From NCBI GenBank assembly GCA_025943965.1, contig JAPCWD010000006.1, positions 1 to 64,000 of the forward strand: a DNA stretch of 64,000 bases, read 5' to 3'. This stretch comes from Synergistaceae bacterium DZ-S4 (lineage in GTDB: Bacteria > Synergistota > Synergistia > Synergistales > Synergistaceae). The translations under genes and the position numbers were made by a program. Positions 1 to 64,000 of this stretch are shown piece after piece; positions within the stretch are counted from its first letter, which is position 1; every line of letters starts with the position of its first letter. The notes beneath the pieces were generated by a model. The model was not told the DNA's origin, did not search any database, and saw only the letters and a list, made by a program, of their open reading frames with translations.

Positions 1-124
1 GTTACTCACCCGTCCGCCACTAAAGTATCTCTAAAGCAAGCTTCTTCAATACTCCCGTTCGACTTGCATGTGTTAAGCACGCCGCCAGCGTTCGTCCTGA
101 GCCAGGATCAAACTCTCCGTTTGA
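1..124 (-). rRNA. 16S rRNA, 5' end only (runs off the left edge)
   Basis: The minus strand reads as the beginning of a bacterial 16S rRNA. The universal 27F primer site lies at 97-116, followed by GACGAACGCTGGCGGCGTGC, the variable V1 hairpin and the conserved GTGGCGGACGGGTGAGTAAC at the left edge. The mature 5' end is placed about 8 bases upstream of the primer site by analogy with other 16S genes. Only about 124 bases are present; the rest of the rRNA operon lies to the left. V1 is short and compatible with Synergistota, but I did not run a classification. Confidence 0.97.
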
Positions 125-354
125 TTCTGGGTGTGCTTTTCGAATATCTTCCCATTTAAGGTCCAATATCCGTCTCAGTCGCTGACTTCTTTGCTCTTTA
201 TCTTCCTCGCCTCTCAAAAAATATCCGAATTAATTCGAATACTCCCTCAAGACTATATACATGATACGTTAACCATATATATCCTTTTGCTTTTCCCTGT
301 ATTCAACTGTCATGGTGCGTCCTCGACCGGCCTGCGCCGGAGAGTGCAAGAGGT

Positions 355-383
355 ATTCTATAGATGATTGGTGTGACTGTCAA
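355..383 (-). promoter_or_regulatory. rRNA promoter (TTGACA-17-TAGAAT)
   Basis: On the minus strand a perfect -35 TTGACA (378-383) is separated by exactly 17 bases from TAGAAT (355-360). Transcription would start near 348, leaving a leader of about 225 bases before the 16S 5' end. The stretch 125-502 contains no credible gene; it holds this promoter and the rRNA leader. Confidence 0.85.
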
Positions 384-502
384 TAAATACAATTAGACTC
401 TTATGTGCGCTAAAGATATCTGAAGGTATTTAAAATCATACTTATAATGTTATATTACAATTATTGTCTTATACGTACCTTACAAATATTTCACATTAAA
501 AT

Positions 503-541
503 AAATCTGGGTGTACCGTTATTCTCGGTACACCCAGATTT
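503..541 (-). terminator. recA transcription terminator
   Basis: A perfect 16-bp stem (503-518 with 526-541) closes a 7-base loop. On the minus strand it is followed by a T-rich stretch. It lies about 70 bases beyond the recA stop codon and separates recA from the rRNA promoter. Confidence 0.85.
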
Positions 542-611
542 ATAATGACAGATTATTTTTTCAGTGAATGTACTTAGTAGTCAAGCAAACGGTAATCATT
601 GATACTTTCGT

Positions 612-1748
612 TTATTCGTCCTCCGCAATGTCGAGCTTCAAGACTCCCTCTTCTAGCAGAGCTTCCACGGAATCCTCAACGCTGCCGGGAACGGGTTCAT
701 CTTCATCTGCGGCAGGCTCGGTCAGGAGACCTAGGCCCTCTGCTACCTTATGGAGGACATCCTTTGTTATCTCTTCCATAAGTTCCGGATGCTCATCCAT
801 ATATGCGGCGACTCCCTCTTTGCCCTGTCCAAGGGTCTCGCCTTTGTAGGCAAGCCATGACCCCTTCCTCTTCACGACCTCCCTGTCGATTGCCATGTCA
901 AGGACTGACATTGCCTTGGGAACACCTTTGCCATATATCAGTGTGGTGTGTGCAGTGCGGAAAGGCGGAGCCTGTTTGTTTTTAACGACCTTTATCCAAA
1001 GTTCGTGGCCTATAACGTTTTCTCCCTGGGTGACCTGTTTTCCCCTCTTTACCTCGATCCTGACAGAGCTGTAAAACTTCAGTGCGCGTCCTCCGGTGGT
1101 AGTTTCGGTGGGTCCCGCGCCGTAGCCTGCGCTTATCTGCGCACGCAGCTGGTTAATAAATATGACTGTCGTGTTGCTCTTTGAGATCGCGGCTGTCAGC
1201 CTTCTCAGTGCATAGGACATCAACCTCGCGTGGAGACCCATCTGGTTGCTTCCCTCACCCATCTTGCCGTCTATCTCAGCCTGAGGAGTCAATGCTGCAA
1301 CGGAGTCGACCACTACGACGTCAAATGCGCCGCTCCTGACCAGGGTGTCGAGTATGTAGAAAGCCTGTTCTCCGCTGTCAGGCTGTGACATGTAAAGGTT
1401 TGCCGTGTCCACCCCCACCGAAGCCGCAAGACGCGGGTCAAGGGCATGTTCCGCATCTATAAATGCGGCAAGCCCTCCCTTTCTCTGAGCCTCAGCGAGA
1501 ACATGAAGAGCTATCGTAGTCTTTCCGCCGCCTTCGGGGCCAAATATCTCGACTACCCTGCCCCTGGGGATCCCGCCTATTCCAAGCGCGACGTCAAGAG
1601 AGAGTATGCCGCTGGGGATAACCTCTGCAACACGCTGGACCTCATCGCCCAGTCGCATTATCGCTCCGTCACCGAACTTGCTTCTTATCTCGATCAACGC
1701 CTGTTCAAGTATGTCTTCTCTGGTTACCGAATCTTTTCTCTTGGCCAT
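612..1748 (-). CDS. recA: Recombinase RecA
   Basis: A 378-residue RecA, the usual family length. It forms ATP-dependent filaments on single-stranded DNA, drives strand exchange and stimulates LexA self-cleavage. Visible features are the N-terminal helix, the segment PSGILSLDVALGIGGIPRGR, Walker A at about residues 66-74, the Walker B run VVVVDSVAAL, the L2-region segment NQLRAQISAGYGAGPTETTT and an acidic C-terminus ending IAEDE. Walker A reads GPEGGGKTT instead of the near-universal GPESSGKTT, two serine-to-glycine changes. The start ATG has GGGGAGG 7 bases upstream. It follows thpR after about 60 bases but has its own putative -10 and a terminator downstream. Confidence 0.98.
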   Translation of the reverse strand: MAKRKDSVTREDILEQALIEIRSKFGDGAIMRLGDEVQRVAEVIPSGILSLDVALGIGGIPRGRVVEIFGPEGGGKTTIALHVLAEAQRKGGLAAFIDAEHALDPRLAASVGVDTANLYMSQPDSGEQAFYILDTLVRSGAFDVVVVDSVAALTPQAEIDGKMGEGSNQMGLHARLMSYALRRLTAAISKSNTTVIFINQLRAQISAGYGAGPTETTTGGRALKFYSSVRIEVKRGKQVTQGENVIGHELWIKVVKNKQAPPFRTAHTTLIYGKGVPKAMSVLDMAIDREVVKRKGSWLAYKGETLGQGKEGVAAYMDEHPELMEEITKDVLHKVAEGLGLLTEPAADEDEPVPGSVEDSVEALLEEGVLKLDIAEDE

Positions 1749-1787
1749 CCGATTGCCTCCCCGTATCTATTTTGCGCTATTTGATTA

Positions 1788-1808
1788 CAAATACATTATA
1801 TACAGTAT
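1788..1808 (-). promoter_or_regulatory. recA -10 element overlapping an SOS-box-like half-site
   Basis: The minus strand reads ATACTGTATATAATGTATTTG. It contains a consensus TATAAT at 1795-1800, and its left half matches the enterobacterial LexA site (TACTGTATATA) perfectly. The right half (CAG) is missing and the -35 is poor, so LexA control is only a suggestion. An A/T-rich -10 could produce this resemblance by chance. Confidence 0.4.
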
Positions 1809-1809
1809 G

Positions 1810-2361
1810 TCATATTTTGAAAAGACCCAGCGGGGTATACCTCGGACCTGTCAGAGAGAGCTCGCTTCTCATCAGTATGATCTCCGTTACTGTCCATGGC
1901 TCTGTGAACGGCTGTGTTCTCTGCATCGGGAGCAGTGCCTCTTGAGTAAGTGCCCGGTCTGAATTTCTGCGACCCAGAGTGATATGCGGCGTGTACTTCT
2001 TGTTCTCTCCGGGTATGAACGCCCTGTGTGCAGCTTTTTCAACTTCGTTCCTGATATCAGAGAGGGCCTCTGTATCTCCGCTGACGCCGGCCCAGAGCAC
2101 TTTCGGCCTTATGAGATCGGGAAATCCGCCTATACCCTTGATATTTATTTCGAAGGGCCCCCTGTTCCTGATGTTTTTCAAATTTTCCAGAAACAGGTCA
2201 ACTGTTTCAGGCGGCCTTTCCCCGCAGAACTTGATGGTAATGTGCATGGTCTCGGGAGAGGCCCATCTGAACTCATGCGAATCGCGCCTTCTTGCTGAGA
2301 GCCAGCCTGAAAGGACCTTCAACTGAGGCTTTGGGATCGAGATACAGACAAATGTCCTCAG
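1810..2361 (-). CDS. thpR: RNA 2',3'-cyclic phosphodiesterase (2'-5' RNA ligase family)
   Basis: A 2H phosphoesterase that opens 2',3'-cyclic phosphates on RNA ends. Both HxTx motifs are visible: HITIKF in the first half and HITLGR in the second. The first ATG/GTG/TTG-type start in frame (TTG at 2322) would remove the first beta strand. Reading back from it, the frame encodes RTFVCISIPKPQ, which matches the family's usual N-terminus (M-R-x-F-V-A-I), and starts at CTG (2359-2361). AGGAG lies 5 bases upstream, and the frame is closed by TGA a few codons earlier with no ATG, GTG or TTG in between. I therefore place the start at CTG, giving 183 residues. It sits between pncC and recA, a common neighbourhood. 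Confidence 0.85.
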   Translation of the reverse strand: MRTFVCISIPKPQLKVLSGWLSARRRDSHEFRWASPETMHITIKFCGERPPETVDLFLENLKNIRNRGPFEINIKGIGGFPDLIRPKVLWAGVSGDTEALSDIRNEVEKAAHRAFIPGENKKYTPHITLGRRNSDRALTQEALLPMQRTQPFTEPWTVTEIILMRSELSLTGPRYTPLGLFKI

Positions 2362-2399
2362 GAGAACTCCTGAAAAAGAGGGGATTCACCCTGCCATTT

Positions 2400-2882
2400 T
2401 TACTGCATCCTTTCCAAAAGGGAGACAAGTGCTTCTTTTACCGCCGAGTTCCTTATGTCAGCCCTCTTGCCGCTGAATTTTTTCTTAAAGGTATTGGTCG
2501 CTTCTTTGGTGGACATGCCGAACCAGACCGTTCCGACCGGCTTTTCTTCGCTGCCGCCGTCAGGTCCTGCTATTCCGGTCACACTTAATGCCACGTCAGA
2601 CCCGAATATCCTTCTTGCACCCTCTGCCATTTTCTCTGCGCACAGGGCGCTTACCGCGCCATGCTCTGCTATTGTGCCCGCGTCGACTCCAAGTATTTTG
2701 ATCTTTGCCTCGTTGCTGTATGTCACCGCGGATCCGAGAAATACTCCGGAAGCTCCGGGAATGTCGGTTAACGAAGAAGCTATCATCCCGCCTGTACATG
2801 ATTCTGCAAGGGAGACTGTCAGTCCTTTTAAAGATGCTTCAGCAACCAGTTTTTCCGCCAGCTGTTTTAAGTTAGCCTTCAT
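2400..2882 (-). CDS. pncC: Nicotinamide-nucleotide amidohydrolase (CinA C-terminal domain)
   Basis: A 160-residue stand-alone CinA C-terminal domain. This family deamidates NMN to NaMN in the pyridine nucleotide salvage cycle. Visible family signatures are the segment TVSLAESCTGGMIASSLTDI, GSAVTYSNEAK, the run ALSVTGIAGPDGG and PVGTVWFG. The N-terminal COG1058 domain of full CinA is absent. The start is fixed at 2882 because ATGA there is shared with the pgpA stop; a longer reading to 2933 is not needed. It belongs to the rimO-pgpA-pncC-thpR-recA chain, in which cinA-type genes commonly precede recA. Confidence 0.93.
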   Translation of the reverse strand: MKANLKQLAEKLVAEASLKGLTVSLAESCTGGMIASSLTDIPGASGVFLGSAVTYSNEAKIKILGVDAGTIAEHGAVSALCAEKMAEGARRIFGSDVALSVTGIAGPDGGSEEKPVGTVWFGMSTKEATNTFKKKFSGKRADIRNSAVKEALVSLLERMQ

Positions 2883-3367
2883 TTTCCCACCAGTCCCAGA
2901 ATAGTTTCCATGCCTCCGCCGAAGAATAACCACGTCATGGCTCTGAGAAGGAGGTTGGCCATTATGCCCCCGGCTATATCATCGGCCATTATTCCGATGC
3001 CCCCGGGCAGCCTTTCCATCTCTCTTACAGGAAACGGTTTTGTTATGTCGATTATCCTGAAGAGAAAGAGGCCAACTATCGCATAAGTGGGTTCAAATCC
3101 CCAACATGCGATCCAGCATCCTGCGACCTCATCAATTACCACTTCAGGAGGATCTTCCCTTTCCACAGCCTTTTCGTACTTATCGGCAGCTATGGTCCCG
3201 ATAACGGCAACTGATGCTATGGCCCAGATCGGCAGTCCTCCGAAAGCTATCCAGACTACGCATGCCGCCATCGATCCCAGGGTCCCGGGCATCTTGCTGA
3301 ACCTGCCCAGCGTTCCAAGCGTGGATATCATCCCGTACCATGTCTTCATTTCAGGTATAAGTATCAT
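2879..3367 (-). CDS. pgpA: Phosphatidylglycerophosphatase A
   Basis: A 162-residue integral membrane protein of the PgpA family, which dephosphorylates phosphatidylglycerophosphate to phosphatidylglycerol in the inner membrane. Family landmarks are GRFSKMPGTLGS near residues 21-32, the acidic motif PPEVVIDEVAG near 73-83, and FRIIDITKPFP followed by GGIGIMADDIAGG. Three to four hydrophobic segments separate them. It overlaps both neighbours by four bases (ATGA at 2879-2882 and at 3364-3367), indicating translational coupling with rimO upstream and pncC downstream. Confidence 0.93.
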   Translation of the reverse strand: MILIPEMKTWYGMISTLGTLGRFSKMPGTLGSMAACVVWIAFGGLPIWAIASVAVIGTIAADKYEKAVEREDPPEVVIDEVAGCWIACWGFEPTYAIVGLFLFRIIDITKPFPVREMERLPGGIGIMADDIAGGIMANLLLRAMTWLFFGGGMETILGLVGK

Positions 3368-4659
3368 TGAATCAACTCTTCTCCGACCATATCGTGGGGC
3401 ATCGCCTCCGTCATCCTGACTTTGACGATGTCTCCCTCCTTTATTTTATCGCTTATATTCCTTATCTCTACAAGTCCGTCTACTTCAGGAGCCTCCCGGA
3501 AACTCCTTCCTTCAGCAAAAGAGGCCTCCCTGTCCACCCTCTCGACTAGGACATCCATCACTCTGCCCACAAACATTTCCTGGCGTTCCGCGGATATCTC
3601 TTCCTGGAGTACCATAAGCTTTTTGAGCCGTTTCTGTTTGACACTGTCAGAAACCCGGCCCTCCATCTTTTCGGCTTCTGTACCCTCCTCCGGATAGAAG
3701 GCAAAGGCCCCAATCCTGTCAAAGCGCGTTGCGGAGACAAAAGCAAGCAGATTGTCAAAATGACGCTTTTTTTCGCCCGGGAAGCCTACCATGCAGGTGG
3801 TCCTGAGGGCAAAGTCGTCATTTATGCTCCTGGCCGTATTAAATATTGAGGTGAGTTCTTCCGGCGATATCTTCCTGTTCATTGCTGAAAGGATCTCAGG
3901 ATCAGCGTGCTGTATCGGTATATCAAGATAGGGAAGGATCTGTATCCCTGAGGCGACCCGCTCCAGGAGTGCTGTTGTGATCCTGCTTGGATGAAGGTAG
4001 AGAAGCCTAAGCCATATATTTTTAGGAAGGGCCCTTTCCAGTTCGTCCAGGAGAACTGTCAGTGACTCGCGTCCATAGATGTCGGCCCCGTAAACAGTGA
4101 GGTCCTGGCCAACGACACAAAGTTCCGATGCGCCCTCTTTAACAAGCTGATCAGCTTCGCAGACAAGAGTATCTATGGAGAGGCTTCTGAGCCCTCCCCT
4201 TATTCCCGGTATAGCACAGTATGTGCATTTATTGCCGCACCCCTCGCTGATCTTCAGATATCTGGTTATTTTTGACGATGAGGGAAGTCTCCCCCTGCAC
4301 CTATTCTTCTCAGGAAGGCCGCCCATGCTCCTGATCACGGAAGCCCAGTCTTCGCTCCTTGCCCAGAAGTCCACCGACGGCATCTCTTTGATCAGATCGT
4401 CTGAATACCTGTTTACAAGGCATCCGACGACACCGATCTTTTTTAACCTGCCCTCGTTCTTGAGCTGCTCAAGGTCCAGTATCGCGGCTATGCTTTCTTC
4501 AGTCGCGGGCTGTATGAATCCACAGGTATTTACTATTCCGACATCGGCAAACCCTATGTCATCGACAAGCACATGTCCGGCACGCTCAAGCTCTCCGGCC
4601 AGGCACTCGCTGTCGACCCTGTTTTTTGCGCATCCGAGGCTCAGACAATATACTTTCAT
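3364..4659 (-). CDS. rimO: Ribosomal protein S12 methylthiotransferase RimO
   Basis: A 431-residue radical-SAM enzyme that methylthiolates the conserved aspartate of ribosomal protein S12. The N-terminal UPF0004 domain carries LGCAKNRVDSE, NTCGFIQPA and VGCLVNRY, whose cysteines bind one cluster. The radical SAM CxxxCxxC motif is GCGNKCTYCAIP near residues 141-152, and a TRAM domain closes the C-terminus. The sequence is closer to RimO than MiaB, judging by MKVYCLSLGCAKNRVDSE and the lineup with pgpA and cinA. Start and stop overlap the neighbours by four bases. Confidence 0.96.
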   Translation of the reverse strand: MKVYCLSLGCAKNRVDSECLAGELERAGHVLVDDIGFADVGIVNTCGFIQPATEESIAAILDLEQLKNEGRLKKIGVVGCLVNRYSDDLIKEMPSVDFWARSEDWASVIRSMGGLPEKNRCRGRLPSSSKITRYLKISEGCGNKCTYCAIPGIRGGLRSLSIDTLVCEADQLVKEGASELCVVGQDLTVYGADIYGRESLTVLLDELERALPKNIWLRLLYLHPSRITTALLERVASGIQILPYLDIPIQHADPEILSAMNRKISPEELTSIFNTARSINDDFALRTTCMVGFPGEKKRHFDNLLAFVSATRFDRIGAFAFYPEEGTEAEKMEGRVSDSVKQKRLKKLMVLQEEISAERQEMFVGRVMDVLVERVDREASFAEGRSFREAPEVDGLVEIRNISDKIKEGDIVKVRMTEAMPHDMVGEELIQ

Positions 4660-5651
4660 TTATAAAGGAGCTGTGAGTCTTCGCTTACAGGCTGATTAAG
4701 CATGTATAGGCTAAGTCCCTGTTCGGTAAGTCCCGCAGCTATTCCTAAGGCCATTTTTATCCTCGCCTGGTAAGGGTTCAGCTTTCCTCCTGACATAACT
4801 CCCATCTCCAGCAGTTTCATATAGCATCCCTCGAAGTAGTTGGCCTTCGCCACATGTCCCTGAAAACACCTCGACACGATGGCCACCGGTATCCTTTTCC
4901 TTAGAATGTTTCTGATGTGAGGGATCCATGAGGGCGGGACATTGCCGGTGCCGAATCCTGCCAGAACAAGCCCCTGTATCTCTTTATTGGAGGCAAGGGA
5001 CGAGATGATCCTTTCACCGCCCCCAAGCGAGGCATAGACAAGCTCGACTGCAGCAGGTGCCTCGGGCTTTCTTGCAAGGAAACCGGGCCTTCTGACATTG
5101 CGTAAAAATTTGACCTCATCGTTCAGCATTTTACCTACCGAACCTTTTTCAGGAGACTGGAATGCGTTGTCAGTACTGGTGGGATCGACCATGACCGCTT
5201 CCGATGCCGCGAAGAGTTCGCCGCTTGAGCATATAAGGACACCTTTCTCCCTTGCCTCTTCTGAAAGGGCAGCAAGAACGGAACACCTCAGATTCATCAG
5301 GCCCTCTTTGAGCCCGGCACGTCCCTGTACCATAAGGTTGGCAAATATCACCGGCTCAGGATGTTTCCAGAGGAGATCGGTAAGATATGCCATCTCCTCC
5401 ATGACCCCGCTTCCGGAAATCACGATTATGCCCGTGTATCCGTCTGAGACGAGTGTATCAAACATCTCCTCCATCTCTGCGGTAAGTTTCATAGAGTAAT
5501 GGTTACTGGGCTGGCAGCTCCATTCGATCAGTTGGCAACAATCGACGATGTCTTCGGGCAAATAGTTTAAAAGCGTGCACGGATCAGCGTTTTCTTCATC
5601 TCCGGAAAAATTGCCGGCGATCACCAAAGCAAGCTTCGTATTCTGTTCCAA
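4656..5651 (-). CDS. Asparaginase-fold protein lacking the catalytic motifs
   Basis: About 331 residues with the overall layout of type I/II L-asparaginase. Recognisable segments are the sequence around VIFANLMVQGR, GVLICSSGELFAASEA, the C-terminal domain LVLAGFGTGNVP, and GGKLNPYQARIKMAL. The two catalytic signatures are missing: the N-terminal TGGTI is replaced by AGNFSG and the HGTDT motif by SGSGV. Asparaginase activity is therefore doubtful; it may be a pseudoenzyme or have another substrate. The start is TTG at 5651 with GGAGG 7 bases upstream; an upstream in-frame start at 5702 lacks a ribosome site. The 3' end overlaps rimO by four bases. Confidence 0.75.
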   Translation of the reverse strand: MEQNTKLALVIAGNFSGDEENADPCTLLNYLPEDIVDCCQLIEWSCQPSNHYSMKLTAEMEEMFDTLVSDGYTGIIVISGSGVMEEMAYLTDLLWKHPEPVIFANLMVQGRAGLKEGLMNLRCSVLAALSEEAREKGVLICSSGELFAASEAVMVDPTSTDNAFQSPEKGSVGKMLNDEVKFLRNVRRPGFLARKPEAPAAVELVYASLGGGERIISSLASNKEIQGLVLAGFGTGNVPPSWIPHIRNILRKRIPVAIVSRCFQGHVAKANYFEGCYMKLLEMGVMSGGKLNPYQARIKMALGIAAGLTEQGLSLYMLNQPVSEDSQLLYK

Positions 5652-5881
5652 ATCTATTCCTCCATCCGAATGCCGGGAGACATGCCGATCTCCCACGTGC
5701 ATTTTATCTCAAAGTCATCCGCCTTACAAACGGAATTATATCCTTATGGACGCCTGACCTGCGGGGAAAATTCTTAGCATACAGCTAGTACATAAAATTC
5801 CTGTAGACTTTTGATCTTTTTCAGTTTATCTTACTATGAATGCTGCGGAGCAGACAGACACACATAACCGACGGATGAAAT

Positions 5882-5903
5882 GCATCCGTACGCAAGCGGA
5901 TGC
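5882..5903 (+). other. Hairpin in the leader of dedA
   Basis: GCATCCG (5882-5888) pairs perfectly with CGGATGC (5897-5903) around an 8-base loop, about 40 bases before the dedA start. It has no T-run, so it is not a terminator. It may stabilise the message or be an operator. The gap 5652-5945 between the divergent genes otherwise shows nothing convincing. Confidence 0.4.
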
Positions 5904-5945
5904 CATGTATGTATTATTCAATTCAATAACGGGAGGAAATGAAAT

Positions 5946-6596
5946 TTGGAAGCTTTATCCGCACTGTCAGCAATGTTTTCTTCACTTGTAAACTGGCTTG
6001 TCGATGTCATCGGACACATGGGGTACCCCGGGATCGTCGGTCTGATGTTCCTTGAATCATCATTTTTCCCTTTTCCCAGCGAGGTCGTAGTCCCTCCCGC
6101 AGGGTATCTGGCATGGAAAGGCGAGATGAACCTGCTGCTTGTAATACTGGCCGGAATAGCGGGAAGTATCCTTGGGGGCCTTTTCAATTACTGGATAGCC
6201 GTCAAATGGGGAAGACCGATATTTGAGAAGTACGGTAAATATTTCTTTGTTACACATGAATCGCTTGATAAAGCTGAGGTCTTCTTCCTTAAACATGGGC
6301 ACATAAGTACCTTCACCGGAAGGCTTATCCCGGTGATCAGGCAGTACATCTCGCTTCCTGCAGGACTTGCCAGGATGCCTTTGGGGCAATTCTGCCTCTA
6401 CACCGCGCTGGGCTCGGGAATATGGGTGGTCGTACTCGCACTTACAGGATACTTTCTTGGCAGCAACCAGGACATCATCCACCAGGAGATAAGAAAGATA
6501 TCCGTACTGCTGATAGCCGCATGCGGCATTTTGACTGCGGCATACATCTGGAGATACAGAAAAAAAGAAGCGGCAAAAAACAACAAGTCAGACTGA
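5946..6596 (+). CDS. DedA family membrane protein
   Basis: A 216-residue DedA/VTT-domain protein, part of a family implicated in lipid (undecaprenyl phosphate or phosphatidylethanolamine) flipping and membrane homeostasis. Visible are [14 protein letters not shown] in the first re-entrant region and [20 protein letters not shown] near residues 120-140, the typical G-R-x-x-P-x-x-R signature. Several hydrophobic helices follow, with a lysine-rich cytoplasmic tail. The start is TTG at 5946 with GGAGG 9 bases upstream. It is followed after 26 bases by corA, so the two may be co-transcribed. Confidence 0.9.
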
Positions 6597-6622
6597 TCAA
6601 ATCCTCCCAAGGAGGTAATGCC

Positions 6623-7531
6623 GTGTATTATTTGATAGGGAAAAAGCTTGTCAGGATCGAAGAAGGAGGAGTCACGGAACCTTTTGTTGCCGTGCTTACC
6701 GCCGATGGATTGGAAAAGGACGCGCTGCCACCGGCATTCGACCGCTATGCTATGCCGCACTACCCGCAACCCCACTTCTGCAAGGCTGAAGTACACGAGG
6801 AAATGCTCTCGGGAACTCTCTCCGTTCCTGACAAAAAATACTTTGACAAAGAGATGGCCTTCTCTTACTACATAAACAGTTCAGGAATTATCTTTGTTGA
6901 CGACTCCGGCCTGGCCGCCAGCCTGATCGAAAAAACAGAAAAGAGCGTTTCATGGCGCGAACCCTCAGTCGGACATTTCTTTTATACCTTTATGGAAACA
7001 CTTGTTGAAAATGACCTTTTGTATCTGGAGGGCATCGAGGACAGACTTGCAAAACTTGAGGCCTCGGTGCTTTCTGACAAACTAGTAGGCTTTATGCGCT
7101 CCATAGTCTCGATCAGAAAAGAGATCCTATCAAGCTCTCATTACTATTCACAGCTCTGTGACGTTGCATTGGTGCTTCTGGAAAACGAAAACGATATATT
7201 TGAGGAGTCTGCACTGAGGCTGCTCAAACACTTCTCGGACAGAGTGCACAGACTTCGCCAGGAAACACAGATGCTTAGAGAATACTCACTCCAGATCAGT
7301 GAAGCATACCAAACCCAGATAGACATCAGGCAGAATATCGTAATGAAGGTCCTGACAGTAGTGACCGCAATATTCCTCCCGCTATCCTTGATAGCCGGCT
7401 GGTACGGCATGAATTTTCAGTACATGCCCGAACTTCACTGGCATTACGGATACCTTTACGTCCTCATATTAAGTATGATTGTTGTCATAGGATGCCTTTG
7501 GATCTTTAAGAAAAAAAAGTTCCTCAGGTGA
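6623..7531 (+). CDS. corA: CorA family magnesium/divalent cation transporter
   Basis: A 302-residue CorA-type channel. It has a long N-terminal cytoplasmic domain rich in helices (the run beginning LYLEGIEDRLAKLEASVLSD), then two C-terminal membrane helices with the diagnostic YGMNFQYMPEL loop (GMN) between them and a lysine-rich tail KKKKFLR. The start is GTG at 6623 with GGAGG 7 bases upstream; the frame stays open upstream into dedA but that part is not CorA-like. Conservation of GMN suggests an active Mg2+/Co2+ channel. Confidence 0.93.
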   Translation: MYYLIGKKLVRIEEGGVTEPFVAVLTADGLEKDALPPAFDRYAMPHYPQPHFCKAEVHEEMLSGTLSVPDKKYFDKEMAFSYYINSSGIIFVDDSGLAASLIEKTEKSVSWREPSVGHFFYTFMETLVENDLLYLEGIEDRLAKLEASVLSDKLVGFMRSIVSIRKEILSSSHYYSQLCDVALVLLENENDIFEESALRLLKHFSDRVHRLRQETQMLREYSLQISEAYQTQIDIRQNIVMKVLTVVTAIFLPLSLIAGWYGMNFQYMPELHWHYGYLYVLILSMIVVIGCLWIFKKKKFLR

Positions 7532-7607
7532 CCTGACACAAAAAAATGCGGCAGACATCGCCGCATCCTCTGCAATATAGCGGAGGAAAAGCAAGGAGGC
7601 GGCCGGA

Positions 7608-8732
7608 ATGAAAAAGATCGTTGCCGTTATACTGCTGACCGTAATGATCCTTTGGGAGCCCTTTGACATAAAAGGGCCGGCTAATGCTGCACAGAAAACC
7701 GCATCCGCTTCCAAAACAAATAAGGAGGACGAAAAAATGGAGATGGACTTTAAAGATGAGACATACAAAAAAGAAGACGGGATAGGTGTCATGTACCTGG
7801 CCGGAGGCTGTTTCTGGGGGCTGGAAAAACTGATGCAGAACATACCGGGTGTTATAAGGGGCACAAGCGGATACGCCAACGGGGATCCATCGCTAAGGCC
7901 CACATATAAGGAAGTCTGCACTGGCAGGACCGGGTACCGCGAGACGGTGCGGGTGGAATACAGTGAGGACAGGATAAGCCTGGATGCGATACTTTTTACT
8001 TTCTTCGCTGCAATAGACCCGACCGTGAGAAACAGGCAGGGCAACGACATAGGAAGCCAGTATCAGACGGGAGTATATTATACGGATGAAAGATCGGGAG
8101 CGACTGTTGCCCATGTTGCAGGCGTTGAGAGGGCCCGCCATAAAAACTTCGCAGTAGAGACAGAACCTCTGAAGTCATTTTACGATGCTGAAGAGTACCA
8201 TCAGGACTATCTCGACAAAAATCCGGGGGGATACTGCCACATAACTCCGGCAGAGATAAAAATGGCGGAGAAAATAATAGTAGATCCCGCAAAATACAGA
8301 AGGCCCTCTGACGATGAAGTCAGAAAAAAACTGACAAAAGAACAGTATTACGTAGCGGTCGATTCCGGAACGGAACCCTCTTTCAGGAACGAATTCTGGG
8401 ATCACAAAGAAAAGGGGATTTACGTCGATATCATAACAGGCGAACCGCTTTTCTCTTCAAAGGACAAGTTTGAGAGTCCATGTGGATGGCCGGCTTTTTC
8501 AAAGGCTATAGATCCGAACACAATTGTTTATCTGAAGGATGATTCCTTCGGTATGAGAAGGACAGAGGCAAGAAGCAGGGCAGGAAATTCTCATTTGGGA
8601 CATGTGTTTTACGGTGACCCCGATTCTCCGAACGGAGTCCGATTCTGTATCAACAGCCTATCACTGAGGTTCATACCCTTCGCGGACATGGAAAGAGAGG
8701 GATACGGATACCTCAGGGAATACACTGAGTGA
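7608..8732 (+). CDS. msrAB: Exported peptide methionine sulfoxide reductase MsrA-MsrB fusion
   Basis: A 374-residue bifunctional repair enzyme that reduces S- and R-methionine sulfoxide in proteins. Residues 1-28 form a signal peptide ending ANA, so the enzyme acts outside the cytoplasm. The MsrA domain (about 58-215) has the catalytic GGCFWG, and the MsrB domain (about 235-370) has the catalytic cysteine in RFCINSLSLRF. The CxxC zinc pairs seen in many MsrB proteins are absent (GIYVDIITGEPLF where GIYVCxxC is common). The start ATG has GGAGG 8 bases upstream. A reductant partner such as CcdA or thioredoxin is not encoded nearby. Confidence 0.95.
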   Translation: MKKIVAVILLTVMILWEPFDIKGPANAAQKTASASKTNKEDEKMEMDFKDETYKKEDGIGVMYLAGGCFWGLEKLMQNIPGVIRGTSGYANGDPSLRPTYKEVCTGRTGYRETVRVEYSEDRISLDAILFTFFAAIDPTVRNRQGNDIGSQYQTGVYYTDERSGATVAHVAGVERARHKNFAVETEPLKSFYDAEEYHQDYLDKNPGGYCHITPAEIKMAEKIIVDPAKYRRPSDDEVRKKLTKEQYYVAVDSGTEPSFRNEFWDHKEKGIYVDIITGEPLFSSKDKFESPCGWPAFSKAIDPNTIVYLKDDSFGMRRTEARSRAGNSHLGHVFYGDPDSPNGVRFCINSLSLRFIPFADMEREGYGYLREYTE

Positions 8733-8768
8733 TCCCCCGGCAAGCGGTCTGAGGTACAAAAAAAAACG

Positions 8769-8799
8769 GTCCCCGGAAGAAAAGAATATCTCCGGGGAC
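8769..8799. terminator. Bidirectional terminator between msrAB and the DUF815 gene
   Basis: GTCCCCGGA (8769-8777) pairs with TCCGGGGAC (8791-8799) around a 13-base loop. A-rich sequence lies on the left and CTTTTAT on the right, so it can serve the convergent msrAB and DUF815 transcripts. Confidence 0.8.
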
Positions 8800-8813
8800 C
8801 CGCTTTTATAAGC

Positions 8814-10124
8814 TTATTTTACAGCATAAGGGAGCAGCTGCTCTGTTTTTCCGGCCATAAACTCCACAAACTGCCTGGCCGCTCTGCCGGAAAAACCGCC
8901 GTGCCTGAGTTCCCACTGAGTGGCCCCCAGTATCAGTTCCTCCTCGGAGGCTTCGACCCCATACTCTTTCGCAAGAGTCATAACTATATTCAGATATTCC
9001 TCCTGTTCGGGGGAGAAGTACCTTATCAGAAGGCCGAAGCGGTCTACGAGCGACATCCGCTCCTGCATTGTCTCGGACTCGTGCATATCTTCATACTTGT
9101 CATCACGGTCCGCCCAGGTCTCCTTCATCAGGTGGCGTCTGTTTGAAGTGGCATATATGAGGATGTTGTCCGGCCTCTTTTCAAGCCCTCCCTCAATGAA
9201 AGCCTTGAGGTACTTATATTCGACCTCGAAATGTTCGAAGGAGAGGTCGTCCATAAAGATGACGAACTTATAGTTCCTGCCCTTAACAAGGTCCACGATC
9301 GCCGACAGGTCTTCGATCTGGTGCTTGTAGACCTCCACCATTCTCAATCCCTGCGGGGCAAAGCGGTTAAGAAGCGCCTTCACGGTGGATGATTTGCCGG
9401 TACCGCTCTCGCCGTAAAGGAGGACGTTATTGGCAGGCCTGCCTTCCAGGAATGCGAGAGTGTTGTCTGCGAGCACGCTCTTCTGCTCCTCATATCCAAC
9501 AAGACCCTCGAGGGTGATATCCTCGGTGTTGGTGACGGGGATCAGTTCTACCCTCCTGCCGTCCCACCTGAAGGCTTTGTTCAGCGCGTACTGCCCTGAG
9601 CCTCTTATGTAATGAAACCTGAGGATCTCTCCGTAAAATGTCTCTGTATCCGGCGCATTTCTCAGCGAATCAACAAATTCCTGGACCACATGGCCGGCAT
9701 TCCTTTCCAATGCTCCATTTTCCAGCCGAAGCGGCTCATAGTCACCAAACCTGGCGAACGCATCGACCTCAAGGTCCTCGTCTATAAGCTTAAGATCAAA
9801 ATTGAAGTAGAAGCGTATTGTCTCAAGGTCATCTTTTACAACTCTGGAAAGCGTGCCATCAAGCTCTTTCCTGCGTTCCTGCGCAAGGGAGAAGGGTGTT
9901 TCGGTCTTTGCGAAGAGCATTGCCAGCCATGACTGCCACAAGTTGCCACATATACCCATCATCTCGGCAGCCTCAGCCATCTGGCACACTGAATCACAGT
10001 ACCAGGATACCGCTTCCTGCTTGTATCCGTCGTCTATCTGACCGGCGCTCTTTATCAGGCCGGATATGCAGGCAAAAACCTCGTCTTTTTCGAACTCCCT
10101 TAAGGCCATAAGTTCAGCTTTCAC
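8814..10124 (-). CDS. DUF815 family AAA+ ATPase
   Basis: A 436-residue protein of the DUF815 (COG2607) family, predicted AAA+ ATPases of unknown role. The N-terminal ~190 residues are helical and poorly conserved. The ATPase module begins near TLEGLVGYEEQK and contains Walker A GESGTGKSS, Walker B FVIFMDDLSFE and the sensor segment LIYATSNRRHL. The start is GTG at 10124, directly abutting the typA stop codon (TAA at 10125-10127), with GAGG 8 bases upstream inside typA. The arrangement implies co-transcription with typA. No partner points to a specific substrate. Confidence 0.88.
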   Translation of the reverse strand: MKAELMALREFEKDEVFACISGLIKSAGQIDDGYKQEAVSWYCDSVCQMAEAAEMMGICGNLWQSWLAMLFAKTETPFSLAQERRKELDGTLSRVVKDDLETIRFYFNFDLKLIDEDLEVDAFARFGDYEPLRLENGALERNAGHVVQEFVDSLRNAPDTETFYGEILRFHYIRGSGQYALNKAFRWDGRRVELIPVTNTEDITLEGLVGYEEQKSVLADNTLAFLEGRPANNVLLYGESGTGKSSTVKALLNRFAPQGLRMVEVYKHQIEDLSAIVDLVKGRNYKFVIFMDDLSFEHFEVEYKYLKAFIEGGLEKRPDNILIYATSNRRHLMKETWADRDDKYEDMHESETMQERMSLVDRFGLLIRYFSPEQEEYLNIVMTLAKEYGVEASEEELILGATQWELRHGGFSGRAARQFVEFMAGKTEQLLPYAVK

Positions 10125-12020
10125 TTATTCGTCCTCTTCTGAATCAACTATTCCTGCCTTGGCTCTGGCTTTTTTGCGTTCATCCGCGTTCAGTATCATC
10201 TTGCGTATCCTCACGTTCAAAGGGGTAACTTCGACGAGTTCGTCGTCGCTGATCCATTCCAGCGCGGTGTCTATAGTCATGATCCTCGGCACGTCAAGCA
10301 CTGTCGTCATGTCCTTCGTCGCCGACCTGTGATTGGTCTGCTGTTTTTTCTTACTGGGGTTGCACGGAAGATCTTTGTTGCGCGAACTCTCCCCGACTAC
10401 CTGTCCGTTATAGACGGGTTCACCGGGCTTCACGAAAAGAGTTCCCCGCTCCTGCAGGTTGTCAAGCGCATAGCTTGTAGTGGTCCCGCTGTCCATGCTG
10501 ACAAGCGATCCCCTGCTCCTTGAGGCGATATCTCCCACCCATTCGCCGTAACCGACGAATCTTGAGGCGAGAATTCCAAGTCCCCTGGTGTCGGTGAGGA
10601 ATTCTCCCCTGTATCCGATCAGCCCTCTTGTCGGGATCCGGAAATTAAGCCTCAGAACACCTGTACCGCCATTTTCCATGTTTTTAAGCTCGCCTTTGCG
10701 CTGGGCAAGCTTCTGGATCACTATACCCTGATACTCTTCCGGAACGTCTATGATGACTTCCTCCATTGGCTCGAGTTTTTTGCCCCTGGAGTCGTACTGC
10801 ACTATTACTTCAGGCCTTGAGACACATATTTCGGAGCCCTCCCTGCGCATCTCCTCGATCAGTATGCCCAGATGGAGCTCGCCCCTGCCCGATACCTTTA
10901 TCCCGTCAGGGCGGCCAAGATCATCCATGCGGAGTGCCGGGTCCGTTTTGGTCTCCCTCTCTATCCTCGTCCTCAGCTGTCTCAGGGTTATGGCGTTTCC
11001 GTCCTGACCGGCAAAGGGGCTGGTGTTGACGAGGAAGAACATAGATACGGTCGGCTCTTCTATGTCAAGTGGGTGGAGCACCTCTCCTGAGATCTCCGGA
11101 GCGCTTATCGTATCTCCAAGATCGATGTTTTCGGGTCCTGTGAACCAGACGATATCGCCTGCGCCTACTGCATCTGCCTCTGTTTTGACAAGGCCGTTCG
11201 TCACATAAAGGTGCGTGCATGTGGAAGTCTCTGTTGAGACTGTCTCCCAGTCCGTCTGATCGTAGTCCTTCCATCTTGTATGGGTCCTTACTATCCTGTC
11301 ACCCTTGCGAAAAGTCCCCTGAAGGATCCTTCCGCATCCTATCCTTCCCAGATATTCGCTCCAGGAAAGTGTGCAGACCTGCATAAGGAAGGGCTTGTCC
11401 ATCTCAGCTTCGGGCGCCGGAACTTTATCAATGATCGTCCTGAAAAGATCATCCATGCCTGCTTTCGTATTATCTTCCCTTTTATTTAGATCGTCGACGA
11501 ACCACCCCTGGAGGCCGGATCCGTAAAGGACTGTAAAGTCGCACTGTTCTTCCGTGGCACCAAGTTCTATAAAAAGGTCGAAAGTCTTGTCAAGTGCGCC
11601 GTCTGGGTCGGCATTGGGCCTGTCTACCTTGTTGACTATTACGATAGGCTTCAGTCCGAGCTTAAGAGCGCGCATCAAAACATATCTCGTCTGGGGCATC
11701 GGGCCTTCATTTGCGTCAACGAGAAGCAGGACTGAATCGACCATTGAAAGGACCCTTTCGACCTCTCCTGAAAAGTCGGCATGTCCGGGGGTATCGACTA
11801 TGTTTATCTTGTACCCGCCCCACTCGACCGTGCAGTGTTTCGCCTTTATCGTTATCCCTCGCTCACGTTCGATGGTTCCTGCGTCCATTACACGCTCTTC
11901 CACTACCTGATTATCCCTGAAAAGCCTGGCTGCCTTAAAAATGCCGTCTATCAGGGTGGTCTTGCCGTGGTCGATGTGGGCGATTATGGCAATATTCCTT
12001 ATTTTTGATGAATCCTGCAT
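10125..12020 (-). CDS. typA: Translational GTPase TypA/BipA
   Basis: A 631-residue ribosome-associated GTPase of the EF-G/LepA family, involved in ribosome assembly and stress or cold adaptation. G1 is AHIDHGKTTL near the N-terminus. Further landmarks are RGITIKAKH (switch I), DTPGHADFSGEVER (G3), NKVDRPNADP (G4), and the TypA-specific C-terminal region with GTLFVKPGEPVYNGQVVGE. The ATG at 12020 has AAGGGA 9 bases upstream; an in-frame GTG at 12038 is possible but lacks a good site. It is transcribed from a consensus-like promoter at 12110-12139 and followed without a gap by the DUF815 gene. Confidence 0.97.
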   Translation of the reverse strand: MQDSSKIRNIAIIAHIDHGKTTLIDGIFKAARLFRDNQVVEERVMDAGTIERERGITIKAKHCTVEWGGYKINIVDTPGHADFSGEVERVLSMVDSVLLLVDANEGPMPQTRYVLMRALKLGLKPIVIVNKVDRPNADPDGALDKTFDLFIELGATEEQCDFTVLYGSGLQGWFVDDLNKREDNTKAGMDDLFRTIIDKVPAPEAEMDKPFLMQVCTLSWSEYLGRIGCGRILQGTFRKGDRIVRTHTRWKDYDQTDWETVSTETSTCTHLYVTNGLVKTEADAVGAGDIVWFTGPENIDLGDTISAPEISGEVLHPLDIEEPTVSMFFLVNTSPFAGQDGNAITLRQLRTRIERETKTDPALRMDDLGRPDGIKVSGRGELHLGILIEEMRREGSEICVSRPEVIVQYDSRGKKLEPMEEVIIDVPEEYQGIVIQKLAQRKGELKNMENGGTGVLRLNFRIPTRGLIGYRGEFLTDTRGLGILASRFVGYGEWVGDIASRSRGSLVSMDSGTTTSYALDNLQERGTLFVKPGEPVYNGQVVGESSRNKDLPCNPSKKKQQTNHRSATKDMTTVLDVPRIMTIDTALEWISDDELVEVTPLNVRIRKMILNADERKKARAKAGIVDSEEDE

Positions 12021-12109
12021 TATTTTTGTTCCCTTCACCTGCAGATTACCGCAAATACGGCACAGGTTTTTTAAAAAATTAACATCATAACAACATTCGA
12101 CAAACGGGA

Positions 12110-12139
12110 ATTATATCACTAAAAGGGAGGACAAGTCAA
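12110..12139 (-). promoter_or_regulatory. typA promoter (TTGACT-18-TATAAT)
   Basis: On the minus strand TTGACT (12134-12139) and TATAAT (12110-12115) are 18 bases apart. The -35 abuts the T-run of the upstream gene's terminator, a compact terminator-promoter junction. Confidence 0.65.
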
Positions 12140-12145
12140 AAAAAT

Positions 12146-12169
12146 TAAGCCGCCCCTGCGGGCGGCTTA
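12146..12169 (-). terminator. Terminator after the DauR-like gene
   Basis: TAAGCCGCCC and GGGCGGCTTA form a 10-bp GC-rich stem with a 4-base loop. It is followed on the minus strand by TTAATTTTTTTG. It ends the regulator transcript just before the typA promoter. Confidence 0.9.
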
Positions 12170-12186
12170 GACCATAATGGATCGGG

Positions 12187-12846
12187 CTATTTCGGGTCCT
12201 CTTCTTTCCTGGCTGACCTAAGGTCTGCGTAAAGGGTATAGCGGCTCCTGCCCATCTCTTTTGCCAGGCTTTCGATCGATCCTTTGAGCTTGAAAAAGCC
12301 CAGTCCGTCCATGTACCTTATACACTGTTTCCTCTCTTCGCTGTTTAAAAAACTCAGCGGCTTGCCAAATTTCTTTCTCGCCTTTTCTATCAGTGTCTGG
12401 TCTCCTCTGACGCCGCTGAACTTCTCAGTCCGAACATTTTCAAAGGAAAGGGGTATCGTTTTCATCATGAAATCACCCATATCCTTCAGCATGCTCGCCT
12501 TTGTCATGTCATAGTTGATGCAGAGGAATCCCACGAGTTTGTCGTCCTCATCCTTTATGAGCGCTACACCGGATCGCATCGGCCTGCCATTGCCCGCTTC
12601 GGAGGGGTAGTTAGCAATGTAGTTGACCTCAACCGACATTGGATTGGACATCAGGAACTTTCCGAAATCGGTCATTGGGGCATTTATGTCCCTGCCGGTA
12701 AGATTTCCGTTGACCAGGGCCACTATGGAGGTATTTCCGTCAGAGACATCATGAAGAACTATCTCATAGTCGCTCCCGAGCATTTTTCCCAAAAGCTCGA
12801 CGATCGGTATCATGGGCTGAAGTAATGGATGTACTTTTTTTGACAT
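12187..12846 (-). CDS. YheO-like PAS / DauR-family transcriptional regulator
   Basis: A 219-residue regulator with an N-terminal YheO-like PAS domain (PLLQPMIPIVELLGKMLGSD, then NGNLTGRDI and SGVALIKDEDDKLVGFLCIN) and a C-terminal helix-turn-helix (KLKGSIESLAKEMGRSRYTL). Members of this family (DauR, YheO) control D-amino-acid or related catabolic genes. The gene directly downstream of an ornithine cyclodeaminase/alanine dehydrogenase-like gene fits amino-acid control. The ATG at 12846 has GAGG 7 bases upstream; the upstream TTG at 12861 is less likely. An intrinsic terminator lies about 20 bases before the start. Confidence 0.85.
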   Translation of the reverse strand: MSKKVHPLLQPMIPIVELLGKMLGSDYEIVLHDVSDGNTSIVALVNGNLTGRDINAPMTDFGKFLMSNPMSVEVNYIANYPSEAGNGRPMRSGVALIKDEDDKLVGFLCINYDMTKASMLKDMGDFMMKTIPLSFENVRTEKFSGVRGDQTLIEKARKKFGKPLSFLNSEERKQCIRYMDGLGFFKLKGSIESLAKEMGRSRYTLYADLRSARKEEDPK

Positions 12847-12866
12847 TTCCTCGCCTCGCAAAAAAC

Positions 12867-12897
12867 GACGGGGGATAGGTATAACTCTTCCCCCGTC
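12867..12897 (-). terminator. Terminator between the OCD-like gene and the DauR-like gene
   Basis: GACGGGGGA and TCCCCCGTC form a 9-bp stem around a 13-base loop. It is followed on the minus strand by GTTTTTTG, a strong intrinsic terminator. Its T-run ends only about 15 bases before the regulator's start codon, so read-through would set regulator expression. Confidence 0.88.
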
Positions 12898-12913
12898 AGT
12901 ATGGTTCGTTTGA

Positions 12914-13915
12914 TTAGAGCTTGATAACTGTTCCTACTCCGGCTTCAGTCGCTTTTTTGACTATTTCAGCCGCGGCCACTATGTCTAGCGTTGCAAATCC
13001 CACGGTCTTCAAAATGGTTATTTCGTCCTTTGAGCGTCGTCCTTCAACATTGCCAAGTATCAGTTCTCCGAGCTCTCCCGCTATCGAATCTGAAGAGAAG
13101 AGGCCCTCTTTCATCGGGATGATGAAATCTCCTGCCTCTGAAAGGACTGCTTCACGGTTGTCGACAAATATCCTGCCGGCCCTCCGTAAGAGTTCCGCTG
13201 GAAGTTCCCTCTTCTCCGGAGTGTAGGAACCGACACCGTTGATGTGGCATCCGGGCTTGATATCGTCGTTCGAGAAGACCGGGGTCGCAGAGGTCGTGAC
13301 AGTTGTTATCACATCCGCATCTGTAACGGCTTTCTTGGAAGAGGCGGCTTCGATAAGTTTTACGCCGAAGCGGTCCGCAAGCTGTTGCTGCTTTTCCACA
13401 AAAGCTGCAGCGCGTCCGGGAAGGGCATCGAATATTCTTATTTCTTCAAGCTTCCTGACTGTCATGAGCGCCTCCAGCTGTGCCGCTGCCTGCCCGCCTG
13501 TTCCGAAGAGGGCCGCCACTTTGCTGTCGGGATTAGACAGAAGCTCCGTTGCGGCGCCAGATATTGCGGCCGTCCTTATCTGTGTCAGGGTCGTCCCCTC
13601 TACGATAGTGGTCACAAGTCCCGTTGTCCCGTCTATGAGGGGAACGGTCGCCGGCACGACCGGTATGCCTTTCTCGGCATTGGCGGGGAAATAAGATACC
13701 AGCTTCACTCCGGCCATGTTTAGCTCTCCTCCGACATAGGCCGGCATGAACATGCACTGACCTTCCTTCGACTCTGTCTCTATGTTTATCCGAAGGGGCA
13801 CTACAGCCTTCCCTTTCGTGTGCAGGACGAAGGCCCTTTTGTCTGCCTCTATGGCGTCTCTCATTGTAAATACCGAAAGAATGTCTTCTCTTGATAACAG
13901 TAACATCTGCTGCAC
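12914..13915 (-). CDS. Ornithine cyclodeaminase / mu-crystallin family protein
   Basis: A 333-residue NAD(P)-dependent enzyme of the OCD/alanine dehydrogenase/mu-crystallin family. Landmarks are the N-terminal LLSREDILSVFTM, the substrate-binding segment VTTIVEGTTLTQIRTAA, the Rossmann loop ALFGTGGQAAAQLEAL, the NAD segment INGVGSYTPEKREL, and KTVGFATLDIVAA. Family members convert ornithine to proline, oxidise alanine, or reduce imino acids. The exact substrate cannot be read from sequence. It is a separate unit ending at a terminator, followed by a regulator of the amino-acid-sensing DauR type. Confidence 0.88.
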   Translation of the reverse strand: MQQMLLLSREDILSVFTMRDAIEADKRAFVLHTKGKAVVPLRINIETESKEGQCMFMPAYVGGELNMAGVKLVSYFPANAEKGIPVVPATVPLIDGTTGLVTTIVEGTTLTQIRTAAISGAATELLSNPDSKVAALFGTGGQAAAQLEALMTVRKLEEIRIFDALPGRAAAFVEKQQQLADRFGVKLIEAASSKKAVTDADVITTVTTSATPVFSNDDIKPGCHINGVGSYTPEKRELPAELLRRAGRIFVDNREAVLSEAGDFIIPMKEGLFSSDSIAGELGELILGNVEGRRSKDEITILKTVGFATLDIVAAAEIVKKATEAGVGTVIKL

Positions 13916-14000
13916 TCCTCTCCCGAGCTTTTAAGTCTTTTCGATCCTGATTTTATTATACTTCATTGAAAAGACCGCAAACCGTAAAAAAACCTGCAAT

Positions 14001-14870
14001 TTAATTTTTATCCTTTGTGAACGCGTTCCGGAGCAGATCAAGGCCGGCGATCAGGATGACTGCCGCGACCACCCACTGGAGCATGCTGGTATCTAGGCTC
14101 TTGACGATGAATACCGCGGCAAGGACTCCGAGTATACCGAATATACTGCTGAAAAGCGTTATTTTCCGTCCGTACTGTCCAAGCCTTACGAACTCCATCC
14201 CTCCGACCGGGACTGAGAATGTGCAGGCACCCATCATGACAGGGAATGCTATCGCCGGGTTGAGTCCGAGGGCATAGACCGTCGCCATCGTGGGAGCATA
14301 CGACCCTACTCCTACGTTGTTGAGGGCACCGTATATAAGCAGAAGGACCATGCCGAGAACAAGCTTGCCGCCGGTCAGGCCTGTCGCCTCGCCGCCTGAA
14401 GGCAAGAGTCCGAATTTGCCTGCAACGACGAAAAACGCCGCGAGTACCAGTCCGACTCCCATGAACATCCTTATGTGTCTGACAGGCATCTTAACGACGA
14501 AACGGGGGCCGAAGTAGGCTCCTGTCATCTGGGAGATTATAAGGAGTATCAGGGTCATCTGGTCCACCTGTATCGATGATATGTATGCAAGGGCCATTAC
14601 AGCTACGGGGATCGCGCACTGCGTATTCAGGGTGCCGGGGAGCTTGGCATCGTCAATAAGTTTCCTGGCCCGGTAAAGGACCGTTGAAAGGGCAAAGTCT
14701 GAAATACCGAATGTTGAGAAGAAGAAGCATACCGCTCCCCAGACAGCCAGCAGGACATTATTCCCGGGTTCGGCCCATGCTTCCTTCTTGTGTTTCATGA
14801 AATCCGTGAAGAAACGGAATGCGAACAGCCCATTGACCAACACGATCAGCAAGAGCAGAATTTTTACCAT
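14001..14870 (-). CDS. TSUP family (TauE/SafE-like) membrane transporter
   Basis: A 289-residue polytopic membrane protein with eight or so hydrophobic segments in two repeats typical of the TauE/SafE (TSUP) family. Repeat signatures are WGAVCFFFSTFGISDFALST and IYGALNNVGVGSYAPTMATV. These proteins are proposed exporters of sulfite, sulfonates or organic anions. The start has GGAGG about 9 bases upstream and a promoter at 14914-14943. It is not tightly linked to neighbours, and the substrate is unknown. Confidence 0.85.
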   Translation of the reverse strand: MVKILLLLIVLVNGLFAFRFFTDFMKHKKEAWAEPGNNVLLAVWGAVCFFFSTFGISDFALSTVLYRARKLIDDAKLPGTLNTQCAIPVAVMALAYISSIQVDQMTLILLIISQMTGAYFGPRFVVKMPVRHIRMFMGVGLVLAAFFVVAGKFGLLPSGGEATGLTGGKLVLGMVLLLIYGALNNVGVGSYAPTMATVYALGLNPAIAFPVMMGACTFSVPVGGMEFVRLGQYGRKITLFSSIFGILGVLAAVFIVKSLDTSMLQWVVAAVILIAGLDLLRNAFTKDKN

Positions 14871-14913
14871 ACTTACCAGCCTCCAGTTTAATGTGATTTA
14901 ATTCACTATAGGA

Positions 14914-14943
14914 ATAGTAGCACTCGATACACATTTTTGTCAA
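14914..14943 (-). promoter_or_regulatory. Promoter of the TSUP transporter gene (TTGACA-18-TACTAT)
   Basis: TTGACA at 14938-14943 and TACTAT at 14914-14919 on the minus strand, spacer 18, about 45 bases before the start codon. Confidence 0.7.
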
Positions 14944-14972
14944 CTATACAATTTTTTATATTTTCGCTGTTA

Positions 14973-15021
14973 AAACAAACAGATCACCGCATTTATAATG
15001 CCGGCGGTGATCTGTTTGTTT
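14973..15021 (-). terminator. Terminator of the ychF-hydroxyacid dehydrogenase operon
   Basis: A perfect 18-bp stem (14973-14990 with 15004-15021) lies just beyond the stop of the hydroxyacid dehydrogenase gene. Its U-rich arm ends run into TAACAGCG on the minus strand. The strong stem suggests termination although the T-run is short. Confidence 0.75.
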
Positions 15022-15033
15022 ACTTGCCTATCT

Positions 15034-16023
15034 TCAGGGGCGCTTTTCTATCAAAACACCGGGATTTACAAGGTTAGGAGGTACCCGGCCCTCAAGCGCT
15101 TCCACCAGGTTCGTCGCCGCAAGGCGGGCCATCCCTTCCCTGGACCTTTTAGCGGCGCTCCCTATATGAGGCATCATGACGACGTTCTCAAGCTCAAGCA
15201 GAGGTTCGTCCATGGGAACGGGCTCCTTTTCATAGACATCGAGGCCGGCTCCGTATATCCACCCCTCAGAACATGCCATGAAGAGCGCTTTCTGGTCAAC
15301 GACGGCACCCCGTGCCGTGTTGATGAGGACCGCATCATTTTTCATCATCCTGAGTTCACGCTCACCGATGAGGCCCGAAGTCTCATTCGTAAGGGCACAG
15401 TTCAGTGATACGAAATCGCTTCTCTTCAGCAGTTCTTCCAATGGAAGGTATTCGGCTCCGAGTTGTTCTTCGTGCTCGATTTTGCGAGATCTGCCGGTGT
15501 ATATGACTTTCATGCCAAAGGCTGCGGCCCTTTTGGCGACGGCCCGGCCGATGTCACCAAAGCCCACTATTCCGAGAACAGAACCCGAGAGGTCTTTCCC
15601 TACAAACTGGTTCGGGGACCAATGTGTCCAGCCGCCCTCCCTCATTATCTTCTCGTTCTCCCTGGCCTTCCGGGCCGTCATAAGCATCAGCATAAGGGCG
15701 GTATCAGCCGTCGCGTCCGTAAGTACTCCGGGGGTATTTGTCACCATCACGCCAAATTCGGTCGCTGCCTTTATGTCCACGTTGTCGTAACCGACAGAGT
15801 ACAGGCTCGCGACCCTTAGTCTCTCCGCCATTTTAAAGAAGCTCCTGTCCATTGCTATTCCCATCGTCATTATCAGGCCGTCTGCATAAGGCAGGTCCCT
15901 CATCACAGCCTCCGGATCGGGACGTCCTTCTTCGCTCCAAAGGGTAAGGTCCACCCTGCCTTCAAGGATCGACATTCCAACATCCTGTATCCTCTGGGTC
16001 ATAAAAACTTTTGGCAAGGACAT
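15034..16023 (-). CDS. D-2-hydroxyacid dehydrogenase (glyoxylate/hydroxypyruvate reductase type)
   Basis: A 329-residue NAD(P)-dependent dehydrogenase. The coenzyme loop is GIVGFGDIGRAVAKRAAAFG. The catalytic Arg is in NTARGAVVDQKAL, the Glu in DVYEKEPVP and the His in MPHIGSAAKRSR. Such enzymes reduce glyoxylate, hydroxypyruvate or other 2-keto acids. The chosen ATG (16023) has AGAGGTG upstream and starts just after the ROK stop codon; an overlapping GTG at 16032 is less likely. It is the last gene of a five-gene leftward operon. The substrate cannot be fixed from sequence. Confidence 0.9.
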   Translation of the reverse strand: MSLPKVFMTQRIQDVGMSILEGRVDLTLWSEEGRPDPEAVMRDLPYADGLIMTMGIAMDRSFFKMAERLRVASLYSVGYDNVDIKAATEFGVMVTNTPGVLTDATADTALMLMLMTARKARENEKIMREGGWTHWSPNQFVGKDLSGSVLGIVGFGDIGRAVAKRAAAFGMKVIYTGRSRKIEHEEQLGAEYLPLEELLKRSDFVSLNCALTNETSGLIGERELRMMKNDAVLINTARGAVVDQKALFMACSEGWIYGAGLDVYEKEPVPMDEPLLELENVVMMPHIGSAAKRSREGMARLAATNLVEALEGRVPPNLVNPGVLIEKRP

Positions 16024-16028
16024 CAACA

Positions 16029-16940
16029 TCACCTCTCAAGCATACTTATAGAAGCGGCCCCGTAAAGGGCAGCCTCGGTCCCCAGTGCGGACGCCTCTAT
16101 TCTCAGTTGTTCCCTGAGCGGGAGCGGGAGCCACCTGAGCGTCCTTGCTCTGACTTCCTCCGCCAGTCCCTCGGATTTGCTCATGCCTCCGCTCAATATG
16201 ATCTTTTCCGGATCCAGCACAACGACCAGCGAGGCTATGCCTCCGGCCAGAGCATCAAGCGCGTTCGAGATGAGCGCATCTGCTCTTTTGTCATCCCTCA
16301 TATTCCATAGCAGCCTGAAATTCGGAGGAAGTCCCTCTTGCCGGGCACCCCGTTCAATGTAATCCGCGGAAGCGATCGTCTCCAGATGCCCTGCGCTTCC
16401 GCATCCGCAGCTCATATCGCTCTTTCCGGATATGGTCATATGGCCGGACTCCCCGGCCATCCCATGGGCACCGGTGAGCAGCCCGCCGTTCACAAATATG
16501 CCGGAGCCTATTCCTGTGCCTAGAGTCAAGACGATAAAATCGCGGCATCCCTTTGCCGCACCGCAGAAGGCCTCACCTACGGCAGAGCAGTTCGCGTCAT
16601 TCTCCATGCCAATCAAAGGAGAGAGCCCGCGTCTATTCAGTGCAGGTGCGAGATGTTCAAGAAAATAGACATTCTCAAGGCCGGAAAAATTGGTGAGTCT
16701 GGTTATCTTCCTTCGTGTCTTGTCTAAAAAACCGGGGATCCCTATCCCGACAAAGGAGATCTGCCTCCCCTGCGAGACCTCATCTACCATGCCCGCAATA
16801 ATTTGAACGACTTCATCAAGCCCCCTGCTCCCGGGAGTCTCCCTGTCGGCCCTTGAGAGCATGCGAGCAGTCTCGCCCTTTCTTTCAACCAGGGCCGCGG
16901 ATATCGTATGTCCTCCGAGGTCGACTCCTACAGACAGCAT
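16029..16940 (-). CDS. ROK family sugar kinase
   Basis: A 303-residue ROK protein. It shows the N-terminal phosphate loop GVDLGGHTISAAL, the catalytic ENDANCSAVGE, the glycine-rich TLGTGIGSGIFVNG, and the zinc motif CGCGSAGHLE near residue 175. There is no N-terminal HTH, so it is a kinase rather than a NagC/XylR regulator. The substrate could be glucose or an amino sugar. The start ATG is at 16940, immediately after the dppA stop; a longer reading to 17063 is ruled out because it runs through dppA. Its place beside a D-aminopeptidase gene suggests recycling of cell-wall-derived material, which is an inference. Confidence 0.9.
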   Translation of the reverse strand: MLSVGVDLGGHTISAALVERKGETARMLSRADRETPGSRGLDEVVQIIAGMVDEVSQGRQISFVGIGIPGFLDKTRRKITRLTNFSGLENVYFLEHLAPALNRRGLSPLIGMENDANCSAVGEAFCGAAKGCRDFIVLTLGTGIGSGIFVNGGLLTGAHGMAGESGHMTISGKSDMSCGCGSAGHLETIASADYIERGARQEGLPPNFRLLWNMRDDKRADALISNALDALAGGIASLVVVLDPEKIILSGGMSKSEGLAEEVRARTLRWLPLPLREQLRIEASALGTEAALYGAASISMLER

Positions 16941-16944
16941 CTTC

Positions 16945-17775
16945 CTAATGTTCCGCCAGTGATGCGCAGTCGATAGATGAAGAGTACCAGCGCCTGACTT
17001 CAAAAATGTCATCAGTCGTGAAGACCATGGACCTTCCCGATATCCTTTCACTTCCCGGGACAAGTCCGGCCGCGTCTGCCTGTGCCGTGGTATGGAAGGT
17101 GAGCTCTGCCCTGTACGGTGCCTCCATCTTCAGAACCGGGCTCTCTCCTGCCGATGCAGCATCAAGGGCTTTTTTGACTGCTCCCGATATCAGGGACGAC
17201 GTATCATCGGGGCTCCTGGTAACTGCGGCATTCCTGCCGAGCCCGTCCTTCAGGGCGCATGTGACGAGAGTGCTTCCAAGCAGGCTGGATGCCTCAAAAC
17301 AAACTGCGGTGTCGCCCGCGACCATTGCGACAGGCACGTCAAGTGCGCCGCAGAAAAGAGCGTTGAGTCCCGTCTCTCCCAGCCTGATGCCGTTCACTTT
17401 GAGTCCGTATACGACTTTGGAGTCATAGGTGTGGTCAAGCACGGCCTTTTCTGTCCCGGCCATTGCGTGGTAACCCATGAAGATCGCCGCATCATGCCCT
17501 GTTACCCCCTCCACCATCCCAAGTATCTTTGGGCTGCCGCTGATCAGGGAAACACCCCCGGGGAACATTGAGGGATCAAGATTGATCATCCTGTCGTGGG
17601 AGTCGTTGACCGTTACGGAGTCAGCCCCCCAGCTGAGAGCGGCTCTCACTGCCGCCAGTGTGTCGTGCAGCTGCATCCTGCATCCGAATGCGTACTCGGG
17701 TTTGCCTGAAGTGACCTGTTCTGACGATACTATTCCCGTAGAACCTTCCATATCCGAGCTTATGTATACCTTCAA
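16945..17775 (-). CDS. dppA: D-aminopeptidase, M55 family
   Basis: A 276-residue M55 metallopeptidase that releases D-amino acids from D-Ala-containing dipeptides. It opens KVYISSDMEGSTGIV, whose Asp and Glu bind zinc. Further zinc and catalytic residues lie in VNDSHDRMINLDP, GYHAMAG and LGETGLNALF. The start is TTG at 17775 with AAGGAG 10 bases upstream, inside the end of the preceding OYE gene whose TGA is two bases upstream. Translational coupling is likely on both sides. It could act on peptidoglycan-derived D-Ala peptides or dietary peptides. Confidence 0.93.
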   Translation of the reverse strand: MKVYISSDMEGSTGIVSSEQVTSGKPEYAFGCRMQLHDTLAAVRAALSWGADSVTVNDSHDRMINLDPSMFPGGVSLISGSPKILGMVEGVTGHDAAIFMGYHAMAGTEKAVLDHTYDSKVVYGLKVNGIRLGETGLNALFCGALDVPVAMVAGDTAVCFEASSLLGSTLVTCALKDGLGRNAAVTRSPDDTSSLISGAVKKALDAASAGESPVLKMEAPYRAELTFHTTAQADAAGLVPGSERISGRSMVFTTDDIFEVRRWYSSSIDCASLAEH

Positions 17776-17776
17776 A

Positions 17777-18796
17777 TCAGCATGACTCCTTCCATCCTGC
17801 AAGAAAGCCGGGATCCCTGAGCATCTGCCTCCCAACGCCTACAAGGTCGCATACTCCGTCCCTGAGGATCTTTTCGGCAGTAAAAACATCCCTTATACCC
17901 CCGGTACATTCAACAAGGGCCGAGGATCCGACTGATGTCTTTATCCTCTGGGCATAGGGAGCAAAGTAGGCGCTGTCATTACGGTCGATCCCATATCCGC
18001 ATAGATTCCCCGAGATGCCTATCATGTCGACGCCAAGGTTGACCAGCTCCCGGGCAACAGGCACTGTCTCGTCAAGAGAAAGCCCAACAGGCTTATCACC
18101 CGGAAGAAAGTCAGCCGCGCCCAACCGGACGGAGAGCGGGGCATCGTTTAGGGACTGTCTTACAGCATCTGTTATCTCATATAGGAGCCTGGCTCTCTTG
18201 CGGTCTGTGCCTCCATATTCATCGTCGCGTCTGTTGGTCAGCGGGCTTAAAAACTGTCCGATCAGGTAGCCGTGGCTGGCATGGATCTGGATCCCGTCAT
18301 AACCGCCGATCCTGACCATCCGTACGGCTGAGTTTACGAAATCTTCCACGGTACGCCTGATCTCGCCGCGCGTCATCGTTTCCGGCTTACGCCCGCTCTT
18401 TTCCCACTGGTCCCCGACAGGTATGCCCGAAGGGGAGAGAGGCCGGTATCCCTCCATATCAAAGACTCCCCGGTCCGCTATCTTAGCCCCTGCGTGGTTG
18501 ATCTGAGCAAGGCACAGTGCATTTCCACCCTTTAGAATTGCTGAGACCGCAGAATGCTTCTTTGCGGTCACGTCGCTGTCGGCAAGGAACTGTGCCGGCC
18601 TTGTCCTCCCTGAAACAGTGACAGCGTGGTGCTCAACAACAAAAAGGGCTGCTCCCGACGAGGCAAAGCGCCTGTAAATTTCCAGGGATCTCTCTGAGGG
18701 AGAGCCGTCATCCATTGAGCTTGAAGATGCAAGAGGGGCAGATATGACCCTGTTCTTCAGCAGGCTGCCCTTAAGTTCGATCGGTTCGAAGATCAT
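17777..18796 (-). CDS. NADH:flavin oxidoreductase, Old Yellow Enzyme family
   Basis: A 339-residue FMN-dependent TIM-barrel enzyme. OYE signatures are FEPIELKGSLLKNRVISAP, QINHAGAK, the catalytic segment GIQIHASHGYLIGQFLSPLT, NRRDDEYGG, and the phosphate-binding ECTGGIRDVFTAEK near the C-terminus. It lacks the C-terminal FeS/NAD domains of 2,4-dienoyl-CoA reductase or BaiCD-type enzymes, so it is a single-domain YqjM-like ene reductase. It sits 13 bases after ychF and overlaps the dppA translation start region. The physiological substrate is unknown. Confidence 0.9.
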   Translation of the reverse strand: MIFEPIELKGSLLKNRVISAPLASSSSMDDGSPSERSLEIYRRFASSGAALFVVEHHAVTVSGRTRPAQFLADSDVTAKKHSAVSAILKGGNALCLAQINHAGAKIADRGVFDMEGYRPLSPSGIPVGDQWEKSGRKPETMTRGEIRRTVEDFVNSAVRMVRIGGYDGIQIHASHGYLIGQFLSPLTNRRDDEYGGTDRKRARLLYEITDAVRQSLNDAPLSVRLGAADFLPGDKPVGLSLDETVPVARELVNLGVDMIGISGNLCGYGIDRNDSAYFAPYAQRIKTSVGSSALVECTGGIRDVFTAEKILRDGVCDLVGVGRQMLRDPGFLAGWKESC

Positions 18797-18809
18797 CTTC
18801 CCATCACCT

Positions 18810-19904
18810 TTAGACGTTGAACCTTATCTCTATGATATCCCCGTCTTTGACAAGATATTCTTTGCCTTCAAGCCTGAGGCATCCGGCCTTCCTGCATTCG
18901 TCGAAGGAACTGCCGTGCTTTTTGTAGTCGTCAAAGGCGACCACCTGGGCCCTTATGAATCCCCTGGCAAGGTCGGAATGGATCGCTCCGGCGGCATCTA
19001 CTGCGTTGTCTCCGTCATGAAGAGTCCATGCCCTCACTTCGTCAGGACCGCATGTGAAAAAGCTGATCAGACCAAGCACCCTGTAGGCTTCCTCTATCAG
19101 CCTTTCCCTGCCCGGCTCAGTTATGTCAAGGCCTTCAGTAAAGGCGGCGGCCTCCTCCTCTTCAAGCTCTGCGATATCCATTTCAAGGCTTCCGTACAGG
19201 CTACACAGCTTAACTCCCTGTTCATCCGCCCTCTTTTTAAGCTCATCCCACTTAGGTATCTTCGTCTCGTCTGGTTGTGAATCATCGAGGTTGAGAAGTA
19301 TTATTTCAGGTTTTGATGTGACAAATGAAAATCCCCTCAGCAGACGCCATTCCGCCGGCTTCAGCTCCATGCTGCGCAGCGGTTTTTCCTCCAGCAGACA
19401 TTCAAAACACATATCCAGGAGCTTCTTTTCAGTCTCCTCTTCCGAAGTAAGTTTCTTTTTTGCCTTAAGCTTCCCAAGTCGGTTTTCTATGACGGCAAGG
19501 TCGCGGAAGATCAGTTCGTTCTCAATGATATCCCAGTCCCTTATAGGATCTATGCTTCCCTCCGGATGCTCGACCGTCTTGTTTGCGAAACACCTGATGA
19601 CCTGTATCAGAGCGTCTGCGTCAGCAACGAACGAGAGGAATGAATTACCAAGTCCCTCTCCCTTTCCGGCTCCCCTTGAGAGTCCGGCAAGATCGACGAA
19701 TTCGACCTGGGCAGGGGTCACCTTTCTTGGCTTGTGGACCTCGACCAGAAAGTCGAACCTTCTATCTGGAACCTCGACGACAGCCTTGTTGGGGTCTGTC
19801 TTGCCTCCAGCATAGGGCTTGACCTCTGCTCCCGCTCTCGTAATAACATTGAATACCGTAGATTTGCCGCTAAGTGGCAGCCCGACTATCCCGCAGTGCA
19901 GCAT
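18810..19904 (-). CDS. ychF: YchF/OLA1-type ATPase, divergent
   Basis: A 364-residue Obg-related P-loop NTPase with the YchF architecture: G domain, coiled-coil insertion (about residues 130-180) and C-terminal TGS domain (GDNAVDAAGAIHSDLARGF). The P-loop is GLPLSGKST rather than the usual GLPNVGKST. Switch and G3 motifs are present (FVDLAGLSRGAGKGEGLGN), and the base-specificity motif (NKxE in YchF) is replaced by LNLDDSQ. YchF binds ribosomes and affects translation and redox stress. It is the first gene of the leftward operon that continues with OYE and dppA. A paralogue with canonical motifs may exist elsewhere. Confidence 0.85.
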   Translation of the reverse strand: MLHCGIVGLPLSGKSTVFNVITRAGAEVKPYAGGKTDPNKAVVEVPDRRFDFLVEVHKPRKVTPAQVEFVDLAGLSRGAGKGEGLGNSFLSFVADADALIQVIRCFANKTVEHPEGSIDPIRDWDIIENELIFRDLAVIENRLGKLKAKKKLTSEEETEKKLLDMCFECLLEEKPLRSMELKPAEWRLLRGFSFVTSKPEIILLNLDDSQPDETKIPKWDELKKRADEQGVKLCSLYGSLEMDIAELEEEEAAAFTEGLDITEPGRERLIEEAYRVLGLISFFTCGPDEVRAWTLHDGDNAVDAAGAIHSDLARGFIRAQVVAFDDYKKHGSSFDECRKAGCLRLEGKEYLVKDGDIIEIRFNV

Positions 19905-20339
19905 CCCAATACCACTCCATTCTTATCTCTCACGTTGATCGTTTATCATCTCACAAAAGGCCGTAAACTCAAAACCCTGCACCTTCAGCCTCATATCCAA
20001 CAACAGACATCTATATACATATACTGTCTCTCTAAGTCTACTACAAAGAGCCCGTGCCGAGCAATCGGGGCCCTAAGCATGAACAGCAGGTCAGAGTGCC
20101 TTCTTGCCGGTACTTGCGGATATCACCTATTTTATTCGGCCTTTATAGGCGCCATGCAGGGGCAGGATCATGGTAAAAGCCGGCAAAAGCTGATCATAAG
20201 CGGATATTCGCCATGATCACAATAAGGAATGTTATGCCTAAAATAGGTCTAATATTTCTTGACAAGGCAATAGTGCCGTAGGATAATCGGTTAGCCATAA
20301 GCAACCTTAATTGAAGATGACAATGGAGGACTGTTATAA
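19905..20339 (+). other. Intergenic region between divergent ychF and feoA
   Basis: This 435-base stretch has no credible gene. It holds the feoAB promoter at its right end and a small interrupted palindrome CCTA-AAA-TAGG (20238-20248) just upstream of the -35. After the -10, GGTTAGCC and its partly matching AACC arm could be an iron-regulator operator. No riboswitch was recognised in 19930-20230. Confidence 0.4.
20259..20287 (+). promoter_or_regulatory. feoAB promoter (TTGACA-17-GATAAT)
   Basis: TTGACA (20259-20264) and GATAAT (20282-20287) are separated by 17 bases, about 50 bases before feoA. Small palindromic sequences on both sides are candidates for an Fe(II)-sensing repressor, but no consensus Fur or DtxR box is evident. 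Confidence 0.8.
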
Positions 20340-20615
20340 ATGAACCTCTTGCAGGTAAAAGACGAGGAAAGTGCTGTAATTAAGAGCATCCCCGCGGGGG
20401 AAGCGGGAGAACGCCTTGAAGCACTGGGACTCAGAGTGGGCAAAAGAATACAGAAAGTATCCGGTATGCCTTTTGGAGGTCCCATAACTCTTCTCCTTGA
20501 CGGACGCCATTTCGCTGTCGCCCACGCCATCGCGGGAAAGATAGAAGTCGAGGGCGAAGATCGTCCAGAGCGGCCTGCCGTTGAAAAGAGCCGTCTATGG
20601 CCTAAGTTCATATGA
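20340..20615 (+). CDS. feoA: FeoA family ferrous iron transport protein
   Basis: A 91-residue SH3-like FeoA domain protein. It shows the family pattern SIPAGEAGERLEALGLRVGK, then MPFGGPITLLLDGRHFAVAH. FeoA is a small cytosolic partner of FeoB needed for ferrous iron uptake. The ATG has GGAGG 10 bases upstream, and the stop overlaps feoB by four bases (ATGA), implying translational coupling. The C-terminus is slightly longer than usual and basic. Confidence 0.92.
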   Translation: MNLLQVKDEESAVIKSIPAGEAGERLEALGLRVGKRIQKVSGMPFGGPITLLLDGRHFAVAHAIAGKIEVEGEDRPERPAVEKSRLWPKFI

Positions 20616-22399
20616 GCTGCAGAGACTGCAGCCTCTGCAGCAGCGGAGGCAAAAAATGCCCGTCGCTTCCCGGAGACTGTGGACGGGTACTCTTGATGGG
20701 GAACCCAAACGTGGGAAAGAGCGTATTCTTCTCAAGGCTCACGGGAACGCATGCCCTCTCTTCGAATTATCCGGGCACTACCGTGGGCTTCACCGAGGGG
20801 ACGATGAGGTACGGAGGCAAAACTGCCAGGCTTACAGACGTACCGGGAGCATACACACTTGATCCTACAAACGAGGCTGAGGTGATCGCGCGCCGGATAC
20901 TGGACGACGGAGCTGATGTTATCATCCTGGTCATTGACGCAACTGCGCTTGAGAGGAACCTTGTCATGGCAATGCAGGTCCTTGAGCACGGCATCCCTGT
21001 CGTCATTGCGCTCAACATGGTGGATGAAGCAAGACACAGGGGCATTCTTATAGACCTTCCGAAGCTCGAGGAAGAATTGGGCGTACCTGTGATCCCGACA
21101 GTTGCGGTCACAGGGCAGGGGCTCAGCGAACTGATATCAAAAATGGACGAGGCCAGGGTCAGTCCGCTTCAGCCGATGACCAAAGAGGCACGATGGCAGG
21201 CCATAGGCGAGATAATAGCAAAAGTCCAGACCGTCACACACAGGCACCATACGACAATGGACAGGATAGAGGACGTCTCTGCGCACCCGGTGCTTGGAGG
21301 TGTCATGGGTTTCCTTGTCCTGATCCTGGGATTTATGGCGATCAGGTTTGTTGGCGAAGGAATAATAATTTATGTAACAGACCCGATATTTGAGAATTTC
21401 TGGATCCCTGTCCTTGAGAAACTAAGCGGGATGCTCGGTGAGGGGCCGCTCAGGAATATCCTGATCGGGACTCTCATCGATGGCGGGATAGACCTGGAAC
21501 AGAGCCTGGGAGTCCTCTCGACAGGGTTATACGTAGAGTTCGGGATGGTCCTTCCCTACATAATAGCCTTCTACTCGGGGCTGAGCTTCCTTGAGGACTT
21601 CGGCTACCTGCCAAGGCTGGCGGTAGTCTTTGATGCGCTGCTGCACAGATTCGGCATACACGGATACGCCATAATCCCCACCTTGCTCGGCTTCGGATGC
21701 AATGTTCCGGGTATCCTCGGGACCCGTGTCCTCGAATCGGAGAGGGAGAGGTTTATAGCCGCGACCCTTATCTCAGTCGGCATTCCCTGTGTATCGATAC
21801 AGGCAATGCTTTCGGCTACACTCGGCGAGTTCGGGATGGGCTATGTGGCCGCCGTTTACGGCATCCTCTTCTGCGTCTGGCTTGTCCTTGGACGAATTAT
21901 GCACCTCACTCTCAAAGGATACAGCCCCGAACTGATCGTTGAAATACCACCGTACAGGATGCCCTCCATAAAGGCATGGTCAAGCAAACTCTGGTTCAGG
22001 ATAAAGGATTTCCTCTACGAGGCGACGCCGCTGGTCCTTCTCGGCATTTTCCTCGTCAATATCCTTGACACTCTGGGAGTGATGGAGAAGATAGCCGTCG
22101 TACTCTCTCCTATATTCCAGGGATTCCTGGGACTGCCGCCCGAGACTGCGATACCTATAGTGATGGGAGTATTCAGGAAGGACATAGCTATGGGACTTCT
22201 CATACCGATCGGCCTTTCCGCATCACAGATGCTCATAGCAGTGGTCGTCCTCGCAATGACATTCCCCTGCATAGCAACTTTCATAATCCTATGGAAGGAG
22301 CTCGGCTCAAAAAGGATGCTTATGAGCTCGGGGATAATGATAAGTGCGGCACTGATCACAGGAGGACTTCTTAACCTCTTCTTCAAAGTCATACTATAA
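20612..22399 (+). CDS. feoB: Ferrous iron transporter FeoB
   Basis: A 595-residue Fe(II) transporter of the inner membrane. The N-terminal G domain has G1 GNPNVGKS, G2 segment YPGTTV, G3 DVPG and G4 NMVD. A helical GDI-like linker follows, then the polytopic domain with two Gate motifs; the first is LLGFGCNVPGILGTRVLES with its conserved cysteine. Before the G domain lies a short cysteine-rich stretch, CRDCSLCSSGGKKC, which could bind iron or a cluster. The protein is shorter than E. coli FeoB (773 residues) but keeps both halves. It is preceded by feoA. Confidence 0.95.
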   Translation: MSCRDCSLCSSGGKKCPSLPGDCGRVLLMGNPNVGKSVFFSRLTGTHALSSNYPGTTVGFTEGTMRYGGKTARLTDVPGAYTLDPTNEAEVIARRILDDGADVIILVIDATALERNLVMAMQVLEHGIPVVIALNMVDEARHRGILIDLPKLEEELGVPVIPTVAVTGQGLSELISKMDEARVSPLQPMTKEARWQAIGEIIAKVQTVTHRHHTTMDRIEDVSAHPVLGGVMGFLVLILGFMAIRFVGEGIIIYVTDPIFENFWIPVLEKLSGMLGEGPLRNILIGTLIDGGIDLEQSLGVLSTGLYVEFGMVLPYIIAFYSGLSFLEDFGYLPRLAVVFDALLHRFGIHGYAIIPTLLGFGCNVPGILGTRVLESERERFIAATLISVGIPCVSIQAMLSATLGEFGMGYVAAVYGILFCVWLVLGRIMHLTLKGYSPELIVEIPPYRMPSIKAWSSKLWFRIKDFLYEATPLVLLGIFLVNILDTLGVMEKIAVVLSPIFQGFLGLPPETAIPIVMGVFRKDIAMGLLIPIGLSASQMLIAVVVLAMTFPCIATFIILWKELGSKRMLMSSGIMISAALITGGLLNLFFKVIL

Positions 22400-22444
22400 T
22401 AGATTTTATCCGGGTCTTAAAAAAGATCAGGGAGGAGGAGCACT

Positions 22445-23302
22445 GTGAATAGGACCGTCACTATCTTTATCATCCTGCTTTTTCTTGAGACCTCCCTCTT
22501 TGCCGCTGACAGGACCCTGGCCTTCACCGCCCCTTCACAGGCAGACATAGGCCAGCCATTCCTAGTCACGGTCAGGTCCGTTTCGCCTTTGCAGAACGTT
22601 TCTGTCTCGTGGCAGGGAAAGGATTCCCTGCTGACCCCGGAGAACGGCGCTTTCAGCGTCCTTTTGGGAACAGACCTGAAAAACGCCAAAGCAGGGACAA
22701 GCGAACTTCGCATAAGCTGCATGATCGAAGGCGAGCTACGGGAGATCAAACATAATATAAAATTGTCCACACACAGATACCCCAGGGAAAATCTTAAAGT
22801 CGAGGCAGATAAACTGACACCTCCCCAAAGCCTCAGCGAGCGGATAAAGAGAGAGGCCGGGCTCGGCAGGGCAGCCATACAGACCGACACTCCCGGATCT
22901 GCTCCGCTTCTTCCGCTCTTCAAACCTGTCACCGGGAGTTATTCTTCGGTTTACGGAAAGAGCAGGTATTTAAACGGCCAGTTCAAAGGAAGGCACGGAG
23001 GCGTAGACATGAGAGCCCCGTTGGGGACTCCCGTAAAAGCTGCTGCTTCCGGCAGGGTCATACTGACCGGAGACTTCTGGTTTGCGGGCAAGTGCGTATA
23101 CATTGACCATGGTGCGGGACTCATATCCTTTTACTGCCATTTGTCAAAGATATCGACATCTTTAGGAAGCAGCGTAGAAAGGGGAGAAGTCATAGGACTC
23201 TCGGGAAAGAGCGGTAGGGTCACCGGACCGCACCTTCATTTCAGTCTGTCGTGGCGGGGTGAATTCTTTGACCCGGCTCCCCTTCTTGAGAAGGAGACAT
23301 AA
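22445..23302 (+). CDS. Exported M23 family metallopeptidase
   Basis: A 285-residue murein hydrolase-like protein. Residues 1-20 form a signal peptide (IFIILLFLETSLFA). Residues about 22-120 form a beta-rich domain, and the C-terminal ~120 residues form a LytM/M23 domain with zinc ligands in GRHGGVDMRAPLGTPV and HLHFSL. It probably cleaves peptidoglycan cross-links in the periplasm. The start is GTG at 22445 behind GGAGGAG. It starts 45 bases after feoB and is followed directly by an EamA transporter gene, so it may be part of the feo transcript. Confidence 0.92.
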   Translation: MNRTVTIFIILLFLETSLFAADRTLAFTAPSQADIGQPFLVTVRSVSPLQNVSVSWQGKDSLLTPENGAFSVLLGTDLKNAKAGTSELRISCMIEGELREIKHNIKLSTHRYPRENLKVEADKLTPPQSLSERIKREAGLGRAAIQTDTPGSAPLLPLFKPVTGSYSSVYGKSRYLNGQFKGRHGGVDMRAPLGTPVKAAASGRVILTGDFWFAGKCVYIDHGAGLISFYCHLSKISTSLGSSVERGEVIGLSGKSGRVTGPHLHFSLSWRGEFFDPAPLLEKET

Positions 23303-24166
23303 ATGCAGGAGAAGACCAGGAGTCTTATAGAGATACATATCGCAGTAGTCCTTTTCGGCCTTTCCGGGCTTTTTGCCAGATATGTCGGACTGCCCGCAGT
23401 CATAATAGCGCTTGGAAGGGTCTTTTTTGCGAGTACTGCCATGTACGCTCTCTTCAGGTACAGGGGCAAAAGCATAAGGCTTGATTCGGGGCGTGACATG
23501 GCTGCTCTTGCGGCAGCAGGTTTTTTACTTGCTGTCCACTGGACAACTTTCTTCCTTTCCATCCAGGTCTCAACTGTAGCTATAGGTGTCCTCACATTTT
23601 CGACGTTTCCTCTTTTTATTACGTTCCTTGAACCTCTTATCTTCGGAGAACGGATCAAGATCGCCGATGTTCTCTGTGCCTGCGTGATGTTCATAGGGGT
23701 AATGATAATAGTACCCGAGTTCCATCTGAGCAACAGCATGACAATGGGGATCATATGGGGCATGACATGCAGCCTTACCTATGCTGCACTGTCACTTATA
23801 AACAGAAAATACGTAAAGAAATATCCCGGGAGACTGATCGCCTTTTACGAACAGGGAACAGCCACTCTTGTCCTGCTCCCGGCCTTCTTTTTATATAAGC
23901 CTTTACTCACTATCACCAACATTTCTCTTTTGATCCTTTTGGGGGTGCTTTTTACCGCGGCAGCCCATTCGATGTTCATCAATGGGATGAAACACGTGAG
24001 GGCACAGACTGCAGGGATGATAGCCAGCCTCGAATCAGTATACGGGATAGTTGCCGCAGCCCTCTTTCTCATAGAAATACCCTCTTTTAACGAGTTCGCG
24101 GGAGGAACGCTGATCCTTGCTGCAGCTCTATATTCGACGCTTAAGGCGTCAAAAGCGGCGGGATGA
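23303..24166 (+). CDS. EamA/DMT family transporter
   Basis: A 287-residue protein with ten predicted membrane helices in two EamA repeats. The first repeat ends with LEPLIFGERIKIADVLC and the second with LESVYGIVAAALFLIEIPS, both typical. EamA proteins export metabolites such as amino acids or purines. The ATG follows the TAA of the M23 gene with no gap. The stop codon lies in the loop of the transcription terminator. The substrate is unknown. Confidence 0.9.
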   Translation: MQEKTRSLIEIHIAVVLFGLSGLFARYVGLPAVIIALGRVFFASTAMYALFRYRGKSIRLDSGRDMAALAAAGFLLAVHWTTFFLSIQVSTVAIGVLTFSTFPLFITFLEPLIFGERIKIADVLCACVMFIGVMIIVPEFHLSNSMTMGIIWGMTCSLTYAALSLINRKYVKKYPGRLIAFYEQGTATLVLLPAFFLYKPLLTITNISLLILLGVLFTAAAHSMFINGMKHVRAQTAGMIASLESVYGIVAAALFLIEIPSFNEFAGGTLILAAALYSTLKASKAAG

Positions 24167-24177
24167 CCCGCCGCTTT
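24152..24177 (+). terminator. Terminator of the feo-M23-EamA unit
   Basis: AAAGCGGCGGG and CCCGCCGCTTT form an 11-bp stem with a 4-base loop that contains the last two bases of the reading frame's stop region. A short CTT follows. The left arm encodes the final residues of the EamA protein, so coding region and terminator overlap. Confidence 0.8.
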
Positions 24178-24209
24178 CTTAGGAGTACCCATTTTCACTG
24201 TCGGGTGAT

Positions 24210-25199
24210 TCAGGAGATAAGTCCTGCGTAGAGTTCTTCAGTCCGTTTGGTGATATTTTCCAAAGTCGCGCCGTTTTGGATCGCATACCATACTGATCCT
24301 CCCATTCCCACGCCCTCTTTGACGTAACCTTTTTCGTAGTCAGCAAGGCCCGGGAATCTCGACTTAGAAAAGTCGAGGGGGGCCGAGTACCATTCAACGC
24401 CTATCCTCTCCGCATATTCGACGAAACAGCTTGTTATGTCATTACATATATATTTGGTCGTGGCCACCATCAGCGGTCTCGTTACCTTCATGTCCCTGAG
24501 CAGTGCGGCGACTGCCATCATCTGGGTGCCTCCCGCAAGGACCACTTCGGTATCTTCAGGAAGAGCGGATACGAAGGAAGCTACAGATATCTGCATCGGA
24601 TCCCCCGCTTCCGCCGCCGCTGCGAGGCCCTTTCCTTTCATACCGCCTGTTCTGATGCCGAGCCTTGAGGCGACCGCATTCCAGATCTCTTCCTTTTTAG
24701 GCAGCGGGTTTACGGGGCCCGCAGATGAGACTGTCCCGTCGTATCCGAGGGACCTCAGGAGTAGAAGGGCCGTTGTTGTCCCTCCGGGAATTGATTCGGC
24801 AAGCACAAATCTTTTAATGCCGGACCCGGCAAGATCTTTGGCTGCCTCAGCAGCCTCTTCGGAGATCTTCAGGAAGTCCGGCACTGCGGGCCCTACCCTG
24901 GGATCCCTTCCGGGGACCGCTCCAAGATCCCTGAACGGAGCAGCGGGGGCTACCGAGGTCCCGGCCCTAATGTTCATGACGGGAAGTTTTCCTTCCATTA
25001 CGGCCGCTTTAGTCACAAGAGCCGGCGTCGGGTGGCCGAACGGATCCAGAGGTATACAGTCGATCACCTTTGGCCTGTCGTAGTAGAGCATATCCGCATC
25101 CGCGGGAGCGGTATAGGGAAGCGCTTCGACGTTCGCCCCAGCGGCCGAGAGCCCTTTCTCTTTTGACAGATCTGTCTCGCTGATGAATAATATGAACAT
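24210..25199 (-). CDS. CobT-like protein, archaeal/cyanobacterial type (NaMN:DMB phosphoribosyltransferase family)
   Basis: A 329-residue member of the TIGR00303/UPF0284 branch related to CobT, which attaches the lower ligand ribotide in cobalamin synthesis. Segments supporting this are NIRAGTSVAPAAPFRDLG, LAESIPGGTTTALLLL, the glycine-rich VLAGGTQMMAVAALLRD, and GGSVWYAIQNGA near the C-terminus. This branch is mostly known from archaea and cyanobacteria, so its presence in a bacterium of this kind is notable. It stands alone, divergent from the V-ATPase operon. A PduO-type cobalamin adenosyltransferase at 59.7 kb supports B12 use. Confidence 0.8.
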   Translation of the reverse strand: MFILFISETDLSKEKGLSAAGANVEALPYTAPADADMLYYDRPKVIDCIPLDPFGHPTPALVTKAAVMEGKLPVMNIRAGTSVAPAAPFRDLGAVPGRDPRVGPAVPDFLKISEEAAEAAKDLAGSGIKRFVLAESIPGGTTTALLLLRSLGYDGTVSSAGPVNPLPKKEEIWNAVASRLGIRTGGMKGKGLAAAAEAGDPMQISVASFVSALPEDTEVVLAGGTQMMAVAALLRDMKVTRPLMVATTKYICNDITSCFVEYAERIGVEWYSAPLDFSKSRFPGLADYEKGYVKEGVGMGGSVWYAIQNGATLENITKRTEELYAGLIS

Positions 25200-25392
25200 A
25201 GGCTTATATTTACCCCCTGTACTAACTCAGATATAAGAGTTAAAATCGATTTCGTGGTCTCTGTTTCCGGCAGAGTTTGTTGTTTTTTGGAGCCTGCCCT
25301 GTGCCATGTATGGAATTTTAGCACGTTTTTGCGGAACAGACTCGGCATTGATGATTTTTATCTGATACCCTGATCTGGCAATGGAGGATCTT

Positions 25393-26007
25393 ATGGCTAC
25401 AAAACTGGCCCCTACAAGAGGAAACCTCGTCAAACTCACCCGTTCGATGAAGATGGCGCAGTCGGGACATGACCTGCTCGATCAGAAACGGCAGGTGCTG
25501 ATGATGGAGCTCGTCAGATATATCGATTCGGCAAAAACAATACAGAGAGATGTCGAGCGTGTTTTCAAAGAAGCATACGAAGCGCTTCAGAAAGCAAACG
25601 TCTCTCTTGGGATAGATACTGTGGAAGACATATCTGAAGCCGTTCCCCTGACTTCTGATATTACTGTCCGTCTGCGTTCTGTAATGGGAGTGGAGATCCC
25701 TGATGTTGACCCGTTGTCGGACAAGACCGTACCCAGTTATTCTTTTTACGGATCTTCCGGGGCGATGGATGCGGCATACTCTAAATTCAGGAAGGTAATG
25801 GTGCTGCTCGCTCGGCTTGCAGAAGTCGAGACAAGCGTATACAGGCTTGCAGTACAGATAAGAAAGACGCACAGACGTGTCAATGCTCTTGAAAAAGTGG
25901 TCATCCCATCAAACAAGGCGGACATAAGGTTCATATCCGACGTCCTTGAAGAGGGCGAACGTGAAGACTTCACAAGAATGAAGATGGCTCAGAAAAAGGC
26001 AAAGTAG
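25393..26007 (+). CDS. atpD: V-type ATP synthase subunit D
   Basis: A 204-residue central-stalk subunit D, which rotates with F inside the A3B3 head. It opens KLAPTRGNLVKLTRSM, the hallmark of the family, followed by a long helical hairpin and a C-terminal helix containing RRVNALEKVVIPSNKADIRF. The ATG at 25393 has GGAGG 5 bases upstream; an in-frame ATG at 25381 lies upstream of that site. It is the first gene of the operon, whereas D is usually the last of the soluble-head genes. Confidence 0.95.
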   Translation: MATKLAPTRGNLVKLTRSMKMAQSGHDLLDQKRQVLMMELVRYIDSAKTIQRDVERVFKEAYEALQKANVSLGIDTVEDISEAVPLTSDITVRLRSVMGVEIPDVDPLSDKTVPSYSFYGSSGAMDAAYSKFRKVMVLLARLAEVETSVYRLAVQIRKTHRRVNALEKVVIPSNKADIRFISDVLEEGEREDFTRMKMAQKKAK

Positions 26008-26029
26008 TCTAATTCCGGAGGTAATGACG

Positions 26030-26377
26030 ATGGGTACATTGCAGGAAGTGCTTGCAGTTCTGCTCGGAGCGGAATCAGAGGCAAAGAGGATCGTTGAGGA
26101 TTCAAAAAGCGAATCAGATGGGTTCCTGCGTTCTGCGCAGGAAAAGTTTGCCATGGAGCGCACCAATCAGATGGCCTCCGCCAGAGAGCAGGCCAAGGGG
26201 ATAATGGAGACCGCCCTCAATTCGGCGAGGACTGAGGCGGAACAGATAGCTGATCTCGGAAAAGAGGAACGGGTCCGTATGCAGAAACGTTTCGAAGAAA
26301 ACGTGGATCCTGTTATCGACTCTATGATCTCAGAGACAGCAGAAAGATTCATATCGAAAACCAGAAGGGGTAATTAA
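26030..26377 (+). CDS. V-type ATPase subunit G/H-like peripheral stalk protein
   Basis: About 115 residues, almost entirely a charged heptad-like helix (runs such as SEAKRIVEDSKSESDGFL and AREQAKGIMETAL), as in the peripheral-stalk subunit called H or NtpF that pairs with E. There are no other domains. The ATG at 26030 has GGAGG 8 bases upstream. Position between D and C genes in the ATPase operon supports the call; coiled-coil sequences alone would not. Family membership needs a profile search. Confidence 0.75.
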   Translation: MGTLQEVLAVLLGAESEAKRIVEDSKSESDGFLRSAQEKFAMERTNQMASAREQAKGIMETALNSARTEAEQIADLGKEERVRMQKRFEENVDPVIDSMISETAERFISKTRRGN

Positions 26378-26379
26378 GT

Positions 26380-27480
26380 TTGCTATCAACTTCCAAGGGG
26401 CAGGCAACAGCTATAGGTGTGAAATCACACGTGCTCTTCAGCAGGCTTCTGACCTCCGAAGAGTACTGGGCTTTGCTTAACCTGGGCTCTACCGCGGAGA
26501 TAACTGATTTCCTCAAACAGACAGAAGGGTACGGCAGCCACCTCGAGACGATCCCGCCCGCAAAAGTCCACCGTGTGGACCTTGAGAATGCCGTCAGGTC
26601 TGCTATCCTCTCTGAAGCTACAGCCTTTCTCTCATATCTGGCCGGCCCACAACGGGAGCTCTTCGTTGACTGGCTCGGGTGGTACGAGGCAGAGCACCTC
26701 AAGAGCATTTTCAGATGGATAAGGGTCAAAAGACTGGACAGGGACGAGATGAGAAAACGCCTATTCGTGGTGCCGGGCTCGAAATTGTCGTACGGCCTTT
26801 TGCTGAACAGCAGGGATTACGGTGAAGCCCTTGACGCCCTGAAGGATACAAAATATTACAAAGCCGTCGCGGAACCGGTCAGACACCTCATAAACGGAGA
26901 AGAGTCCCTCTTTTCGCTTGAACTCGCAATAGACAACCTGGTCGAATCTTCCCTGTATAACGACCTTAAAAATCTGCCGGAAAAAGAGCAGAAACTGCTT
27001 GAGCCCTTATTCGGCAGCAGGATAGACCTGTTGAACCTGTATCACTTCCACAGGTGCACATGGTACTACCAGATGACGATGGAAGAGACCCTGAGCAGGA
27101 TGCTCCCTGTTAAATACAAGGTAAAGACGCACCATCTCAGGGATATGGCAAGAGGCGCGACATGGGAGGAGAGGCTTGACAGACTTGAGCTGTCTTTCCC
27201 CGTCTACGCAAAAATATTCAGGGATGCGCTTGAAAAGGAAGACAGGGAACTTGCCCTTGAAATGTCCATCAAGCGGTACAACTATTTAAAAGCCCTTGCG
27301 ATATTTGAGAAGGGGCCGCCGGGATTCCACACAGCCATAAGCTATTTCATACTGAAATCCCATGAACTGGACGACATCATACGTGTTATTGAAGACGTAA
27401 GGTATGACTATGACCGCAGCCAAGCGGCGACTTACCTTATCAGGCCTATAATCAGCGGGGGTGAACCCAAATGGCAGTAA
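26380..27480 (+). CDS. atpC: V-type ATP synthase subunit C
   Basis: A 366-residue funnel-shaped subunit C (eukaryotic d), which joins the rotor ring to the central stalk. It is highly helical with segments like DLENAVRSAILSEATAFLS and DLYHFHRC-like RIDLLNLYHFHRCTWYY, typical of the family. The start is TTG at 26380 behind AGAAGGGG, two bases after the preceding stop. The 3' end overlaps the subunit I gene by 10 bases. Confidence 0.92.
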   Translation: MLSTSKGQATAIGVKSHVLFSRLLTSEEYWALLNLGSTAEITDFLKQTEGYGSHLETIPPAKVHRVDLENAVRSAILSEATAFLSYLAGPQRELFVDWLGWYEAEHLKSIFRWIRVKRLDRDEMRKRLFVVPGSKLSYGLLLNSRDYGEALDALKDTKYYKAVAEPVRHLINGEESLFSLELAIDNLVESSLYNDLKNLPEKEQKLLEPLFGSRIDLLNLYHFHRCTWYYQMTMEETLSRMLPVKYKVKTHHLRDMARGATWEERLDRLELSFPVYAKIFRDALEKEDRELALEMSIKRYNYLKALAIFEKGPPGFHTAISYFILKSHELDDIIRVIEDVRYDYDRSQAATYLIRPIISGGEPKWQ

Positions 27481-29438
27481 TGAAAATGGTCGCGTTGACC
27501 ATGATAGGTCCGGATTCGGAGATGGAGCCTGTAGCCCGTCAGATGGTGCTGACAGGAGGCTTCCAGCCCCTGCCCCTCGACCTTCTTGTAAACGACAGGT
27601 CCCTCAGGTCCAAGGTCACGACCGAGACAGAAAACCCGTACGACGAACTCCTTAACAAGGTCTCCACCGTATGGAAGATAGCTGGAGAGATGATCCCCGA
27701 GCCCTCCCCTGTGACCCTGACCAGAGAGTTTACGCTTACGGCCGCCCGCCGCAAGGTGGACCAGACTTCCAGACGGCTGGAGGTATGGGAAAAGCGAAGG
27801 CTTGTGATGACAGAGGAAGAAGAACTGCTCACGGCCACCAAGCTCTTCGTCGAAGTGCTTAAGGGTACCGAGTTCGGTCCGGAAGAACTCGCGGGTGGCA
27901 AATTCCTGATACCCTTCTTCGGAAGGCTGTCCAACGAAAACTATCAGAGACTGACAGAGAGCAGCGAGGAATCTCCCATCACGGTCAGCGAACTGAATGT
28001 GGTGGGCGGAAACACATGGGCTCTCGTACTGACTGTAAAGGGATACGAAGAGTCGACAAGGAAACTGCTCGAAGCGGTCTATTTCAAAGAGTTTTCATTA
28101 AAATCGATAGCTGAGCAGCTAAAGGGAAAAGATCCGCTGAGCCAGGTCAACAAGCGCATCGCCAACCACCAGCGGGCCATCAAGGGGCTTGCAAAGGCCG
28201 CTAAGGACATGCTTAGGGAGCAACGCGCCGAATACGAGCTTCTGTATTCGCAGCTCTACACGATGCAGAGGGTTTATGACGTCTGCAAGGGCCGCGGAGA
28301 GGTAAGCGGCATGTATGTTCTCTCAGGATGGATACCTGCCGATACCCTTGCGGAGATCAGGAAGACGGTGGAAGAGGAAGCCCCTATGACAACGGTCATG
28401 GTGGAGGAGACAAAGGACATAACCTATTCAGGCATAAGGGTACCCACACTCCTTCAGAACAACCCCTTCTTCAGGGCCTTCCAGGATATAGTGTCGATGT
28501 ACAGCCTTCCCTCCTACGGAGAGATCGACCCTTCCCCGATCGTGGCAATATCCTTCATACTCTTTTTCGGTTTCATGTTCGGAGACATAGGACACGGGCT
28601 GATGATATTCCTGGCCTCCTCCGTCCTTGTAAAAAAAGGGATGATGAAGCGTTCCTTCGGCCAGGTAATGAAATACGCAGCGGCAAGTTCCATCGTTTTC
28701 GGAGGGCTGTACGGAAGCATCTTCGGGCTGGAGAACGTTATCCCGGCGCTGTGGCTCTCTCCGATGCATGACACCAATAAGCTGCTCATAGTGGCCATCT
28801 GCATGGGAGTCTTCATGATAAGCCTCGGACTTGTACTGAACATGATCACACAGTACAGGGCAAAGGATTTTGGCCGGCTTCTTTTTGACGGACAGGGTAT
28901 GGCAGGACTTATGCTCTACTGGACAATGGCCGCCCTGGCTGCCATATACATGACCGGAACGAAGATACCCGAAGTAGCTGCCGACATCATGTGGGCCGGG
29001 ATCGGAGTCCTGATGCTGCTGATGATATTCCGTGATGTGCTTGCGCGCTATCTGCTCCATCAGAAGGACGAGGGAGAATCTGTCGTTCTAAACATTTTTG
29101 AGATAATGCACAACCTGATGTCATTCGTCTCTAACACAGCTTCTTTTGTAAGGCTCGCCGCATTCGCCCTCAACCACGTCGGGCTGTCACTGGCGGTGAT
29201 CATGCTCTCAGAGATGGTCCACTCACTGCCCGGCGGGATAGTAATGAAGGGAATAATACTCGTGATAGGAAATATCGTGATCGTATGCCTGGAAGGCCTC
29301 ATCGTATTTATCCAGACTCTGCGACTCGAATACTACGAGTTCTTCGGTAAATTTTACAAGGGAGGGGGAAGCGCTTTCAAACCTGTCGGCTGGAAAAAGG
29401 ACGGTTCCAAGTACGTTTCCGCGGCCGAACAGAAATAA
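27471..29438 (+). CDS. atpI: V-type ATP synthase subunit I
   Basis: A 655-residue stator subunit I (a subunit). The N-terminal ~320 residues form the cytoplasmic dumbbell, with coiled-coil segments around 90-130 and 210-260. The C-terminal half contains seven or eight membrane helices. Helices with FILFFGFMFGDIGHGLMIF and SFVRLAAFALNHVGLSLAV are typical, the latter holding the essential arginine that faces the K ring. The ATG overlaps the end of the C gene. Translation is probably coupled. Confidence 0.95.
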   Translation: MAVMKMVALTMIGPDSEMEPVARQMVLTGGFQPLPLDLLVNDRSLRSKVTTETENPYDELLNKVSTVWKIAGEMIPEPSPVTLTREFTLTAARRKVDQTSRRLEVWEKRRLVMTEEEELLTATKLFVEVLKGTEFGPEELAGGKFLIPFFGRLSNENYQRLTESSEESPITVSELNVVGGNTWALVLTVKGYEESTRKLLEAVYFKEFSLKSIAEQLKGKDPLSQVNKRIANHQRAIKGLAKAAKDMLREQRAEYELLYSQLYTMQRVYDVCKGRGEVSGMYVLSGWIPADTLAEIRKTVEEEAPMTTVMVEETKDITYSGIRVPTLLQNNPFFRAFQDIVSMYSLPSYGEIDPSPIVAISFILFFGFMFGDIGHGLMIFLASSVLVKKGMMKRSFGQVMKYAAASSIVFGGLYGSIFGLENVIPALWLSPMHDTNKLLIVAICMGVFMISLGLVLNMITQYRAKDFGRLLFDGQGMAGLMLYWTMAALAAIYMTGTKIPEVAADIMWAGIGVLMLLMIFRDVLARYLLHQKDEGESVVLNIFEIMHNLMSFVSNTASFVRLAAFALNHVGLSLAVIMLSEMVHSLPGGIVMKGIILVIGNIVIVCLEGLIVFIQTLRLEYYEFFGKFYKGGGSAFKPVGWKKDGSKYVSAAEQK

Positions 29439-29520
29439 CAATATATTGACAGGACAACTACAACGATAAAAACAGTGAATTGATAATTTTTTACAATTAC
29501 AGAAAAGGAGAGGGTTTTGA

Positions 29521-29937
29521 ATGTTTGGACTTGCAGTTTGCTGCGGCACTGTCGCAACGATGATAGGCCTGGGGTATTTTATGCAGCGCAGGGGATTCAA
29601 AGGAGGACGGGTATTCTATCTTTCCGGACTCGGGATATCGTCTCTTCTGATCTTCACAGGCGCAGCGCTTTCTCTCACGATGCACCCCGCATTCGCTCAG
29701 GCGGCCGCAGCCCCTCTTGGAACAGGCGCGGGCATGGGCTTTATAGCCGCAGCAGTTTCAACCGGACTCGCATGCCTCGGAGCGGGGCTTGCCGTTGCGA
29801 GCGTCGGATCCGCAGCGCTCGGACTGGTAGGGGAAAAACCTGAAATGCTGGGGACGACCCTTATCTATCTCGGCCTTTCAGAGGGTATCGCCATATACGG
29901 AGTCATCGTCTCCCTTCTGATACTGGGGCGGATATAA
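29521..29937 (+). CDS. atpK: V-type ATP synthase subunit K (proteolipid ring)
   Basis: A 138-residue proteolipid. The C-terminal ~75 residues form one c-type hairpin (from GMGFIAAAVSTGLACLGAGL to SLLILGRI), with the ion-binding Glu in LGLSEGIAIYG. The N-terminal ~60 residues hold two further hydrophobic segments without a carboxylate and end MHPAFAQAAA, which looks like a signal peptidase site. They may be a cleaved leader, as known for the Thermus c subunit, or a degenerate hairpin. The Gln seen in many Na+-binding rings is not evident, so the coupling ion is open. The gap of about 80 bases before it contains TTGACA at 29447-29452 and may hold an internal promoter. Confidence 0.92.
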   Translation: MFGLAVCCGTVATMIGLGYFMQRRGFKGGRVFYLSGLGISSLLIFTGAALSLTMHPAFAQAAAAPLGTGAGMGFIAAAVSTGLACLGAGLAVASVGSAALGLVGEKPEMLGTTLIYLGLSEGIAIYGVIVSLLILGRI

Positions 29938-29953
29938 GGGTATAACAACAGAA

Positions 29954-30262
29954 ATGAAAGCTTTCATTGTGAGCGACAACCATGATTCCCTGGTAGGCAT
30001 GAGGCTTGCCGGCATCCAGGGTTGTCTCGTTCACACTGCGGATGAAGCTTTTGCCGCAATTGACAGAGCGCTTAAGATACCGGACCTTGCCATTCTCGCA
30101 GTTACAGAAAAAGTTGCGGAAATGGCTCCGGATGTTATTCAGCAGCTGCGGGAGCGCGGAGATCTGCCTCTTGTGGTTGAGATACCTGACAGATTCGGTA
30201 CAAAACGGGGTCCAGATTTCCTGACCCGTTATGTACAGGAAGCCATTGGGGTGAAAATGTAA
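29954..30262 (+). CDS. atpF: V-type ATP synthase subunit F
   Basis: A 102-residue Rossmann-like rotor subunit F. It begins KAFIVSDNHDSLVGMRLAGI and has LAILAVTEKVAEMAPDVIQQ in the middle, both diagnostic. It starts 17 bases after K, and its stop overlaps the E gene start by one base (TAATG). Confidence 0.93.
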   Translation: MKAFIVSDNHDSLVGMRLAGIQGCLVHTADEAFAAIDRALKIPDLAILAVTEKVAEMAPDVIQQLRERGDLPLVVEIPDRFGTKRGPDFLTRYVQEAIGVKM

Positions 30263-30876
30263 TGAAAGAAGTATCCAATGAAAAAATTGGGACACTCAGG
30301 GACATAATCCTTGACAGAGCAGACGCGCAAAAAAAGGATCTGACGACGGCAGCGAGACGTGAAGCCGAGGAATGGATGCTGAAGGAGACAGAGAAACTGC
30401 AGAACGAAACAAACATAATCCTTCAGGATGCGAGAAAAAGGGCCGAGGATATCAGGCGCAGACAGATACTCTCTGCAGAGAGAGAAAAATCTACTGAAAC
30501 GCTCAGGCTTCAGAACAGGATACTTTCAGAAGCGCTCGGGAGGCTCCAGGACAAGTTGGTCTATCTCAGGGACCGTGAAGATTATGCCGATATACTGGCA
30601 GGCATCTGTGTAGACGCGGTCAATTCGCTGAGGGAAAAAGAGGGCCTGAAGTTCAGGCTTTCGGCTGTCGACCTCGGCCTTGCCGACAAAGTGATATCCA
30701 AGGTAAGCGAGGTACTTCCGGGAACAGAACTGGTATTCGATCCGGAACCGGCCCCCATATTGGGGGGATGCTGGGTCTCAACCAAAGATAACCGCAGACA
30801 AGTCAACTCCGACTGGCAAAGTCTGACACAGGAAATGGCCGATACGCTGGCCGAACGGCTTCTGCCGCTGCTATAG
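30262..30876 (+). CDS. atpE: V-type ATP synthase subunit E
   Basis: A 204-residue peripheral stalk subunit E. The N-terminal ~110 residues are a charged helix (with EAEEWMLKETEKLQNETN), which pairs with the G/H-like subunit. The C-terminal globular part contains LGGCWVSTKDNRRQVNSDWQ, matching the family's G-G-x-x-x-x-x-x-G/D-x-I-x-x-x-x-T pattern, though with a shortened end. It overlaps subunit F by one base. Confidence 0.9.
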   Translation: MKEVSNEKIGTLRDIILDRADAQKKDLTTAARREAEEWMLKETEKLQNETNIILQDARKRAEDIRRRQILSAEREKSTETLRLQNRILSEALGRLQDKLVYLRDREDYADILAGICVDAVNSLREKEGLKFRLSAVDLGLADKVISKVSEVLPGTELVFDPEPAPILGGCWVSTKDNRRQVNSDWQSLTQEMADTLAERLLPLL

Positions 30877-30888
30877 GAGGAATGGGTT

Positions 30889-32694
30889 TTGGAGGCTAAG
30901 ACAAATTTCGCCCCAAATAATAAGGAAGGTATCGTTACCTTCGTTAATGGTCCTGTAATCAAGGCCTCTAATATGCGTGATTTTGCAATGCGTGAAGTTG
31001 TCAACGTCGGACCCAAAAAGCTTATGGGAGAGATCATAAGCATGGACGGCGATGATGCAACTATTCAGGTCTACGAGGACACTGACGGACTTAAAATTTT
31101 TGAGACCGTCACAGGTTCCGGGGAATCCCTCTCAATTGAGGTAGGCCCCGGACTTATAGGAAGTTTCTTTGACGGCATCGGCCGCCCGCTGGACTCCCTT
31201 CTTGAATCAGAGGGGATGTACATTTCTCCCGGGACATCCGTCAATATGCTTAACAGGGACAAGACATGGGAGGTCACTCCTGTTGCAAAGCCGGGCGACC
31301 TGGTAACAGGGGGCACTGTGATAGCTACGGTACAGGAGACTCCTCTGCTTCTCCATAGGATCATGGCCCCCCCCGGCATGGAAGGAGAGATCACCTGGGT
31401 GATATCCGGAGGATTTCACAAAGGCGGCGAGATGGTCGCAAAGATCAAGGATGCCTTCGGCCGTGAAGTTGCGATTCCGATGATCCAGAGATGGCCTGTG
31501 AGAACTCCGCGTCCCTACCGCGAAAGGCTGCTTCCGAATGAGCCTTTTGTCACAGGACAAAGAGTCATCGACGGACTTTTCCCGATAGCAAAGGGAGGCA
31601 CTGCCTGTATTCCTGGAGGATTCGGGACAGGGAAAACGGTAACGCAGCACCAGCTGGCCAAATGGGGCGACGCTCAGGTCGTCATTTACATCGGATGCGG
31701 CGAGAGGGGAAATGAAATGACGGACGTCCTCGAGCAGTTTCCTGTGCTTGAAGACCCCCGCTCAGGCAGGCCTCTTATGGAAAGGACGATCCTTATAGCG
31801 AACACCTCCAACATGCCTGTTGCAGCACGTGAAGCTTCGATATACACCGGTATCACTATTGCTGAATATTTCCGGGACATGGGATACGACGTCGCAATAA
31901 TGGCAGACTCGACATCAAGGTGGGCGGAAGCCCTCCGCGAGCTTTCCGGCCGCCTCGAAGAGATACCCGCGGAAGAAGGGTTCCCCGCCTATCTGCCCAG
32001 CAGGCTGGCTGAATTTTACGAGAGGGCAGGAAGAGTCGTGACACTGAACGGTGAAAACGGCAGCATAAGCGTTATCGGGGCTGTATCTCCTCCCGGAGGA
32101 GATTTCACTGAACCTGTTACAAGACATACAAAGCGCTTTATAAGATGTTTCTGGGGACTTGACAAAAACCTTGCAAACGCGAGGCACTATCCTGCGATCT
32201 CATGGATAGACTCCTACAGCGAATACGCTGAAGAGGTCAACGGGTGGTTCTGTTCCAACGTAGACCCAAGGTGGGGAAATACCAGGGACAAAGTCCGCCA
32301 GATCCTCGCTGAGGACAACAAGGTCCAGCAGGTCATAAAGCTAGTCGGTGAGGACGTTCTGCCTGACGATCAGAGACTTATTGCATTTACGGCCTTCCTG
32401 ATAAAGAACGGATATCTCCAGCAGAATTCGTTCGGATCGGATTCATACTCCCCCCCCTCAAAGGGGTTTGAGATCCTGGACGTGATAATCGATTTCTATA
32501 ATAAGGCTCTTAACCTGGTACGCAAGGGCATCCCGATCTCCCTTATCAAGGAGGACGAATCTGTCGACTCGATAACCCACCTGAGGGAACTCGCACCGGA
32601 CGACGCCGAAGGTTTTGCCCTTGTCAGAAAGAGGATAAATGCTCACCTCGAAAGGGTAGCTGCGGAAAGAACAAGAAAGCTCGGAGGTGAGTAG
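30889..32694 (+). CDS. atpA: V-type ATP synthase catalytic subunit A
   Basis: A 601-residue catalytic subunit. It has the N-terminal beta barrel ([16 protein letters not shown]), the A-specific non-homologous insertion around residues 110-200, Walker [18 protein letters not shown] near residue 245, the catalytic segment [14 protein letters not shown], and [20 protein letters not shown]. The start is TTG at 30889 with AGGAGG 8 bases upstream; an ATG at 30882 is out of frame. All residues expected for ATP hydrolysis/synthesis are visible. Confidence 0.97.
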
Positions 32695-32697
32695 CTT

Positions 32698-34077
32698 ATG
32701 GCGAATGCTGAATATATTGGTGTAAAGGATATCGAAGGTCCGTTCGTCCTGGTCGAGAACGTAAGCGGCGTAGGCTACGGAGAGCTCGTCCATATACGTG
32801 ACAGCAGGGGGCAGATGCGACACGGGCAGGTCAAGTCGCTCAGCGAGAAGGCCACGCTCGTGCAGGTGTTCACAGGTACAGAAGACCTCATCCCAAACAC
32901 AACAAAACTCCGTTTTCTCGGAAAACCCCTTGAGATCAGGCTCTCAAAGCACATGCTGGGCAGGACTTTCAACGGTCTGGGAGAACCTAGAGACGGATGC
33001 GGCGAGACCTACGGAGGCAAACGGGTAAATATTAACGGGCTCCCGCTCAACCCAATGGCGCGCCAGTATCCGAAGGATTTCATAAACACGGGCATATCGG
33101 CTATAGATACGCTTACCACACTCATCAGGGGCCAGAAGCTCCCTATATTCTCAGGGAACGGACTGCCTCACAACCAGCTTGCTGTCCAGATCGCAACACA
33201 GGCTAAGATCATGGGGTCGGATGATTTTGCCGTTGTCTTTGCGGGGATAGGGATCAAACACGATGACGCGGCATATTTCACGCAGGAACTCTCCAGCAGA
33301 GGGCACAGCAACAATATCGTGACTTTCCTCAACCTTGCTGACGATCCTGTTATCGAACGCATAGCCACCCCAAGGATGGCGCTCTCAACCGCAGAGTATC
33401 TGGCATATGAACTTGGTCTGCATGTCCTTGTAATAATCACGGATATGACAAGCTACTGTGAGGCCCTGCGTGAGATCGGAGTCGCGGCGGGAGAGGTCCC
33501 CAGCAGAAAAGGATACCCGGCCTATCTATACAGCGACCTCGCTTCCCTTTATGAGAGAGCCGGCGTCGTAAGGGGCGTCAGTGGCAGCGTAACGCAGATC
33601 CCGATCCTGACGATGCCGAACGACGACATTACCCACCCTATACCCGACCTTACAGGATTTATTACCGAGGGACAGATAGTGCTTTCAAGAGAGCTTGACT
33701 CAAAGAACATCTACCCTCCGATAGACATCCTGACAAGCCTTTCCAGACTTATGAAAGACGGTATAGGTAAAGGATACACCAGGGAAGACCACCCCAGCGT
33801 CTCAAGCCAGCTCTTCGCCTCTTACAGCAGGGTCCAGGAGGTCCGCTCCCTGGCCGGTGTCGTCGGAGAGGATGAACTTTCAAAGAATGACAAGATGTCT
33901 CTGGAATTTGGAAAACTCTTTGAGGAAAAGTTCCTTAAACAGGGCAAAGAAGAGGAAAGGGAGATAGGCTACTCGCTCGACATGGCGTGGGAAATACTGA
34001 GCAATCTTCCAAGAAGCGAACTTACCAGGGTCTCGCTGGCTGATATCCGTGAACACATAAGAGTGGCCGGCGACTGA
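32698..34077 (+). CDS. atpB: V-type ATP synthase regulatory subunit B
   Basis: A 459-residue non-catalytic nucleotide-binding subunit. It shows [20 protein letters not shown] at the N-terminus, [20 protein letters not shown], a degenerate P-loop region [12 protein letters not shown], the segment [16 protein letters not shown], and [20 protein letters not shown]. The ATG follows the subunit A stop by three bases with GGAGGTGAG upstream. It is the last gene before a strong terminator. Confidence 0.97.
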
Positions 34078-34095
34078 TATCTTGAATGAGCAGAA

Positions 34096-34124
34096 AAGAG
34101 GCCCGGGAAGATCCCGGACCTCTT
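34096..34124 (+). terminator. Terminator of the V-ATPase operon
   Basis: AAGAGGCCCGGGA pairs with TCCCGGACCTCTT with a single mismatch and a 3-base loop. It is followed by TTT on the plus strand and an A-rich flank on the other side, so it can also stop the convergent MOSC gene. Confidence 0.88.
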
Positions 34125-34126
34125 TT

Positions 34127-34567
34127 TCATTCTATGACCGCCGCATCGCCCTTTTTGACCTTTCCTCCCGCAACTACCACGCAGAAGAGTCCTTCTGAAG
34201 GAAGCAGGCTGACTCCGAATGTCCTGCTGACTATGCTTGGATGGTCCTCCTTGCCTACCTGAGTGACCTCCAGCATGACATCTTCACCAAGCCTTATCCT
34301 GCTCCCGGGCACTAGTGATGAGAGGTCAAGCCCTTCGGTCAGTACGTTTTCCGCGAAATCGCCCGGCCCCATCTTCAGCCCTTTCTCCGCGTTGGCCTTA
34401 CGGAGGCTTTCGAAGCTGAGGCATGTCACCTGACGGCCCCAGTCTCCTGCATGTCCGTCGTTTTCTATGCCCCTGCCCGCGATGAATATGGCTTCCGGGA
34501 CCTCTTTTTTCAGCTGTCCCCTCTGAGGACTTACAGCTATTGAGTAGACCCTTCCGCTTTTTTTCAT
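34127..34567 (-). CDS. MOSC domain protein
   Basis: A 146-residue single-domain MOSC protein. MOSC domains are found in molybdenum cofactor sulfurases and enzymes such as YiiM; stand-alone bacterial forms are of uncertain function. Typical segments are IAGRGIENDGHAGDWGRQVT, GDFAENVLTEGLDL, GSRIRLGEDVMLEVTQVGK and a C-terminal VKKGD. The conserved cysteine of longer MOSC sulfur carriers is not obvious. The start ATG (34567) has AGGAGGG upstream; the longer reading to 34618 is not supported. Confidence 0.88.
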   Translation of the reverse strand: MKKSGRVYSIAVSPQRGQLKKEVPEAIFIAGRGIENDGHAGDWGRQVTCLSFESLRKANAEKGLKMGPGDFAENVLTEGLDLSSLVPGSRIRLGEDVMLEVTQVGKEDHPSIVSRTFGVSLLPSEGLFCVVVAGGKVKKGDAAVIE

Positions 34568-34645
34568 ACTTTCTTCCCTCCTGTCCATCAATGACGGAAA
34601 ATAATCACCTTCCCCCAAATTATAATTCAGGACAGGGCGGGCGGT

Positions 34646-35077
34646 CTACAACTGTGATGTGCAGTGCGGGCACCTTGTGGCGTTGTCGTCTATATCCGAG
34701 TAACAGAAGGGGCATTTGCGCGACGGGGCAGGAGCCGGGGGAGGCGGCATAAGTTTGTTGGCAAAACGTATCACCAAGAATATCGCCCATGCCTGGATTA
34801 GGAAATTGATGACAGCATTGATAAAAAGACCGTAAGCGATCACTGGCAGACCAGCCTTTGTCGCCTCTGCAAGCGTTGCTGCAGGAGTTTCTGAAAGATT
34901 GACGAAGAGGTTTGAAAAATCAACCCCGCCCATCAGCAGTCCGATAGGAGGCATTAGGATATCAGTTACCAACGACGCTATTATCTTTCCAAAAGCCGCA
35001 CCGATAACGACACCTACTGCCATGTCCAAAACGTTTCCGCGCATTGCAAACTTCTTGAAATCCTGCATTACTGACAT
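34646..35077 (-). CDS. mscL: Large-conductance mechanosensitive channel MscL with C-terminal zinc ribbon
   Basis: A 143-residue MscL. The pore helix carries [20 protein letters not shown], the loop is VDFSNLF, and the second helix is [20 protein letters not shown]. The channel opens under membrane tension to release solutes in osmotic downshock. The C-terminus differs from the usual helical bundle: after [11 protein letters not shown] it ends with [18 protein letters not shown], a four-cysteine zinc ribbon. The ATG at 35077 has GGAGG 8 bases upstream. Monocistronic, no clear partner. Confidence 0.95.
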
Positions 35078-35191
35078 GCAAAACACCTCCGTGGATTATT
35101 GATGAAATCATACACCAAATCCAAAAATAATATCACATAAAAATTAAGAAAGAAATTTAAATATTTGGCGGACCGATGGATAATACCGTTC

Positions 35192-35983
35192 TCAGGCGGT
35201 GATTTTCCCGAAACTGGGAACGGAATTGATAAGTTTTATTGTATAGGGGTCATCCGGGGCATTAAGGATCTTATCTGAGGGTCCCTCCTCACAGAGGAAA
35301 CCCTCTTTCATCACCATTATCCTCTCTGCAGCCCTTCCTGCAAGGACCAGGTCATGTGTCACAAATATCATTGCCGTTCCGTCAGCCACATGCTTTGCAA
35401 GGACTTCAATGACCTCTCCGCGCGTCGAAGCATCCTGCATTGAGGTCGGTTCGTCGCAGAGAAGTATCCCAGGTGAGAGCATGAGCGCCCTTGCTATCTG
35501 AACCCTTTGCCTCTGTCCTCCGGAAAGGCCTGCCGCCCGGGAACCCAATATCCTCTCTCCCTTAAGGCCAAGTTCTGCAAGCAGGCTGACTGCCTTCTCC
35601 CTTATCTCTTCTCTTCCGGTCCTGACACCTGCTATGACAGCAGGTTCGCAGACAGCCTCCAGCGCAGTCAGGCCGGGCGGTATGGCTCCGTAAGGGTCCT
35701 GCTGGACATATCCGCATCTCTGTCTCACCTCTGCAAGCCCGTCTTTCCCAAGCTGTGAAAGATACTTCCCATAAAGTATCACGTGTCCCGCATTGGGTCT
35801 AACGAGCCCTATAAGAGCACGGAGCAAGCTAGTCTTGCCGCTTCCGGATCCGCCTACCACAGCAAGCGTCTCCCCCCGAGAGAGGGAGAGTGATATGTCG
35901 TTCACAGCCTTATGGATGTCTCCCCTTTTCGACCTGAAGCTTACAGTAACTTTTGATGTCTCGACAACTTTTCTGTCCATCAT
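35192..35983 (-). CDS. Oligopeptide-type ABC transporter ATP-binding protein (DppF/OppF-like)
   Basis: A 263-residue ABC ATPase: Walker A GGSGSGKTSL, Q-loop YVQQDPYGAIPPG, signature LSGGQRQRVQIARAL, Walker B ILLCDEPTSMQD, and the H-loop histidine in VTHDL. The C-terminus DDPYTIKLINSVPSF is the short oligopeptide-type extension. The start overlaps the preceding ATPase gene (ATGA at 35980-35983). Last gene of the leftward operon; it powers import with the other ATPase. In Walker B the residue order DEPTSMQDAS departs slightly from DEPTSALDVS. Confidence 0.93.
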   Translation of the reverse strand: MMDRKVVETSKVTVSFRSKRGDIHKAVNDISLSLSRGETLAVVGGSGSGKTSLLRALIGLVRPNAGHVILYGKYLSQLGKDGLAEVRQRCGYVQQDPYGAIPPGLTALEAVCEPAVIAGVRTGREEIREKAVSLLAELGLKGERILGSRAAGLSGGQRQRVQIARALMLSPGILLCDEPTSMQDASTRGEVIEVLAKHVADGTAMIFVTHDLVLAGRAAERIMVMKEGFLCEEGPSDKILNAPDDPYTIKLINSVPSFGKITA

Positions 35984-36759
35984 TTTTTATCCCTCTGCCC
36001 GAACATCTCCCTGACGAGGTCTTTCGTGTGGGGATGTTTCGGGTCTCTCACTATCTCTGACGGTGTGCCTGTCTCCGCGATGATACCGTCCTTCATCACG
36101 ACGAGCCTGTCGCATACCGTTGCAGCGAGGGGAAGGTCATGCGTGACGAGGAGTATCGAAAGGCCCTTGGTCTTTCTCAGATTTGAAAGAAGCTCAAGTA
36201 TCTCCGCCTGGACGATGACATCAAGGGCGGTCGTCGGTTCATCGGCAAGGAGGAGAGAGGGAGAGCAGGCAAGCGCAAGGGCGATCGATGCCCGCTGTTT
36301 CTGTCCGCCCGAGAGTTCGTGAGGATACCTCTCTTTTATTCCGGGATCCAGACCCACTTCGCTTAGGAGCCTGGCGGTCTCTCTTTCGGCCTCGTCGCCA
36401 GGCATTTTTAGGTGAACGCAAAGCACCTCACTGATATGGCTTTTGATCTTCATCACAGGGGTGAATGAATTCTGTGCCCCCTGAGGTACGAGAGCGATCT
36501 CTTTCCACCTCATATCCCTTATCTCCCTGTCCGACATCCTGAGTATGTCGGTCCCGTTGAAAAGTATCTTTCCTTTGACCTCGGTACGGGGCGGCAGAAG
36601 TCCGAGGAGGGCCATCATCAGGGTACTCTTGCCGCTTCCGGACTCCCCCACAAGGCCCGTGAAGCTGCCTTTTTCTACGCTGAGCGATATGCCGTTGACA
36701 GCATCTGTCACTCTGCCCATCGAGTTGTATCTTACCGTGAGATCTTTGATATCAAGCAT
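35980..36759 (-). CDS. Oligopeptide-type ABC transporter ATP-binding protein (DppD/OppD-like)
   Basis: A 259-residue ABC ATPase with Walker A GESGSGKSTL, Q-loop LVPQGAQNSFTPVM, signature ELSGGQKQRASIALAL, Walker B LLLADEPTTALDV and H-loop VTHDLPLA. The segment PKHPHTKDLV at the C-terminus is typical of the family. The ATG at 36759 has GGAG 9 bases upstream and overlaps the permease gene by 8 bases; a TTG at 36774 is less likely. The cysteine cluster for the 4Fe-4S cluster seen in some DppD homologues is absent. Confidence 0.93.
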   Translation of the reverse strand: MLDIKDLTVRYNSMGRVTDAVNGISLSVEKGSFTGLVGESGSGKSTLMMALLGLLPPRTEVKGKILFNGTDILRMSDREIRDMRWKEIALVPQGAQNSFTPVMKIKSHISEVLCVHLKMPGDEAERETARLLSEVGLDPGIKERYPHELSGGQKQRASIALALACSPSLLLADEPTTALDVIVQAEILELLSNLRKTKGLSILLVTHDLPLAATVCDRLVVMKDGIIAETGTPSEIVRDPKHPHTKDLVREMFGQRDKK

Positions 36760-37933
36760 TTTTACCGCTCCCAAGCCTTGGGTCTATCTTCTCTTCAAGA
36801 TATCGTCCTATATCCATGAAGATGAGGCATAGGGCCACTATACCGAGACCGGGCGGGATCAGCAGCCACCATGCTCCCTCTGTGAAGGCCCCGAAAGAGT
36901 GGGCCTCATGAAGCATCCTGCCCCATGATATGAGCCTCGGATCGGACAGTCCAAGAAATGCGAGCCCCGCTTCCGCAAGGATGGCTCCGGGAACGCCAAG
37001 GGCCACATTGGCGAGCAGTATGGGGGCAGCCTCGGGAACAAGGTGCCGCCGGAGGATGTATCCCCGGCCGGCACCAAGGGCCCTGAGACCCTCGACCCAC
37101 GGACTCTCCCTTACCGTAAGCACGAGAGCCCTTACTGAACGGGCTGTTCCCATCCACGAAAATATCGACAGTATAAGGACAAGCTGCCACAGTCCCTTTC
37201 CCCACAGCCCGGCCAGCACCATCATTATCGGGAGGGTAGGTATCGAGAGAAGGACATCGACTGTCCTCATTACGGCCGAGTCAAACCATCCGCCTATATA
37301 TCCAGTCGCAAGACCCAGCCCGAGCCCAAGAAGGCTTGCTATCAAAGTTGCGCTTATGCCGACCGTCAGAGAGGTCCTGATCCCGTATACCAGCAGGGTC
37401 AGTATGTCACGCCCCCTCTGGTCGGTACCGAGCAGTCCCTGTCTGCCTCCGGGAAGAGAGAGACTCAGTTCCGTCTCACGGGCACCTTCAGTCCGGATCT
37501 CATATCTTCCCTTTGAAGGGAAGAGGTATTCTGCGCTTTTGCCTATGAGGGGCAGTCCCAGTTCTTGCTTGAATATCATGTCCCTTCCGTCCATGTTTAT
37601 CCAATATATGCCGCTTCCTTCAAGCGTACCCAAAAGCATATCGCCCTCAGGGGTCGACCATATTATCCTGACCTCGCTTCCGGGATCTGCCGTTATCTTC
37701 CCGTTCAGGGCAAAAATTTCGGGAGGGAGCTTTTCCCAGTCGATAACGGCACCGTCATTCCCCACAGCGTATTCCGAAGAGAGCGGAAGTTCCCTGTTCC
37801 ACCAGACAGGCCTTGCGAAAGGTGCGCCCGCCACGTCAGAGTGGTGTCTCCCCATAAGCGCGGGACCTATGAGGCCGGTAAGGAATATGCATATTAGCAG
37901 TATGACGCTCTTACGTCTCAGGATATCCGTCAT
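36752..37933 (-). CDS. Oligopeptide-type ABC transporter permease (DppC-like) with large periplasmic insertion
   Basis: A 393-residue permease, longer than usual (about 290). The first helix (VILLICIFLTGLIGPALMG) is followed by about 130 residues of soluble sequence (about 32-165) with a beta-like pattern, predicted to be outside the membrane. After that comes the standard DppC module: LLGTDQRGRDILTLLVYGIR, five helices, and the EAA-type loop (ALGAGRGYILRRHLVPEAAP). The insertion might contact the binding protein or bind substrate. It overlaps both neighbours by a few bases. Confidence 0.9.
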   Translation of the reverse strand: MTDILRRKSVILLICIFLTGLIGPALMGRHHSDVAGAPFARPVWWNRELPLSSEYAVGNDGAVIDWEKLPPEIFALNGKITADPGSEVRIIWSTPEGDMLLGTLEGSGIYWINMDGRDMIFKQELGLPLIGKSAEYLFPSKGRYEIRTEGARETELSLSLPGGRQGLLGTDQRGRDILTLLVYGIRTSLTVGISATLIASLLGLGLGLATGYIGGWFDSAVMRTVDVLLSIPTLPIMMVLAGLWGKGLWQLVLILSIFSWMGTARSVRALVLTVRESPWVEGLRALGAGRGYILRRHLVPEAAPILLANVALGVPGAILAEAGLAFLGLSDPRLISWGRMLHEAHSFGAFTEGAWWLLIPPGLGIVALCLIFMDIGRYLEEKIDPRLGSGKNA

Positions 37934-38907
37934 TGGTCTCCGCCTCCCACCCGCACCCTGGGATCTACCATCCCGTATACTATGTCGGCAAGCATGTTTG
38001 AGATAACGGTTATAAGGGCAAGCATGTAGAAGGATGCTCCGGCAGAGGGATAATCATGTCCTGAGACAGCCTCAAGAAGAAAGGTCCCCACTCCGTGGAG
38101 TGAAAATACCGATTCCGTTATTACCGCGCCGGAAACCAGTCCCGGCACGGACATCAGGAGGATCGTAAGTATCGGCGGCAGGATCGTGCGGAAGGCGTGT
38201 CCATAGACCACTCTGTTTTCTGATAGTCCTCTGGCCCTGGCCATCAGCACGAAGTCTTCACCGAGAGCCTTTACCATAAGGTTTCGGACGTAGAGCGCCC
38301 ATCCTCCGAAACCCATCAGGGTCAGGGACAGGACAGGCAGTGCCATGTGCCACAGATAGTCCAGAGTAACTGAGACAGCTCCCGTGGGCTGAGGGATCGA
38401 TACGCTTCCCCTGAGCGGGAATAACGGGAATGTCCTCGCAAGCAGCATTATAAGGACAAGCTGGACAAAGAACCCCGGAAAAGATGCCGTGATCGCACCT
38501 GCCCTGAGTACTATCCGCTCGGCAAGCCTGCCTCTGTTCAGCGCGGCCTTGATCCCTAACCATATGCCTATTACTGCCGAGAACGCCATCGAAGAGGCCA
38601 TCAGAAAGAGAGTGCCGGGAAGGCGGGAAAGCAGTTCGTCCCATACCGGCTTTCTGCTTAGGAATGAGAGGCCGAAACTGAAGGTGAGCATCTGCTTGAT
38701 GTATATGAAAAACTGTTCAAGAAGCGGCTTGTCCAGTCCGTAGAGCTCCCTCAATCTATCCTTCGCCTCAGGTGAAAAATTGGGGTCTATAATCGTTCCG
38801 ACGGCATCCCCCGGCATTATCCTGAAGAGGATGAAATTCAGGACAAGCACCGCGGCCAGGACTCCTATCGAGGATAATATTCTCCCCCAGAACCATCTCC
38901 TGTTCAT
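37930..38907 (-). CDS. Oligopeptide-type ABC transporter permease (DppB-like)
   Basis: A 325-residue inner-membrane permease with six helices. The N-terminal helix is followed by MPGDAVGTIIDPNFSPEAKD, the typical DppB periplasmic segment. The EAA loop reads ARARGLSENRVVYGHAFRTI and the C-terminal helix is preceded by TESVFSLHGVGTFLLEAVSG. It overlaps the binding-protein gene by four bases at its start and the DppC-like gene at its end, so all five transport genes form one translationally coupled unit. Confidence 0.93.
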   Translation of the reverse strand: MNRRWFWGRILSSIGVLAAVLVLNFILFRIMPGDAVGTIIDPNFSPEAKDRLRELYGLDKPLLEQFFIYIKQMLTFSFGLSFLSRKPVWDELLSRLPGTLFLMASSMAFSAVIGIWLGIKAALNRGRLAERIVLRAGAITASFPGFFVQLVLIMLLARTFPLFPLRGSVSIPQPTGAVSVTLDYLWHMALPVLSLTLMGFGGWALYVRNLMVKALGEDFVLMARARGLSENRVVYGHAFRTILPPILTILLMSVPGLVSGAVITESVFSLHGVGTFLLEAVSGHDYPSAGASFYMLALITVISNMLADIVYGMVDPRVRVGGGDQ

Positions 38908-40604
38908 TGAGTCTTCACGCTCTTCTTTTCAAGCATACGGTAATGGCCGTTCCTCTTCATCATTACAAACTCACCAGGCCTGTACTCATCAAACATGAAC
39001 GGCCCGGATCCTATAAGGCCGTATGGCCCTGATTTTTCCTCAGGGTCCAGGGGGTTCCAGTTCTGCCAGTCTTTGACGGCATGCAGCACCTTTGCGGGCA
39101 TGCAGGGCAGACCTCCGACATTGTCAAGGTACCAGTAACTGGTGCCCTCCATCTCAACTTCAAGCTCATGGCTGCCGGTCACATTGACTGATCTTATGTT
39201 CTTTACCGAGTCAAAAAACCTTGGGATCCTGTTCTTTCTGATAAAATCAAAAGTCGCCTTTACATCCGCGGCAGTGATCGGAGTCCCATCGTTCCATTTC
39301 AGGTCATTTTTGAGCCTGAAGAGCAGTCTGGTATGTTCATTGCCCACTTTTCCCGCAGTATCAACTGACCAGGAAGCAGCAAGGGAAGGCATGTCATCCA
39401 GTGTGAAAGGGTCAGTTCCGATGAGGCTTTCGTAGATCATCCCGAGGACCTGCCATGAATATGCGCTGCTTGCGACGAACGGGTTAAGGTTCCTCGGCTC
39501 TTCCGCAAGCAACATGTTAAGTGGCCTCATCTTGCCGTCAGCAGGTTCTGCCATGAGAAGCGTCCATATGTTGTCAGCAGTCATCTTTTCGTTAGAGAAG
39601 ACGTTTTTCCATTTTTTTGAGACCGCTGAGACCGAAAATCTGCTGTATACAGGTATGGAGGGCATAAGTCCGGAAAGAAGCTTCTGCGACCTGACTGAAA
39701 CCTCCTCGGCCTCATGTCTGTTTTTCGCGTATCTCAGGCTGAAGAGGGCCTTGTCCAGTGCCGGATCGGAAGTTGAAGTCATGTTGTAACCGCCGGGGAT
39801 GTCCATAGAGCTGTGGTAGAAAGAGTAGAGCGAATCGGGGTTCCTGCCCATGCTCCAGGCTATGACACCGAGGGAGTACTCCTTTCTGTCAAGTTTGCCT
39901 ACCATCGCTGAAAAATCCATCGGCTCCACGTCGACAGGAAAACCGACCGACCTAAGCGAATCGGCTATCTGTTCAGCCAGCTCTGCAGTCGTCGGGGCTA
40001 CCCTCGCCAGAGGGGTCAGGAGCTTCATCTTTCCTACCGCGGTACCATCAGGGTAAATCAGTTCCCCGGCAAGACTCCATTTGTATCCTCTGTCGCTCAG
40101 CCTCTTTTTCGCTGATGCCCTGTCGAAGATGTTCCTTGTGCTCTCAGGCATCGACCAAGGCGAGACAGGAGGGAGCCAGCCGTTTATCGGCTCGCAGTAT
40201 CCGGAGTATATGGTTCGCACCATATTGTTCCTGTCAATAGCTTCAGCAGCCGCATGTCTTGCCTCAGGGTCGTTCCACGGTCTGCTCTTATTGTTGAGCA
40301 GCAGAAAAAAGGCATGAGAACCTCTTGCAAGGGACATCGAGAGCCCTGGATGGCGGCTCAGCCTGTCTATGTCGGAAGGCCTTGTGATATCGCTGACGAT
40401 ATCCAGTTCTCCCTTCTCGGCTGCCAGAACCTGGGAGTCCGAGTTAGTGATTATTACCATACAGAGTTTTTCTATCCTGGGGCCGTATACGTCCCCAGGA
40501 TCAAAAATTGTTTCCGCATAAAGGGGAAATGCAAAGGTGAGCGTTATCATGAATAATAATACAAAAGATGCCCTACGCGGAAAGCATTTCGATGCAATGT
40601 TCAT
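38904..40604 (-). CDS. ABC transporter substrate-binding protein, family 5, circularly permuted
   Basis: A 566-residue exported binding protein. Residues 1-30 are a signal peptide ending PLYA. The order of family-5 (SBP_bac_5) segments is inverted. Residues 40-350 carry what is normally the second part: AAEKGELDIVSDI, LLLNNKSRPWNDPEARHAAA, AIDRNNMVRTIYSG, and SLRSVGFPVDVEPMD. Residues 359-566 carry what is normally the first part: LAEEPRNLNPF, MPSLAASWSVD, DLKWNDGTPITAADVKATFD, and IGSGPFMFDEY. Each part occurs once. The ATG (40604) overlaps the LacI stop by four bases. It presumably delivers peptides or a similar ligand to the downstream permeases. Confidence 0.88.
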   Translation of the reverse strand: MNIASKCFPRRASFVLLFMITLTFAFPLYAETIFDPGDVYGPRIEKLCMVIITNSDSQVLAAEKGELDIVSDITRPSDIDRLSRHPGLSMSLARGSHAFFLLLNNKSRPWNDPEARHAAAEAIDRNNMVRTIYSGYCEPINGWLPPVSPWSMPESTRNIFDRASAKKRLSDRGYKWSLAGELIYPDGTAVGKMKLLTPLARVAPTTAELAEQIADSLRSVGFPVDVEPMDFSAMVGKLDRKEYSLGVIAWSMGRNPDSLYSFYHSSMDIPGGYNMTSTSDPALDKALFSLRYAKNRHEAEEVSVRSQKLLSGLMPSIPVYSRFSVSAVSKKWKNVFSNEKMTADNIWTLLMAEPADGKMRPLNMLLAEEPRNLNPFVASSAYSWQVLGMIYESLIGTDPFTLDDMPSLAASWSVDTAGKVGNEHTRLLFRLKNDLKWNDGTPITAADVKATFDFIRKNRIPRFFDSVKNIRSVNVTGSHELEVEMEGTSYWYLDNVGGLPCMPAKVLHAVKDWQNWNPLDPEEKSGPYGLIGSGPFMFDEYRPGEFVMMKRNGHYRMLEKKSVKTQ

Positions 40605-41185
40605 ATAGTTTCCCCGCTGCTGCATTTTATCAGTATTTCGCGCGAAGGCACAGGCTTGCCTGTGATGATGTTAAGCATCAGCCTTCCGGCAAGCGCACCG
40701 GTCTCAAAGGTCGGGTCACCGCACTCCTTGTCCAGGACAACGGAGTATGCGCCATCTTTTTTGAAACCTACTGTGACTATCGGGGCCGAGGATGCTCCGG
40801 GAAAATTGTCCGGATCGCACCAGATGATGCCCTCAACGCTCCTGTCGGTAAGTTTGCCGTACTCCCTGGCCGACCTGAGCGGGTTGCCCTCGGTAGACTT
40901 GACTACGATCTCAAATTCCGAATTTGTGACAGTCCTGTCAAGTCCTGCCAAAAAGAGAGGAAACCAGGCTGACGAAAAGTTGCGTACTACCAGGCCTATC
41001 AGTCCGCTCCTGTTCATGGAAAGGTTGCGGGCGTTTTTGTCCAGACGGTAATTGAGCGCCCTCACCGCCTCCATCACCCTTATCCTAGTCTTTTCTGAAA
41101 TACGGTGGTCCCCTTTGAGGACGCGGCTCACCGTCGCCTTGTCCACCCCGGCCTCAACCGCTACATCCTGCATCGTGACCTTCAT
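40601..41185 (-). CDS. Shortened LacI family transcriptional regulator
   Basis: A 194-residue LacI-type protein; the family is usually 330-350. The HTH (MQDVAVEAGVDKATVSRVLKG) and hinge (RLDKNARNLSMNRSGLIGLV) are intact, and the first part of the effector domain runs to APIVTVGF. Then about 130 residues of the core are missing, and the sequence resumes with a normal-looking C-terminal helix (ETGALAGRLMLNIITGKPVP). No frameshift is apparent; the frame is open throughout. It is the first gene of the transporter operon and overlaps the binding-protein gene by four bases. It may bind DNA without a small-molecule ligand. Confidence 0.85.
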   Translation of the reverse strand: MKVTMQDVAVEAGVDKATVSRVLKGDHRISEKTRIRVMEAVRALNYRLDKNARNLSMNRSGLIGLVVRNFSSAWFPLFLAGLDRTVTNSEFEIVVKSTEGNPLRSAREYGKLTDRSVEGIIWCDPDNFPGASSAPIVTVGFKKDGAYSVVLDKECGDPTFETGALAGRLMLNIITGKPVPSREILIKCSSGETI

Positions 41186-41199
41186 CCGAACACCCCATA

Positions 41200-41264
41200 G
41201 TGCAACCGTTTGTACCGCTTATCATATTATAACGAGTCAAACAATGAGGGGCAACCGCTTAGGC
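41200..41264 (-). promoter_or_regulatory. Promoter and two LacI-type operator candidates of the transporter operon
   Basis: On the minus strand, TTGCCC (41249-41254) and TATAAT (41226-41231) have a 17-base spacer. The near-palindrome GTGCAACCGTTTGTAC (41200-41215) with a central CG, typical of LacI-family sites, lies just downstream. A second copy of its core (GCAACCGCTT at 41251-41260) covers the -35. The two cores match at 9 of 10 bases and are 49 bases apart, suggesting autoregulation by the LacI protein. Confidence 0.65.
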
Positions 41265-41290
41265 CTCTGCAGACAGGGACCTGCAATAAA

Positions 41291-41315
41291 GGCCCGCCCC
41301 TAAGCGGGGCAGGCC
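41291..41315 (-). terminator. Terminator of the 2-oxoacid oxidoreductase operon region
   Basis: GGCCTGCCCC and GGGGCGGGCC pair with one G-U around a 5-base loop, followed by TTTATT on the minus strand. It ends the porGDAB transcript before the LacI operon promoter. Confidence 0.85.
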
Positions 41316-41367
41316 CTAGGCAGATATATTTCACGCTGCGTTCAATATTGGGATAAACTCCGCCGGA

Positions 41368-42300
41368 TCAACCGGAGCATTTCTTCAGAAGTCTCTCCCA
41401 CTCCCGGTCAACATCGGCCTGTCCCTGCGCTATTAGGTCAGTTCTCTCTTTTCCCTTTTTAAAGAGGTGGGAATATCGTCCCTGCATCATAAGGAAATCA
41501 TCAACCGGGACCGGGGTCTTGGGGTCGTACGAGAGTACATGCCTGCCCTCAATGACCTCATAGACCGGCCAGAAACGGCTGTCTGCGGCGAGCTTGCATA
41601 CCTTGACCTGGTCGGCAGGATCGATCTTCCAGAAGAGCGGGCATGGAACAAGTATGTTTACAAACGCCGGGCCCGGCGTCTCGATCGCCCTTTTGACCTT
41701 TGCGATGACATCTATCGGGTCGTGCAGGGTCGTCTGCGCGACATAAGGTATGTCATGCGCGGCAACTATTTCAGTAAGATTCTTTGCCCTCTGGAGCTTA
41801 CCGGGAATAACGCTTCCGGCAGGCGATGTAGTGGCGCTCGCGCTGACAGGAGTCGCGCTGCTTCTCTGTGCTCCGGTGTTCATGTAGCCCTGGTTGTTGT
41901 AGCAGATGTAGGTGAAGTCATGTCCTCTCTCAAGCGCTCCCGAAAGGGACTGAAGCCCTATGTCATATGTGCCTCCGTCGCCTCCTACAGCTACGAACTT
42001 GATATTTTCCTTCACTGTGCCCTTTCTGCTCAGCACCCTGTGAGCCGCCTCAACGCCGGAAACTCCGGCACCGGCATTTTCAAAAGCGATGTGCATGAAC
42101 GGTACCCTCCACGCGCTGTAGGGGTATACCGTCGTAGACACTTCAAAACATCCGGTGGCACCCACTATCACGACAGGAGCCTCGACAGCCATTAGACCCT
42201 GCCTTACCGCAGTCGGGGCTCCACATCCGGGGCACATCCTGTGCCCCTCTGTGAGGGGGCTCTCCCTCTTCGTAAGTTCCTTAAGGTTAATTCCCGCCAT
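41368..42300 (-). CDS. 2-oxoacid:ferredoxin oxidoreductase, beta subunit
   Basis: A 310-residue thiamine-diphosphate-binding subunit (PorB type). CPGCGAP near the N-terminus and further cysteines (GATGCFEVST, CPLFWK) bind the 4Fe-4S cluster. The ThDP/Mg2+ motif is VGGDGGTYDIG and YNNQGYMNTGAQRS. The ATG at 42300 has AAGGA 8 bases upstream and overlaps the alpha gene by 14 bases. The four-subunit enzyme oxidises 2-oxoacids to acyl-CoA plus CO2 with reduced ferredoxin, or runs in reverse. Which oxoacid is used cannot be read from the protein, but the upstream leader points to isoleucine metabolism. Confidence 0.92.
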   Translation of the reverse strand: MAGINLKELTKRESPLTEGHRMCPGCGAPTAVRQGLMAVEAPVVIVGATGCFEVSTTVYPYSAWRVPFMHIAFENAGAGVSGVEAAHRVLSRKGTVKENIKFVAVGGDGGTYDIGLQSLSGALERGHDFTYICYNNQGYMNTGAQRSSATPVSASATTSPAGSVIPGKLQRAKNLTEIVAAHDIPYVAQTTLHDPIDVIAKVKRAIETPGPAFVNILVPCPLFWKIDPADQVKVCKLAADSRFWPVYEVIEGRHVLSYDPKTPVPVDDFLMMQGRYSHLFKKGKERTDLIAQGQADVDREWERLLKKCSG

Positions 42301-43483
42301 TTTTTTCATCCTTTTCAAGCAGACCGATATACCTAACGATATCGCTGAAGTCTTTGTCCATAAGCCTTGAGAAAACCTTTTCTGCATCCCTGGGATAGAG
42401 ATCCCTGCCGCCGAGCCCGAAGAGGTACTCCTGCAGCGGCACCCTTTCGCTCAGTCCGTAGAGGGCCGACTTGACCTCGGCTGCCAGCGGGGCCGTACCG
42501 CCTATACTCGCACTTCTGTCGAGGACCGCGATCCCCTTCTTGCCCTTTGCCAGCTCCCTGATCCCTTTCGAAGGGAAGGGGCGGAAGAAGCGCACCCTCA
42601 GACATCCGGCCTTAACGCCCTTTTCCCGCATCTCATCGACGACATCCTTTACAACGCCGGTCGCGGAGGACATGATTACGATGAGGTAGTCGGCATCGTC
42701 GGCACGGTAGGCGTCTATCGCCGGATATTCTCTGCCCGTGTATTCCGCGAGCTCTTTAGTAAGCTCCCTGTAAACTTCAGGGACCCTGTTCATCCCCTCG
42801 ATCTGGTTCCTCTTGATCTCAAAATAATACTCCGACATCGTAAATGAGCCGTATGATACGGGGTTGTCAACGTCAAGGAGCGGGTATTTGGCTTTCCTCT
42901 CGCCTACGAACATTTTGACAGCCTCGTCAGAAAGCATTTCGACAGGCTCAAAGCAATGACTTGTAATAAAGCCGTCCTGGCATACGAATACAGGGGTGAG
43001 AACATCCTCGTGTTCCGCGAGTCTTACCGCCAGAAGGACCGAATCGTATACCTCCTGCGCATCTTCACAGTAGATCTGTATCCATCCCGAATCGCGCTCG
43101 GGCATGCTGTCTGAATGGTCACAGTGGATGTTTACGGGTGCTCCGAGGCTCCTGTTTACGAGTCCGAAGACTATCGGAGCACGGAATGCTGCCGCTATCG
43201 GAAAAATCTCGTGCATCAGCGCCACTCCGTTGGCGCTTGAGGCTGTCATGACCCTCGCACCGGATATTGATGCGCCGACGCATGCCGTTATCGCCGAATG
43301 CTCACTCTCGACCGCGACATACTCCGAATCGACCTTGCCGTTAGCCACGAACTCAGCGAACTTCACCGGGATCTCTGTCGAGGGTGTGATCGGATATGCT
43401 GCTACCACATCGGGGTTCACCTGTCTCATAGCTTCCGCAAAGGCAAGATTGCCGGAAGTCATCTCTTTTCTCTTATTTAACAT
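42287..43483 (-). CDS. 2-oxoacid:ferredoxin oxidoreductase, alpha subunit
   Basis: A 398-residue PorA-type subunit. It has VVAAYPITPSTEIP, the glutamate segment YVAVESEHSAITACVGASIS, ASSANGVALMHEIF, the domain II transketolase C-like segment IAVLDRSASIGGTAPLAAEV, and GGRDLYPRDAEKVF near the C-terminus. It forms the active-site half opposite the beta subunit. The start overlaps the delta gene by 11 bases. The order gamma-delta-alpha-beta is the one found in archaeal and Thermotoga pyruvate and branched-chain enzymes. Confidence 0.93.
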   Translation of the reverse strand: MLNKRKEMTSGNLAFAEAMRQVNPDVVAAYPITPSTEIPVKFAEFVANGKVDSEYVAVESEHSAITACVGASISGARVMTASSANGVALMHEIFPIAAAFRAPIVFGLVNRSLGAPVNIHCDHSDSMPERDSGWIQIYCEDAQEVYDSVLLAVRLAEHEDVLTPVFVCQDGFITSHCFEPVEMLSDEAVKMFVGERKAKYPLLDVDNPVSYGSFTMSEYYFEIKRNQIEGMNRVPEVYRELTKELAEYTGREYPAIDAYRADDADYLIVIMSSATGVVKDVVDEMREKGVKAGCLRVRFFRPFPSKGIRELAKGKKGIAVLDRSASIGGTAPLAAEVKSALYGLSERVPLQEYLFGLGGRDLYPRDAEKVFSRLMDKDFSDIVRYIGLLEKDEKNGGN

Positions 43484-43817
43484 GGTCTGCCACTCTCCCC
43501 GGATCTTCCCCGTGTTCCCTGCACTCGTTGCTGAAATCTGCTTCCTGATGCATTGATATTGCTCCTACGGGGCATACCTGGGCACATACCCCGCACCCCT
43601 TGCAGAAAAACATGTTTATTCCGTTCACTTTTCCTTCTCCGTTCGTCTCTATCGAGGCATCGGGACACTGCAGCCAGCATTTCAGGCATGATATGCACTT
43701 GTTCCGGTCAAGGACGGGGCGCATGCTCCTCCACAAACCTGTCTCGACATCCCTGGCTGACGCGCCCCATGATATCGTTCCGGGGGGGACGTCCTGCCAG
43801 CACTTCGGCTTGCTCAT
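43473..43817 (-). CDS. 2-oxoacid:ferredoxin oxidoreductase, delta (ferredoxin) subunit
   Basis: A 114-residue subunit with two [4Fe-4S] motifs: CISCLKCWLQCP and CKGCGVCAQVCP. They carry electrons from the ThDP centre towards free ferredoxin. The N-terminal ~35 residues (with GTISWGASARDVETGLWRSM) match the family's pre-ferredoxin segment. It overlaps the gamma gene by four bases and the alpha gene by 11. Confidence 0.95.
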   Translation of the reverse strand: MSKPKCWQDVPPGTISWGASARDVETGLWRSMRPVLDRNKCISCLKCWLQCPDASIETNGEGKVNGINMFFCKGCGVCAQVCPVGAISMHQEADFSNECREHGEDPGRVADHVK

Positions 43818-44398
43818 GCCAATACTGCCTCCTCGCGGCCGCGGAGGATAGCTCTGCGGTTGGCTTCAAGCACAGGGGCGGGAAGCTGCTTCATTTTTCT
43901 TGTAAAGTGGTCGGCAAAAGTTTCTGCTGAAACGTCTGTGAAGAGGTGTGAGAGTGCTCCGAGAAGAGGCGCGTTCGGTCTGTTCTGTCCCAGCTCCTCA
44001 AGCGTTATCTTCGTTGCGTCGACAACAAGGACCCTGGCATCCGACGAAAGGTTCATCCTACTGCGGAGCACCTGAGCGTCCTCCGGTGTGTTTACGACAT
44101 AGACGGCATCGGACACACAGCCCTCGCACGGGTTCGAGCTCACCACCATAGTGGGGTCGACTATGACGACTATGTTTGGATTTTCTACGCTGCAGCGGCG
44201 GCGGATGGGAGTATCCGACACCCTGTTGTACGCTCTCATCGGAGCGCCCTGACGTTCTGCACCGTACTCAGGAAACGCCTGAACATGCTTGCCCTCTTCA
44301 AAAAGGACCTCTGCGAGTATTGCCGACGCGCTCTTTGCGCCCTGTCCGCCGCGTCCATGCCATCTAACCTCAAGTGTTCTCTTCTTTCTGTTTTCCAT
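43814..44398 (-). CDS. 2-oxoacid:ferredoxin oxidoreductase, gamma subunit
   Basis: A 194-residue PorG-type subunit with the N-terminal Rossmann-like motif EVRWHGRGGQGAKSASAILA, then FPEYGAERQGAPMRAYNRVS, which is strongly conserved, and VENPNIVVIVDPTMV. It completes the active site near CoA. The ATG at 44398 has GGAGGAG 5 bases upstream; an upstream in-frame start at 44416 overlaps that site. It is the first structural gene after the leader-terminator region at 44465-44655. Confidence 0.95.
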   Translation of the reverse strand: MENRKKRTLEVRWHGRGGQGAKSASAILAEVLFEEGKHVQAFPEYGAERQGAPMRAYNRVSDTPIRRRCSVENPNIVVIVDPTMVVSSNPCEGCVSDAVYVVNTPEDAQVLRSRMNLSSDARVLVVDATKITLEELGQNRPNAPLLGALSHLFTDVSAETFADHFTRKMKQLPAPVLEANRRAILRGREEAVLA

Positions 44399-44464
44399 AA
44401 TTACTCCTCCATCCATTCTATGTTTAAAGATTTGTATTCCTCAAATCCTCTCGGAAGAAAAAAA

Positions 44465-44493
44465 ATGGAGCCCTTCAAAATGAAGGGCTCCAT
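44465..44493 (-). terminator. Attenuator terminator in the oxidoreductase operon leader
   Basis: ATGGAGCCCTTCA and TGAAGGGCTCCAT form a perfect 13-bp stem with a 3-base loop, followed on the minus strand by eight T (U in RNA). It lies after the Ile-rich leader ORF and about 70 bases before the gamma gene. The left arm's GGAGCC is complementary to GGCTCC inside the leader ORF, so an alternative antiterminator can form. Confidence 0.92.
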
Positions 44494-44515
44494 CCGTTCG
44501 CTTGGTAATACAGCG

Positions 44516-44593
44516 CTAAGCGCCGTTCCTGCGAGGAGGAGCCGCGTTGATAATTATAATAATGATGTTCTGCATCATTTTATTCGACAACAT
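44516..44593 (-). CDS. Ile-rich leader peptide (transcription attenuator)
   Basis: A 25-codon ORF translating as MLSNKMMQN, six Ile, then NAAPPRRNGA. The six consecutive Ile codons are ATC, ATT, ATT, ATA, ATT and ATC (44549-44566). GGAGG lies 7 bases before its ATG, a perfect spacing. It lies between a consensus promoter (44627-44655) and an intrinsic terminator (44465-44493). This is the layout of the ilv/leu/thr attenuators of other bacteria. When charged tRNA-Ile is scarce, ribosomes would stall on the Ile codons, GGCTCC (44537-44544 region) would pair with GGAGCC of the terminator, and the oxidoreductase genes would be read. Function inferred, not known. Confidence 0.88.
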   Translation of the reverse strand: MLSNKMMQNIIIIIINAAPPRRNGA

Positions 44594-44626
44594 CAAACTT
44601 CCTCCCTTTCGTGCAGATTGCTGGGT

Positions 44627-44655
44627 ATATTAACATCATTTTATAAACATGTCAA
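44627..44655 (-). promoter_or_regulatory. Promoter of the attenuated oxidoreductase operon (TTGACA-17-TAATAT)
   Basis: TTGACA at 44650-44655 and TAATAT at 44627-44632 on the minus strand with a 17-base spacer. The start would be near 44620, about 27 bases before the leader peptide ATG. Confidence 0.85.
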
Positions 44656-44739
44656 ACATTTTCTTTTTCCGGTCTCAAAAAGTAAGTAAAGTAAGTAAAG
44701 AGAGTTAAGTAAAGTTAAATACATCTGATGATACTGCTC

Positions 44740-44769
44740 TTGACAATTTTTAATCATCGTTCATAATAG
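44740..44769 (+). promoter_or_regulatory. Promoter for the helicase leader RNA
   Basis: TTGACA at 44740-44745 with CATAAT at 44762-44767 (spacer 16) or TAATAG at 44764-44769 (spacer 18). Divergent from the oxidoreductase promoter. The adjacent AAGTAAGTAAAG repeats at 44682-44717 form an A/T-rich, phased stretch between the two promoters. Confidence 0.75.
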
Positions 44770-44774
44770 CTTGG

Positions 44775-44839
44775 TTGTAGAAATCTTCTACATATGGGGC
44801 AACAAAAAGGGAGGCCCTTAAGGGAGCCTCACTTTTTTT
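44775..44839 (+). ncRNA. Small terminated leader RNA upstream of the helicase gene
   Basis: Downstream of the promoter the transcript would contain a perfect 7-bp hairpin (TGTAGAA at 44776-44782 with TTCTACA at 44786-44792). A second hairpin follows (GAGGC...GCCTC, 44811-44830), then seven T at 44833-44839, an intrinsic terminator. The helicase start is another 180 bases on and no second promoter is evident. So this is either an independent small RNA of about 65 bases or an attenuator controlling read-through into the helicase gene. The 44840-45019 part holds only the GCATCC/GGATGC hairpin near 44996 and the ribosome site. Confidence 0.6.
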
Positions 44840-45019
44840 GCCGATATCACAAGGCTTGGAAAAGCCATTTGCTGTTGCACGAAAACCTTTCCGCTATCGC
44901 GGCCTGTTCCGCTGGGGAGTTTTATGATCGCCTTACCTGAGTTGTGCCACACGTAGGGATTTCATGCAATGGCGCAGCAGAGCATCCTTTCTGGATGCAA
45001 CATGGGAGGTAATCATATA

Positions 45020-46834
45020 ATGACACAGGAAACAAAAAAATTCGCAGATTTCGATCTGCGGCCGGAACTTCTGCGCGCTCTGGAACGTAAGGGCTTCGAA
45101 ACACCGATGCCGGTCCAGGTCTGCGTACTGGAAGACGAGACGCTCATCGACAGCGACATAATCGTCCAGGCAAAGACGGGTTCGGGAAAGACCCTTGCCT
45201 TCGCACTTCCCCTGATCAATTCGATGGACCCAAAGACCAGGGAGCCGCAGATAATAGTCCTCTCGCCCACCCGTGAACTCGCACAGCAGACGGCCCGTGA
45301 ATTTGCATGGCTCGGATCGGAGTGCGGAGTAAGGGTGGCGACACTTGTCGGCGGCCTTGACATGGAGAGACAGATCCGCTCGCTCAGGGACGGGGCCAAC
45401 GTGGTAGTCGGAACACCCGGCAGGGTGCTCGACCATGTACGCAGGGGAACATTCAAGACATCATCGATCCACAGCATAGTGCTTGACGAGGGAGATCATA
45501 TGCTTGACATGGGCTTCCACGACGAAATGGAGGCTATCCTCCAGTCAATGGACAATGTCGAAAGGACATGGCTCTTCTCCGCGACGATGCCGCCCGAGGT
45601 GATGAGCCTCGCAAGACAGTACCTGAACGCACCAAAGAAGATCTCGCTCGTCACCGACATAACGTCCCACGAGGACATCAGCCAGAAAGCCTACATAATC
45701 CCCTCCCGGAGGAGGTTTGAAGGGCTTACCAACGTCCTGATATGGGAAGCTCCGAGCAGAGCGCTTCTCTTCTGCGGCACCAGGGCGGAGACTCAGGACA
45801 TCGCGGACAAACTTTGCGACATAGGCTTCAAAGCCACACCCATCCACGGTGATATGAGCCAGCGGGAGAGAAACTCGGCTCTTGGAGCTCTTCGAGGAGG
45901 CCGTGTCAATATTCTCGTAGCAACTGACGTAGCTGCAAGGGGCCTCGACATCGATGCCGTAAGCCACGTCATCCAGTTCGGTCTGCCCCAGAACCTTGAG
46001 TCCTTTGTTCACAGGAGCGGAAGGACGGGGCGGGCCGGACATGAGGGAAGCAATATGCTCCTGCTCACAGCACGCGAGGCAAAACAGTTCAGATTCATGG
46101 CTTCCAATGCCGGATCGAAAATGAAGATGGAATGGATACCGGCACCTGACGCTCTCGAGATAGAGGGACAGGCCAGGATCCGTTTTGAGAAGACACTCCT
46201 CGAACATGCCCTCGAATCGGACGAATTCCAGTCATGGGCTGAGGAACTCCTTACCCGTGACGAAGCCATGATGCTCGTCTCAGGGCTGCTTGCCAAGGCA
46301 TACGGGGACCAACCTGCCGGATATTCGATCAGGACTGACGTAGAGGCTGAGATGAACAGGGAAAAGTCAAGGAACGACAAAGGCCGCCAGGGAACAAGCG
46401 CCTCATCCGGCAGAACTTCGGACGGCAGGAAAGACAGGAGCGCAAGGCCCGTTATGGGAGGAGGACTTATGGTACAGTTCTCTGAAGGCCGCGACGACGG
46501 ATGGGAAGTAGGAGCACTTCTCGGACTCATGTGCCGCTGCATAGGGGTCGGAAGGGAAGACGTAGGCAACATTAAGCTGCGCGACAACAGTGCATCGATC
46601 GAACTTTCAGCAAAAGGCGCCGCTCTTTTTGAAGCAAGGAAGGAGCGGCTCGAGAGGGAAGGGCTCAACGTTACTTCTGTCAGGAAGATAGAGCCCCGTC
46701 CCCATGATCAGCCCGACCACAGGGACGGCGGCAAGGGCAGGCCAGAAAGCAGGGCACCCCACCGCGACCGCAGGCCTTCCGGCACCAGGGAAAGAGATAC
46801 CGACCGTCCTAAGAGAAGGCGCATAGTCAAATAA
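45020..46834 (+). CDS. DEAD-box-type ATP-dependent RNA helicase with DbpA RNA-binding domain
   Basis: A 604-residue helicase. Motifs are Q (FADFDLRPELLRALERKGF), I AKTGSGKT, Ia PTRELAQQ, Ib TPGR, II DEGD (residues 156-159) instead of DEAD, III SAT, V ATDVAARGLDI and VI HRSGRTGRAG. The C-terminus has a DbpA-type RNA-binding domain (GRDDGWEVGALLGLMCRCIG to VRKIEPR), followed by a basic, R/D-rich tail of about 50 residues. Such proteins remodel rRNA and mRNA, often in ribosome assembly or cold adaptation. The ATG is at 45020 with GGGAGG 10 bases upstream; earlier in-frame starts lack a site. Preceded by a small terminated leader. Confidence 0.95.
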   Translation: MTQETKKFADFDLRPELLRALERKGFETPMPVQVCVLEDETLIDSDIIVQAKTGSGKTLAFALPLINSMDPKTREPQIIVLSPTRELAQQTAREFAWLGSECGVRVATLVGGLDMERQIRSLRDGANVVVGTPGRVLDHVRRGTFKTSSIHSIVLDEGDHMLDMGFHDEMEAILQSMDNVERTWLFSATMPPEVMSLARQYLNAPKKISLVTDITSHEDISQKAYIIPSRRRFEGLTNVLIWEAPSRALLFCGTRAETQDIADKLCDIGFKATPIHGDMSQRERNSALGALRGGRVNILVATDVAARGLDIDAVSHVIQFGLPQNLESFVHRSGRTGRAGHEGSNMLLLTAREAKQFRFMASNAGSKMKMEWIPAPDALEIEGQARIRFEKTLLEHALESDEFQSWAEELLTRDEAMMLVSGLLAKAYGDQPAGYSIRTDVEAEMNREKSRNDKGRQGTSASSGRTSDGRKDRSARPVMGGGLMVQFSEGRDDGWEVGALLGLMCRCIGVGREDVGNIKLRDNSASIELSAKGAALFEARKERLEREGLNVTSVRKIEPRPHDQPDHRDGGKGRPESRAPHRDRRPSGTRERDTDRPKRRRIVK

Positions 46835-46860
46835 AAGTGATCTGCCAATAGGATCAAAAG

Positions 46861-46899
46861 TTGCCCGCCCAAAACCCTCAACGAGTATTCGGCGGGCAA
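46861..46899 (+). terminator. Terminator of the RNA helicase gene
   Basis: TTGCCCGCC and GGCGGGCAA pair around a 21-base loop, followed by TTTTATTTTTT. Confidence 0.85.
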
Positions 46900-46982
46900 T
46901 TTTATTTTTTATATGCTATACTTTCACATCATCAAATATATTTTAAATGACTTGTATTTGTAAGTATAGAGGAGGTATTTCG

Positions 46983-48005
46983 ATGATACACAACATAGCG
47001 TTGGCAGGATGCGGCAACGTAGGGACCGCGCTCCTTGAGATCCTGCGTGAAAAACGTACAGAACTGTCGGAAAAATATGGATTTAATTTCAGAGTTACGC
47101 TGATAACCGACCTCATGAAGGGTACTGTCCTCGACCCCGAAGGGCTTGACCTGGAAAAAGTCGTCGGAAGCCTTAAGGAGGGGAAGGGACTCGCTTCATT
47201 CCCAAAAGGACAGGGCACTTTCGGAGAACTGCTCGAGAAGTCGCGCGCAACAATGCTGGCGGAAGCCACCCCGACAGATCTGAAGACAGGAGAGCCCGGT
47301 CTGTCCCACATCAGGGCAGCCCTCTCAAGAGGAATACATGTCACGACCACCAACAAGGGCCCAGTGTCGGTAGCTTTTGATGAACTCAGCACACTCGCAA
47401 AGAGCTGCGGTGCAAAATTCAGGTACGAGGGGGTCGTGATGAGCGGAACACCGCTCCTCCAGATGCTCCGTTCGGGAATGGCCGGATGTACCGTTTTGAA
47501 ACTCGAAGGAATATTAAACGGGACTACCAACTTTATACTGACGAAAATGAGCGACGAAGGTTCATCATACGCTGAAGCCCTTGAGGAGGCAACTTCCCTG
47601 GGCTATGCCGAATCTGATCCCTCAGGTGACGTACAGGGCTGGGACGCAGCCGGCAAGGTCTCCATCCTTGCAAAGATCATCTTCGGCAAGGACATCCCTG
47701 TATCAGAGGTGGAAAGGCAGGGAATAACCTGCGTCACCCCGGAAAAGATCAAAGAGGCATTTGACAGCGGCTACGCAGTAAAACTGATCGCCGGACTGAA
47801 CTGGGTAAACGGGATGCTTTACGCATATGTGACACCAAAGGAGATCCCGTTTTCACATCCTCTTGCTTCCATCAAGGGAGCAACGAACGCCGTTTCGATC
47901 ACTAGCGACAACCTGGGAGAGGTGACCCTCATCGGGCCGGGTGCGGGAAGGCGTGAGACCGGACAGGCGCTTCTCGTCGACCTGATCGCGATGTGCAGGG
48001 ACTGA
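46983..48005 (+). CDS. hom: Homoserine dehydrogenase
   Basis: A 340-residue NAD(P)-dependent enzyme reducing aspartate semialdehyde to homoserine, the branch to threonine, methionine and isoleucine. It has the Rossmann loop LAGCGNVGTALLEIL, the segment GIHVTTTNKGPVSV, the catalytic region KLEGILNGTTNFILTKM, then EATSLGYAESDPSGDVQGWDAAGKV. It lacks the C-terminal ACT domain (about 90 residues) found in many homologues, so it may not be feedback-inhibited through ACT. The ATG at 46983 has GGAGG 7 bases upstream. Single gene between two terminators. Confidence 0.95.
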   Translation: MIHNIALAGCGNVGTALLEILREKRTELSEKYGFNFRVTLITDLMKGTVLDPEGLDLEKVVGSLKEGKGLASFPKGQGTFGELLEKSRATMLAEATPTDLKTGEPGLSHIRAALSRGIHVTTTNKGPVSVAFDELSTLAKSCGAKFRYEGVVMSGTPLLQMLRSGMAGCTVLKLEGILNGTTNFILTKMSDEGSSYAEALEEATSLGYAESDPSGDVQGWDAAGKVSILAKIIFGKDIPVSEVERQGITCVTPEKIKEAFDSGYAVKLIAGLNWVNGMLYAYVTPKEIPFSHPLASIKGATNAVSITSDNLGEVTLIGPGAGRRETGQALLVDLIAMCRD

Positions 48006-48047
48006 GCAGGACACACAAGCGTACCAGAGCATAAAAAGTATGGAATA

Positions 48048-48080
48048 AAAGAGAGGGCCCGTATGAGGAGCCCTCTCTTT
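48048..48080. terminator. Bidirectional terminator between hom and the AGCS gene
   Basis: AAAGAGAGGGC and GCCCTCTCTTT form an 11-bp stem with an 11-base loop. Short A and T runs on both sides suit the convergent genes. Confidence 0.88.
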
Positions 48081-48109
48081 CTATTGTTCTGATGATAATT
48101 ATTGAAACG

Positions 48110-49486
48110 TTACTTCCTAAGTTCACCCGATTTGATCTTTGCGTCAAAATCGGCAGTGAGCCGTCTCAGCTCCTTCGTGAGCAGAAGGAGTCCGATAAGG
48201 TTGGGGATGGCCATAAGTCCGTTGAGCGTATCAGAGAGATCCCACAGGTTTGTGAGTATCCCTGCTCCGCCCCATCCGCCGAGAACTACGAGGACTATCC
48301 AGGCAATTTTAAACGGCTTGATCATTCCGGGACCGCACAGATAGACAAGCGCGGTCTCTCCGTACCAGTACCATCCGAGTATCGTTGAGAAGGCAAACAG
48401 AGAGAGCCCCAGCGAAAGTATAACCGTGCCAGCTCCTCCGAGGGTAATTGAGAAAGCGGAGAGGGAGAGCTGGGCTCCGGTCAGTTCGGGCTGACTGGTC
48501 AGAACGCCCGTCGTAAGTATCGATGTCGCTGTAAGTGTGCATATAACTATAGTATCCATGAAAACTTCGAAGAGACCGTAGAGTCCCTGGCGCACGGGAT
48601 GGTCTACTTTAGCAGTGCAGTGGACCATAGGAGCAGAGCCAAGGCCTGCCTCATTTGAAAAGACTCCGCGTGCTATACCGCGTGTGATCGCCGTCTTGAC
48701 TGCCCAACCGGATATCGCTCCCGGGAGAGCCATCGGGTCTCCGAAAGCTCCCTGGAAAGCCATTGATATTGCTGCGGGGATCGCATCCATATGTTGGAAA
48801 ATAACGGCAAATGCGCCGATTATGTAGAAGATGGCCATGAAGGGAACGAGGTAGACCGTAACAGTCGCGATACTTGTAAGTCCGCCCCATACGACAAGGC
48901 CGGTGAGTATTGCCAGGGCGATCGCAGTGTATATATGCGGGATGCCGAATGCCATAGAAATTCCTTCGGCTGTCGAGTTGGCCTGGACCATGTTTCCTAT
49001 GCCGAAGGAGGCAAGGAACGCGAAGAGGGCGAAGAGTACTGCAAGCCACTTCATTCCAAGTCCCTTCTCAAGGATGTACATCGTGCCGCCCCTGAACTGT
49101 CCCTCTTCATCCTTTTCACGGAACCTGACCGCCAGCGTAACTTCACAGAATTTCGTCGTCATGCCGAATATAGCGGATATAAGCATCCATACAAGAGCTC
49201 CGGGGCCTCCGAGGTGGAGCGCCGTAGCGACGCCTGCGATGTTACCGGTCCCCACTGTTGCGGCAAGTGCGGTAGCCATTGCGGCAAAAGATGAGATGCT
49301 TCCTTCCTCAGAGCTCTTTTCCCTGAGCCTGCCGAAGACTTCTCTGATCATGAGACCAAAATATCTTACCTGGGGAAAACCAAGAACCAAAGTGAACCAG
49401 ACGCCCGTACCTACCAAGAGGGTGAGCATCCATGGGCCCCAGACGATCCCATTGATCACACCGTTGATTTTCCATATAGCTTCCAC
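48110..49486 (-). CDS. Sodium/alanine symporter (AGCS family)
   Basis: A 458-residue transporter with about 10-11 hydrophobic helices. AGCS signatures are GTGNIAGVATALHLGGPGAL near residue 80-100, the segment GIARGVFSNEAGLGSAPM and FSTILGWYWYGETALVYL. It takes up alanine or glycine with Na+ or H+. The start is GTG at 49486 with GGGGG 8 bases upstream; a longer reading to 49555 adds no conserved residues. Long untranslated upstream region (see next entry). Confidence 0.93.
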   Translation of the reverse strand: MEAIWKINGVINGIVWGPWMLTLLVGTGVWFTLVLGFPQVRYFGLMIREVFGRLREKSSEEGSISSFAAMATALAATVGTGNIAGVATALHLGGPGALVWMLISAIFGMTTKFCEVTLAVRFREKDEEGQFRGGTMYILEKGLGMKWLAVLFALFAFLASFGIGNMVQANSTAEGISMAFGIPHIYTAIALAILTGLVVWGGLTSIATVTVYLVPFMAIFYIIGAFAVIFQHMDAIPAAISMAFQGAFGDPMALPGAISGWAVKTAITRGIARGVFSNEAGLGSAPMVHCTAKVDHPVRQGLYGLFEVFMDTIVICTLTATSILTTGVLTSQPELTGAQLSLSAFSITLGGAGTVILSLGLSLFAFSTILGWYWYGETALVYLCGPGMIKPFKIAWIVLVVLGGWGGAGILTNLWDLSDTLNGLMAIPNLIGLLLLTKELRRLTADFDAKIKSGELRK

Positions 49487-49920
49487 AAAAAATTCCCCCT
49501 TAAAATTAAAATAATAAAGCGATAAAATGGAGACACCGCCCCATGCTCCTTTCACAGATTATCACGCTGCATTATATTTGTCTACGATTTTATATAATCT
49601 TAATCAATTGTTAATGCAGCCTGAAGCACTGAAAAAGAGAGTCCGCCTATCCTAAGTTTAAGCAGGTTCCAGTTTTGCTTTCATTTTGATCTTTATCCTC
49701 CGGCCACTCACCTCCTAATATCGTTCTCTTAATTGTTCGGCAATATTGACAGAAACAACATACCGAATTTTCTAAATTTTACAAATAAACATTCAATAAG
49801 ACAAGATGTTAATTTTCATTTTTAACAAAATGTACGGACATGTTTTTAAAATGCGGCTGAGCAATGGCTGAGCATCGCGAGCGGTTGCTGAGCAGTCGTA
49901 AGTGCAGGCGGAAACTGCAT
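49487..49920 (-). other. Upstream region of the AGCS gene
   Basis: 434 bases without a credible gene. TATAAT occurs on the minus strand at 49571-49576, and TTGATT/TAGACA at 49602-49607/49579-49584 could be a promoter; neither is compelling. I looked for a glycine riboswitch, common before AGCS genes, and did not find its core motifs. CTGAGCA occurs three times between 49857 and 49893, just before the hairpin array. Confidence 0.4.
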
Positions 49921-50161
49921 CGCGGAGAATTTGTCCGAAGACCTATCGGGCGGAGAATTTGCGGCGTTTAACGCCGCGGAGAATTTGCTCGCTTCGCATC
50001 GCGGAGAATTTGCCTGACTCCGTCAGGCGGAGAATTCAAGATTTATGGTTTGAGGGCAAATTCACCGCTGAATGGTTCATTCAGCAAATTCTCCAGCGAT
50101 GGACTACGCGAATTCTCCGCAGCCGAAGGCTGTAAATTCTCCGGCGGACGACTCAGCCGCC
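49921..50161. repeat. Hairpin-repeat array 1 (linker GGAGAATTTG / CAAATTCTCC)
   Basis: Nine short linkers at 24-28-base steps alternate with different self-complementary spacers. Forward linkers GGAGAATTTG start at 49924, 49952, 49978, 50003 and 50029 (last one shortened). Reverse linkers CAAATTC(T/A)CC start at 50057, 50085, 50109 and 50133. Spacers form hairpins with unrelated stems, e.g. CGGCGTT/AACGCCG, CCTGAC/GTCAGG, GCTGAATG/CATTCAGC, CAGCC/GGCTG and GGCGG/CCGCC. The array changes orientation at about 50040, so the whole unit is also an imperfect inverted repeat. It ends in CCGCCAGCCT. No protein is encoded. Confidence 0.85.
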
Positions 50162-50368
50162 AGCCTTCCAAGCTAGCGCTACGAGATGCCGCAATTGGAG
50201 CAGATCGGAGATGATAGCGACGCAGGTTTTAAGGTTTTAGCGGTTGTTTACACCAAACGCAATTGAGATTTAGAGCGAGTGATAACGACGCAACATGAAA
50301 AAATTCAAACTAAGACGTATATGAATACGTCGACGTGAAGGATTTTGAGTGTTGCTAAGTTAGCGCCG
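50162..50368. other. Spacer with further hairpins beside array 1
   Basis: No gene. GACGTAT/ATACGTC (50314-50331) is a perfect 7-bp hairpin followed by GACGTGAAG, reminiscent of the GTGAAGC linkers at 54.2 kb. Related GCGACGCA / ACGACGCA motifs occur at 50218 and 50285. Function unknown. Confidence 0.45.
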
Positions 50369-51160
50369 CTATAAATCCCAATTGCCCCAATTGCCAATTT
50401 TTTGGGCAATATAGAAGACATACCCATAAAATTGCTTGTATTTTGAGTAGAGCTCTGCCTCTCTTCTCAGGAATTCGACCATATTCTCTGCGGTCTTATT
50501 CCCGGGGTGTTTTTTCAGGAATTCCTCCTGCCTTGCTTTTTGCGGGATAAAATAATTGTCTGTCCAGCAGGTTTCAGGCAGTACGAATGCGGCGACCGGA
50601 ATATAGCCTGTCTTTTGCATGATGGAAATATTGTGTGCTATGGTGCTGATCTCAGGGACTGCTTCTGTCCACCATTTCTCGATCTCCGCGGGGCGATCGT
50701 CTGTGAACCATGACTCGTACGTCACGGCAACGTAACCATCTTTTTTGAGGAAGCGCTTCCAGTGAGCCAACCCTTTTTCAAAACCGATATTGCCAATCGC
50801 ACCCTCAGACCATATGATGTCGAATTCTTCATCGCCGAACTGCAGATCATCCATTGAGCCGACAATGCCCTTGACCCGGTCCTGCAAACCGTGCCTTTCG
50901 GCTTTTGCGTTGAGTTTGTCGATCGAACCGGCGAAAAGGTCGAGGGCTGTGATCGTCGCTTCTGTGTTCTGTGCCAGCACCATTGTCTGAAAGCCTGTGC
51001 CGCAGCCCAGATCGGCAATTTTCGTTTTGTTTGAAATATTTCCGATAAAACTTAACGCCCTGACAGTCTCTTCTGCACTGCCGGGTCCCTGTCGTTCAAG
51101 CTCCGTGAAAAATTCATTGATGAGAGCAAAATCAATTTCGTGGATCGTTATTTCTTCCAT
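50369..51160 (-). CDS. SAM-dependent class I methyltransferase
   Basis: A 263-residue methyltransferase. Motif I is KIADLGCGTGFQT near residue 45, followed by ITALDLFAGSIDKLNAKAER and EEFDIIWSEGAIGNIGFEKG (post-II region). The C-terminal part has aromatic-rich segments (YKQFYGYVFYI). The acceptor is unknown; small-molecule methylases of the UbiE/COQ5-like fold have this layout. The ATG at 51160 has AAGGAG 7 bases upstream; longer readings to 51280 lack a site. It lies in the lower-GC stretch between array 1 and hisD. Confidence 0.85.
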   Translation of the reverse strand: MEEITIHEIDFALINEFFTELERQGPGSAEETVRALSFIGNISNKTKIADLGCGTGFQTMVLAQNTEATITALDLFAGSIDKLNAKAERHGLQDRVKGIVGSMDDLQFGDEEFDIIWSEGAIGNIGFEKGLAHWKRFLKKDGYVAVTYESWFTDDRPAEIEKWWTEAVPEISTIAHNISIMQKTGYIPVAAFVLPETCWTDNYFIPQKARQEEFLKKHPGNKTAENMVEFLRREAELYSKYKQFYGYVFYIAQKIGNWGNWDL

Positions 51161-51261
51161 TGTCATACTCCTTATTTTCATATTGTGATTCACATGGCCG
51201 TTTGACCATATTTCAACATGCTGTGACTCTGCCCCGAACGACCCGGGCAGATAAACGATCA

Positions 51262-51297
51262 TTAGATCAAGCTTGATCAACTATTGTGCTGATCTAA
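51262..51297 (-). other. Inverted repeats after hisD
   Basis: TTAGATCA (51262-51269) pairs with TGATCTAA (51290-51297), and a separate palindrome GATCAAGCTTGATC covers 51265-51278. They overlap the end of hisD. No T-run follows, so termination is uncertain; an operator for the methyltransferase gene is equally possible. Confidence 0.45.
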
Positions 51298-52577
51298 TTT
51301 TGACCGTATATTTCTTTTCTTATCTCCGCAGCCCTTGCGTGAGCAATAAGCCCTTCGCCGCGGGCCATATTTGAAACAAGACTGCTTATTTCGAGCATAG
51401 CCTGTTTTGTCATACTCTGATGAGTACAAACTTTGAGGAATGTGCCGACCCATACTCCGCCGGTATAACGGGCTGCTTTCAGCGTCGGCAGTGTATGGTT
51501 CGTTCCCGATGCATAATCGCCGAACACCTCGGCAGTATATTGACCTATGAAAAGCGAACCGTAATTGGTCAGACTGAGGACTGCTTCTTTGGGTTCATTA
51601 ACGATGACCTCTAAATGTTCAGGAGCATAACTGTTGGTAATGTCTATTGCCTCGCAAAGACTGTCTGCAAGCAACACCTCTCCATAATCCTCCCACGATC
51701 TTGATGCTATGTTTGCTGTAGGAAGTGCTGCCAACTGTTTTTCAACTGATGAAATAACTGCTTTTCCAAGTGCTTCGTCAGTGGTCACAAGTATTCCCTT
51801 TGCCAGAGGGTCATGTTCTGCCTGTGCCAACAAATCAGCTGCGACTATGCGCGGATCCGCACCTGCGCCTTCTTCAGCCATTACAAGAACTTCGCTTGGT
51901 CCTGCCACAAAATCTATCCCGATCTTGCCGTAACACTGGCGTTTGGCTTCTGTTACATATTGATTTCCGGGACCGACTACCAGGCTTACGGGAGCGATCT
52001 GTCCTGTGCCATATGTGAATGCAGCTATTGCCTGGGCACCGCCTACTGCATATATTTCGTCCGCGCCTCCGATATCCATTGCAACCAGTGTTTTTGGATC
52101 AATACTTTCACTTTCTTTAACTGAGGGGGAACATGCAGCTATTCGCCTGACCCCGGCGACTTTAGCCGGGATGGTCAGCATAAGGGCGGTCGAATAGAGC
52201 GGATAACTCCCGCCTGGGACATAACAACAGCACGAATCGACCGGAATGATCCTATGTCCAAGATAAATCCCCGGATTTGTCTCAAAACACTCCAGTTCGC
52301 GCATTGTGGCTTTCTGCGCTTCTGCAAATGCTTTGATATGTTCCGCGGCTTTCCTCATATCGGCTAATTCCTGTTCACTTATCAGATTATAGGCAGCCTC
52401 GATCTCTGCACGGCTAATTCTTAAGTTACGTCGCTGATTCTGGTCGAATCGAATATTATATTCAACCAATGCCTTATCACCATTGAGCCTTACATTTTTT
52501 ATAATAGCCGACACATTATCTATAAGCTGCTGATTATCTTCATTGGTACGCGGTTTTGCTTTCTTGATGACTTTCAT
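51294..52577 (-). CDS. hisD: Histidinol dehydrogenase family protein
   Basis: A 427-residue HisD homologue, which in histidine synthesis oxidises histidinol to histidine. The coenzyme and substrate segments VPGGSYPLYSTALM, the run SLVVGPGNQYVTEAKRQ, and DFVAGPSEVLVMA are present. Catalytic Glu-His is in YAPEHLEV, and the zinc ligands Gln/His are in QAEHDP, Asp in FGDYASGTNHTLPT and His in GLIAHARAAEIR. No other his gene is nearby, and stand-alone HisD homologues include sulfopropanediol dehydrogenases, so the substrate is open. Starts at ATG with GGGGG upstream. Confidence 0.85.
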   Translation of the reverse strand: MKVIKKAKPRTNEDNQQLIDNVSAIIKNVRLNGDKALVEYNIRFDQNQRRNLRISRAEIEAAYNLISEQELADMRKAAEHIKAFAEAQKATMRELECFETNPGIYLGHRIIPVDSCCCYVPGGSYPLYSTALMLTIPAKVAGVRRIAACSPSVKESESIDPKTLVAMDIGGADEIYAVGGAQAIAAFTYGTGQIAPVSLVVGPGNQYVTEAKRQCYGKIGIDFVAGPSEVLVMAEEGAGADPRIVAADLLAQAEHDPLAKGILVTTDEALGKAVISSVEKQLAALPTANIASRSWEDYGEVLLADSLCEAIDITNSYAPEHLEVIVNEPKEAVLSLTNYGSLFIGQYTAEVFGDYASGTNHTLPTLKAARYTGGVWVGTFLKVCTHQSMTKQAMLEISSLVSNMARGEGLIAHARAAEIRKEIYGQN

Positions 52578-52724
52578 CGTTATTGCCCCCAGACGTTATA
52601 CTTTTTAAATTTTATTTAAGAAAAAGAGGAACTATTGCTTTCTTATCTGGCACAGAAAACGGTATAAATTCCAATCTATACCCGTCTGCTGCAAAAAGTT
52701 TTTTCGGCCGATCCAATTTACTGC

Positions 52725-52761
52725 CCGGCAAGTCAGACCTATCCACCCTCTGACTTGCCGG
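52725..52761 (-). terminator. Hairpin after the acetolactate decarboxylase gene
   Basis: CCGGCAAGTCAG and CTGACTTGCCGG pair perfectly over 12 bp, 13-base loop, 11 bases beyond the stop codon. No clear T-run follows, so it could be a factor-assisted terminator or a 3'-end stabiliser. Confidence 0.6.
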
Positions 52762-52771
52762 TAAAATGCAA

Positions 52772-53536
52772 TTATGACTTATAGCTGTCCGGTTTTTCTA
52801 AGGGTTTTGTCGGATACGGGGCAATTTCGATGTGAAGGATAGGCGTTTCATCCATAATGATTTCAGCCTCTTTTAAAGTTAGATCAAGCACATGTCCGCC
52901 TTTTTGGCAGTCGTCTGAAAGAAAGTGCAAATGGTAGCCTGCAGCATTTGTATTGCCCATGTATGCGGGCATCCAAAACCCCACCAGCCTTCCGGATATT
53001 CCGTGGTATTCAAATACGCTCTGTTCCTTCAGCGCATCGGAAAGAAGTGGGAACGGCAGCTGATATGGGCCGACACTGCGTACTTTTATTGATCGAAATT
53101 TCCCTTTGGTAACGACCGCATACGGTAAATCATCCCTTTTTCGAAGTTCATCCAGTTTTGTTCTCAATTGATCAAGGCCCATTCTGCAAGGTTCAATTTT
53201 CTTAGTTATATCTGCCTCAAAAGACGTAACTGTGTAAAACGGACTTTGTACATTGTCGTTTTCGACAGTTACTTTTCCTGTCTTAGCAGCCTTATATACC
53301 ACACCATCCAGTATGATCATCTCTCCGTCAAGTCCGGTAAATGTCCCCAGGCCAACGTCTCCCTGAGATTTTATTTTTTCAACAGAAGCGACGCCCTCAT
53401 AATTCCCGGCTAAAAGCGCTTCTATTGTTGACCCCTGATAAAGAACCTCATTGTCAGGCTTTGGGTCCGCTGATGCAGCAAACTGAGATGCAGCTATGAG
53501 CAGAACAGAGCATGATATCAATACAATTTTTTTCAT
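52772..53536 (-). CDS. budA: Exported acetolactate decarboxylase
   Basis: A 254-residue alpha-acetolactate decarboxylase, which converts acetolactate to acetoin. Zinc histidines are in GYHLHFLSDDCQKGGHVLD, and the conserved Arg and Glu segments KVRSVGPYQ and EYHGISGRLVGFWMPAYM are present. It starts with a signal peptide (KKIVLISCSVLLIAASQFAA, cleavage near SADP), so the enzyme is predicted to leave the cytoplasm, where its substrate is usually made. No acetolactate synthase is nearby. It has a divergent promoter region with the next gene. Confidence 0.92.
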   Translation of the reverse strand: MKKIVLISCSVLLIAASQFAASADPKPDNEVLYQGSTIEALLAGNYEGVASVEKIKSQGDVGLGTFTGLDGEMIILDGVVYKAAKTGKVTVENDNVQSPFYTVTSFEADITKKIEPCRMGLDQLRTKLDELRKRDDLPYAVVTKGKFRSIKVRSVGPYQLPFPLLSDALKEQSVFEYHGISGRLVGFWMPAYMGNTNAAGYHLHFLSDDCQKGGHVLDLTLKEAEIIMDETPILHIEIAPYPTKPLEKPDSYKS

Positions 53537-53583
53537 ATTTTTTACTTCCTTTCTCGGATAAATGCTATTTCAATGTAACAGTA

Positions 53584-53612
53584 TATATAGCAGTTACACG
53601 AGAATGATACAA
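53584..53612 (-). promoter_or_regulatory. budA promoter (TTGTAT-17-TATATA)
   Basis: On the minus strand TTGTAT at 53607-53612 and TATATA at 53584-53589, spacer 17, about 48 bases before budA. Confidence 0.6.
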
Positions 53613-53661
53613 TCTTTCTAAGTATGCACTGTCCTATTATAGCGAGAGGGTGTGTTAAAAG

Positions 53662-54189
53662 ATGAAAAAAATATTGATTATTCTTCTGATATTTTTGGCT
53701 GCCGCTTGCCGGGTTTTCGCAGCGCAGAATGAAAATGCAAATACATATAATTCCTTCAGTGCCTATTGTAAAACTGAAATGGCAAAGGTCCTTGATACTT
53801 ATAAGGGCGAGCAATACTCCGTTGTTTATATGAAAGCAGGCAAAAAACCCGAACACTGGAAGAAGACTTCAGAGAGAGTGGACCCTGTTTACGATATAAA
53901 GATCCAAAAAGCAACAGAACCGGGGGAACCGGATCCTGCAGTACTTATCGTAAAACACTTAACTGCATTTTATGCCGATAATTTTGAATCTGAACAAGGG
54001 GCAAGAGCTGAAACCAAGGTAGTTGACAGTGGGCAAAGAGTTTATAAGTTTTTTATGTCATATGAAAACGATGAGTGGGTTTTGAAAAAAGTAATCAGAT
54101 ACACCCACTGGCATAATAAGAAATGGCAAACAATGTCGCCAACAAGTGTTTTTGAGATACTACAGAGCAGAAATGAGATAAAAAAATAG
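53662..54189 (+). CDS. Secreted protein of unknown function
   Basis: A 175-residue protein with an N-terminal signal peptide (ILIILLIFLAAACRVFA, cleavage before AQNEN; a cysteine is present but does not form a good lipobox). The mature part is charged, with PDPAVLIVKHLTAFYADNF and a C-terminal block with YTHWHNKKWQTMSP. The pattern of short beta strands ending with a Trp/Tyr-rich strand resembles small secreted DUF folds, but I recognise no family. The ATG has GAGAGGG about 13 bases upstream. Divergent from budA and likely separate. Confidence 0.7.
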   Translation: MKKILIILLIFLAAACRVFAAQNENANTYNSFSAYCKTEMAKVLDTYKGEQYSVVYMKAGKKPEHWKKTSERVDPVYDIKIQKATEPGEPDPAVLIVKHLTAFYADNFESEQGARAETKVVDSGQRVYKFFMSYENDEWVLKKVIRYTHWHNKKWQTMSPTSVFEILQSRNEIKK

Positions 54190-54190
54190 T

Positions 54191-54238
54191 GCGGCGTAAA
54201 TAAGCCGCGTGAAGCGGCGATTTTTATCGCCGTGAAGC
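54191..54238. repeat. Hairpin element with GTGAAGC linkers
   Basis: Two different hairpins, GCGGC/GCCGC (54191-54208) and CGGCGAT/ATCGCCG (54215-54232), each followed by TGAAGC (54210-54215, 54233-54238). The design, variable hairpins joined by a constant linker, is that of arrays 1 and 2 but with a different linker. Confidence 0.6.
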
Positions 54239-54371
54239 AATGGCAGAACGAATGTATGGGATCACACCGGCGACATATTTAGCGCAATTAAAAGGATAGT
54301 GTCAATTTTATACAATACAGATCCTTAATATTTGTTAACTTTGACGCAGCTGAATTACTAGGAGTGAGCTT

Positions 54372-55262
54372 ATGAACAGGATCAAATTAGTTCTTGTTAT
54401 GGTCTTATGGGGCAGCTTGGGAGTTTTTACAAGATCCATTCCATTGTCTGCTCTGAGCCTGGCTTTCCTGAGGGCATTGATCGCACTGCCGGTCCTTTTT
54501 GCGGCATTGAAAATGAAAAATACTGAAAAGGTGGAATGGCGGCTGTTAAAGCCTTACATCATTTCCGGCTCGATACTTGGCTTTGGCTGGCTGACTTTAT
54601 TCTATGGATATAAACATACAAGTATCTCATCAACTGTGATCCTCTATAACATGTGTCCGGTCTATGTGATGATAGCCGCCCCCCTTTTACTGAAAGAGGC
54701 CATTTCAAAGATCCAGATCGCTGTGGTTTTCTTCTCATTTCTGGGGCTGGTTTTGATCGTCGGACAAAACCTGTCGGAGGGATACGGGTACCTGGGAATG
54801 GCACTCAGTGCAGTTTCAGGAATGCTCTATGCAACAATTATCCTTATTAACCGGAGCATAAAGTCCAGGGTAGATAATCAAACCGGGACTTTCGTACAAA
54901 TATCTGCGGCGATGATCGTTTTACTGCCATTTGTTCTGGCAGAAGGGGATATATCAACGATCCGGGACCTGGACGCTGCGGCGGTCATTTATACCATTCT
55001 GTTAGGCGTATTGCATACCGGTATCGTCTATACCATATTCTTCTCCCTGACCACTCAGATGAGATCTGTTGAAATAGTTCTCTACAGTTATCTGGAACCC
55101 TTATTCGGCATCTTATTCAGCGTGATCTTCATCGGAGAGAAACTGACCGTCCTTCAAATCATCGGCGGGACCCTTATTTTAGGTTCAACTTTCATTGGGG
55201 AAATACTTAAAAACAAGAAAAAACCGGCCCTGCCCTCCGCCATGCAGACATGGCCGTCATAG
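54372..55262 (+). CDS. EamA/DMT family transporter
   Basis: A 296-residue membrane protein with ten predicted helices. The first EamA repeat begins VLVMVLWGSLGVFTRSIP and the second has SYLEPLFGILFSVIFIGEKL, a typical E-P-L motif. It probably exports a metabolite; the substrate is unknown. The ATG has AGGAGTGAG upstream. It is unlike the 23.3-kb EamA protein in detail, so the two are not recent duplicates. Confidence 0.9.
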   Translation: MNRIKLVLVMVLWGSLGVFTRSIPLSALSLAFLRALIALPVLFAALKMKNTEKVEWRLLKPYIISGSILGFGWLTLFYGYKHTSISSTVILYNMCPVYVMIAAPLLLKEAISKIQIAVVFFSFLGLVLIVGQNLSEGYGYLGMALSAVSGMLYATIILINRSIKSRVDNQTGTFVQISAAMIVLLPFVLAEGDISTIRDLDAAAVIYTILLGVLHTGIVYTIFFSLTTQMRSVEIVLYSYLEPLFGILFSVIFIGEKLTVLQIIGGTLILGSTFIGEILKNKKKPALPSAMQTWPS

Positions 55263-55399
55263 TCACCCTTGCGTCTCAGCAGTCGTAAAGATAGGCAGAA
55301 ACAGCATCCTCCGGGAGTGGATCAGAGTCGGTTGCAAATCTGTTGCGGATCGGTCTGATAGAACATAAGAATATTGACCACGATATTTTCGCAAAAAAA

Positions 55400-55431
55400 A
55401 GGGTCCTTAAGCCGAAGCTCAAGCGGACCCT
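55400..55431 (-). terminator. Leftward terminator 450 bases beyond the GGDEF-EAL gene
   Basis: GGGTCC/GGACCC with an inner stem CTTAAGC/GCTCAAG and a CGAA loop form a strong hairpin followed on the minus strand by eight T. The only leftward gene upstream is the PAS-GGDEF-EAL gene. Its transcript may therefore continue through hairpin array 2 to this point. Confidence 0.8.
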
Positions 55432-55550
55432 GTCGACGAGATCCGTTACGGAAAACCGCAACTGTCTCAAGGCTATATATTATACTTGACTTCTCTTTTT
55501 TCATCAAGCGGACAACTGTGGCATCTCGCGGCGCTGACTTAGCAACACTT

Positions 55551-55577
55551 GCGGCTTCAGAAGCCGCGGAGAATTGC
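55551..55577. repeat. Single hairpin-linker unit of the array 2 region
   Basis: GCGGCTT/AAGCCGC (55551-55567) is a perfect 7-bp hairpin followed by GGAGAATT (55568-55575), the forward linker of array 1. It is separated from the rest of array 2 by a palindromic element at 55607-55724. Confidence 0.75.
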
Positions 55578-55606
55578 GACCAAAGGCCGCAGAGGTCCAA
55601 AATCCC

Positions 55607-55724
55607 CGTCGTTCCCGGACACTACTTGACGGGAATCCAGCGTCTTTTGTTTGAGTTCCAAAAAGCTAGTCATAGACTAGATTCGAAGCCGCTGGATCCC
55701 CGATACAGGCATTCGGGGACGACG
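55607..55724. repeat. MITE-like palindromic element
   Basis: Two arms of about 36 bases, 55607-55642 and 55690-55724, are inverted copies with some mismatches (each starts CGTCGT and ends CCAGCG when read inward). Each arm is itself a hairpin (CCCG...CGGG). A CTAGT/ACTAG hairpin lies between them. No reading frame or target duplication is evident. It is inserted within the hairpin-array region. Confidence 0.65.
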
Positions 55725-55742
55725 TGAGTGGATGCAAGGTTT

Positions 55743-55884
55743 AATTCACCGCGACGCCTTATGTCGCAAATTCTCCGCCGGATAAACCACCCGGCAAATT
55801 CACCGCAGCGTTTCTCAGCTGCAAATTCTCCGTGGTTTTAGCCACAGCCCTTGAATTCCCCGGCGGATGCTTTCTCCGCCAGCC
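55743..55884. repeat. Hairpin-repeat array 2 (linker CAAATTCTCC)
   Basis: Linkers AATTCACC (55743), CAAATTCTCC (55767), CAAATTCACC (55795), CAAATTCTCC (55822) and GAATTCCCC (55853) alternate with hairpins GCGAC/GTCGC, GCCGG/CCGGC, GCAGC/GCTGC, GTGG/CCAC and GGCGGA/TCCGCC. It ends CCGCCAGCCT exactly like array 1 and abuts the GGDEF-EAL stop codon. All linkers here are in the orientation of the right half of array 1. Confidence 0.85.
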
Positions 55885-55885
55885 T

Positions 55886-58666
55886 CTATAGCTTCTTTAT
55901 CGCCTCATCCTCATCCAGCGGCCGTGCTGCAAGATAGCCTTGGATCTTTTCACATCCGTTCTTCAGCAGATACTCCTTCTGCTCTTCATGCTCTACGCCT
56001 TCTGCAATGACATAGTGCCCCATTTTGTGGGCTATTGATATTATTTCTGCAGTAATAGCTTTGTCTGAGTCTACTTCTAAGAGCTTGTCGATAAAATATT
56101 TATCGATCTTGAGGCAGTCGACATTAAGTTCCTGCTCTCTTGCAAACGAAGAATAACCGGTTCCGAAGTCATCGATCGCTATGATCATCCCTTTTTCTCT
56201 AAGTTCGCCAAGTATGCAGTTGATCACACTGTAATCTGAGGTGAAGACTGACTCCGTTATCTCGATCCCGAGGTTCTTAGGGCTGACATTCATTTCGTCG
56301 ATCATCTTAAACAGGTCTTCTTTGAAATCATTTGCCAGTACCTGAATAGCAGAGACATTTACCGAAACGGTCAAGTCTGCGCGGCCTGCCGCCTTAAGCC
56401 GGCCAATGAATCCGAGGGCCTGAAGAATGATTTTTTTGCCGATCGGTATGATTAGTTTTGTCTTTTCCGCGATCGGTATGAATTCGAGCGGAGGAACAAA
56501 CCCGAGTTTGTCGCTTTTTAACCTTGCAAGTGCCTCAAAACCTGATATGCGGCCTGACTTGAGATCAAGTATCGGCTGATATTGCAGGTATAGACCTCCG
56601 TCGGTCTCATTGTCGGCGATTGAGGCAAGCTCGCGTTTTATGTTCTGCTCCCGGACAATTTCCTTTTCTGTATCAGCATCGTAGATATAGACGTTAAAGT
56701 CATTTCCCGGTATGCTGAGGGCCTTCTCAGATGAGATCAGGAGTTTTTTCAAAAGCTGGTCAGTGTCGGGGCCACTGTTCCGGTCTACTTCAACAATACC
56801 TATTCCTGCTCCGGCTCTTTCCGGCGAAAGGAATTTTTCCAGCATATCAATAACTGCATCGCTTAGTTCAAGCAGTTCATCTTTATCACTGTAGTCTTTG
56901 ATGAAGAAGACAAAGCGGTTCTCATGGGCATGGAAGAGCATACGCTTTTCCGTGCATAATTTTTTGAGGGATCCGGATATCTTTTTGATCAGTTCCTGAG
57001 TGTAGTTGAATCCGTAAGCTGTGGTCAAAGAGTGGACCGCAGAGAGATTTACGCACATAAGAGCTTTTTTCCGGTCTGTATGCATTATTTCATCGTCTTT
57101 AAGCGTCCTCTCCAAATAATTTCTGTTGTAGAGGCCGGTCCATTTGTTATGGTCGTTGTTATACCTGAGGGTATTCTCAATTTCTTTCCGATCGGATATA
57201 TCGATGATAATACCTTCAAGAGCCTCCACTTCGTCATTCCGGTCGAATATGCCTTCCGCCAGTTCAAGGACCCATTTGCGTTTTCCACTGAGGGTCGTGA
57301 TCTCATATTCGTACTTAAACGGCAGCCGCTCGGAAAGGATACGTTTCCACTCCTTGAACAGGGGATCGCGATATTCCGGCGTTATGATATCGTTGAAGGA
57401 GAGATCTCTGTTGTTGATAAGGCTTTCCGGAGGATATCCGGTCAGTTCCACACAGCCGTCGGAGGCATACCGCATCGTCCAGTCCGGATCGTAATTGCAC
57501 CTGTATGCCATTCCGGGAATATGGGAAAGAAGAACTGCCTTGCTGCGTTCACTCTCCGTCAGTGACTCTTCTGCAGCCTTGCGCATGGATATGTCCTCAA
57601 GAAGACAGAGATGCATGGGCTGCATTTCCGGACCGCCCAGAAAGTGGGATATCTTCATGTTTGTCCATACACTTGATCCGTCCGGCCTCAAAAACCGTTT
57701 TTCCAACGAATAACCATCAATTTTACCGGACTTGAACTGATCGAATTTTTCAAGATCGGCGCCAAGATCGTCGGGATGTGTTATTTCTGTCCACACTATA
57801 TCCGTTAATTCACTGCTTTTCCAGCCAATGATCCGTTCAAACATGGGGTTGATGTTCATCTGTATATATTCAGATCGCGTGGCAAAGCTCTTGTCATTTA
57901 CTATAGCTATGCCGATCGGTGCCTGGTCAAATACGCTGCGGTAGAGGGCTTCGTTCAGAGCCAGCTTTTTGCTTACTTCCTTCAGTGTGGAGTTCTGGCT
58001 CCAGAAGCGAAGAAGGACAAAAAAGAGGATCAGGAGGCTTATTATCACCAGATCGGGGATCATGCGCTCCCTTAAACGGGCATACCACTCTGATGCAGAA
58101 TAATCTACGCCAAAGATTGCGATCACTTCACCGGTTTCGGGGTCTTTTACCGGCACGACGGCGCTTATCCATCTTCCCCATCTGTCAGTCGCGGGACCGA
58201 TAAGTTTTGTCTTGTCTGATTTGAAGGCAGATCTGAATTCTTCATCCGCCTCATCGTAGATCTGTCCCGGGGGGGAGTAATCCGGTGAATCGGGCGGCTC
58301 TGAATCTACAAGGATAATTATTTTGCCGTCACGTTGAGACATAAGGTAGGCGAAACGGATCGGATTGTTTGTCTTTACCAAATTTGACAGGCTGAGTTTT
58401 GTCAAGATGTAATCAGGATTCAAGACATCTTCTTCGCTGCCTGAGAGCTCCAATATATGCTCGGGATGGATGACCGACTCTACCGACTCAGCCAGCATGA
58501 TAGCCTCAGATGAGGCAATTTCATTGTATCTGTTCCATGAGAAACGCAAATGAAGGGCGACGACAGACAGTACCAGGACAGTAAGAAGGATACCTTGCAG
58601 GCGGTTTGGCCCGGTTTTTGAGCTGCCTGGTGAAGAGGGCATATTTAACCCTGCCTCTTTTTTCAC
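55886..58666 (-). CDS. Membrane PAS-GGDEF-EAL protein, probable c-di-GMP phosphodiesterase
   Basis: A 926-residue protein: a membrane helix at about 24-43, an extracytoplasmic sensor of about 160 residues (contains GVDYSASEWYARLRERM), a second helix at about 205-220, two PAS domains (about 240-360 and 380-500), a degenerate GGDEF (the site reads AHENRF) and an EAL domain (about 665-926). EAL residues are intact: FEALARL, VSVNVSA, LGIEITESVF, IDDFGTGYSS, LKIDKYFI, AEGVE and QGYLAARPL. It should hydrolyse c-di-GMP in response to an outside signal, with the GGDEF as a regulatory relic. Putative promoter TTGACA at 58732-58737. Lower GC than the V-ATPase region. Confidence 0.9.
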   Translation of the reverse strand: MKKEAGLNMPSSPGSSKTGPNRLQGILLTVLVLSVVALHLRFSWNRYNEIASSEAIMLAESVESVIHPEHILELSGSEEDVLNPDYILTKLSLSNLVKTNNPIRFAYLMSQRDGKIIILVDSEPPDSPDYSPPGQIYDEADEEFRSAFKSDKTKLIGPATDRWGRWISAVVPVKDPETGEVIAIFGVDYSASEWYARLRERMIPDLVIISLLILFFVLLRFWSQNSTLKEVSKKLALNEALYRSVFDQAPIGIAIVNDKSFATRSEYIQMNINPMFERIIGWKSSELTDIVWTEITHPDDLGADLEKFDQFKSGKIDGYSLEKRFLRPDGSSVWTNMKISHFLGGPEMQPMHLCLLEDISMRKAAEESLTESERSKAVLLSHIPGMAYRCNYDPDWTMRYASDGCVELTGYPPESLINNRDLSFNDIITPEYRDPLFKEWKRILSERLPFKYEYEITTLSGKRKWVLELAEGIFDRNDEVEALEGIIIDISDRKEIENTLRYNNDHNKWTGLYNRNYLERTLKDDEIMHTDRKKALMCVNLSAVHSLTTAYGFNYTQELIKKISGSLKKLCTEKRMLFHAHENRFVFFIKDYSDKDELLELSDAVIDMLEKFLSPERAGAGIGIVEVDRNSGPDTDQLLKKLLISSEKALSIPGNDFNVYIYDADTEKEIVREQNIKRELASIADNETDGGLYLQYQPILDLKSGRISGFEALARLKSDKLGFVPPLEFIPIAEKTKLIIPIGKKIILQALGFIGRLKAAGRADLTVSVNVSAIQVLANDFKEDLFKMIDEMNVSPKNLGIEITESVFTSDYSVINCILGELREKGMIIAIDDFGTGYSSFAREQELNVDCLKIDKYFIDKLLEVDSDKAITAEIISIAHKMGHYVIAEGVEHEEQKEYLLKNGCEKIQGYLAARPLDEDEAIKKL

Positions 58667-59008
58667 TTATGAAGACACCTCTTTCTTTCTGCGCCATAAA
58701 ATTTCATAATAAACAAAGTGGTAAAATATTGTGTCAATTTTTATATATAAGTATTCTATGTTACGTTTGACCGCACTTAAATAATAAGGAATAAAAAGAA
58801 GAGGTTTTTCTAAAAGGTTTTTGATCATTGCCCTAAGGTTTTACCATTGCTTGGCTATCGCTTGTCTACTGCTTGCCAAATTCTTGGGGGTTTGCCGCCG
58901 GGCACTTCCCGGCCGCCCTTACAACTGCCTGATCTTACTAATTGATCCCAACAGATTTGCAATCGATTTCCAATTGACTCCCGCAGGATGTGCCATCCTG
59001 TATTCCAG
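58667..59008. other. Intergenic region between GGDEF-EAL and tRNA-Leu
   Basis: No gene. It holds TTGACA at 58732-58737 on the minus strand with a weak -10 (GTTTAT, spacer 17), probably the GGDEF-EAL promoter. It also holds a GCCGGG/CCCGGC hairpin (58897-58913), and CAGGATG/CATCCTG (58984-59000), which may terminate or process the tRNA transcript. Confidence 0.5.
58846..58878. repeat. Three 11-base tandem repeats
   Basis: ATTGCTTGGCT, ATCGCTTGTCT and ACTGCTTGCCA follow one another without gaps, sharing GCTTG. Too short to say more. Confidence 0.5.
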
Positions 59009-59094
59009 TGGTGCCGGAGGGGGGGGTCGAACCCCCACGGGTGTTACCCCGGAGGATTTTGAGTCCTCTGCGTCTGCCATTCCGCCACTCCGGC
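59009..59094 (-). tRNA. tRNA-Leu (anticodon CAA), CCA encoded
   Basis: The minus strand folds as a class II tRNA. The acceptor stem GCCGGAG (59088-59094) pairs with CTCCGGC, followed by A and the encoded CCA at 59009-59011. The D arm contains GGCGGAATGGCAGACGC. The anticodon stem GAGGA/TCCTC encloses CTCAAAA, giving anticodon CAA (UUG codons). A long variable arm and the T loop GTTCGAC follow. The accessory, lower-GC stretch ends at this gene, a usual place for island integration. Confidence 0.97.
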
Positions 59095-59208
59095 AATGTT
59101 TCAACTCGGATATTCTAGCGGAATTATCCCTTGACCGCAATGCCCTTAGCTTTCAAAATGTTGTAATATATACAGGGAATTCCAAAGCGGCGATTAGGGG
59201 GACAAATT

Positions 59209-59697
59209 ATGAAAAATATTATTCTTTCGCACTATACAGTCAAGGACATCGAGCCCGAACCATGGAAGGAGACATGGGAGAACCTCGTCGACTTCGGTGA
59301 GAGGATGGCTCCGAAGCTTGAGCCAATGGACATAAAGCTGAAGCTCAGGAAGGTGATCCTTGACGAGATCTCCCAGGATACCCTGATGGCGGGGAACATG
59401 GTAACTATACAGTCGCCGGAGATCGACGTGGAGGAGACGCCCATCGAGGAACTGATGATGCTGGAGGTCGGGTTCGCTGAGTGTGATTCCTGCACGGTCC
59501 CGGACGGAGGCGGATTCCCCTGCCGGACGCTGAAGGATTTTGACGGGAACGAGAGAATGGTCCTCCCTGAGGAGTTCTTCATGGAAGCCACTCTCCGTGT
59601 GGCATTCAAATCCCAGCACGAGAGCAACTGCGGCTGTTCCGACTGTTCTTCCTGCGCCAGCGGATGCGGCGATGAAGAACGTGGGATCCGCCACTAA
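59209..59697 (+). CDS. Cys-rich protein of unknown function
   Basis: A 162-residue cytosolic protein. The first ~60 residues are helical (KETWENLVDFGERMAPKLEP), the middle carries beta-like sequence with FAECDSCTVPDGGGFPC, and the end is a cysteine cluster, NCGCSDCSSCASGCG. Eight or more cysteines in two groups suggest zinc or iron-sulfur binding. I do not recognise the family. The ATG has AGGGGG 7 bases upstream. It lies 25 bases before the PduO-type gene, so the two are probably co-transcribed and may share a cofactor-related role. Confidence 0.75.
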   Translation: MKNIILSHYTVKDIEPEPWKETWENLVDFGERMAPKLEPMDIKLKLRKVILDEISQDTLMAGNMVTIQSPEIDVEETPIEELMMLEVGFAECDSCTVPDGGGFPCRTLKDFDGNERMVLPEEFFMEATLRVAFKSQHESNCGCSDCSSCASGCGDEERGIRH

Positions 59698-59722
59698 AGC
59701 CGGAATCCACAAGGAGAACATG

Positions 59723-60235
59723 ATGGCGGACATAAAGGTAACGACAAAGGGCGGAGATAAGGGAACGACTTCACTGGGTAACGGCACAAGGATAGCAAAG
59801 GACGACATCCGGGTGGAACTATACGGGACACTGGACGAATGCCAGGCAGCTCTCGGGCTTGCCCGCGCAGCGTGCAAGTCTCCGAAGACCTCCGAGGACA
59901 TATTCTTTCTTGAAGATTATCTTTTCAGCGCGATGGCATATTTCGCGGAATGCGATTTCCCGGAACCCGACCCCATGATACTGGAAAACGTATCCTCCAG
60001 GGTGGCGGCATCGATAAAAGAGGCCCAGATCTTCGTCAGACCTGGAGATTCTTCATGCGGCGCGGCTCTTCACCTTGCAAGGACTATAGCGAGGAGGGCG
60101 GAGAGGACAGCAACGCCACTTTTCAGGGATAATGGGATCACGGAAAAGAGTTACGCCTTCCTGAACAGGCTTTCGGACGTCATCTACATGATATCCCTCA
60201 AGGTCGACGAGGAAGAGCGGGAGATGAACAACTGA
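59723..60235 (+). CDS. Cob(I)alamin adenosyltransferase, PduO type
   Basis: A 170-residue enzyme transferring adenosyl from ATP to cob(I)alamin to make coenzyme B12. Diagnostic segments are VTTKGGDKGTTSLGNG near the N-terminus (ATP-binding), VELYGTLDECQAALGLAR, and ALHLARTIARRAERTA with FLNRLSDVIYMISLK at the end. The ATG at 59723 has AAGGAG 6 bases upstream; the adjacent ATG at 59720 is possible, and readings further upstream lie in another gene. With the CobT-like protein at 24.2 kb it implies B12-dependent enzymes in the cell. Confidence 0.93.
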   Translation: MADIKVTTKGGDKGTTSLGNGTRIAKDDIRVELYGTLDECQAALGLARAACKSPKTSEDIFFLEDYLFSAMAYFAECDFPEPDPMILENVSSRVAASIKEAQIFVRPGDSSCGAALHLARTIARRAERTATPLFRDNGITEKSYAFLNRLSDVIYMISLKVDEEEREMNN

Positions 60236-60250
60236 CGCAATAAATGATCG

Positions 60251-60273
60251 GGCGGCTTATGCCGCCTTTTTTT
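60251..60273 (+). terminator. Terminator after the PduO gene
   Basis: GGCGGC and GCCGCC pair around TTAT, followed by seven T. Confidence 0.92.
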
Positions 60274-60289
60274 GTCCCTATGGTCTCCG

Positions 60290-61609
60290 TCAGCGTTCCG
60301 GTCCCTCTTCCGGGTCGTCCGCAAACCTTTTCCAGAAGAGTTTGAGCCTCTCCCTTATCCTCGCCTCGGCCCCGATCCTTCCCGGATGGTAGAAACGCCT
60401 CTGTTCGGGGAGGTATGCCTGAGGAACCCAGTGGCCGGGTGAGTCATGGGGGTAAATGTAGCCTTCGCCGTCATTCCTTAAGTGATATGGGACTTCCATG
60501 AGATCTCCCTCTTCCACCGCTTTCAGTGCGGCCCTTATCCCAAGGTAAGAGCTGTTGCTCTTGGGCGCGGAGGCAAGGTAGACGACTGCTTCACCAAGTA
60601 TTATGTCGGCTTCGGGAAGCCCGACCCTGTCGACCGCGGCGGCAGCGTTCTGAGCTACGACAAGGGCCATCGGCTCTGCCAGGCCTATGTCTTCTGATGC
60701 GAATATGCAAAGCCTCCTGCAGATGAATCTGAGGTCGTCCCCCGCGGCGAGCATCCTCGCAAGCCAGTAGAGGGCAGCGTCCGGATCGGATCCCCTGAGG
60801 CTCTTTATCAGCGCGGATATTACCGCGTAGTGGTCGTCCGCGACCCTGTCGTAGCGCTGTGTAGCTATTCCTGTGCTTTCGGCGATTATCTTCAGGGTAA
60901 TCTCGCTCCCGCCGCCAAGCGCAACAGATGAAGCTGCAGCCTCAAGCCTTGTCAGTGCCTGTCTGGCATCTCCTCCGGCGAGCACAGCCAGTTTGCCTAT
61001 GACGGACTTTTCAGCCGTTACGCCAAGCATGCCCAGACCCTTCACTTGATCTGAGAGTGCTCTTTCAAGCAACGATACGATGTCCTGCTCTTCAAGGGGT
61101 TTCAGCATATAAACGACCATACGCGAGAGGAGCGTCTTGTTTATCTCGAACCAGGGGTTTTCAGTCGTGGTTCCGACCAATATTATGTCTCCGGTCTCGA
61201 CCGACGGAAGAAGCACGTTCTGCTGTTTTGTGTTGAAGTGGTAGATCTCGTCCACGAACGCTATGGCTGACCTGCCTGTGATCCTTTTGGAGGTCTTTGC
61301 GTTGTCTACAAGGGTGCGAAGTGTCTCGACCTTGGCGCTTACCGCGTTTATCTCAAGAAGTTCCCTTCCCGTAGCCCTGGACATTATGCGGACGAGGGTG
61401 GTCTTACCCACCCCGGGAGGGCCGTAAAGGATGCAGCTTGGGACTTTGCCGCCTTCAAGCATTACACGCAAGGGTTTTCCTGGACCAAGTATGTGCTTCT
61501 GACCGGCGTAGTCGTCCAATGTCTCCGGTCGCATGCGTTCGGCAAGGGGTATCTCATAAAGTGCCGTCTTACGGTCATTTCCCCGGCTGAAAAGACTGCC
61601 CTCTTCCAT
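60290..61609 (-). CDS. rarA: Replication-associated recombination protein A
   Basis: A 439-residue AAA+ clamp-loader-like ATPase (MgsA/RarA/WRNIP1 family) that acts at stalled replication forks. It has the family opener PLAERMRPETLDDYAGQKHI, Walker A GPPGVGKTTLVRI, Walker B IAFVDEIYHFN (usually DEIHRFN), sensor TTENPWFEINKTLLSRM, and the C-terminal segment SYLGIRAALKAVEEGDLMEV and VPYHLRN. The start codon abuts the stop of the HAD gene upstream. Synteny with a 6S-like RNA further upstream resembles arrangements in some Firmicutes. Confidence 0.96.
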   Translation of the reverse strand: MEEGSLFSRGNDRKTALYEIPLAERMRPETLDDYAGQKHILGPGKPLRVMLEGGKVPSCILYGPPGVGKTTLVRIMSRATGRELLEINAVSAKVETLRTLVDNAKTSKRITGRSAIAFVDEIYHFNTKQQNVLLPSVETGDIILVGTTTENPWFEINKTLLSRMVVYMLKPLEEQDIVSLLERALSDQVKGLGMLGVTAEKSVIGKLAVLAGGDARQALTRLEAAASSVALGGGSEITLKIIAESTGIATQRYDRVADDHYAVISALIKSLRGSDPDAALYWLARMLAAGDDLRFICRRLCIFASEDIGLAEPMALVVAQNAAAAVDRVGLPEADIILGEAVVYLASAPKSNSSYLGIRAALKAVEEGDLMEVPYHLRNDGEGYIYPHDSPGHWVPQAYLPEQRRFYHPGRIGAEARIRERLKLFWKRFADDPEEGPER

Positions 61610-62590
61610 TTAGAAGATCTTTCTTTCGATGAACCTCGTCAGGTCAAGAGAGTTCTTCGGCGCCTTGATCCCCTCTCCTCCCGTGGTCACTGTGGCCATG
61701 GGATAACGTGACGCAAGGTACTTTTTGGCAATGAATGATATCGTATGTCCCATAAAGTACGGCTCAAAGGACTGGCTGGCCTTCCATTCGACAGGACCGA
61801 GCACAAAATCGTCGGAGATCGTTATGGTCCCGATACCCAGGGCGGCGGCCCTGACAAGCCAGCAGTCCAGGGTGGGAGATGTCGTGTCGGGAAGCTCCAG
61901 CGTAAGGTCGTAGGCAGCGTTAAGCCACTTGTCGCCGCGCTTTGAGTGTATCTCCCTGTATTCCCACGGCGTTATTGGCTTAGGGTCGTCCAGGTCTGCC
62001 ACAAGATCTGTCATTTTGGCGTAAACAGCGTCTGCCCATTCATCCCACTCAGGTTCGTTCCTCTGCACTAGGACGGCCCTCATTCCGGCTCTCCTGGCTC
62101 CCTGCAGGTCGTAAAGAAAATCTCCGATCAAGACACAGTCGGAAGGTTCCATACCTATAGAAGCAGCGGCCTCCGTAAGGGAACGGGGGTGAGGCTTCAC
62201 CTTTTTCTGTTCATCCCTGCTCCACGTATGTTCGGGAAGTTCAAGGCCGATGGTCCTGGCTGCAAGTTCGATCGACTTACGGCAGTTCCTGGATACTATC
62301 GCATAGGGGATGCCTTCGGATCTCAACCGTTTTATCAGCTCGAATGCTCCTGGTATGGGCTCAGCCCTGCCGGCCCCCTCCATTTCAAGATCGCACAGCT
62401 CTTTCATGAAGGAGACTTGATCTTCAGGGGAAAGTGTGTGAACATCTTCAAGCAGCATAGCCCTTCTTCCTCCGTAATATCGTTCCCTCAGTCCGGAGAA
62501 ATCAAGCTTAGTATCCGCAATGACACCGTCCCAGTCAATGATGAAGCCCTTTGATGCTGATGGATGCCAGAATGGTGGTTTGATGTTCAT
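61610..62590 (-). CDS. HAD hydrolase with an unassigned C-terminal domain
   Basis: A 326-residue protein. Residues 1-210 are a HAD phosphatase: motif I IDWDGVIADT, cap region, motif II YAIVSRN, motif III lysine KVKPHPRS and motif IV LIGDFLYDLQGARRAGM. Phosphoglycolate phosphatase-like enzymes have this layout. In motif I the order D-W-D-G is canonical. Residues 211-326 form an extra domain (PITPWEYREIHSKRGDKW, VTTGGEGIKAP) that I do not recognise. The stop codon abuts the rarA start. The ATG is preceded by GAAGGAG about 9 bases upstream. Confidence 0.8.
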   Translation of the reverse strand: MNIKPPFWHPSASKGFIIDWDGVIADTKLDFSGLRERYYGGRRAMLLEDVHTLSPEDQVSFMKELCDLEMEGAGRAEPIPGAFELIKRLRSEGIPYAIVSRNCRKSIELAARTIGLELPEHTWSRDEQKKVKPHPRSLTEAAASIGMEPSDCVLIGDFLYDLQGARRAGMRAVLVQRNEPEWDEWADAVYAKMTDLVADLDDPKPITPWEYREIHSKRGDKWLNAAYDLTLELPDTTSPTLDCWLVRAAALGIGTITISDDFVLGPVEWKASQSFEPYFMGHTISFIAKKYLASRYPMATVTTGGEGIKAPKNSLDLTRFIERKIF

Positions 62591-62619
62591 AAATTTGCTC
62601 CTTCACTTAGTTTGACAGA

Positions 62620-62814
62620 GGCTAAAAATACCCCGCAAGAGCCGTGTACGGAAGGTCTTGACCCGCTCCTAAACAGGATTAGAACCCCACCCGCAAAGCT
62701 TGGTCGACCGACGAGGTCTCCGCCGCTGACGGGAAAAAAGTTCAGCCGGGATTTATTGTTGGCTCAAGACACAACCCGTATTCCACGCACTCCGCAGGGT
62801 CGATTTTAGGTTCC
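62620..62814 (-). ncRNA. ssrS: 6S-like regulatory RNA
   Basis: About 195 bases transcribed from a strong promoter (62821-62848). The 5' and 3' ends pair over a long closing stem (CCTAAAAT and ACCCTGC near 62795-62810 with GCGGGGT and ATTTTTAG near 62622-62636, then GCGTG with CACGG). An internal stem follows (GTCTTGA at 62764-62770 with TCAAGAC at 62655-62661), then a bubble and a branched head. The 3' arm ends in TATTTTTAG. A long interrupted rod with closing stem and central bubble is the 6S RNA plan, which mimics an open promoter and binds RNA polymerase. It lies upstream of the HAD-rarA genes. The call rests on structure by eye; a covariance search would decide it. Confidence 0.6.
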
Positions 62815-62820
62815 TGTTCA

Positions 62821-62848
62821 ATTATATCGTTAAGACCAAAAAAAACAA
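62821..62848 (-). promoter_or_regulatory. Promoter of the 6S-like RNA (TTGTTT-16-TATAAT)
   Basis: On the minus strand TTGTTT at 62843-62848 and consensus TATAAT at 62821-62826, spacer 16. Its start site would be near 62814, matching the 5' end of the closing stem. Confidence 0.7.
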
Positions 62849-62963
62849 GCGCAACAGCAGTTGTGCCCCTTGCAGCACCACCCGGCACCGTGGCATTTGC
62901 CCCTTGTCATAGTATAATCATATTGCCGGATCGACCGGCGGAATCTGCGGAGGTGATCGCCAG

Positions 62964-64000
62964 TTGTTTAATATTGCGGTACATGGACACTTCTACCAGC
63001 CGCCGCGCGAAGATCCATGGTCAAACGCGGTTTTGAAGGACCCCACAGCATCCCCCGCTCATGACTGGAACCAAAGGATAGCCAGCGAATGCTACAGGCC
63101 GAACTGCGCGGCAAAGGTACTGGGACCTGACGGCCGCATAGCATCTGTCGTAAATAACTATTCACACCTGAGCTTCAACTTCGGACCAACCCTGCACAGA
63201 TGGATCGAAAAGGAAGACCCGGTCCTCGACCTGGCCCTCAGGGAGTCGGGCAGGAAGGCCATTGCCCAGTGCTACAGCCACATGATAATGCCGCTCGCCT
63301 CGGCAGAGGACAAAAAAACCCAGACGATATGGGGCATCAAGGATTTTGAATACCGTTTCAAAAGAAGGCCCAAAGGCATGTGGCTTCCTGAGACGGCGGT
63401 CAACACCGCTGCACTTGAGATCCTCAGCGAAAACGGCATGAGCTTTACCATACTGGCCCCGAGCCAGTGCGAGGCTGTCATCATCGACGGAGTGAGAAAA
63501 GAGACCCCGTACGGCAAAGGACTTGATGTCACCCTGCCATACCTTTGCAGGCTTCCTTCCGGAAGAACCATAACGATCGTCTTTTACCACGGCGGGCTGG
63601 CCCATGACATTGCTTTCGGAAAACTGCTGGAGAATGGCGACAGATTCAGGGACGCGCTGGTCGGAGCAATAAAGATCCGCTCGGAAGAGAGGCTTCTGGT
63701 CGTCGCCACAGACGGTGAGACCTATGGCCACCACCATAAGTTTGGTGAGATGGCCCTCGCCCGCCTTTTTGAAAGGCTTGAAACAGATCCTGAGGTACGC
63801 CTCCCGGATATCGGCACTTTCCTTGAGGACCATCCCGCAAAATTTGAGTGCGTGATCAGGGAAAATACATCATGGTCGTGCGTGCACGGCATTGAACGCT
63901 GGCGCAGCGACTGCGGCTGCAGCACGGGGGGAAAGCCCGGCTGGAAACAGGCATGGAGGGGACCTCTGAGAGAGGCGTTCGACAAGCTCGCAGAGAGGGT
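62964..64000 (+). CDS. Glycoside hydrolase family 57 protein, N-terminal part (runs off the right edge)
   Basis: An open frame of more than 345 codons from TTG at 62964 (GGAGG 10 bases upstream) to the window end. It begins FNIAVHGHFYQPPREDPW, the GH57 opener with its conserved His. Later it has KGMWLPETAVNTAALEIL and VVATDGETYGHHHKFGEMAL, containing the acidic residues expected at the active site, and RWRSDCGC. It resembles the DUF3536-type GH57 group, probably acting on alpha-glucans. A consensus -10 TATAAT lies at 62913-62918. The overlapping minus-strand frame at 63162-63833 is a shadow of this gene. Confidence 0.92.
   Translation, partial: MFNIAVHGHFYQPPREDPWSNAVLKDPTASPAHDWNQRIASECYRPNCAAKVLGPDGRIASVVNNYSHLSFNFGPTLHRWIEKEDPVLDLALRESGRKAIAQCYSHMIMPLASAEDKKTQTIWGIKDFEYRFKRRPKGMWLPETAVNTAALEILSENGMSFTILAPSQCEAVIIDGVRKETPYGKGLDVTLPYLCRLPSGRTITIVFYHGGLAHDIAFGKLLENGDRFRDALVGAIKIRSEERLLVVATDGETYGHHHKFGEMALARLFERLETDPEVRLPDIGTFLEDHPAKFECVIRENTSWSCVHGIERWRSDCGCSTGGKPGWKQAWRGPLREAFDKLAER

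Follow-up and report, generated by a model that had tools for sequence, protein, structure and literature searches.

An attenuator that senses charged tRNA-Ile likely controls a dedicated anabolic POR-type oxidoreductase in Synergistaceae bacterium DZ-S4, and this enzyme most likely makes 2-oxobutyrate; no transcript, growth or enzyme data yet bear on this interpretation. The stretch of DNA that was analysed (64,000 nucleotides, hereafter the window) is placed in contig 6 of a 2.15-Mb genome. Its leader locus is very likely a ribosome-mediated transcription attenuator, a conclusion that comes from computation without transcript data and in which the response to isoleucine is inferred. Most of the features that define such an attenuator were found computationally: a translatable short ORF with a Shine-Dalgarno sequence, a conserved run of codons for one amino acid, a terminator, and an antiterminator that excludes the terminator. 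Isoleucine synthesis via propionyl-CoA carboxylation has been reported since 1969, and a rival enzyme is still discussed (PMC7476758). A leader that reads isoleucine codons only names a candidate operon for this carboxylation and predicts the direction in which its enzyme runs.

Leader and operon in the window

All switch elements and the POR-type operon are on the minus strand of the window, and the switch elements, promoter included, lie within 44655 to 44458. A sequence-only reading had proposed a TTGACA-17-TAATAT promoter, a GGAGG-7-ATG start, a 25-codon ORF with six isoleucine codons and a perfect 13-bp terminator with eight U. All of these held, with the strand, which had been left unstated, now assigned. 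The leader elements are:

44627..44655, minus: sigma-70-type promoter TTGACA-17-TAATAT with TG before the -10 (10 of 12 consensus matches)
44601..44606, minus: Shine-Dalgarno sequence GGGAGG of the leader ORF, 7 nt before the ATG (direct reading)
44516..44593, minus: leader ORF MLSNKMMQNIIIIIINAAPPRRNGA, 25 codons plus TAG, ATG at 44593 (ORF translation; orthologues in 27 of 28 readable family loci)
44549..44566, minus: sensor of six successive Ile codons, ATC ATT ATT ATA ATT ATC (sequence)
44538..44543, minus: A5 (GGCUCC), antiterminator 5' strand, within the leader ORF right after the Ile codons (6 of 6 pairs with A3 in 34 of 34 leaders)
44531..44535, minus: B5 (CUCGC), antiterminator 5' strand (compensatory changes in relatives)
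44511..44525, minus: inner hairpin CGGCG-CUUAG-CGCUG with the leader stop codon in its loop (99.3% of cells paired across 27 leaders)
44497..44501, minus: B3, antiterminator 3' strand, GCGAA in the window (one pair lost) and GCGAG in most relatives
44486..44491, minus: A3 (GGAGCC), antiterminator 3' strand and also a piece of the terminator 5' arm
44458..44495, minus: intrinsic terminator and U tract (stem 44495-44463, eight T at 44465-44458)

The terminator stem is a perfect 13-bp helix, with 15 pairs counted, and the leader RNA folds 5.5 standard deviations better than dinucleotide shuffles (z -5.47). Rfam 15 families, including the T-box riboswitch, gave no match at gathering score at the window leader, and an Rfam 15 search of 11 leader loci returned nothing but one tRNA. 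The operon encodes four subunits:

43814..44398, minus: gamma subunit, POR-type, first gene (TIGR02175, 171.5 bits against a cut-off of 81.1; PF01558)
43473..43817, minus: delta subunit, 2x4Fe-4S ferredoxin-type (TIGR02179, 94.3 bits against a cut-off of 60.05)
42287..43483, minus: alpha subunit with POR_N and PFOR_II domains (NF040682 PorA, 478 bits, cut-off 550; PDB 9bt4_B, 1.4e-85)
41368..42387, minus: beta subunit, TPP-binding (PF02775; PDB 9bt4_C, 7.8e-78)

For the gamma gene, 44398 is the most probable start, in preference to the ATG at 44416, because GGAGG directly precedes 44398. A POR-type four-subunit enzyme requires gamma, delta, alpha and beta subunits with POR, Fer4, POR_N and TPP domains, and all are present. 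The equivalog cut-offs for pyruvate synthase are not met (NF040682, 478 of 550 bits; NF040683, 175 of 270; NF008819, 323 of 405), though these are the nearest models; for alpha, beta and gamma, POR models give better scores than VOR models do. The window genome also encodes a separate single-chain PFOR. Elsewhere in the window, a divergent DEAD-box helicase gene with a promoter and a leader of about 200 nt was noted at 44740-44842 on the plus strand; a hairpin followed by a T run precedes its start, so this gene could have an attenuator of its own. Of 13 loci compared, 9 retain the helicase as a neighbour. A partial 16S rRNA gene lies at the window edge (1-123, minus strand).

Antiterminator pairing and the proposed switch

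In the proposed mechanism, scarcity of Ile-tRNA would stall the ribosome on the Ile codons and leave GGCUCC..CUCGC free to pair with GCGA(G)..GGAGCC before the 3' arm of the terminator exists, and the operon would then be transcribed. With ample Ile-tRNA, the ribosome would reach the stop codon in the inner hairpin loop, where it would mask that hairpin and the second helix and let the terminator win; folding supports this step for some footprints only. Stalling, the isoleucine response and antiterminator loss at the stop codon are all inferred.

Comparison of 34 leaders, 27 before POR and 7 before a dehydratase, supports the pairing. The earlier proposal that GGCTCC pairs with GGAGCC as an antiterminator held: helix A, between GGCUCC after the Ile codons and GGAGCC or GGGGCC in the terminator 5' arm, is present in all 34 leaders. 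The 5' side of this helix is invariant within Ile leaders, and its compensatory changes stem from other leader types. Helix B (CUCGC/GCGAG) is fully paired in 28 of the 34, with compensatory changes to CUCGU/ACGAG and CUCUC/GAGAG in relatives; in the window genus its outermost pair is lost (C-A) and UCC/GGA pairs lengthen helix A instead. For helix B and the inner hairpin together, 96.7% of cells are paired and 5 cells changed on both sides, values as high as which occur in none of 500 shuffles, and sliding partners used as a control reach at most 53.7% pairing. Two other covariation measures are weaker: the counts of pairs altered on both sides (2) and of additional pair types (5) are each reached by 19 of 500 shuffles.

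The antiterminator and terminator are two mutually exclusive folds. Folding of the leader RNA, a check that had been suggested with the initial proposal, was carried out with the terminator 3' arm omitted and the ribosome footprint alone blocked. With an Ile codon in the A site, the mean probability of the A helix is 0.97-0.98 for Ile 1, 3 and 4, 0.83 for Ile 5 and 0.30 for Ile 6; stalls at Ile 1-5 are predicted to allow the antiterminator. For a ribosome positioned on the stop codon, the corresponding values are 0.26, 0.31, 0.86 and 0.00 for an assumed 5' reach of 12, 14, 16 and 18 nt, and antiterminator loss at the stop codon is not robust because it varies with the assumed footprint. Clean loss was seen when all upstream RNA was blocked too, which overstated the effect. 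It is possible that a helix closing over a bound ribosome is sterically hard to form, which was not computed. Folding without a ribosome and without the 3' arm also gives the antiterminator, and not a protecting hairpin, which is unlike the classical trp design. When the complete terminator is present it wins at equilibrium, even for a stall at Ile 1, and the switch must therefore be kinetic.

Conservation and the proposed link to isoleucine

The attenuator proposal could be checked by comparison with orthologous operons and would have been refuted by relatives that lack the Ile codons or terminator. It passed: Ile codons, terminator and antiterminator occur in 27 of 28 readable loci of the family Synergistaceae, and the refuting case was not seen in the family apart from one locus. 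The gamma gene is found at E ≤ 1e-20 in 29 of 52 family genomes. One locus was taken for each of these 29, excluding a second, contig-end fragment in G006 (L031), and a locus whose gene runs into the contig end (L030) was set aside to leave the 28. Among these, the Ile leader is kept in 27 (26 detected by regular expression and L026, with one Met inside the Ile run, by reading), and a terminator lies upstream of POR in 27, as counted with a finder checked against a positive control. Family leaders have 5-6 Ile, differ at their N-termini and end in AAP(P/S)-like residues. A promoter-like stretch persists at the sole family POR locus without leader or terminator (L023, G036:C214). The leader DNA pattern matches 26 of 52 family genomes and the leader-core pattern 34 of 185 phylum genomes, with no matches for the reversed control in either search; only one family-pattern match (G042:C37) lies away from the POR gamma gene.

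Outside Synergistaceae, POR orthologues occur in 28 genomes, from which 20 loci were fetched and 19 were readable; these 19 show no match to the switch. The RNA model has no hit at any of the 20 loci and only 3 of the 19 have weak terminator-like hairpins, so the POR switch looks like a Synergistaceae innovation. One non-family locus (L145, G081) has a 13-codon TTG ORF that ends in four Ile, without a terminator. A broader DNA-pattern search of bacterial genome contigs gave 107 matches in 106 stretches, of which 26 have at least three Ile codons upstream; 21 of these 26, in 20 records, are all from Synergistota, Synergistales, Synergistaceae or Synergistes, and the taxonomy of the other five was not seen. 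The remaining matches, many from Streptomyces, look like chance. Extra copies of the Ile leader were also observed. Tandem leaders occur at L119 (G075:C70, minus strand, 9486-9399 and 8050-7959), where the upstream copy no longer has an in-frame stop and its gene is truncated, which suggests a degenerate duplicate. Another Ile leader, a shorter one (VIIISSAVPPLGIGD), at L319 (G035:C104, 184-93) has its target past the contig end, in a genome that already carries the POR leader.

The POR-type enzyme is proposed to run reductively, converting propionyl-CoA, CO2 and reduced ferredoxin to 2-oxobutyrate, which would feed IlvBN, IlvC and IlvD to give isoleucine; by inference, the enzyme would occupy the place held by threonine deaminase in other bacteria. 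An anabolic role for the operon in isoleucine supply is likely. The biosynthetic direction, suggested in the initial reading, remains inferred, with indirect support from an Ile leader on a dehydratase, the separate PFOR and a Leu/Val leader on the ilv/leu operon. For the reaction itself we lean only modestly towards propionyl-CoA to 2-oxobutyrate; the substrate is inferred and propionyl-CoA supply was not looked at. This reaction fits better than one from 2-methylbutyryl-CoA, the alternative named earlier, because the subunits are nearer POR than VOR and ilvBNCD, complete in the window genome, is present.

The ilvN-ilvC-leuA-leuC-leuD-leuB-ilvB-ilvD operon of the window genome has its own Leu/Val-rich leader, MRIDSLIRDITSLVLVLVLLISSGSPEVADA, with the same layout (leuC, leuD and leuB were named by eye):

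11725-11651 of G000:C1:206000-225900 (L113), minus: ilv/leu leader core, Leu/Val-rich, with terminator, before ilvN-ilvC-leuACDB-ilvBD

The Ile-only leader would therefore be reserved for an isoleucine-specific need. Six genomes in two other families (f4 and f5) have the same Ile leader before a threonine/serine-dehydratase-like PLP gene, and no POR gamma gene was found in these six at 1e-30. Two of these dehydratases were tested; they reach 196 and 198 bits where the curated cut-offs require 331, so their substrate is not certain; threonine to 2-oxobutyrate is the simplest reading because the Ile leader precedes them. G075 shows the same split with another enzyme, with a Leu/Val leader on ilvN-ilvC and an Ile leader on the dehydratase. 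Together, the Ile leader on a dehydratase and the separate Leu/Val leader likely indicate an Ile-only supply step, inferred to be, most simply, that of 2-oxobutyrate.

POR appears to be an extra enzyme because 24 of the 27 leader-POR genomes also have a single-chain PFOR. In families f10-f12, all 14 POR-bearing genomes, with leaderless POR, lack a PFOR match at 1e-100. The PFOR search scored only the three best candidates per genome, and some POR-bearing genomes outside Synergistaceae have PFOR without the leader, so the association of PFOR with the leader is not strict. Strict complementarity between POR and threonine dehydratase was rejected: a long IlvA-like gene accompanies POR in 14 of the 27 leader-POR genomes, in all 14 below the cut-off of that family, and a fifteenth genome (G047) has one in fragments. 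The window genome has two shorter dehydratases, in an apparently catabolic cluster. These threonine-dehydratase-like genes count against POR as the sole source of 2-oxobutyrate. No citramalate synthase passes the TIGR00977 cut-off in the 52 family genomes, and the homologue in the window genome is a true LeuA; a citramalate route was therefore set aside.

Leaders across Synergistota and rival readings

A covariance model trained solely on the 27 POR leaders (R1) was used to search 185 phylum genomes, with matches at E ≤ 0.01 in 52. It recovers the Ile leaders of f4/f5, which had been held out, with values of 8e-11 to 3e-8, and also finds non-Ile leader types at E 1e-6 to 1e-2; 21 of 28 further matches were read. 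R2, a further model made from 43 leaders that include R1-found ones, matches 31 of 40 chosen genomes at E ≤ 0.1, with 86 matches in total. Reading 24 of these (one shared with the 21 from R1), together with the window ilv leader, gave 45 distinct elements, and the 12 residues before the core were tabulated for 28 of them. Agreement between codons and downstream genes is an independent check because the sensor codons lie outside the modelled region. Leaders before PaaK-like ligases (phenylacetate-CoA ligases) contain Phe and/or Tyr in 14 of 14 cases (2 to 7 residues, eight of the leaders having just 2 or 3); 13 of the 14 have more than one open frame, and the frame shared with Ile leaders was chosen. 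All five ilvN leaders have 8 or 9 Leu/Val/Ile, 2 to 5 Met occur in each of the seven leaders that precede MetQ or PLP enzymes of the Met pathway, and both leaders before sulfonate-binding-type proteins (sulfonate transporter) have a run of Cys (CCC). NCBIfam backs 27 of the 28 gene names. Cut-offs are exceeded by the ilvN genes, by four genes for O-acetylhomoserine sulfhydrylase (TIGR01326) and by one SsuA gene; PaaK, MetQ and one cystathionine-synthase-like enzyme are best matches below cut-off; and the second gene of L327 has no NCBIfam match at 1e-40. The simple rule that pairs Phe/Tyr sensors with PaaK is contradicted by L326 (G151:C113), where a Met-rich leader (MMMCMM) precedes a PaaK-like gene (321-325 bits) and then a binding-protein-like gene.

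Across 13 folded leaders the A helix changes in step among types, from GGCUCC/GGAGCC for Ile to GGAUCC/GGAUCC for Met, GGGUCCC/GGGACCC for Leu/Val and GGGACCC/GGGUCCC for Phe/Tyr. The window genome has four class members, namely Ile/POR, Leu/Val/ilvN and two before tandem PaaK-like ligases. Each ligase of that tandem pair (L355, G000:C14:33700-38900) has its own leader, one Phe-type (QFSF) and one Tyr-type (VYSY), and such pairs also occur in G041 and G007. PaaK makes arylacetyl-CoA, and POR-like enzymes can add CO2 to acyl-CoA; PaaK under Phe/Tyr leaders and POR under the Ile leader would both fit amino-acid synthesis by reductive carboxylation. A bolder interpretation, which could equally well prove right or wrong, is that Synergistota inherited one modular attenuator chassis with exchanged sensor codons (Ile, Phe/Tyr, Met, Cys, Leu/Val). 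Through this chassis the end-product amino acid would control a CO2-adding synthesis that runs from acid through acyl-CoA and 2-oxoacid to amino acid, with PaaK-type ligases under Phe/Tyr and a POR-type 2-oxobutyrate synthase under Ile replacing threonine deaminase. A switch design with varied sensor codons allows the regulons of amino-acid supply to be mapped in an anaerobic phylum that has been little studied, and suggests that Synergistota run such reactions for synthesis as well as fermentation. The leader set is also natural material for studying how attenuators change amino-acid specificity.

Several rival explanations accept the attenuator and differ over the enzyme. It might carboxylate 2-methylbutyryl-CoA to 3-methyl-2-oxovalerate and so salvage 2-methylbutyrate for isoleucine, a role that would likewise be Ile-specific. 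This is unlikely: alpha, beta and gamma are nearer to POR than to VOR models, a full ilvBNCD set is present, and threonine dehydratase, the likely gene under the Ile leader elsewhere, yields 2-oxobutyrate and not a branched-chain acyl-CoA. The enzyme might instead be a pyruvate synthase that joins acetyl-CoA and CO2 for amino-acid synthesis, with isoleucine as a mere starvation signal. The best model and structure matches of the subunits are indeed pyruvate synthases, and in f10-f12 no pyruvate:ferredoxin oxidoreductase besides the leaderless POR was found in any of the 14 POR-bearing genomes. However, valine and leucine need pyruvate too, yet the POR leader is Ile-only and the ilv/leu leader is Leu/Val, and we regard a pyruvate synthase as improbable. 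Synergistota include amino-acid fermenters, which might favour a catabolic enzyme that oxidises an Ile-derived oxoacid, with the Ile leader as an induction device. We consider this very unlikely, since the geometry favours read-through on an Ile-codon stall, which is the wrong sign for a catabolic enzyme, and same-layout leaders with nameable targets precede genes for synthesis, uptake or acid activation.

A further alternative concerns the class rather than the enzyme. The layout common to Ile, Phe/Tyr, Met, Cys and Leu/Val leaders could reflect convergence of ordinary attenuators, which remains possible: in any such attenuator the sensor codons must be followed by a GC-rich antiterminator strand, with a stop codon close by, and codon frames relative to the core vary between leader types. 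Against convergence, a model trained on Ile leaders alone detects the other types at the E values given above, and the leaders have several details in common: a stop codon inside or adjoining the inner hairpin loop, a start of the G-rich/UCC kind and C-terminal codons that resemble each other.

Like the ilv, leu, thr, his and trp attenuators of Proteobacteria and Actinobacteria, this locus has a short ORF with regulatory codons, a terminator, a competing antiterminator and a biosynthetic operon. It differs from them in that its target is a POR-type oxidoreductase operon in the phylum Synergistota, and in that the antiterminator strand lies inside the leader ORF after the sensor, with the stop codon in its inner loop. 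Leader-peptide systems were known only from Proteobacteria and Actinobacteria before Firmicutes were added (Naville and Gautheret 2010, PMC2965389). The ilvB-II uORF motif of Corynebacterium (PMC11109978, PMC10272879) similarly has an Ile/Leu/Val-rich uORF, a terminator and an antiterminator; unlike the POR leader, it controls ilvBNC in one genus and is unrelated to POR. Two candidate Phe/Tyr-codon uORFs near shikimate genes were described in a survey of five genomes, among them that of the synergistete Thermovirga lienii (PMC6429828). These resemble the present class in having Phe/Tyr leader ORFs but are associated with shikimate genes, not PaaK. The relevant sections of that paper, supplements excluded, contain no Ile leader or POR and do not name the source genome of the uORFs; the survey may have touched a member of this class. 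The sequence-only reading knew of no report for a por/vor-type operon, and none was found for an attenuator on a POR or VOR operon, or for this leader class, in the open-access literature searched (supplements excluded). Amino-acid synthesis by reductive carboxylation has been described for rumen and other anaerobes (PMC7356843, PMC7476758), and reductive carboxylation of propionyl-CoA to 2-ketobutyrate for isoleucine in several microbes (PMC7476758, citing Buchanan 1969, Monticello 1984, Eikmanns 1983). The 2-ketobutyrate:ferredoxin oxidoreductase activity (Buchanan 1969, in PMC7476758) is the same reaction as that proposed here. That work reports an activity and discusses a rival enzyme (PFL), whereas the Synergistaceae case is a defined operon tied to isoleucine by its leader.

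The other elements read with R1 and R2 are less easily assigned. L328, L335 and L371 have no sensible leader and look like chance, and L333 is unreadable with Ns in its leader. L357, L362 and L370 have leader-like ORFs without a nameable target gene; the leaders of L323, L359 and L368 are plausible, and their targets were named by eye only. Leaders with Leu/Val/Ile (L324, L336, L363) or aromatic codons (L332, L358) precede transporter-like membrane-protein genes. The L324 and L358 targets, tested against NCBIfam, gave no match at the thresholds used, and the five targets are perhaps amino-acid transporters. At L324 and L336, the transporter-like gene is followed by an electron-transfer-flavoprotein-like gene.
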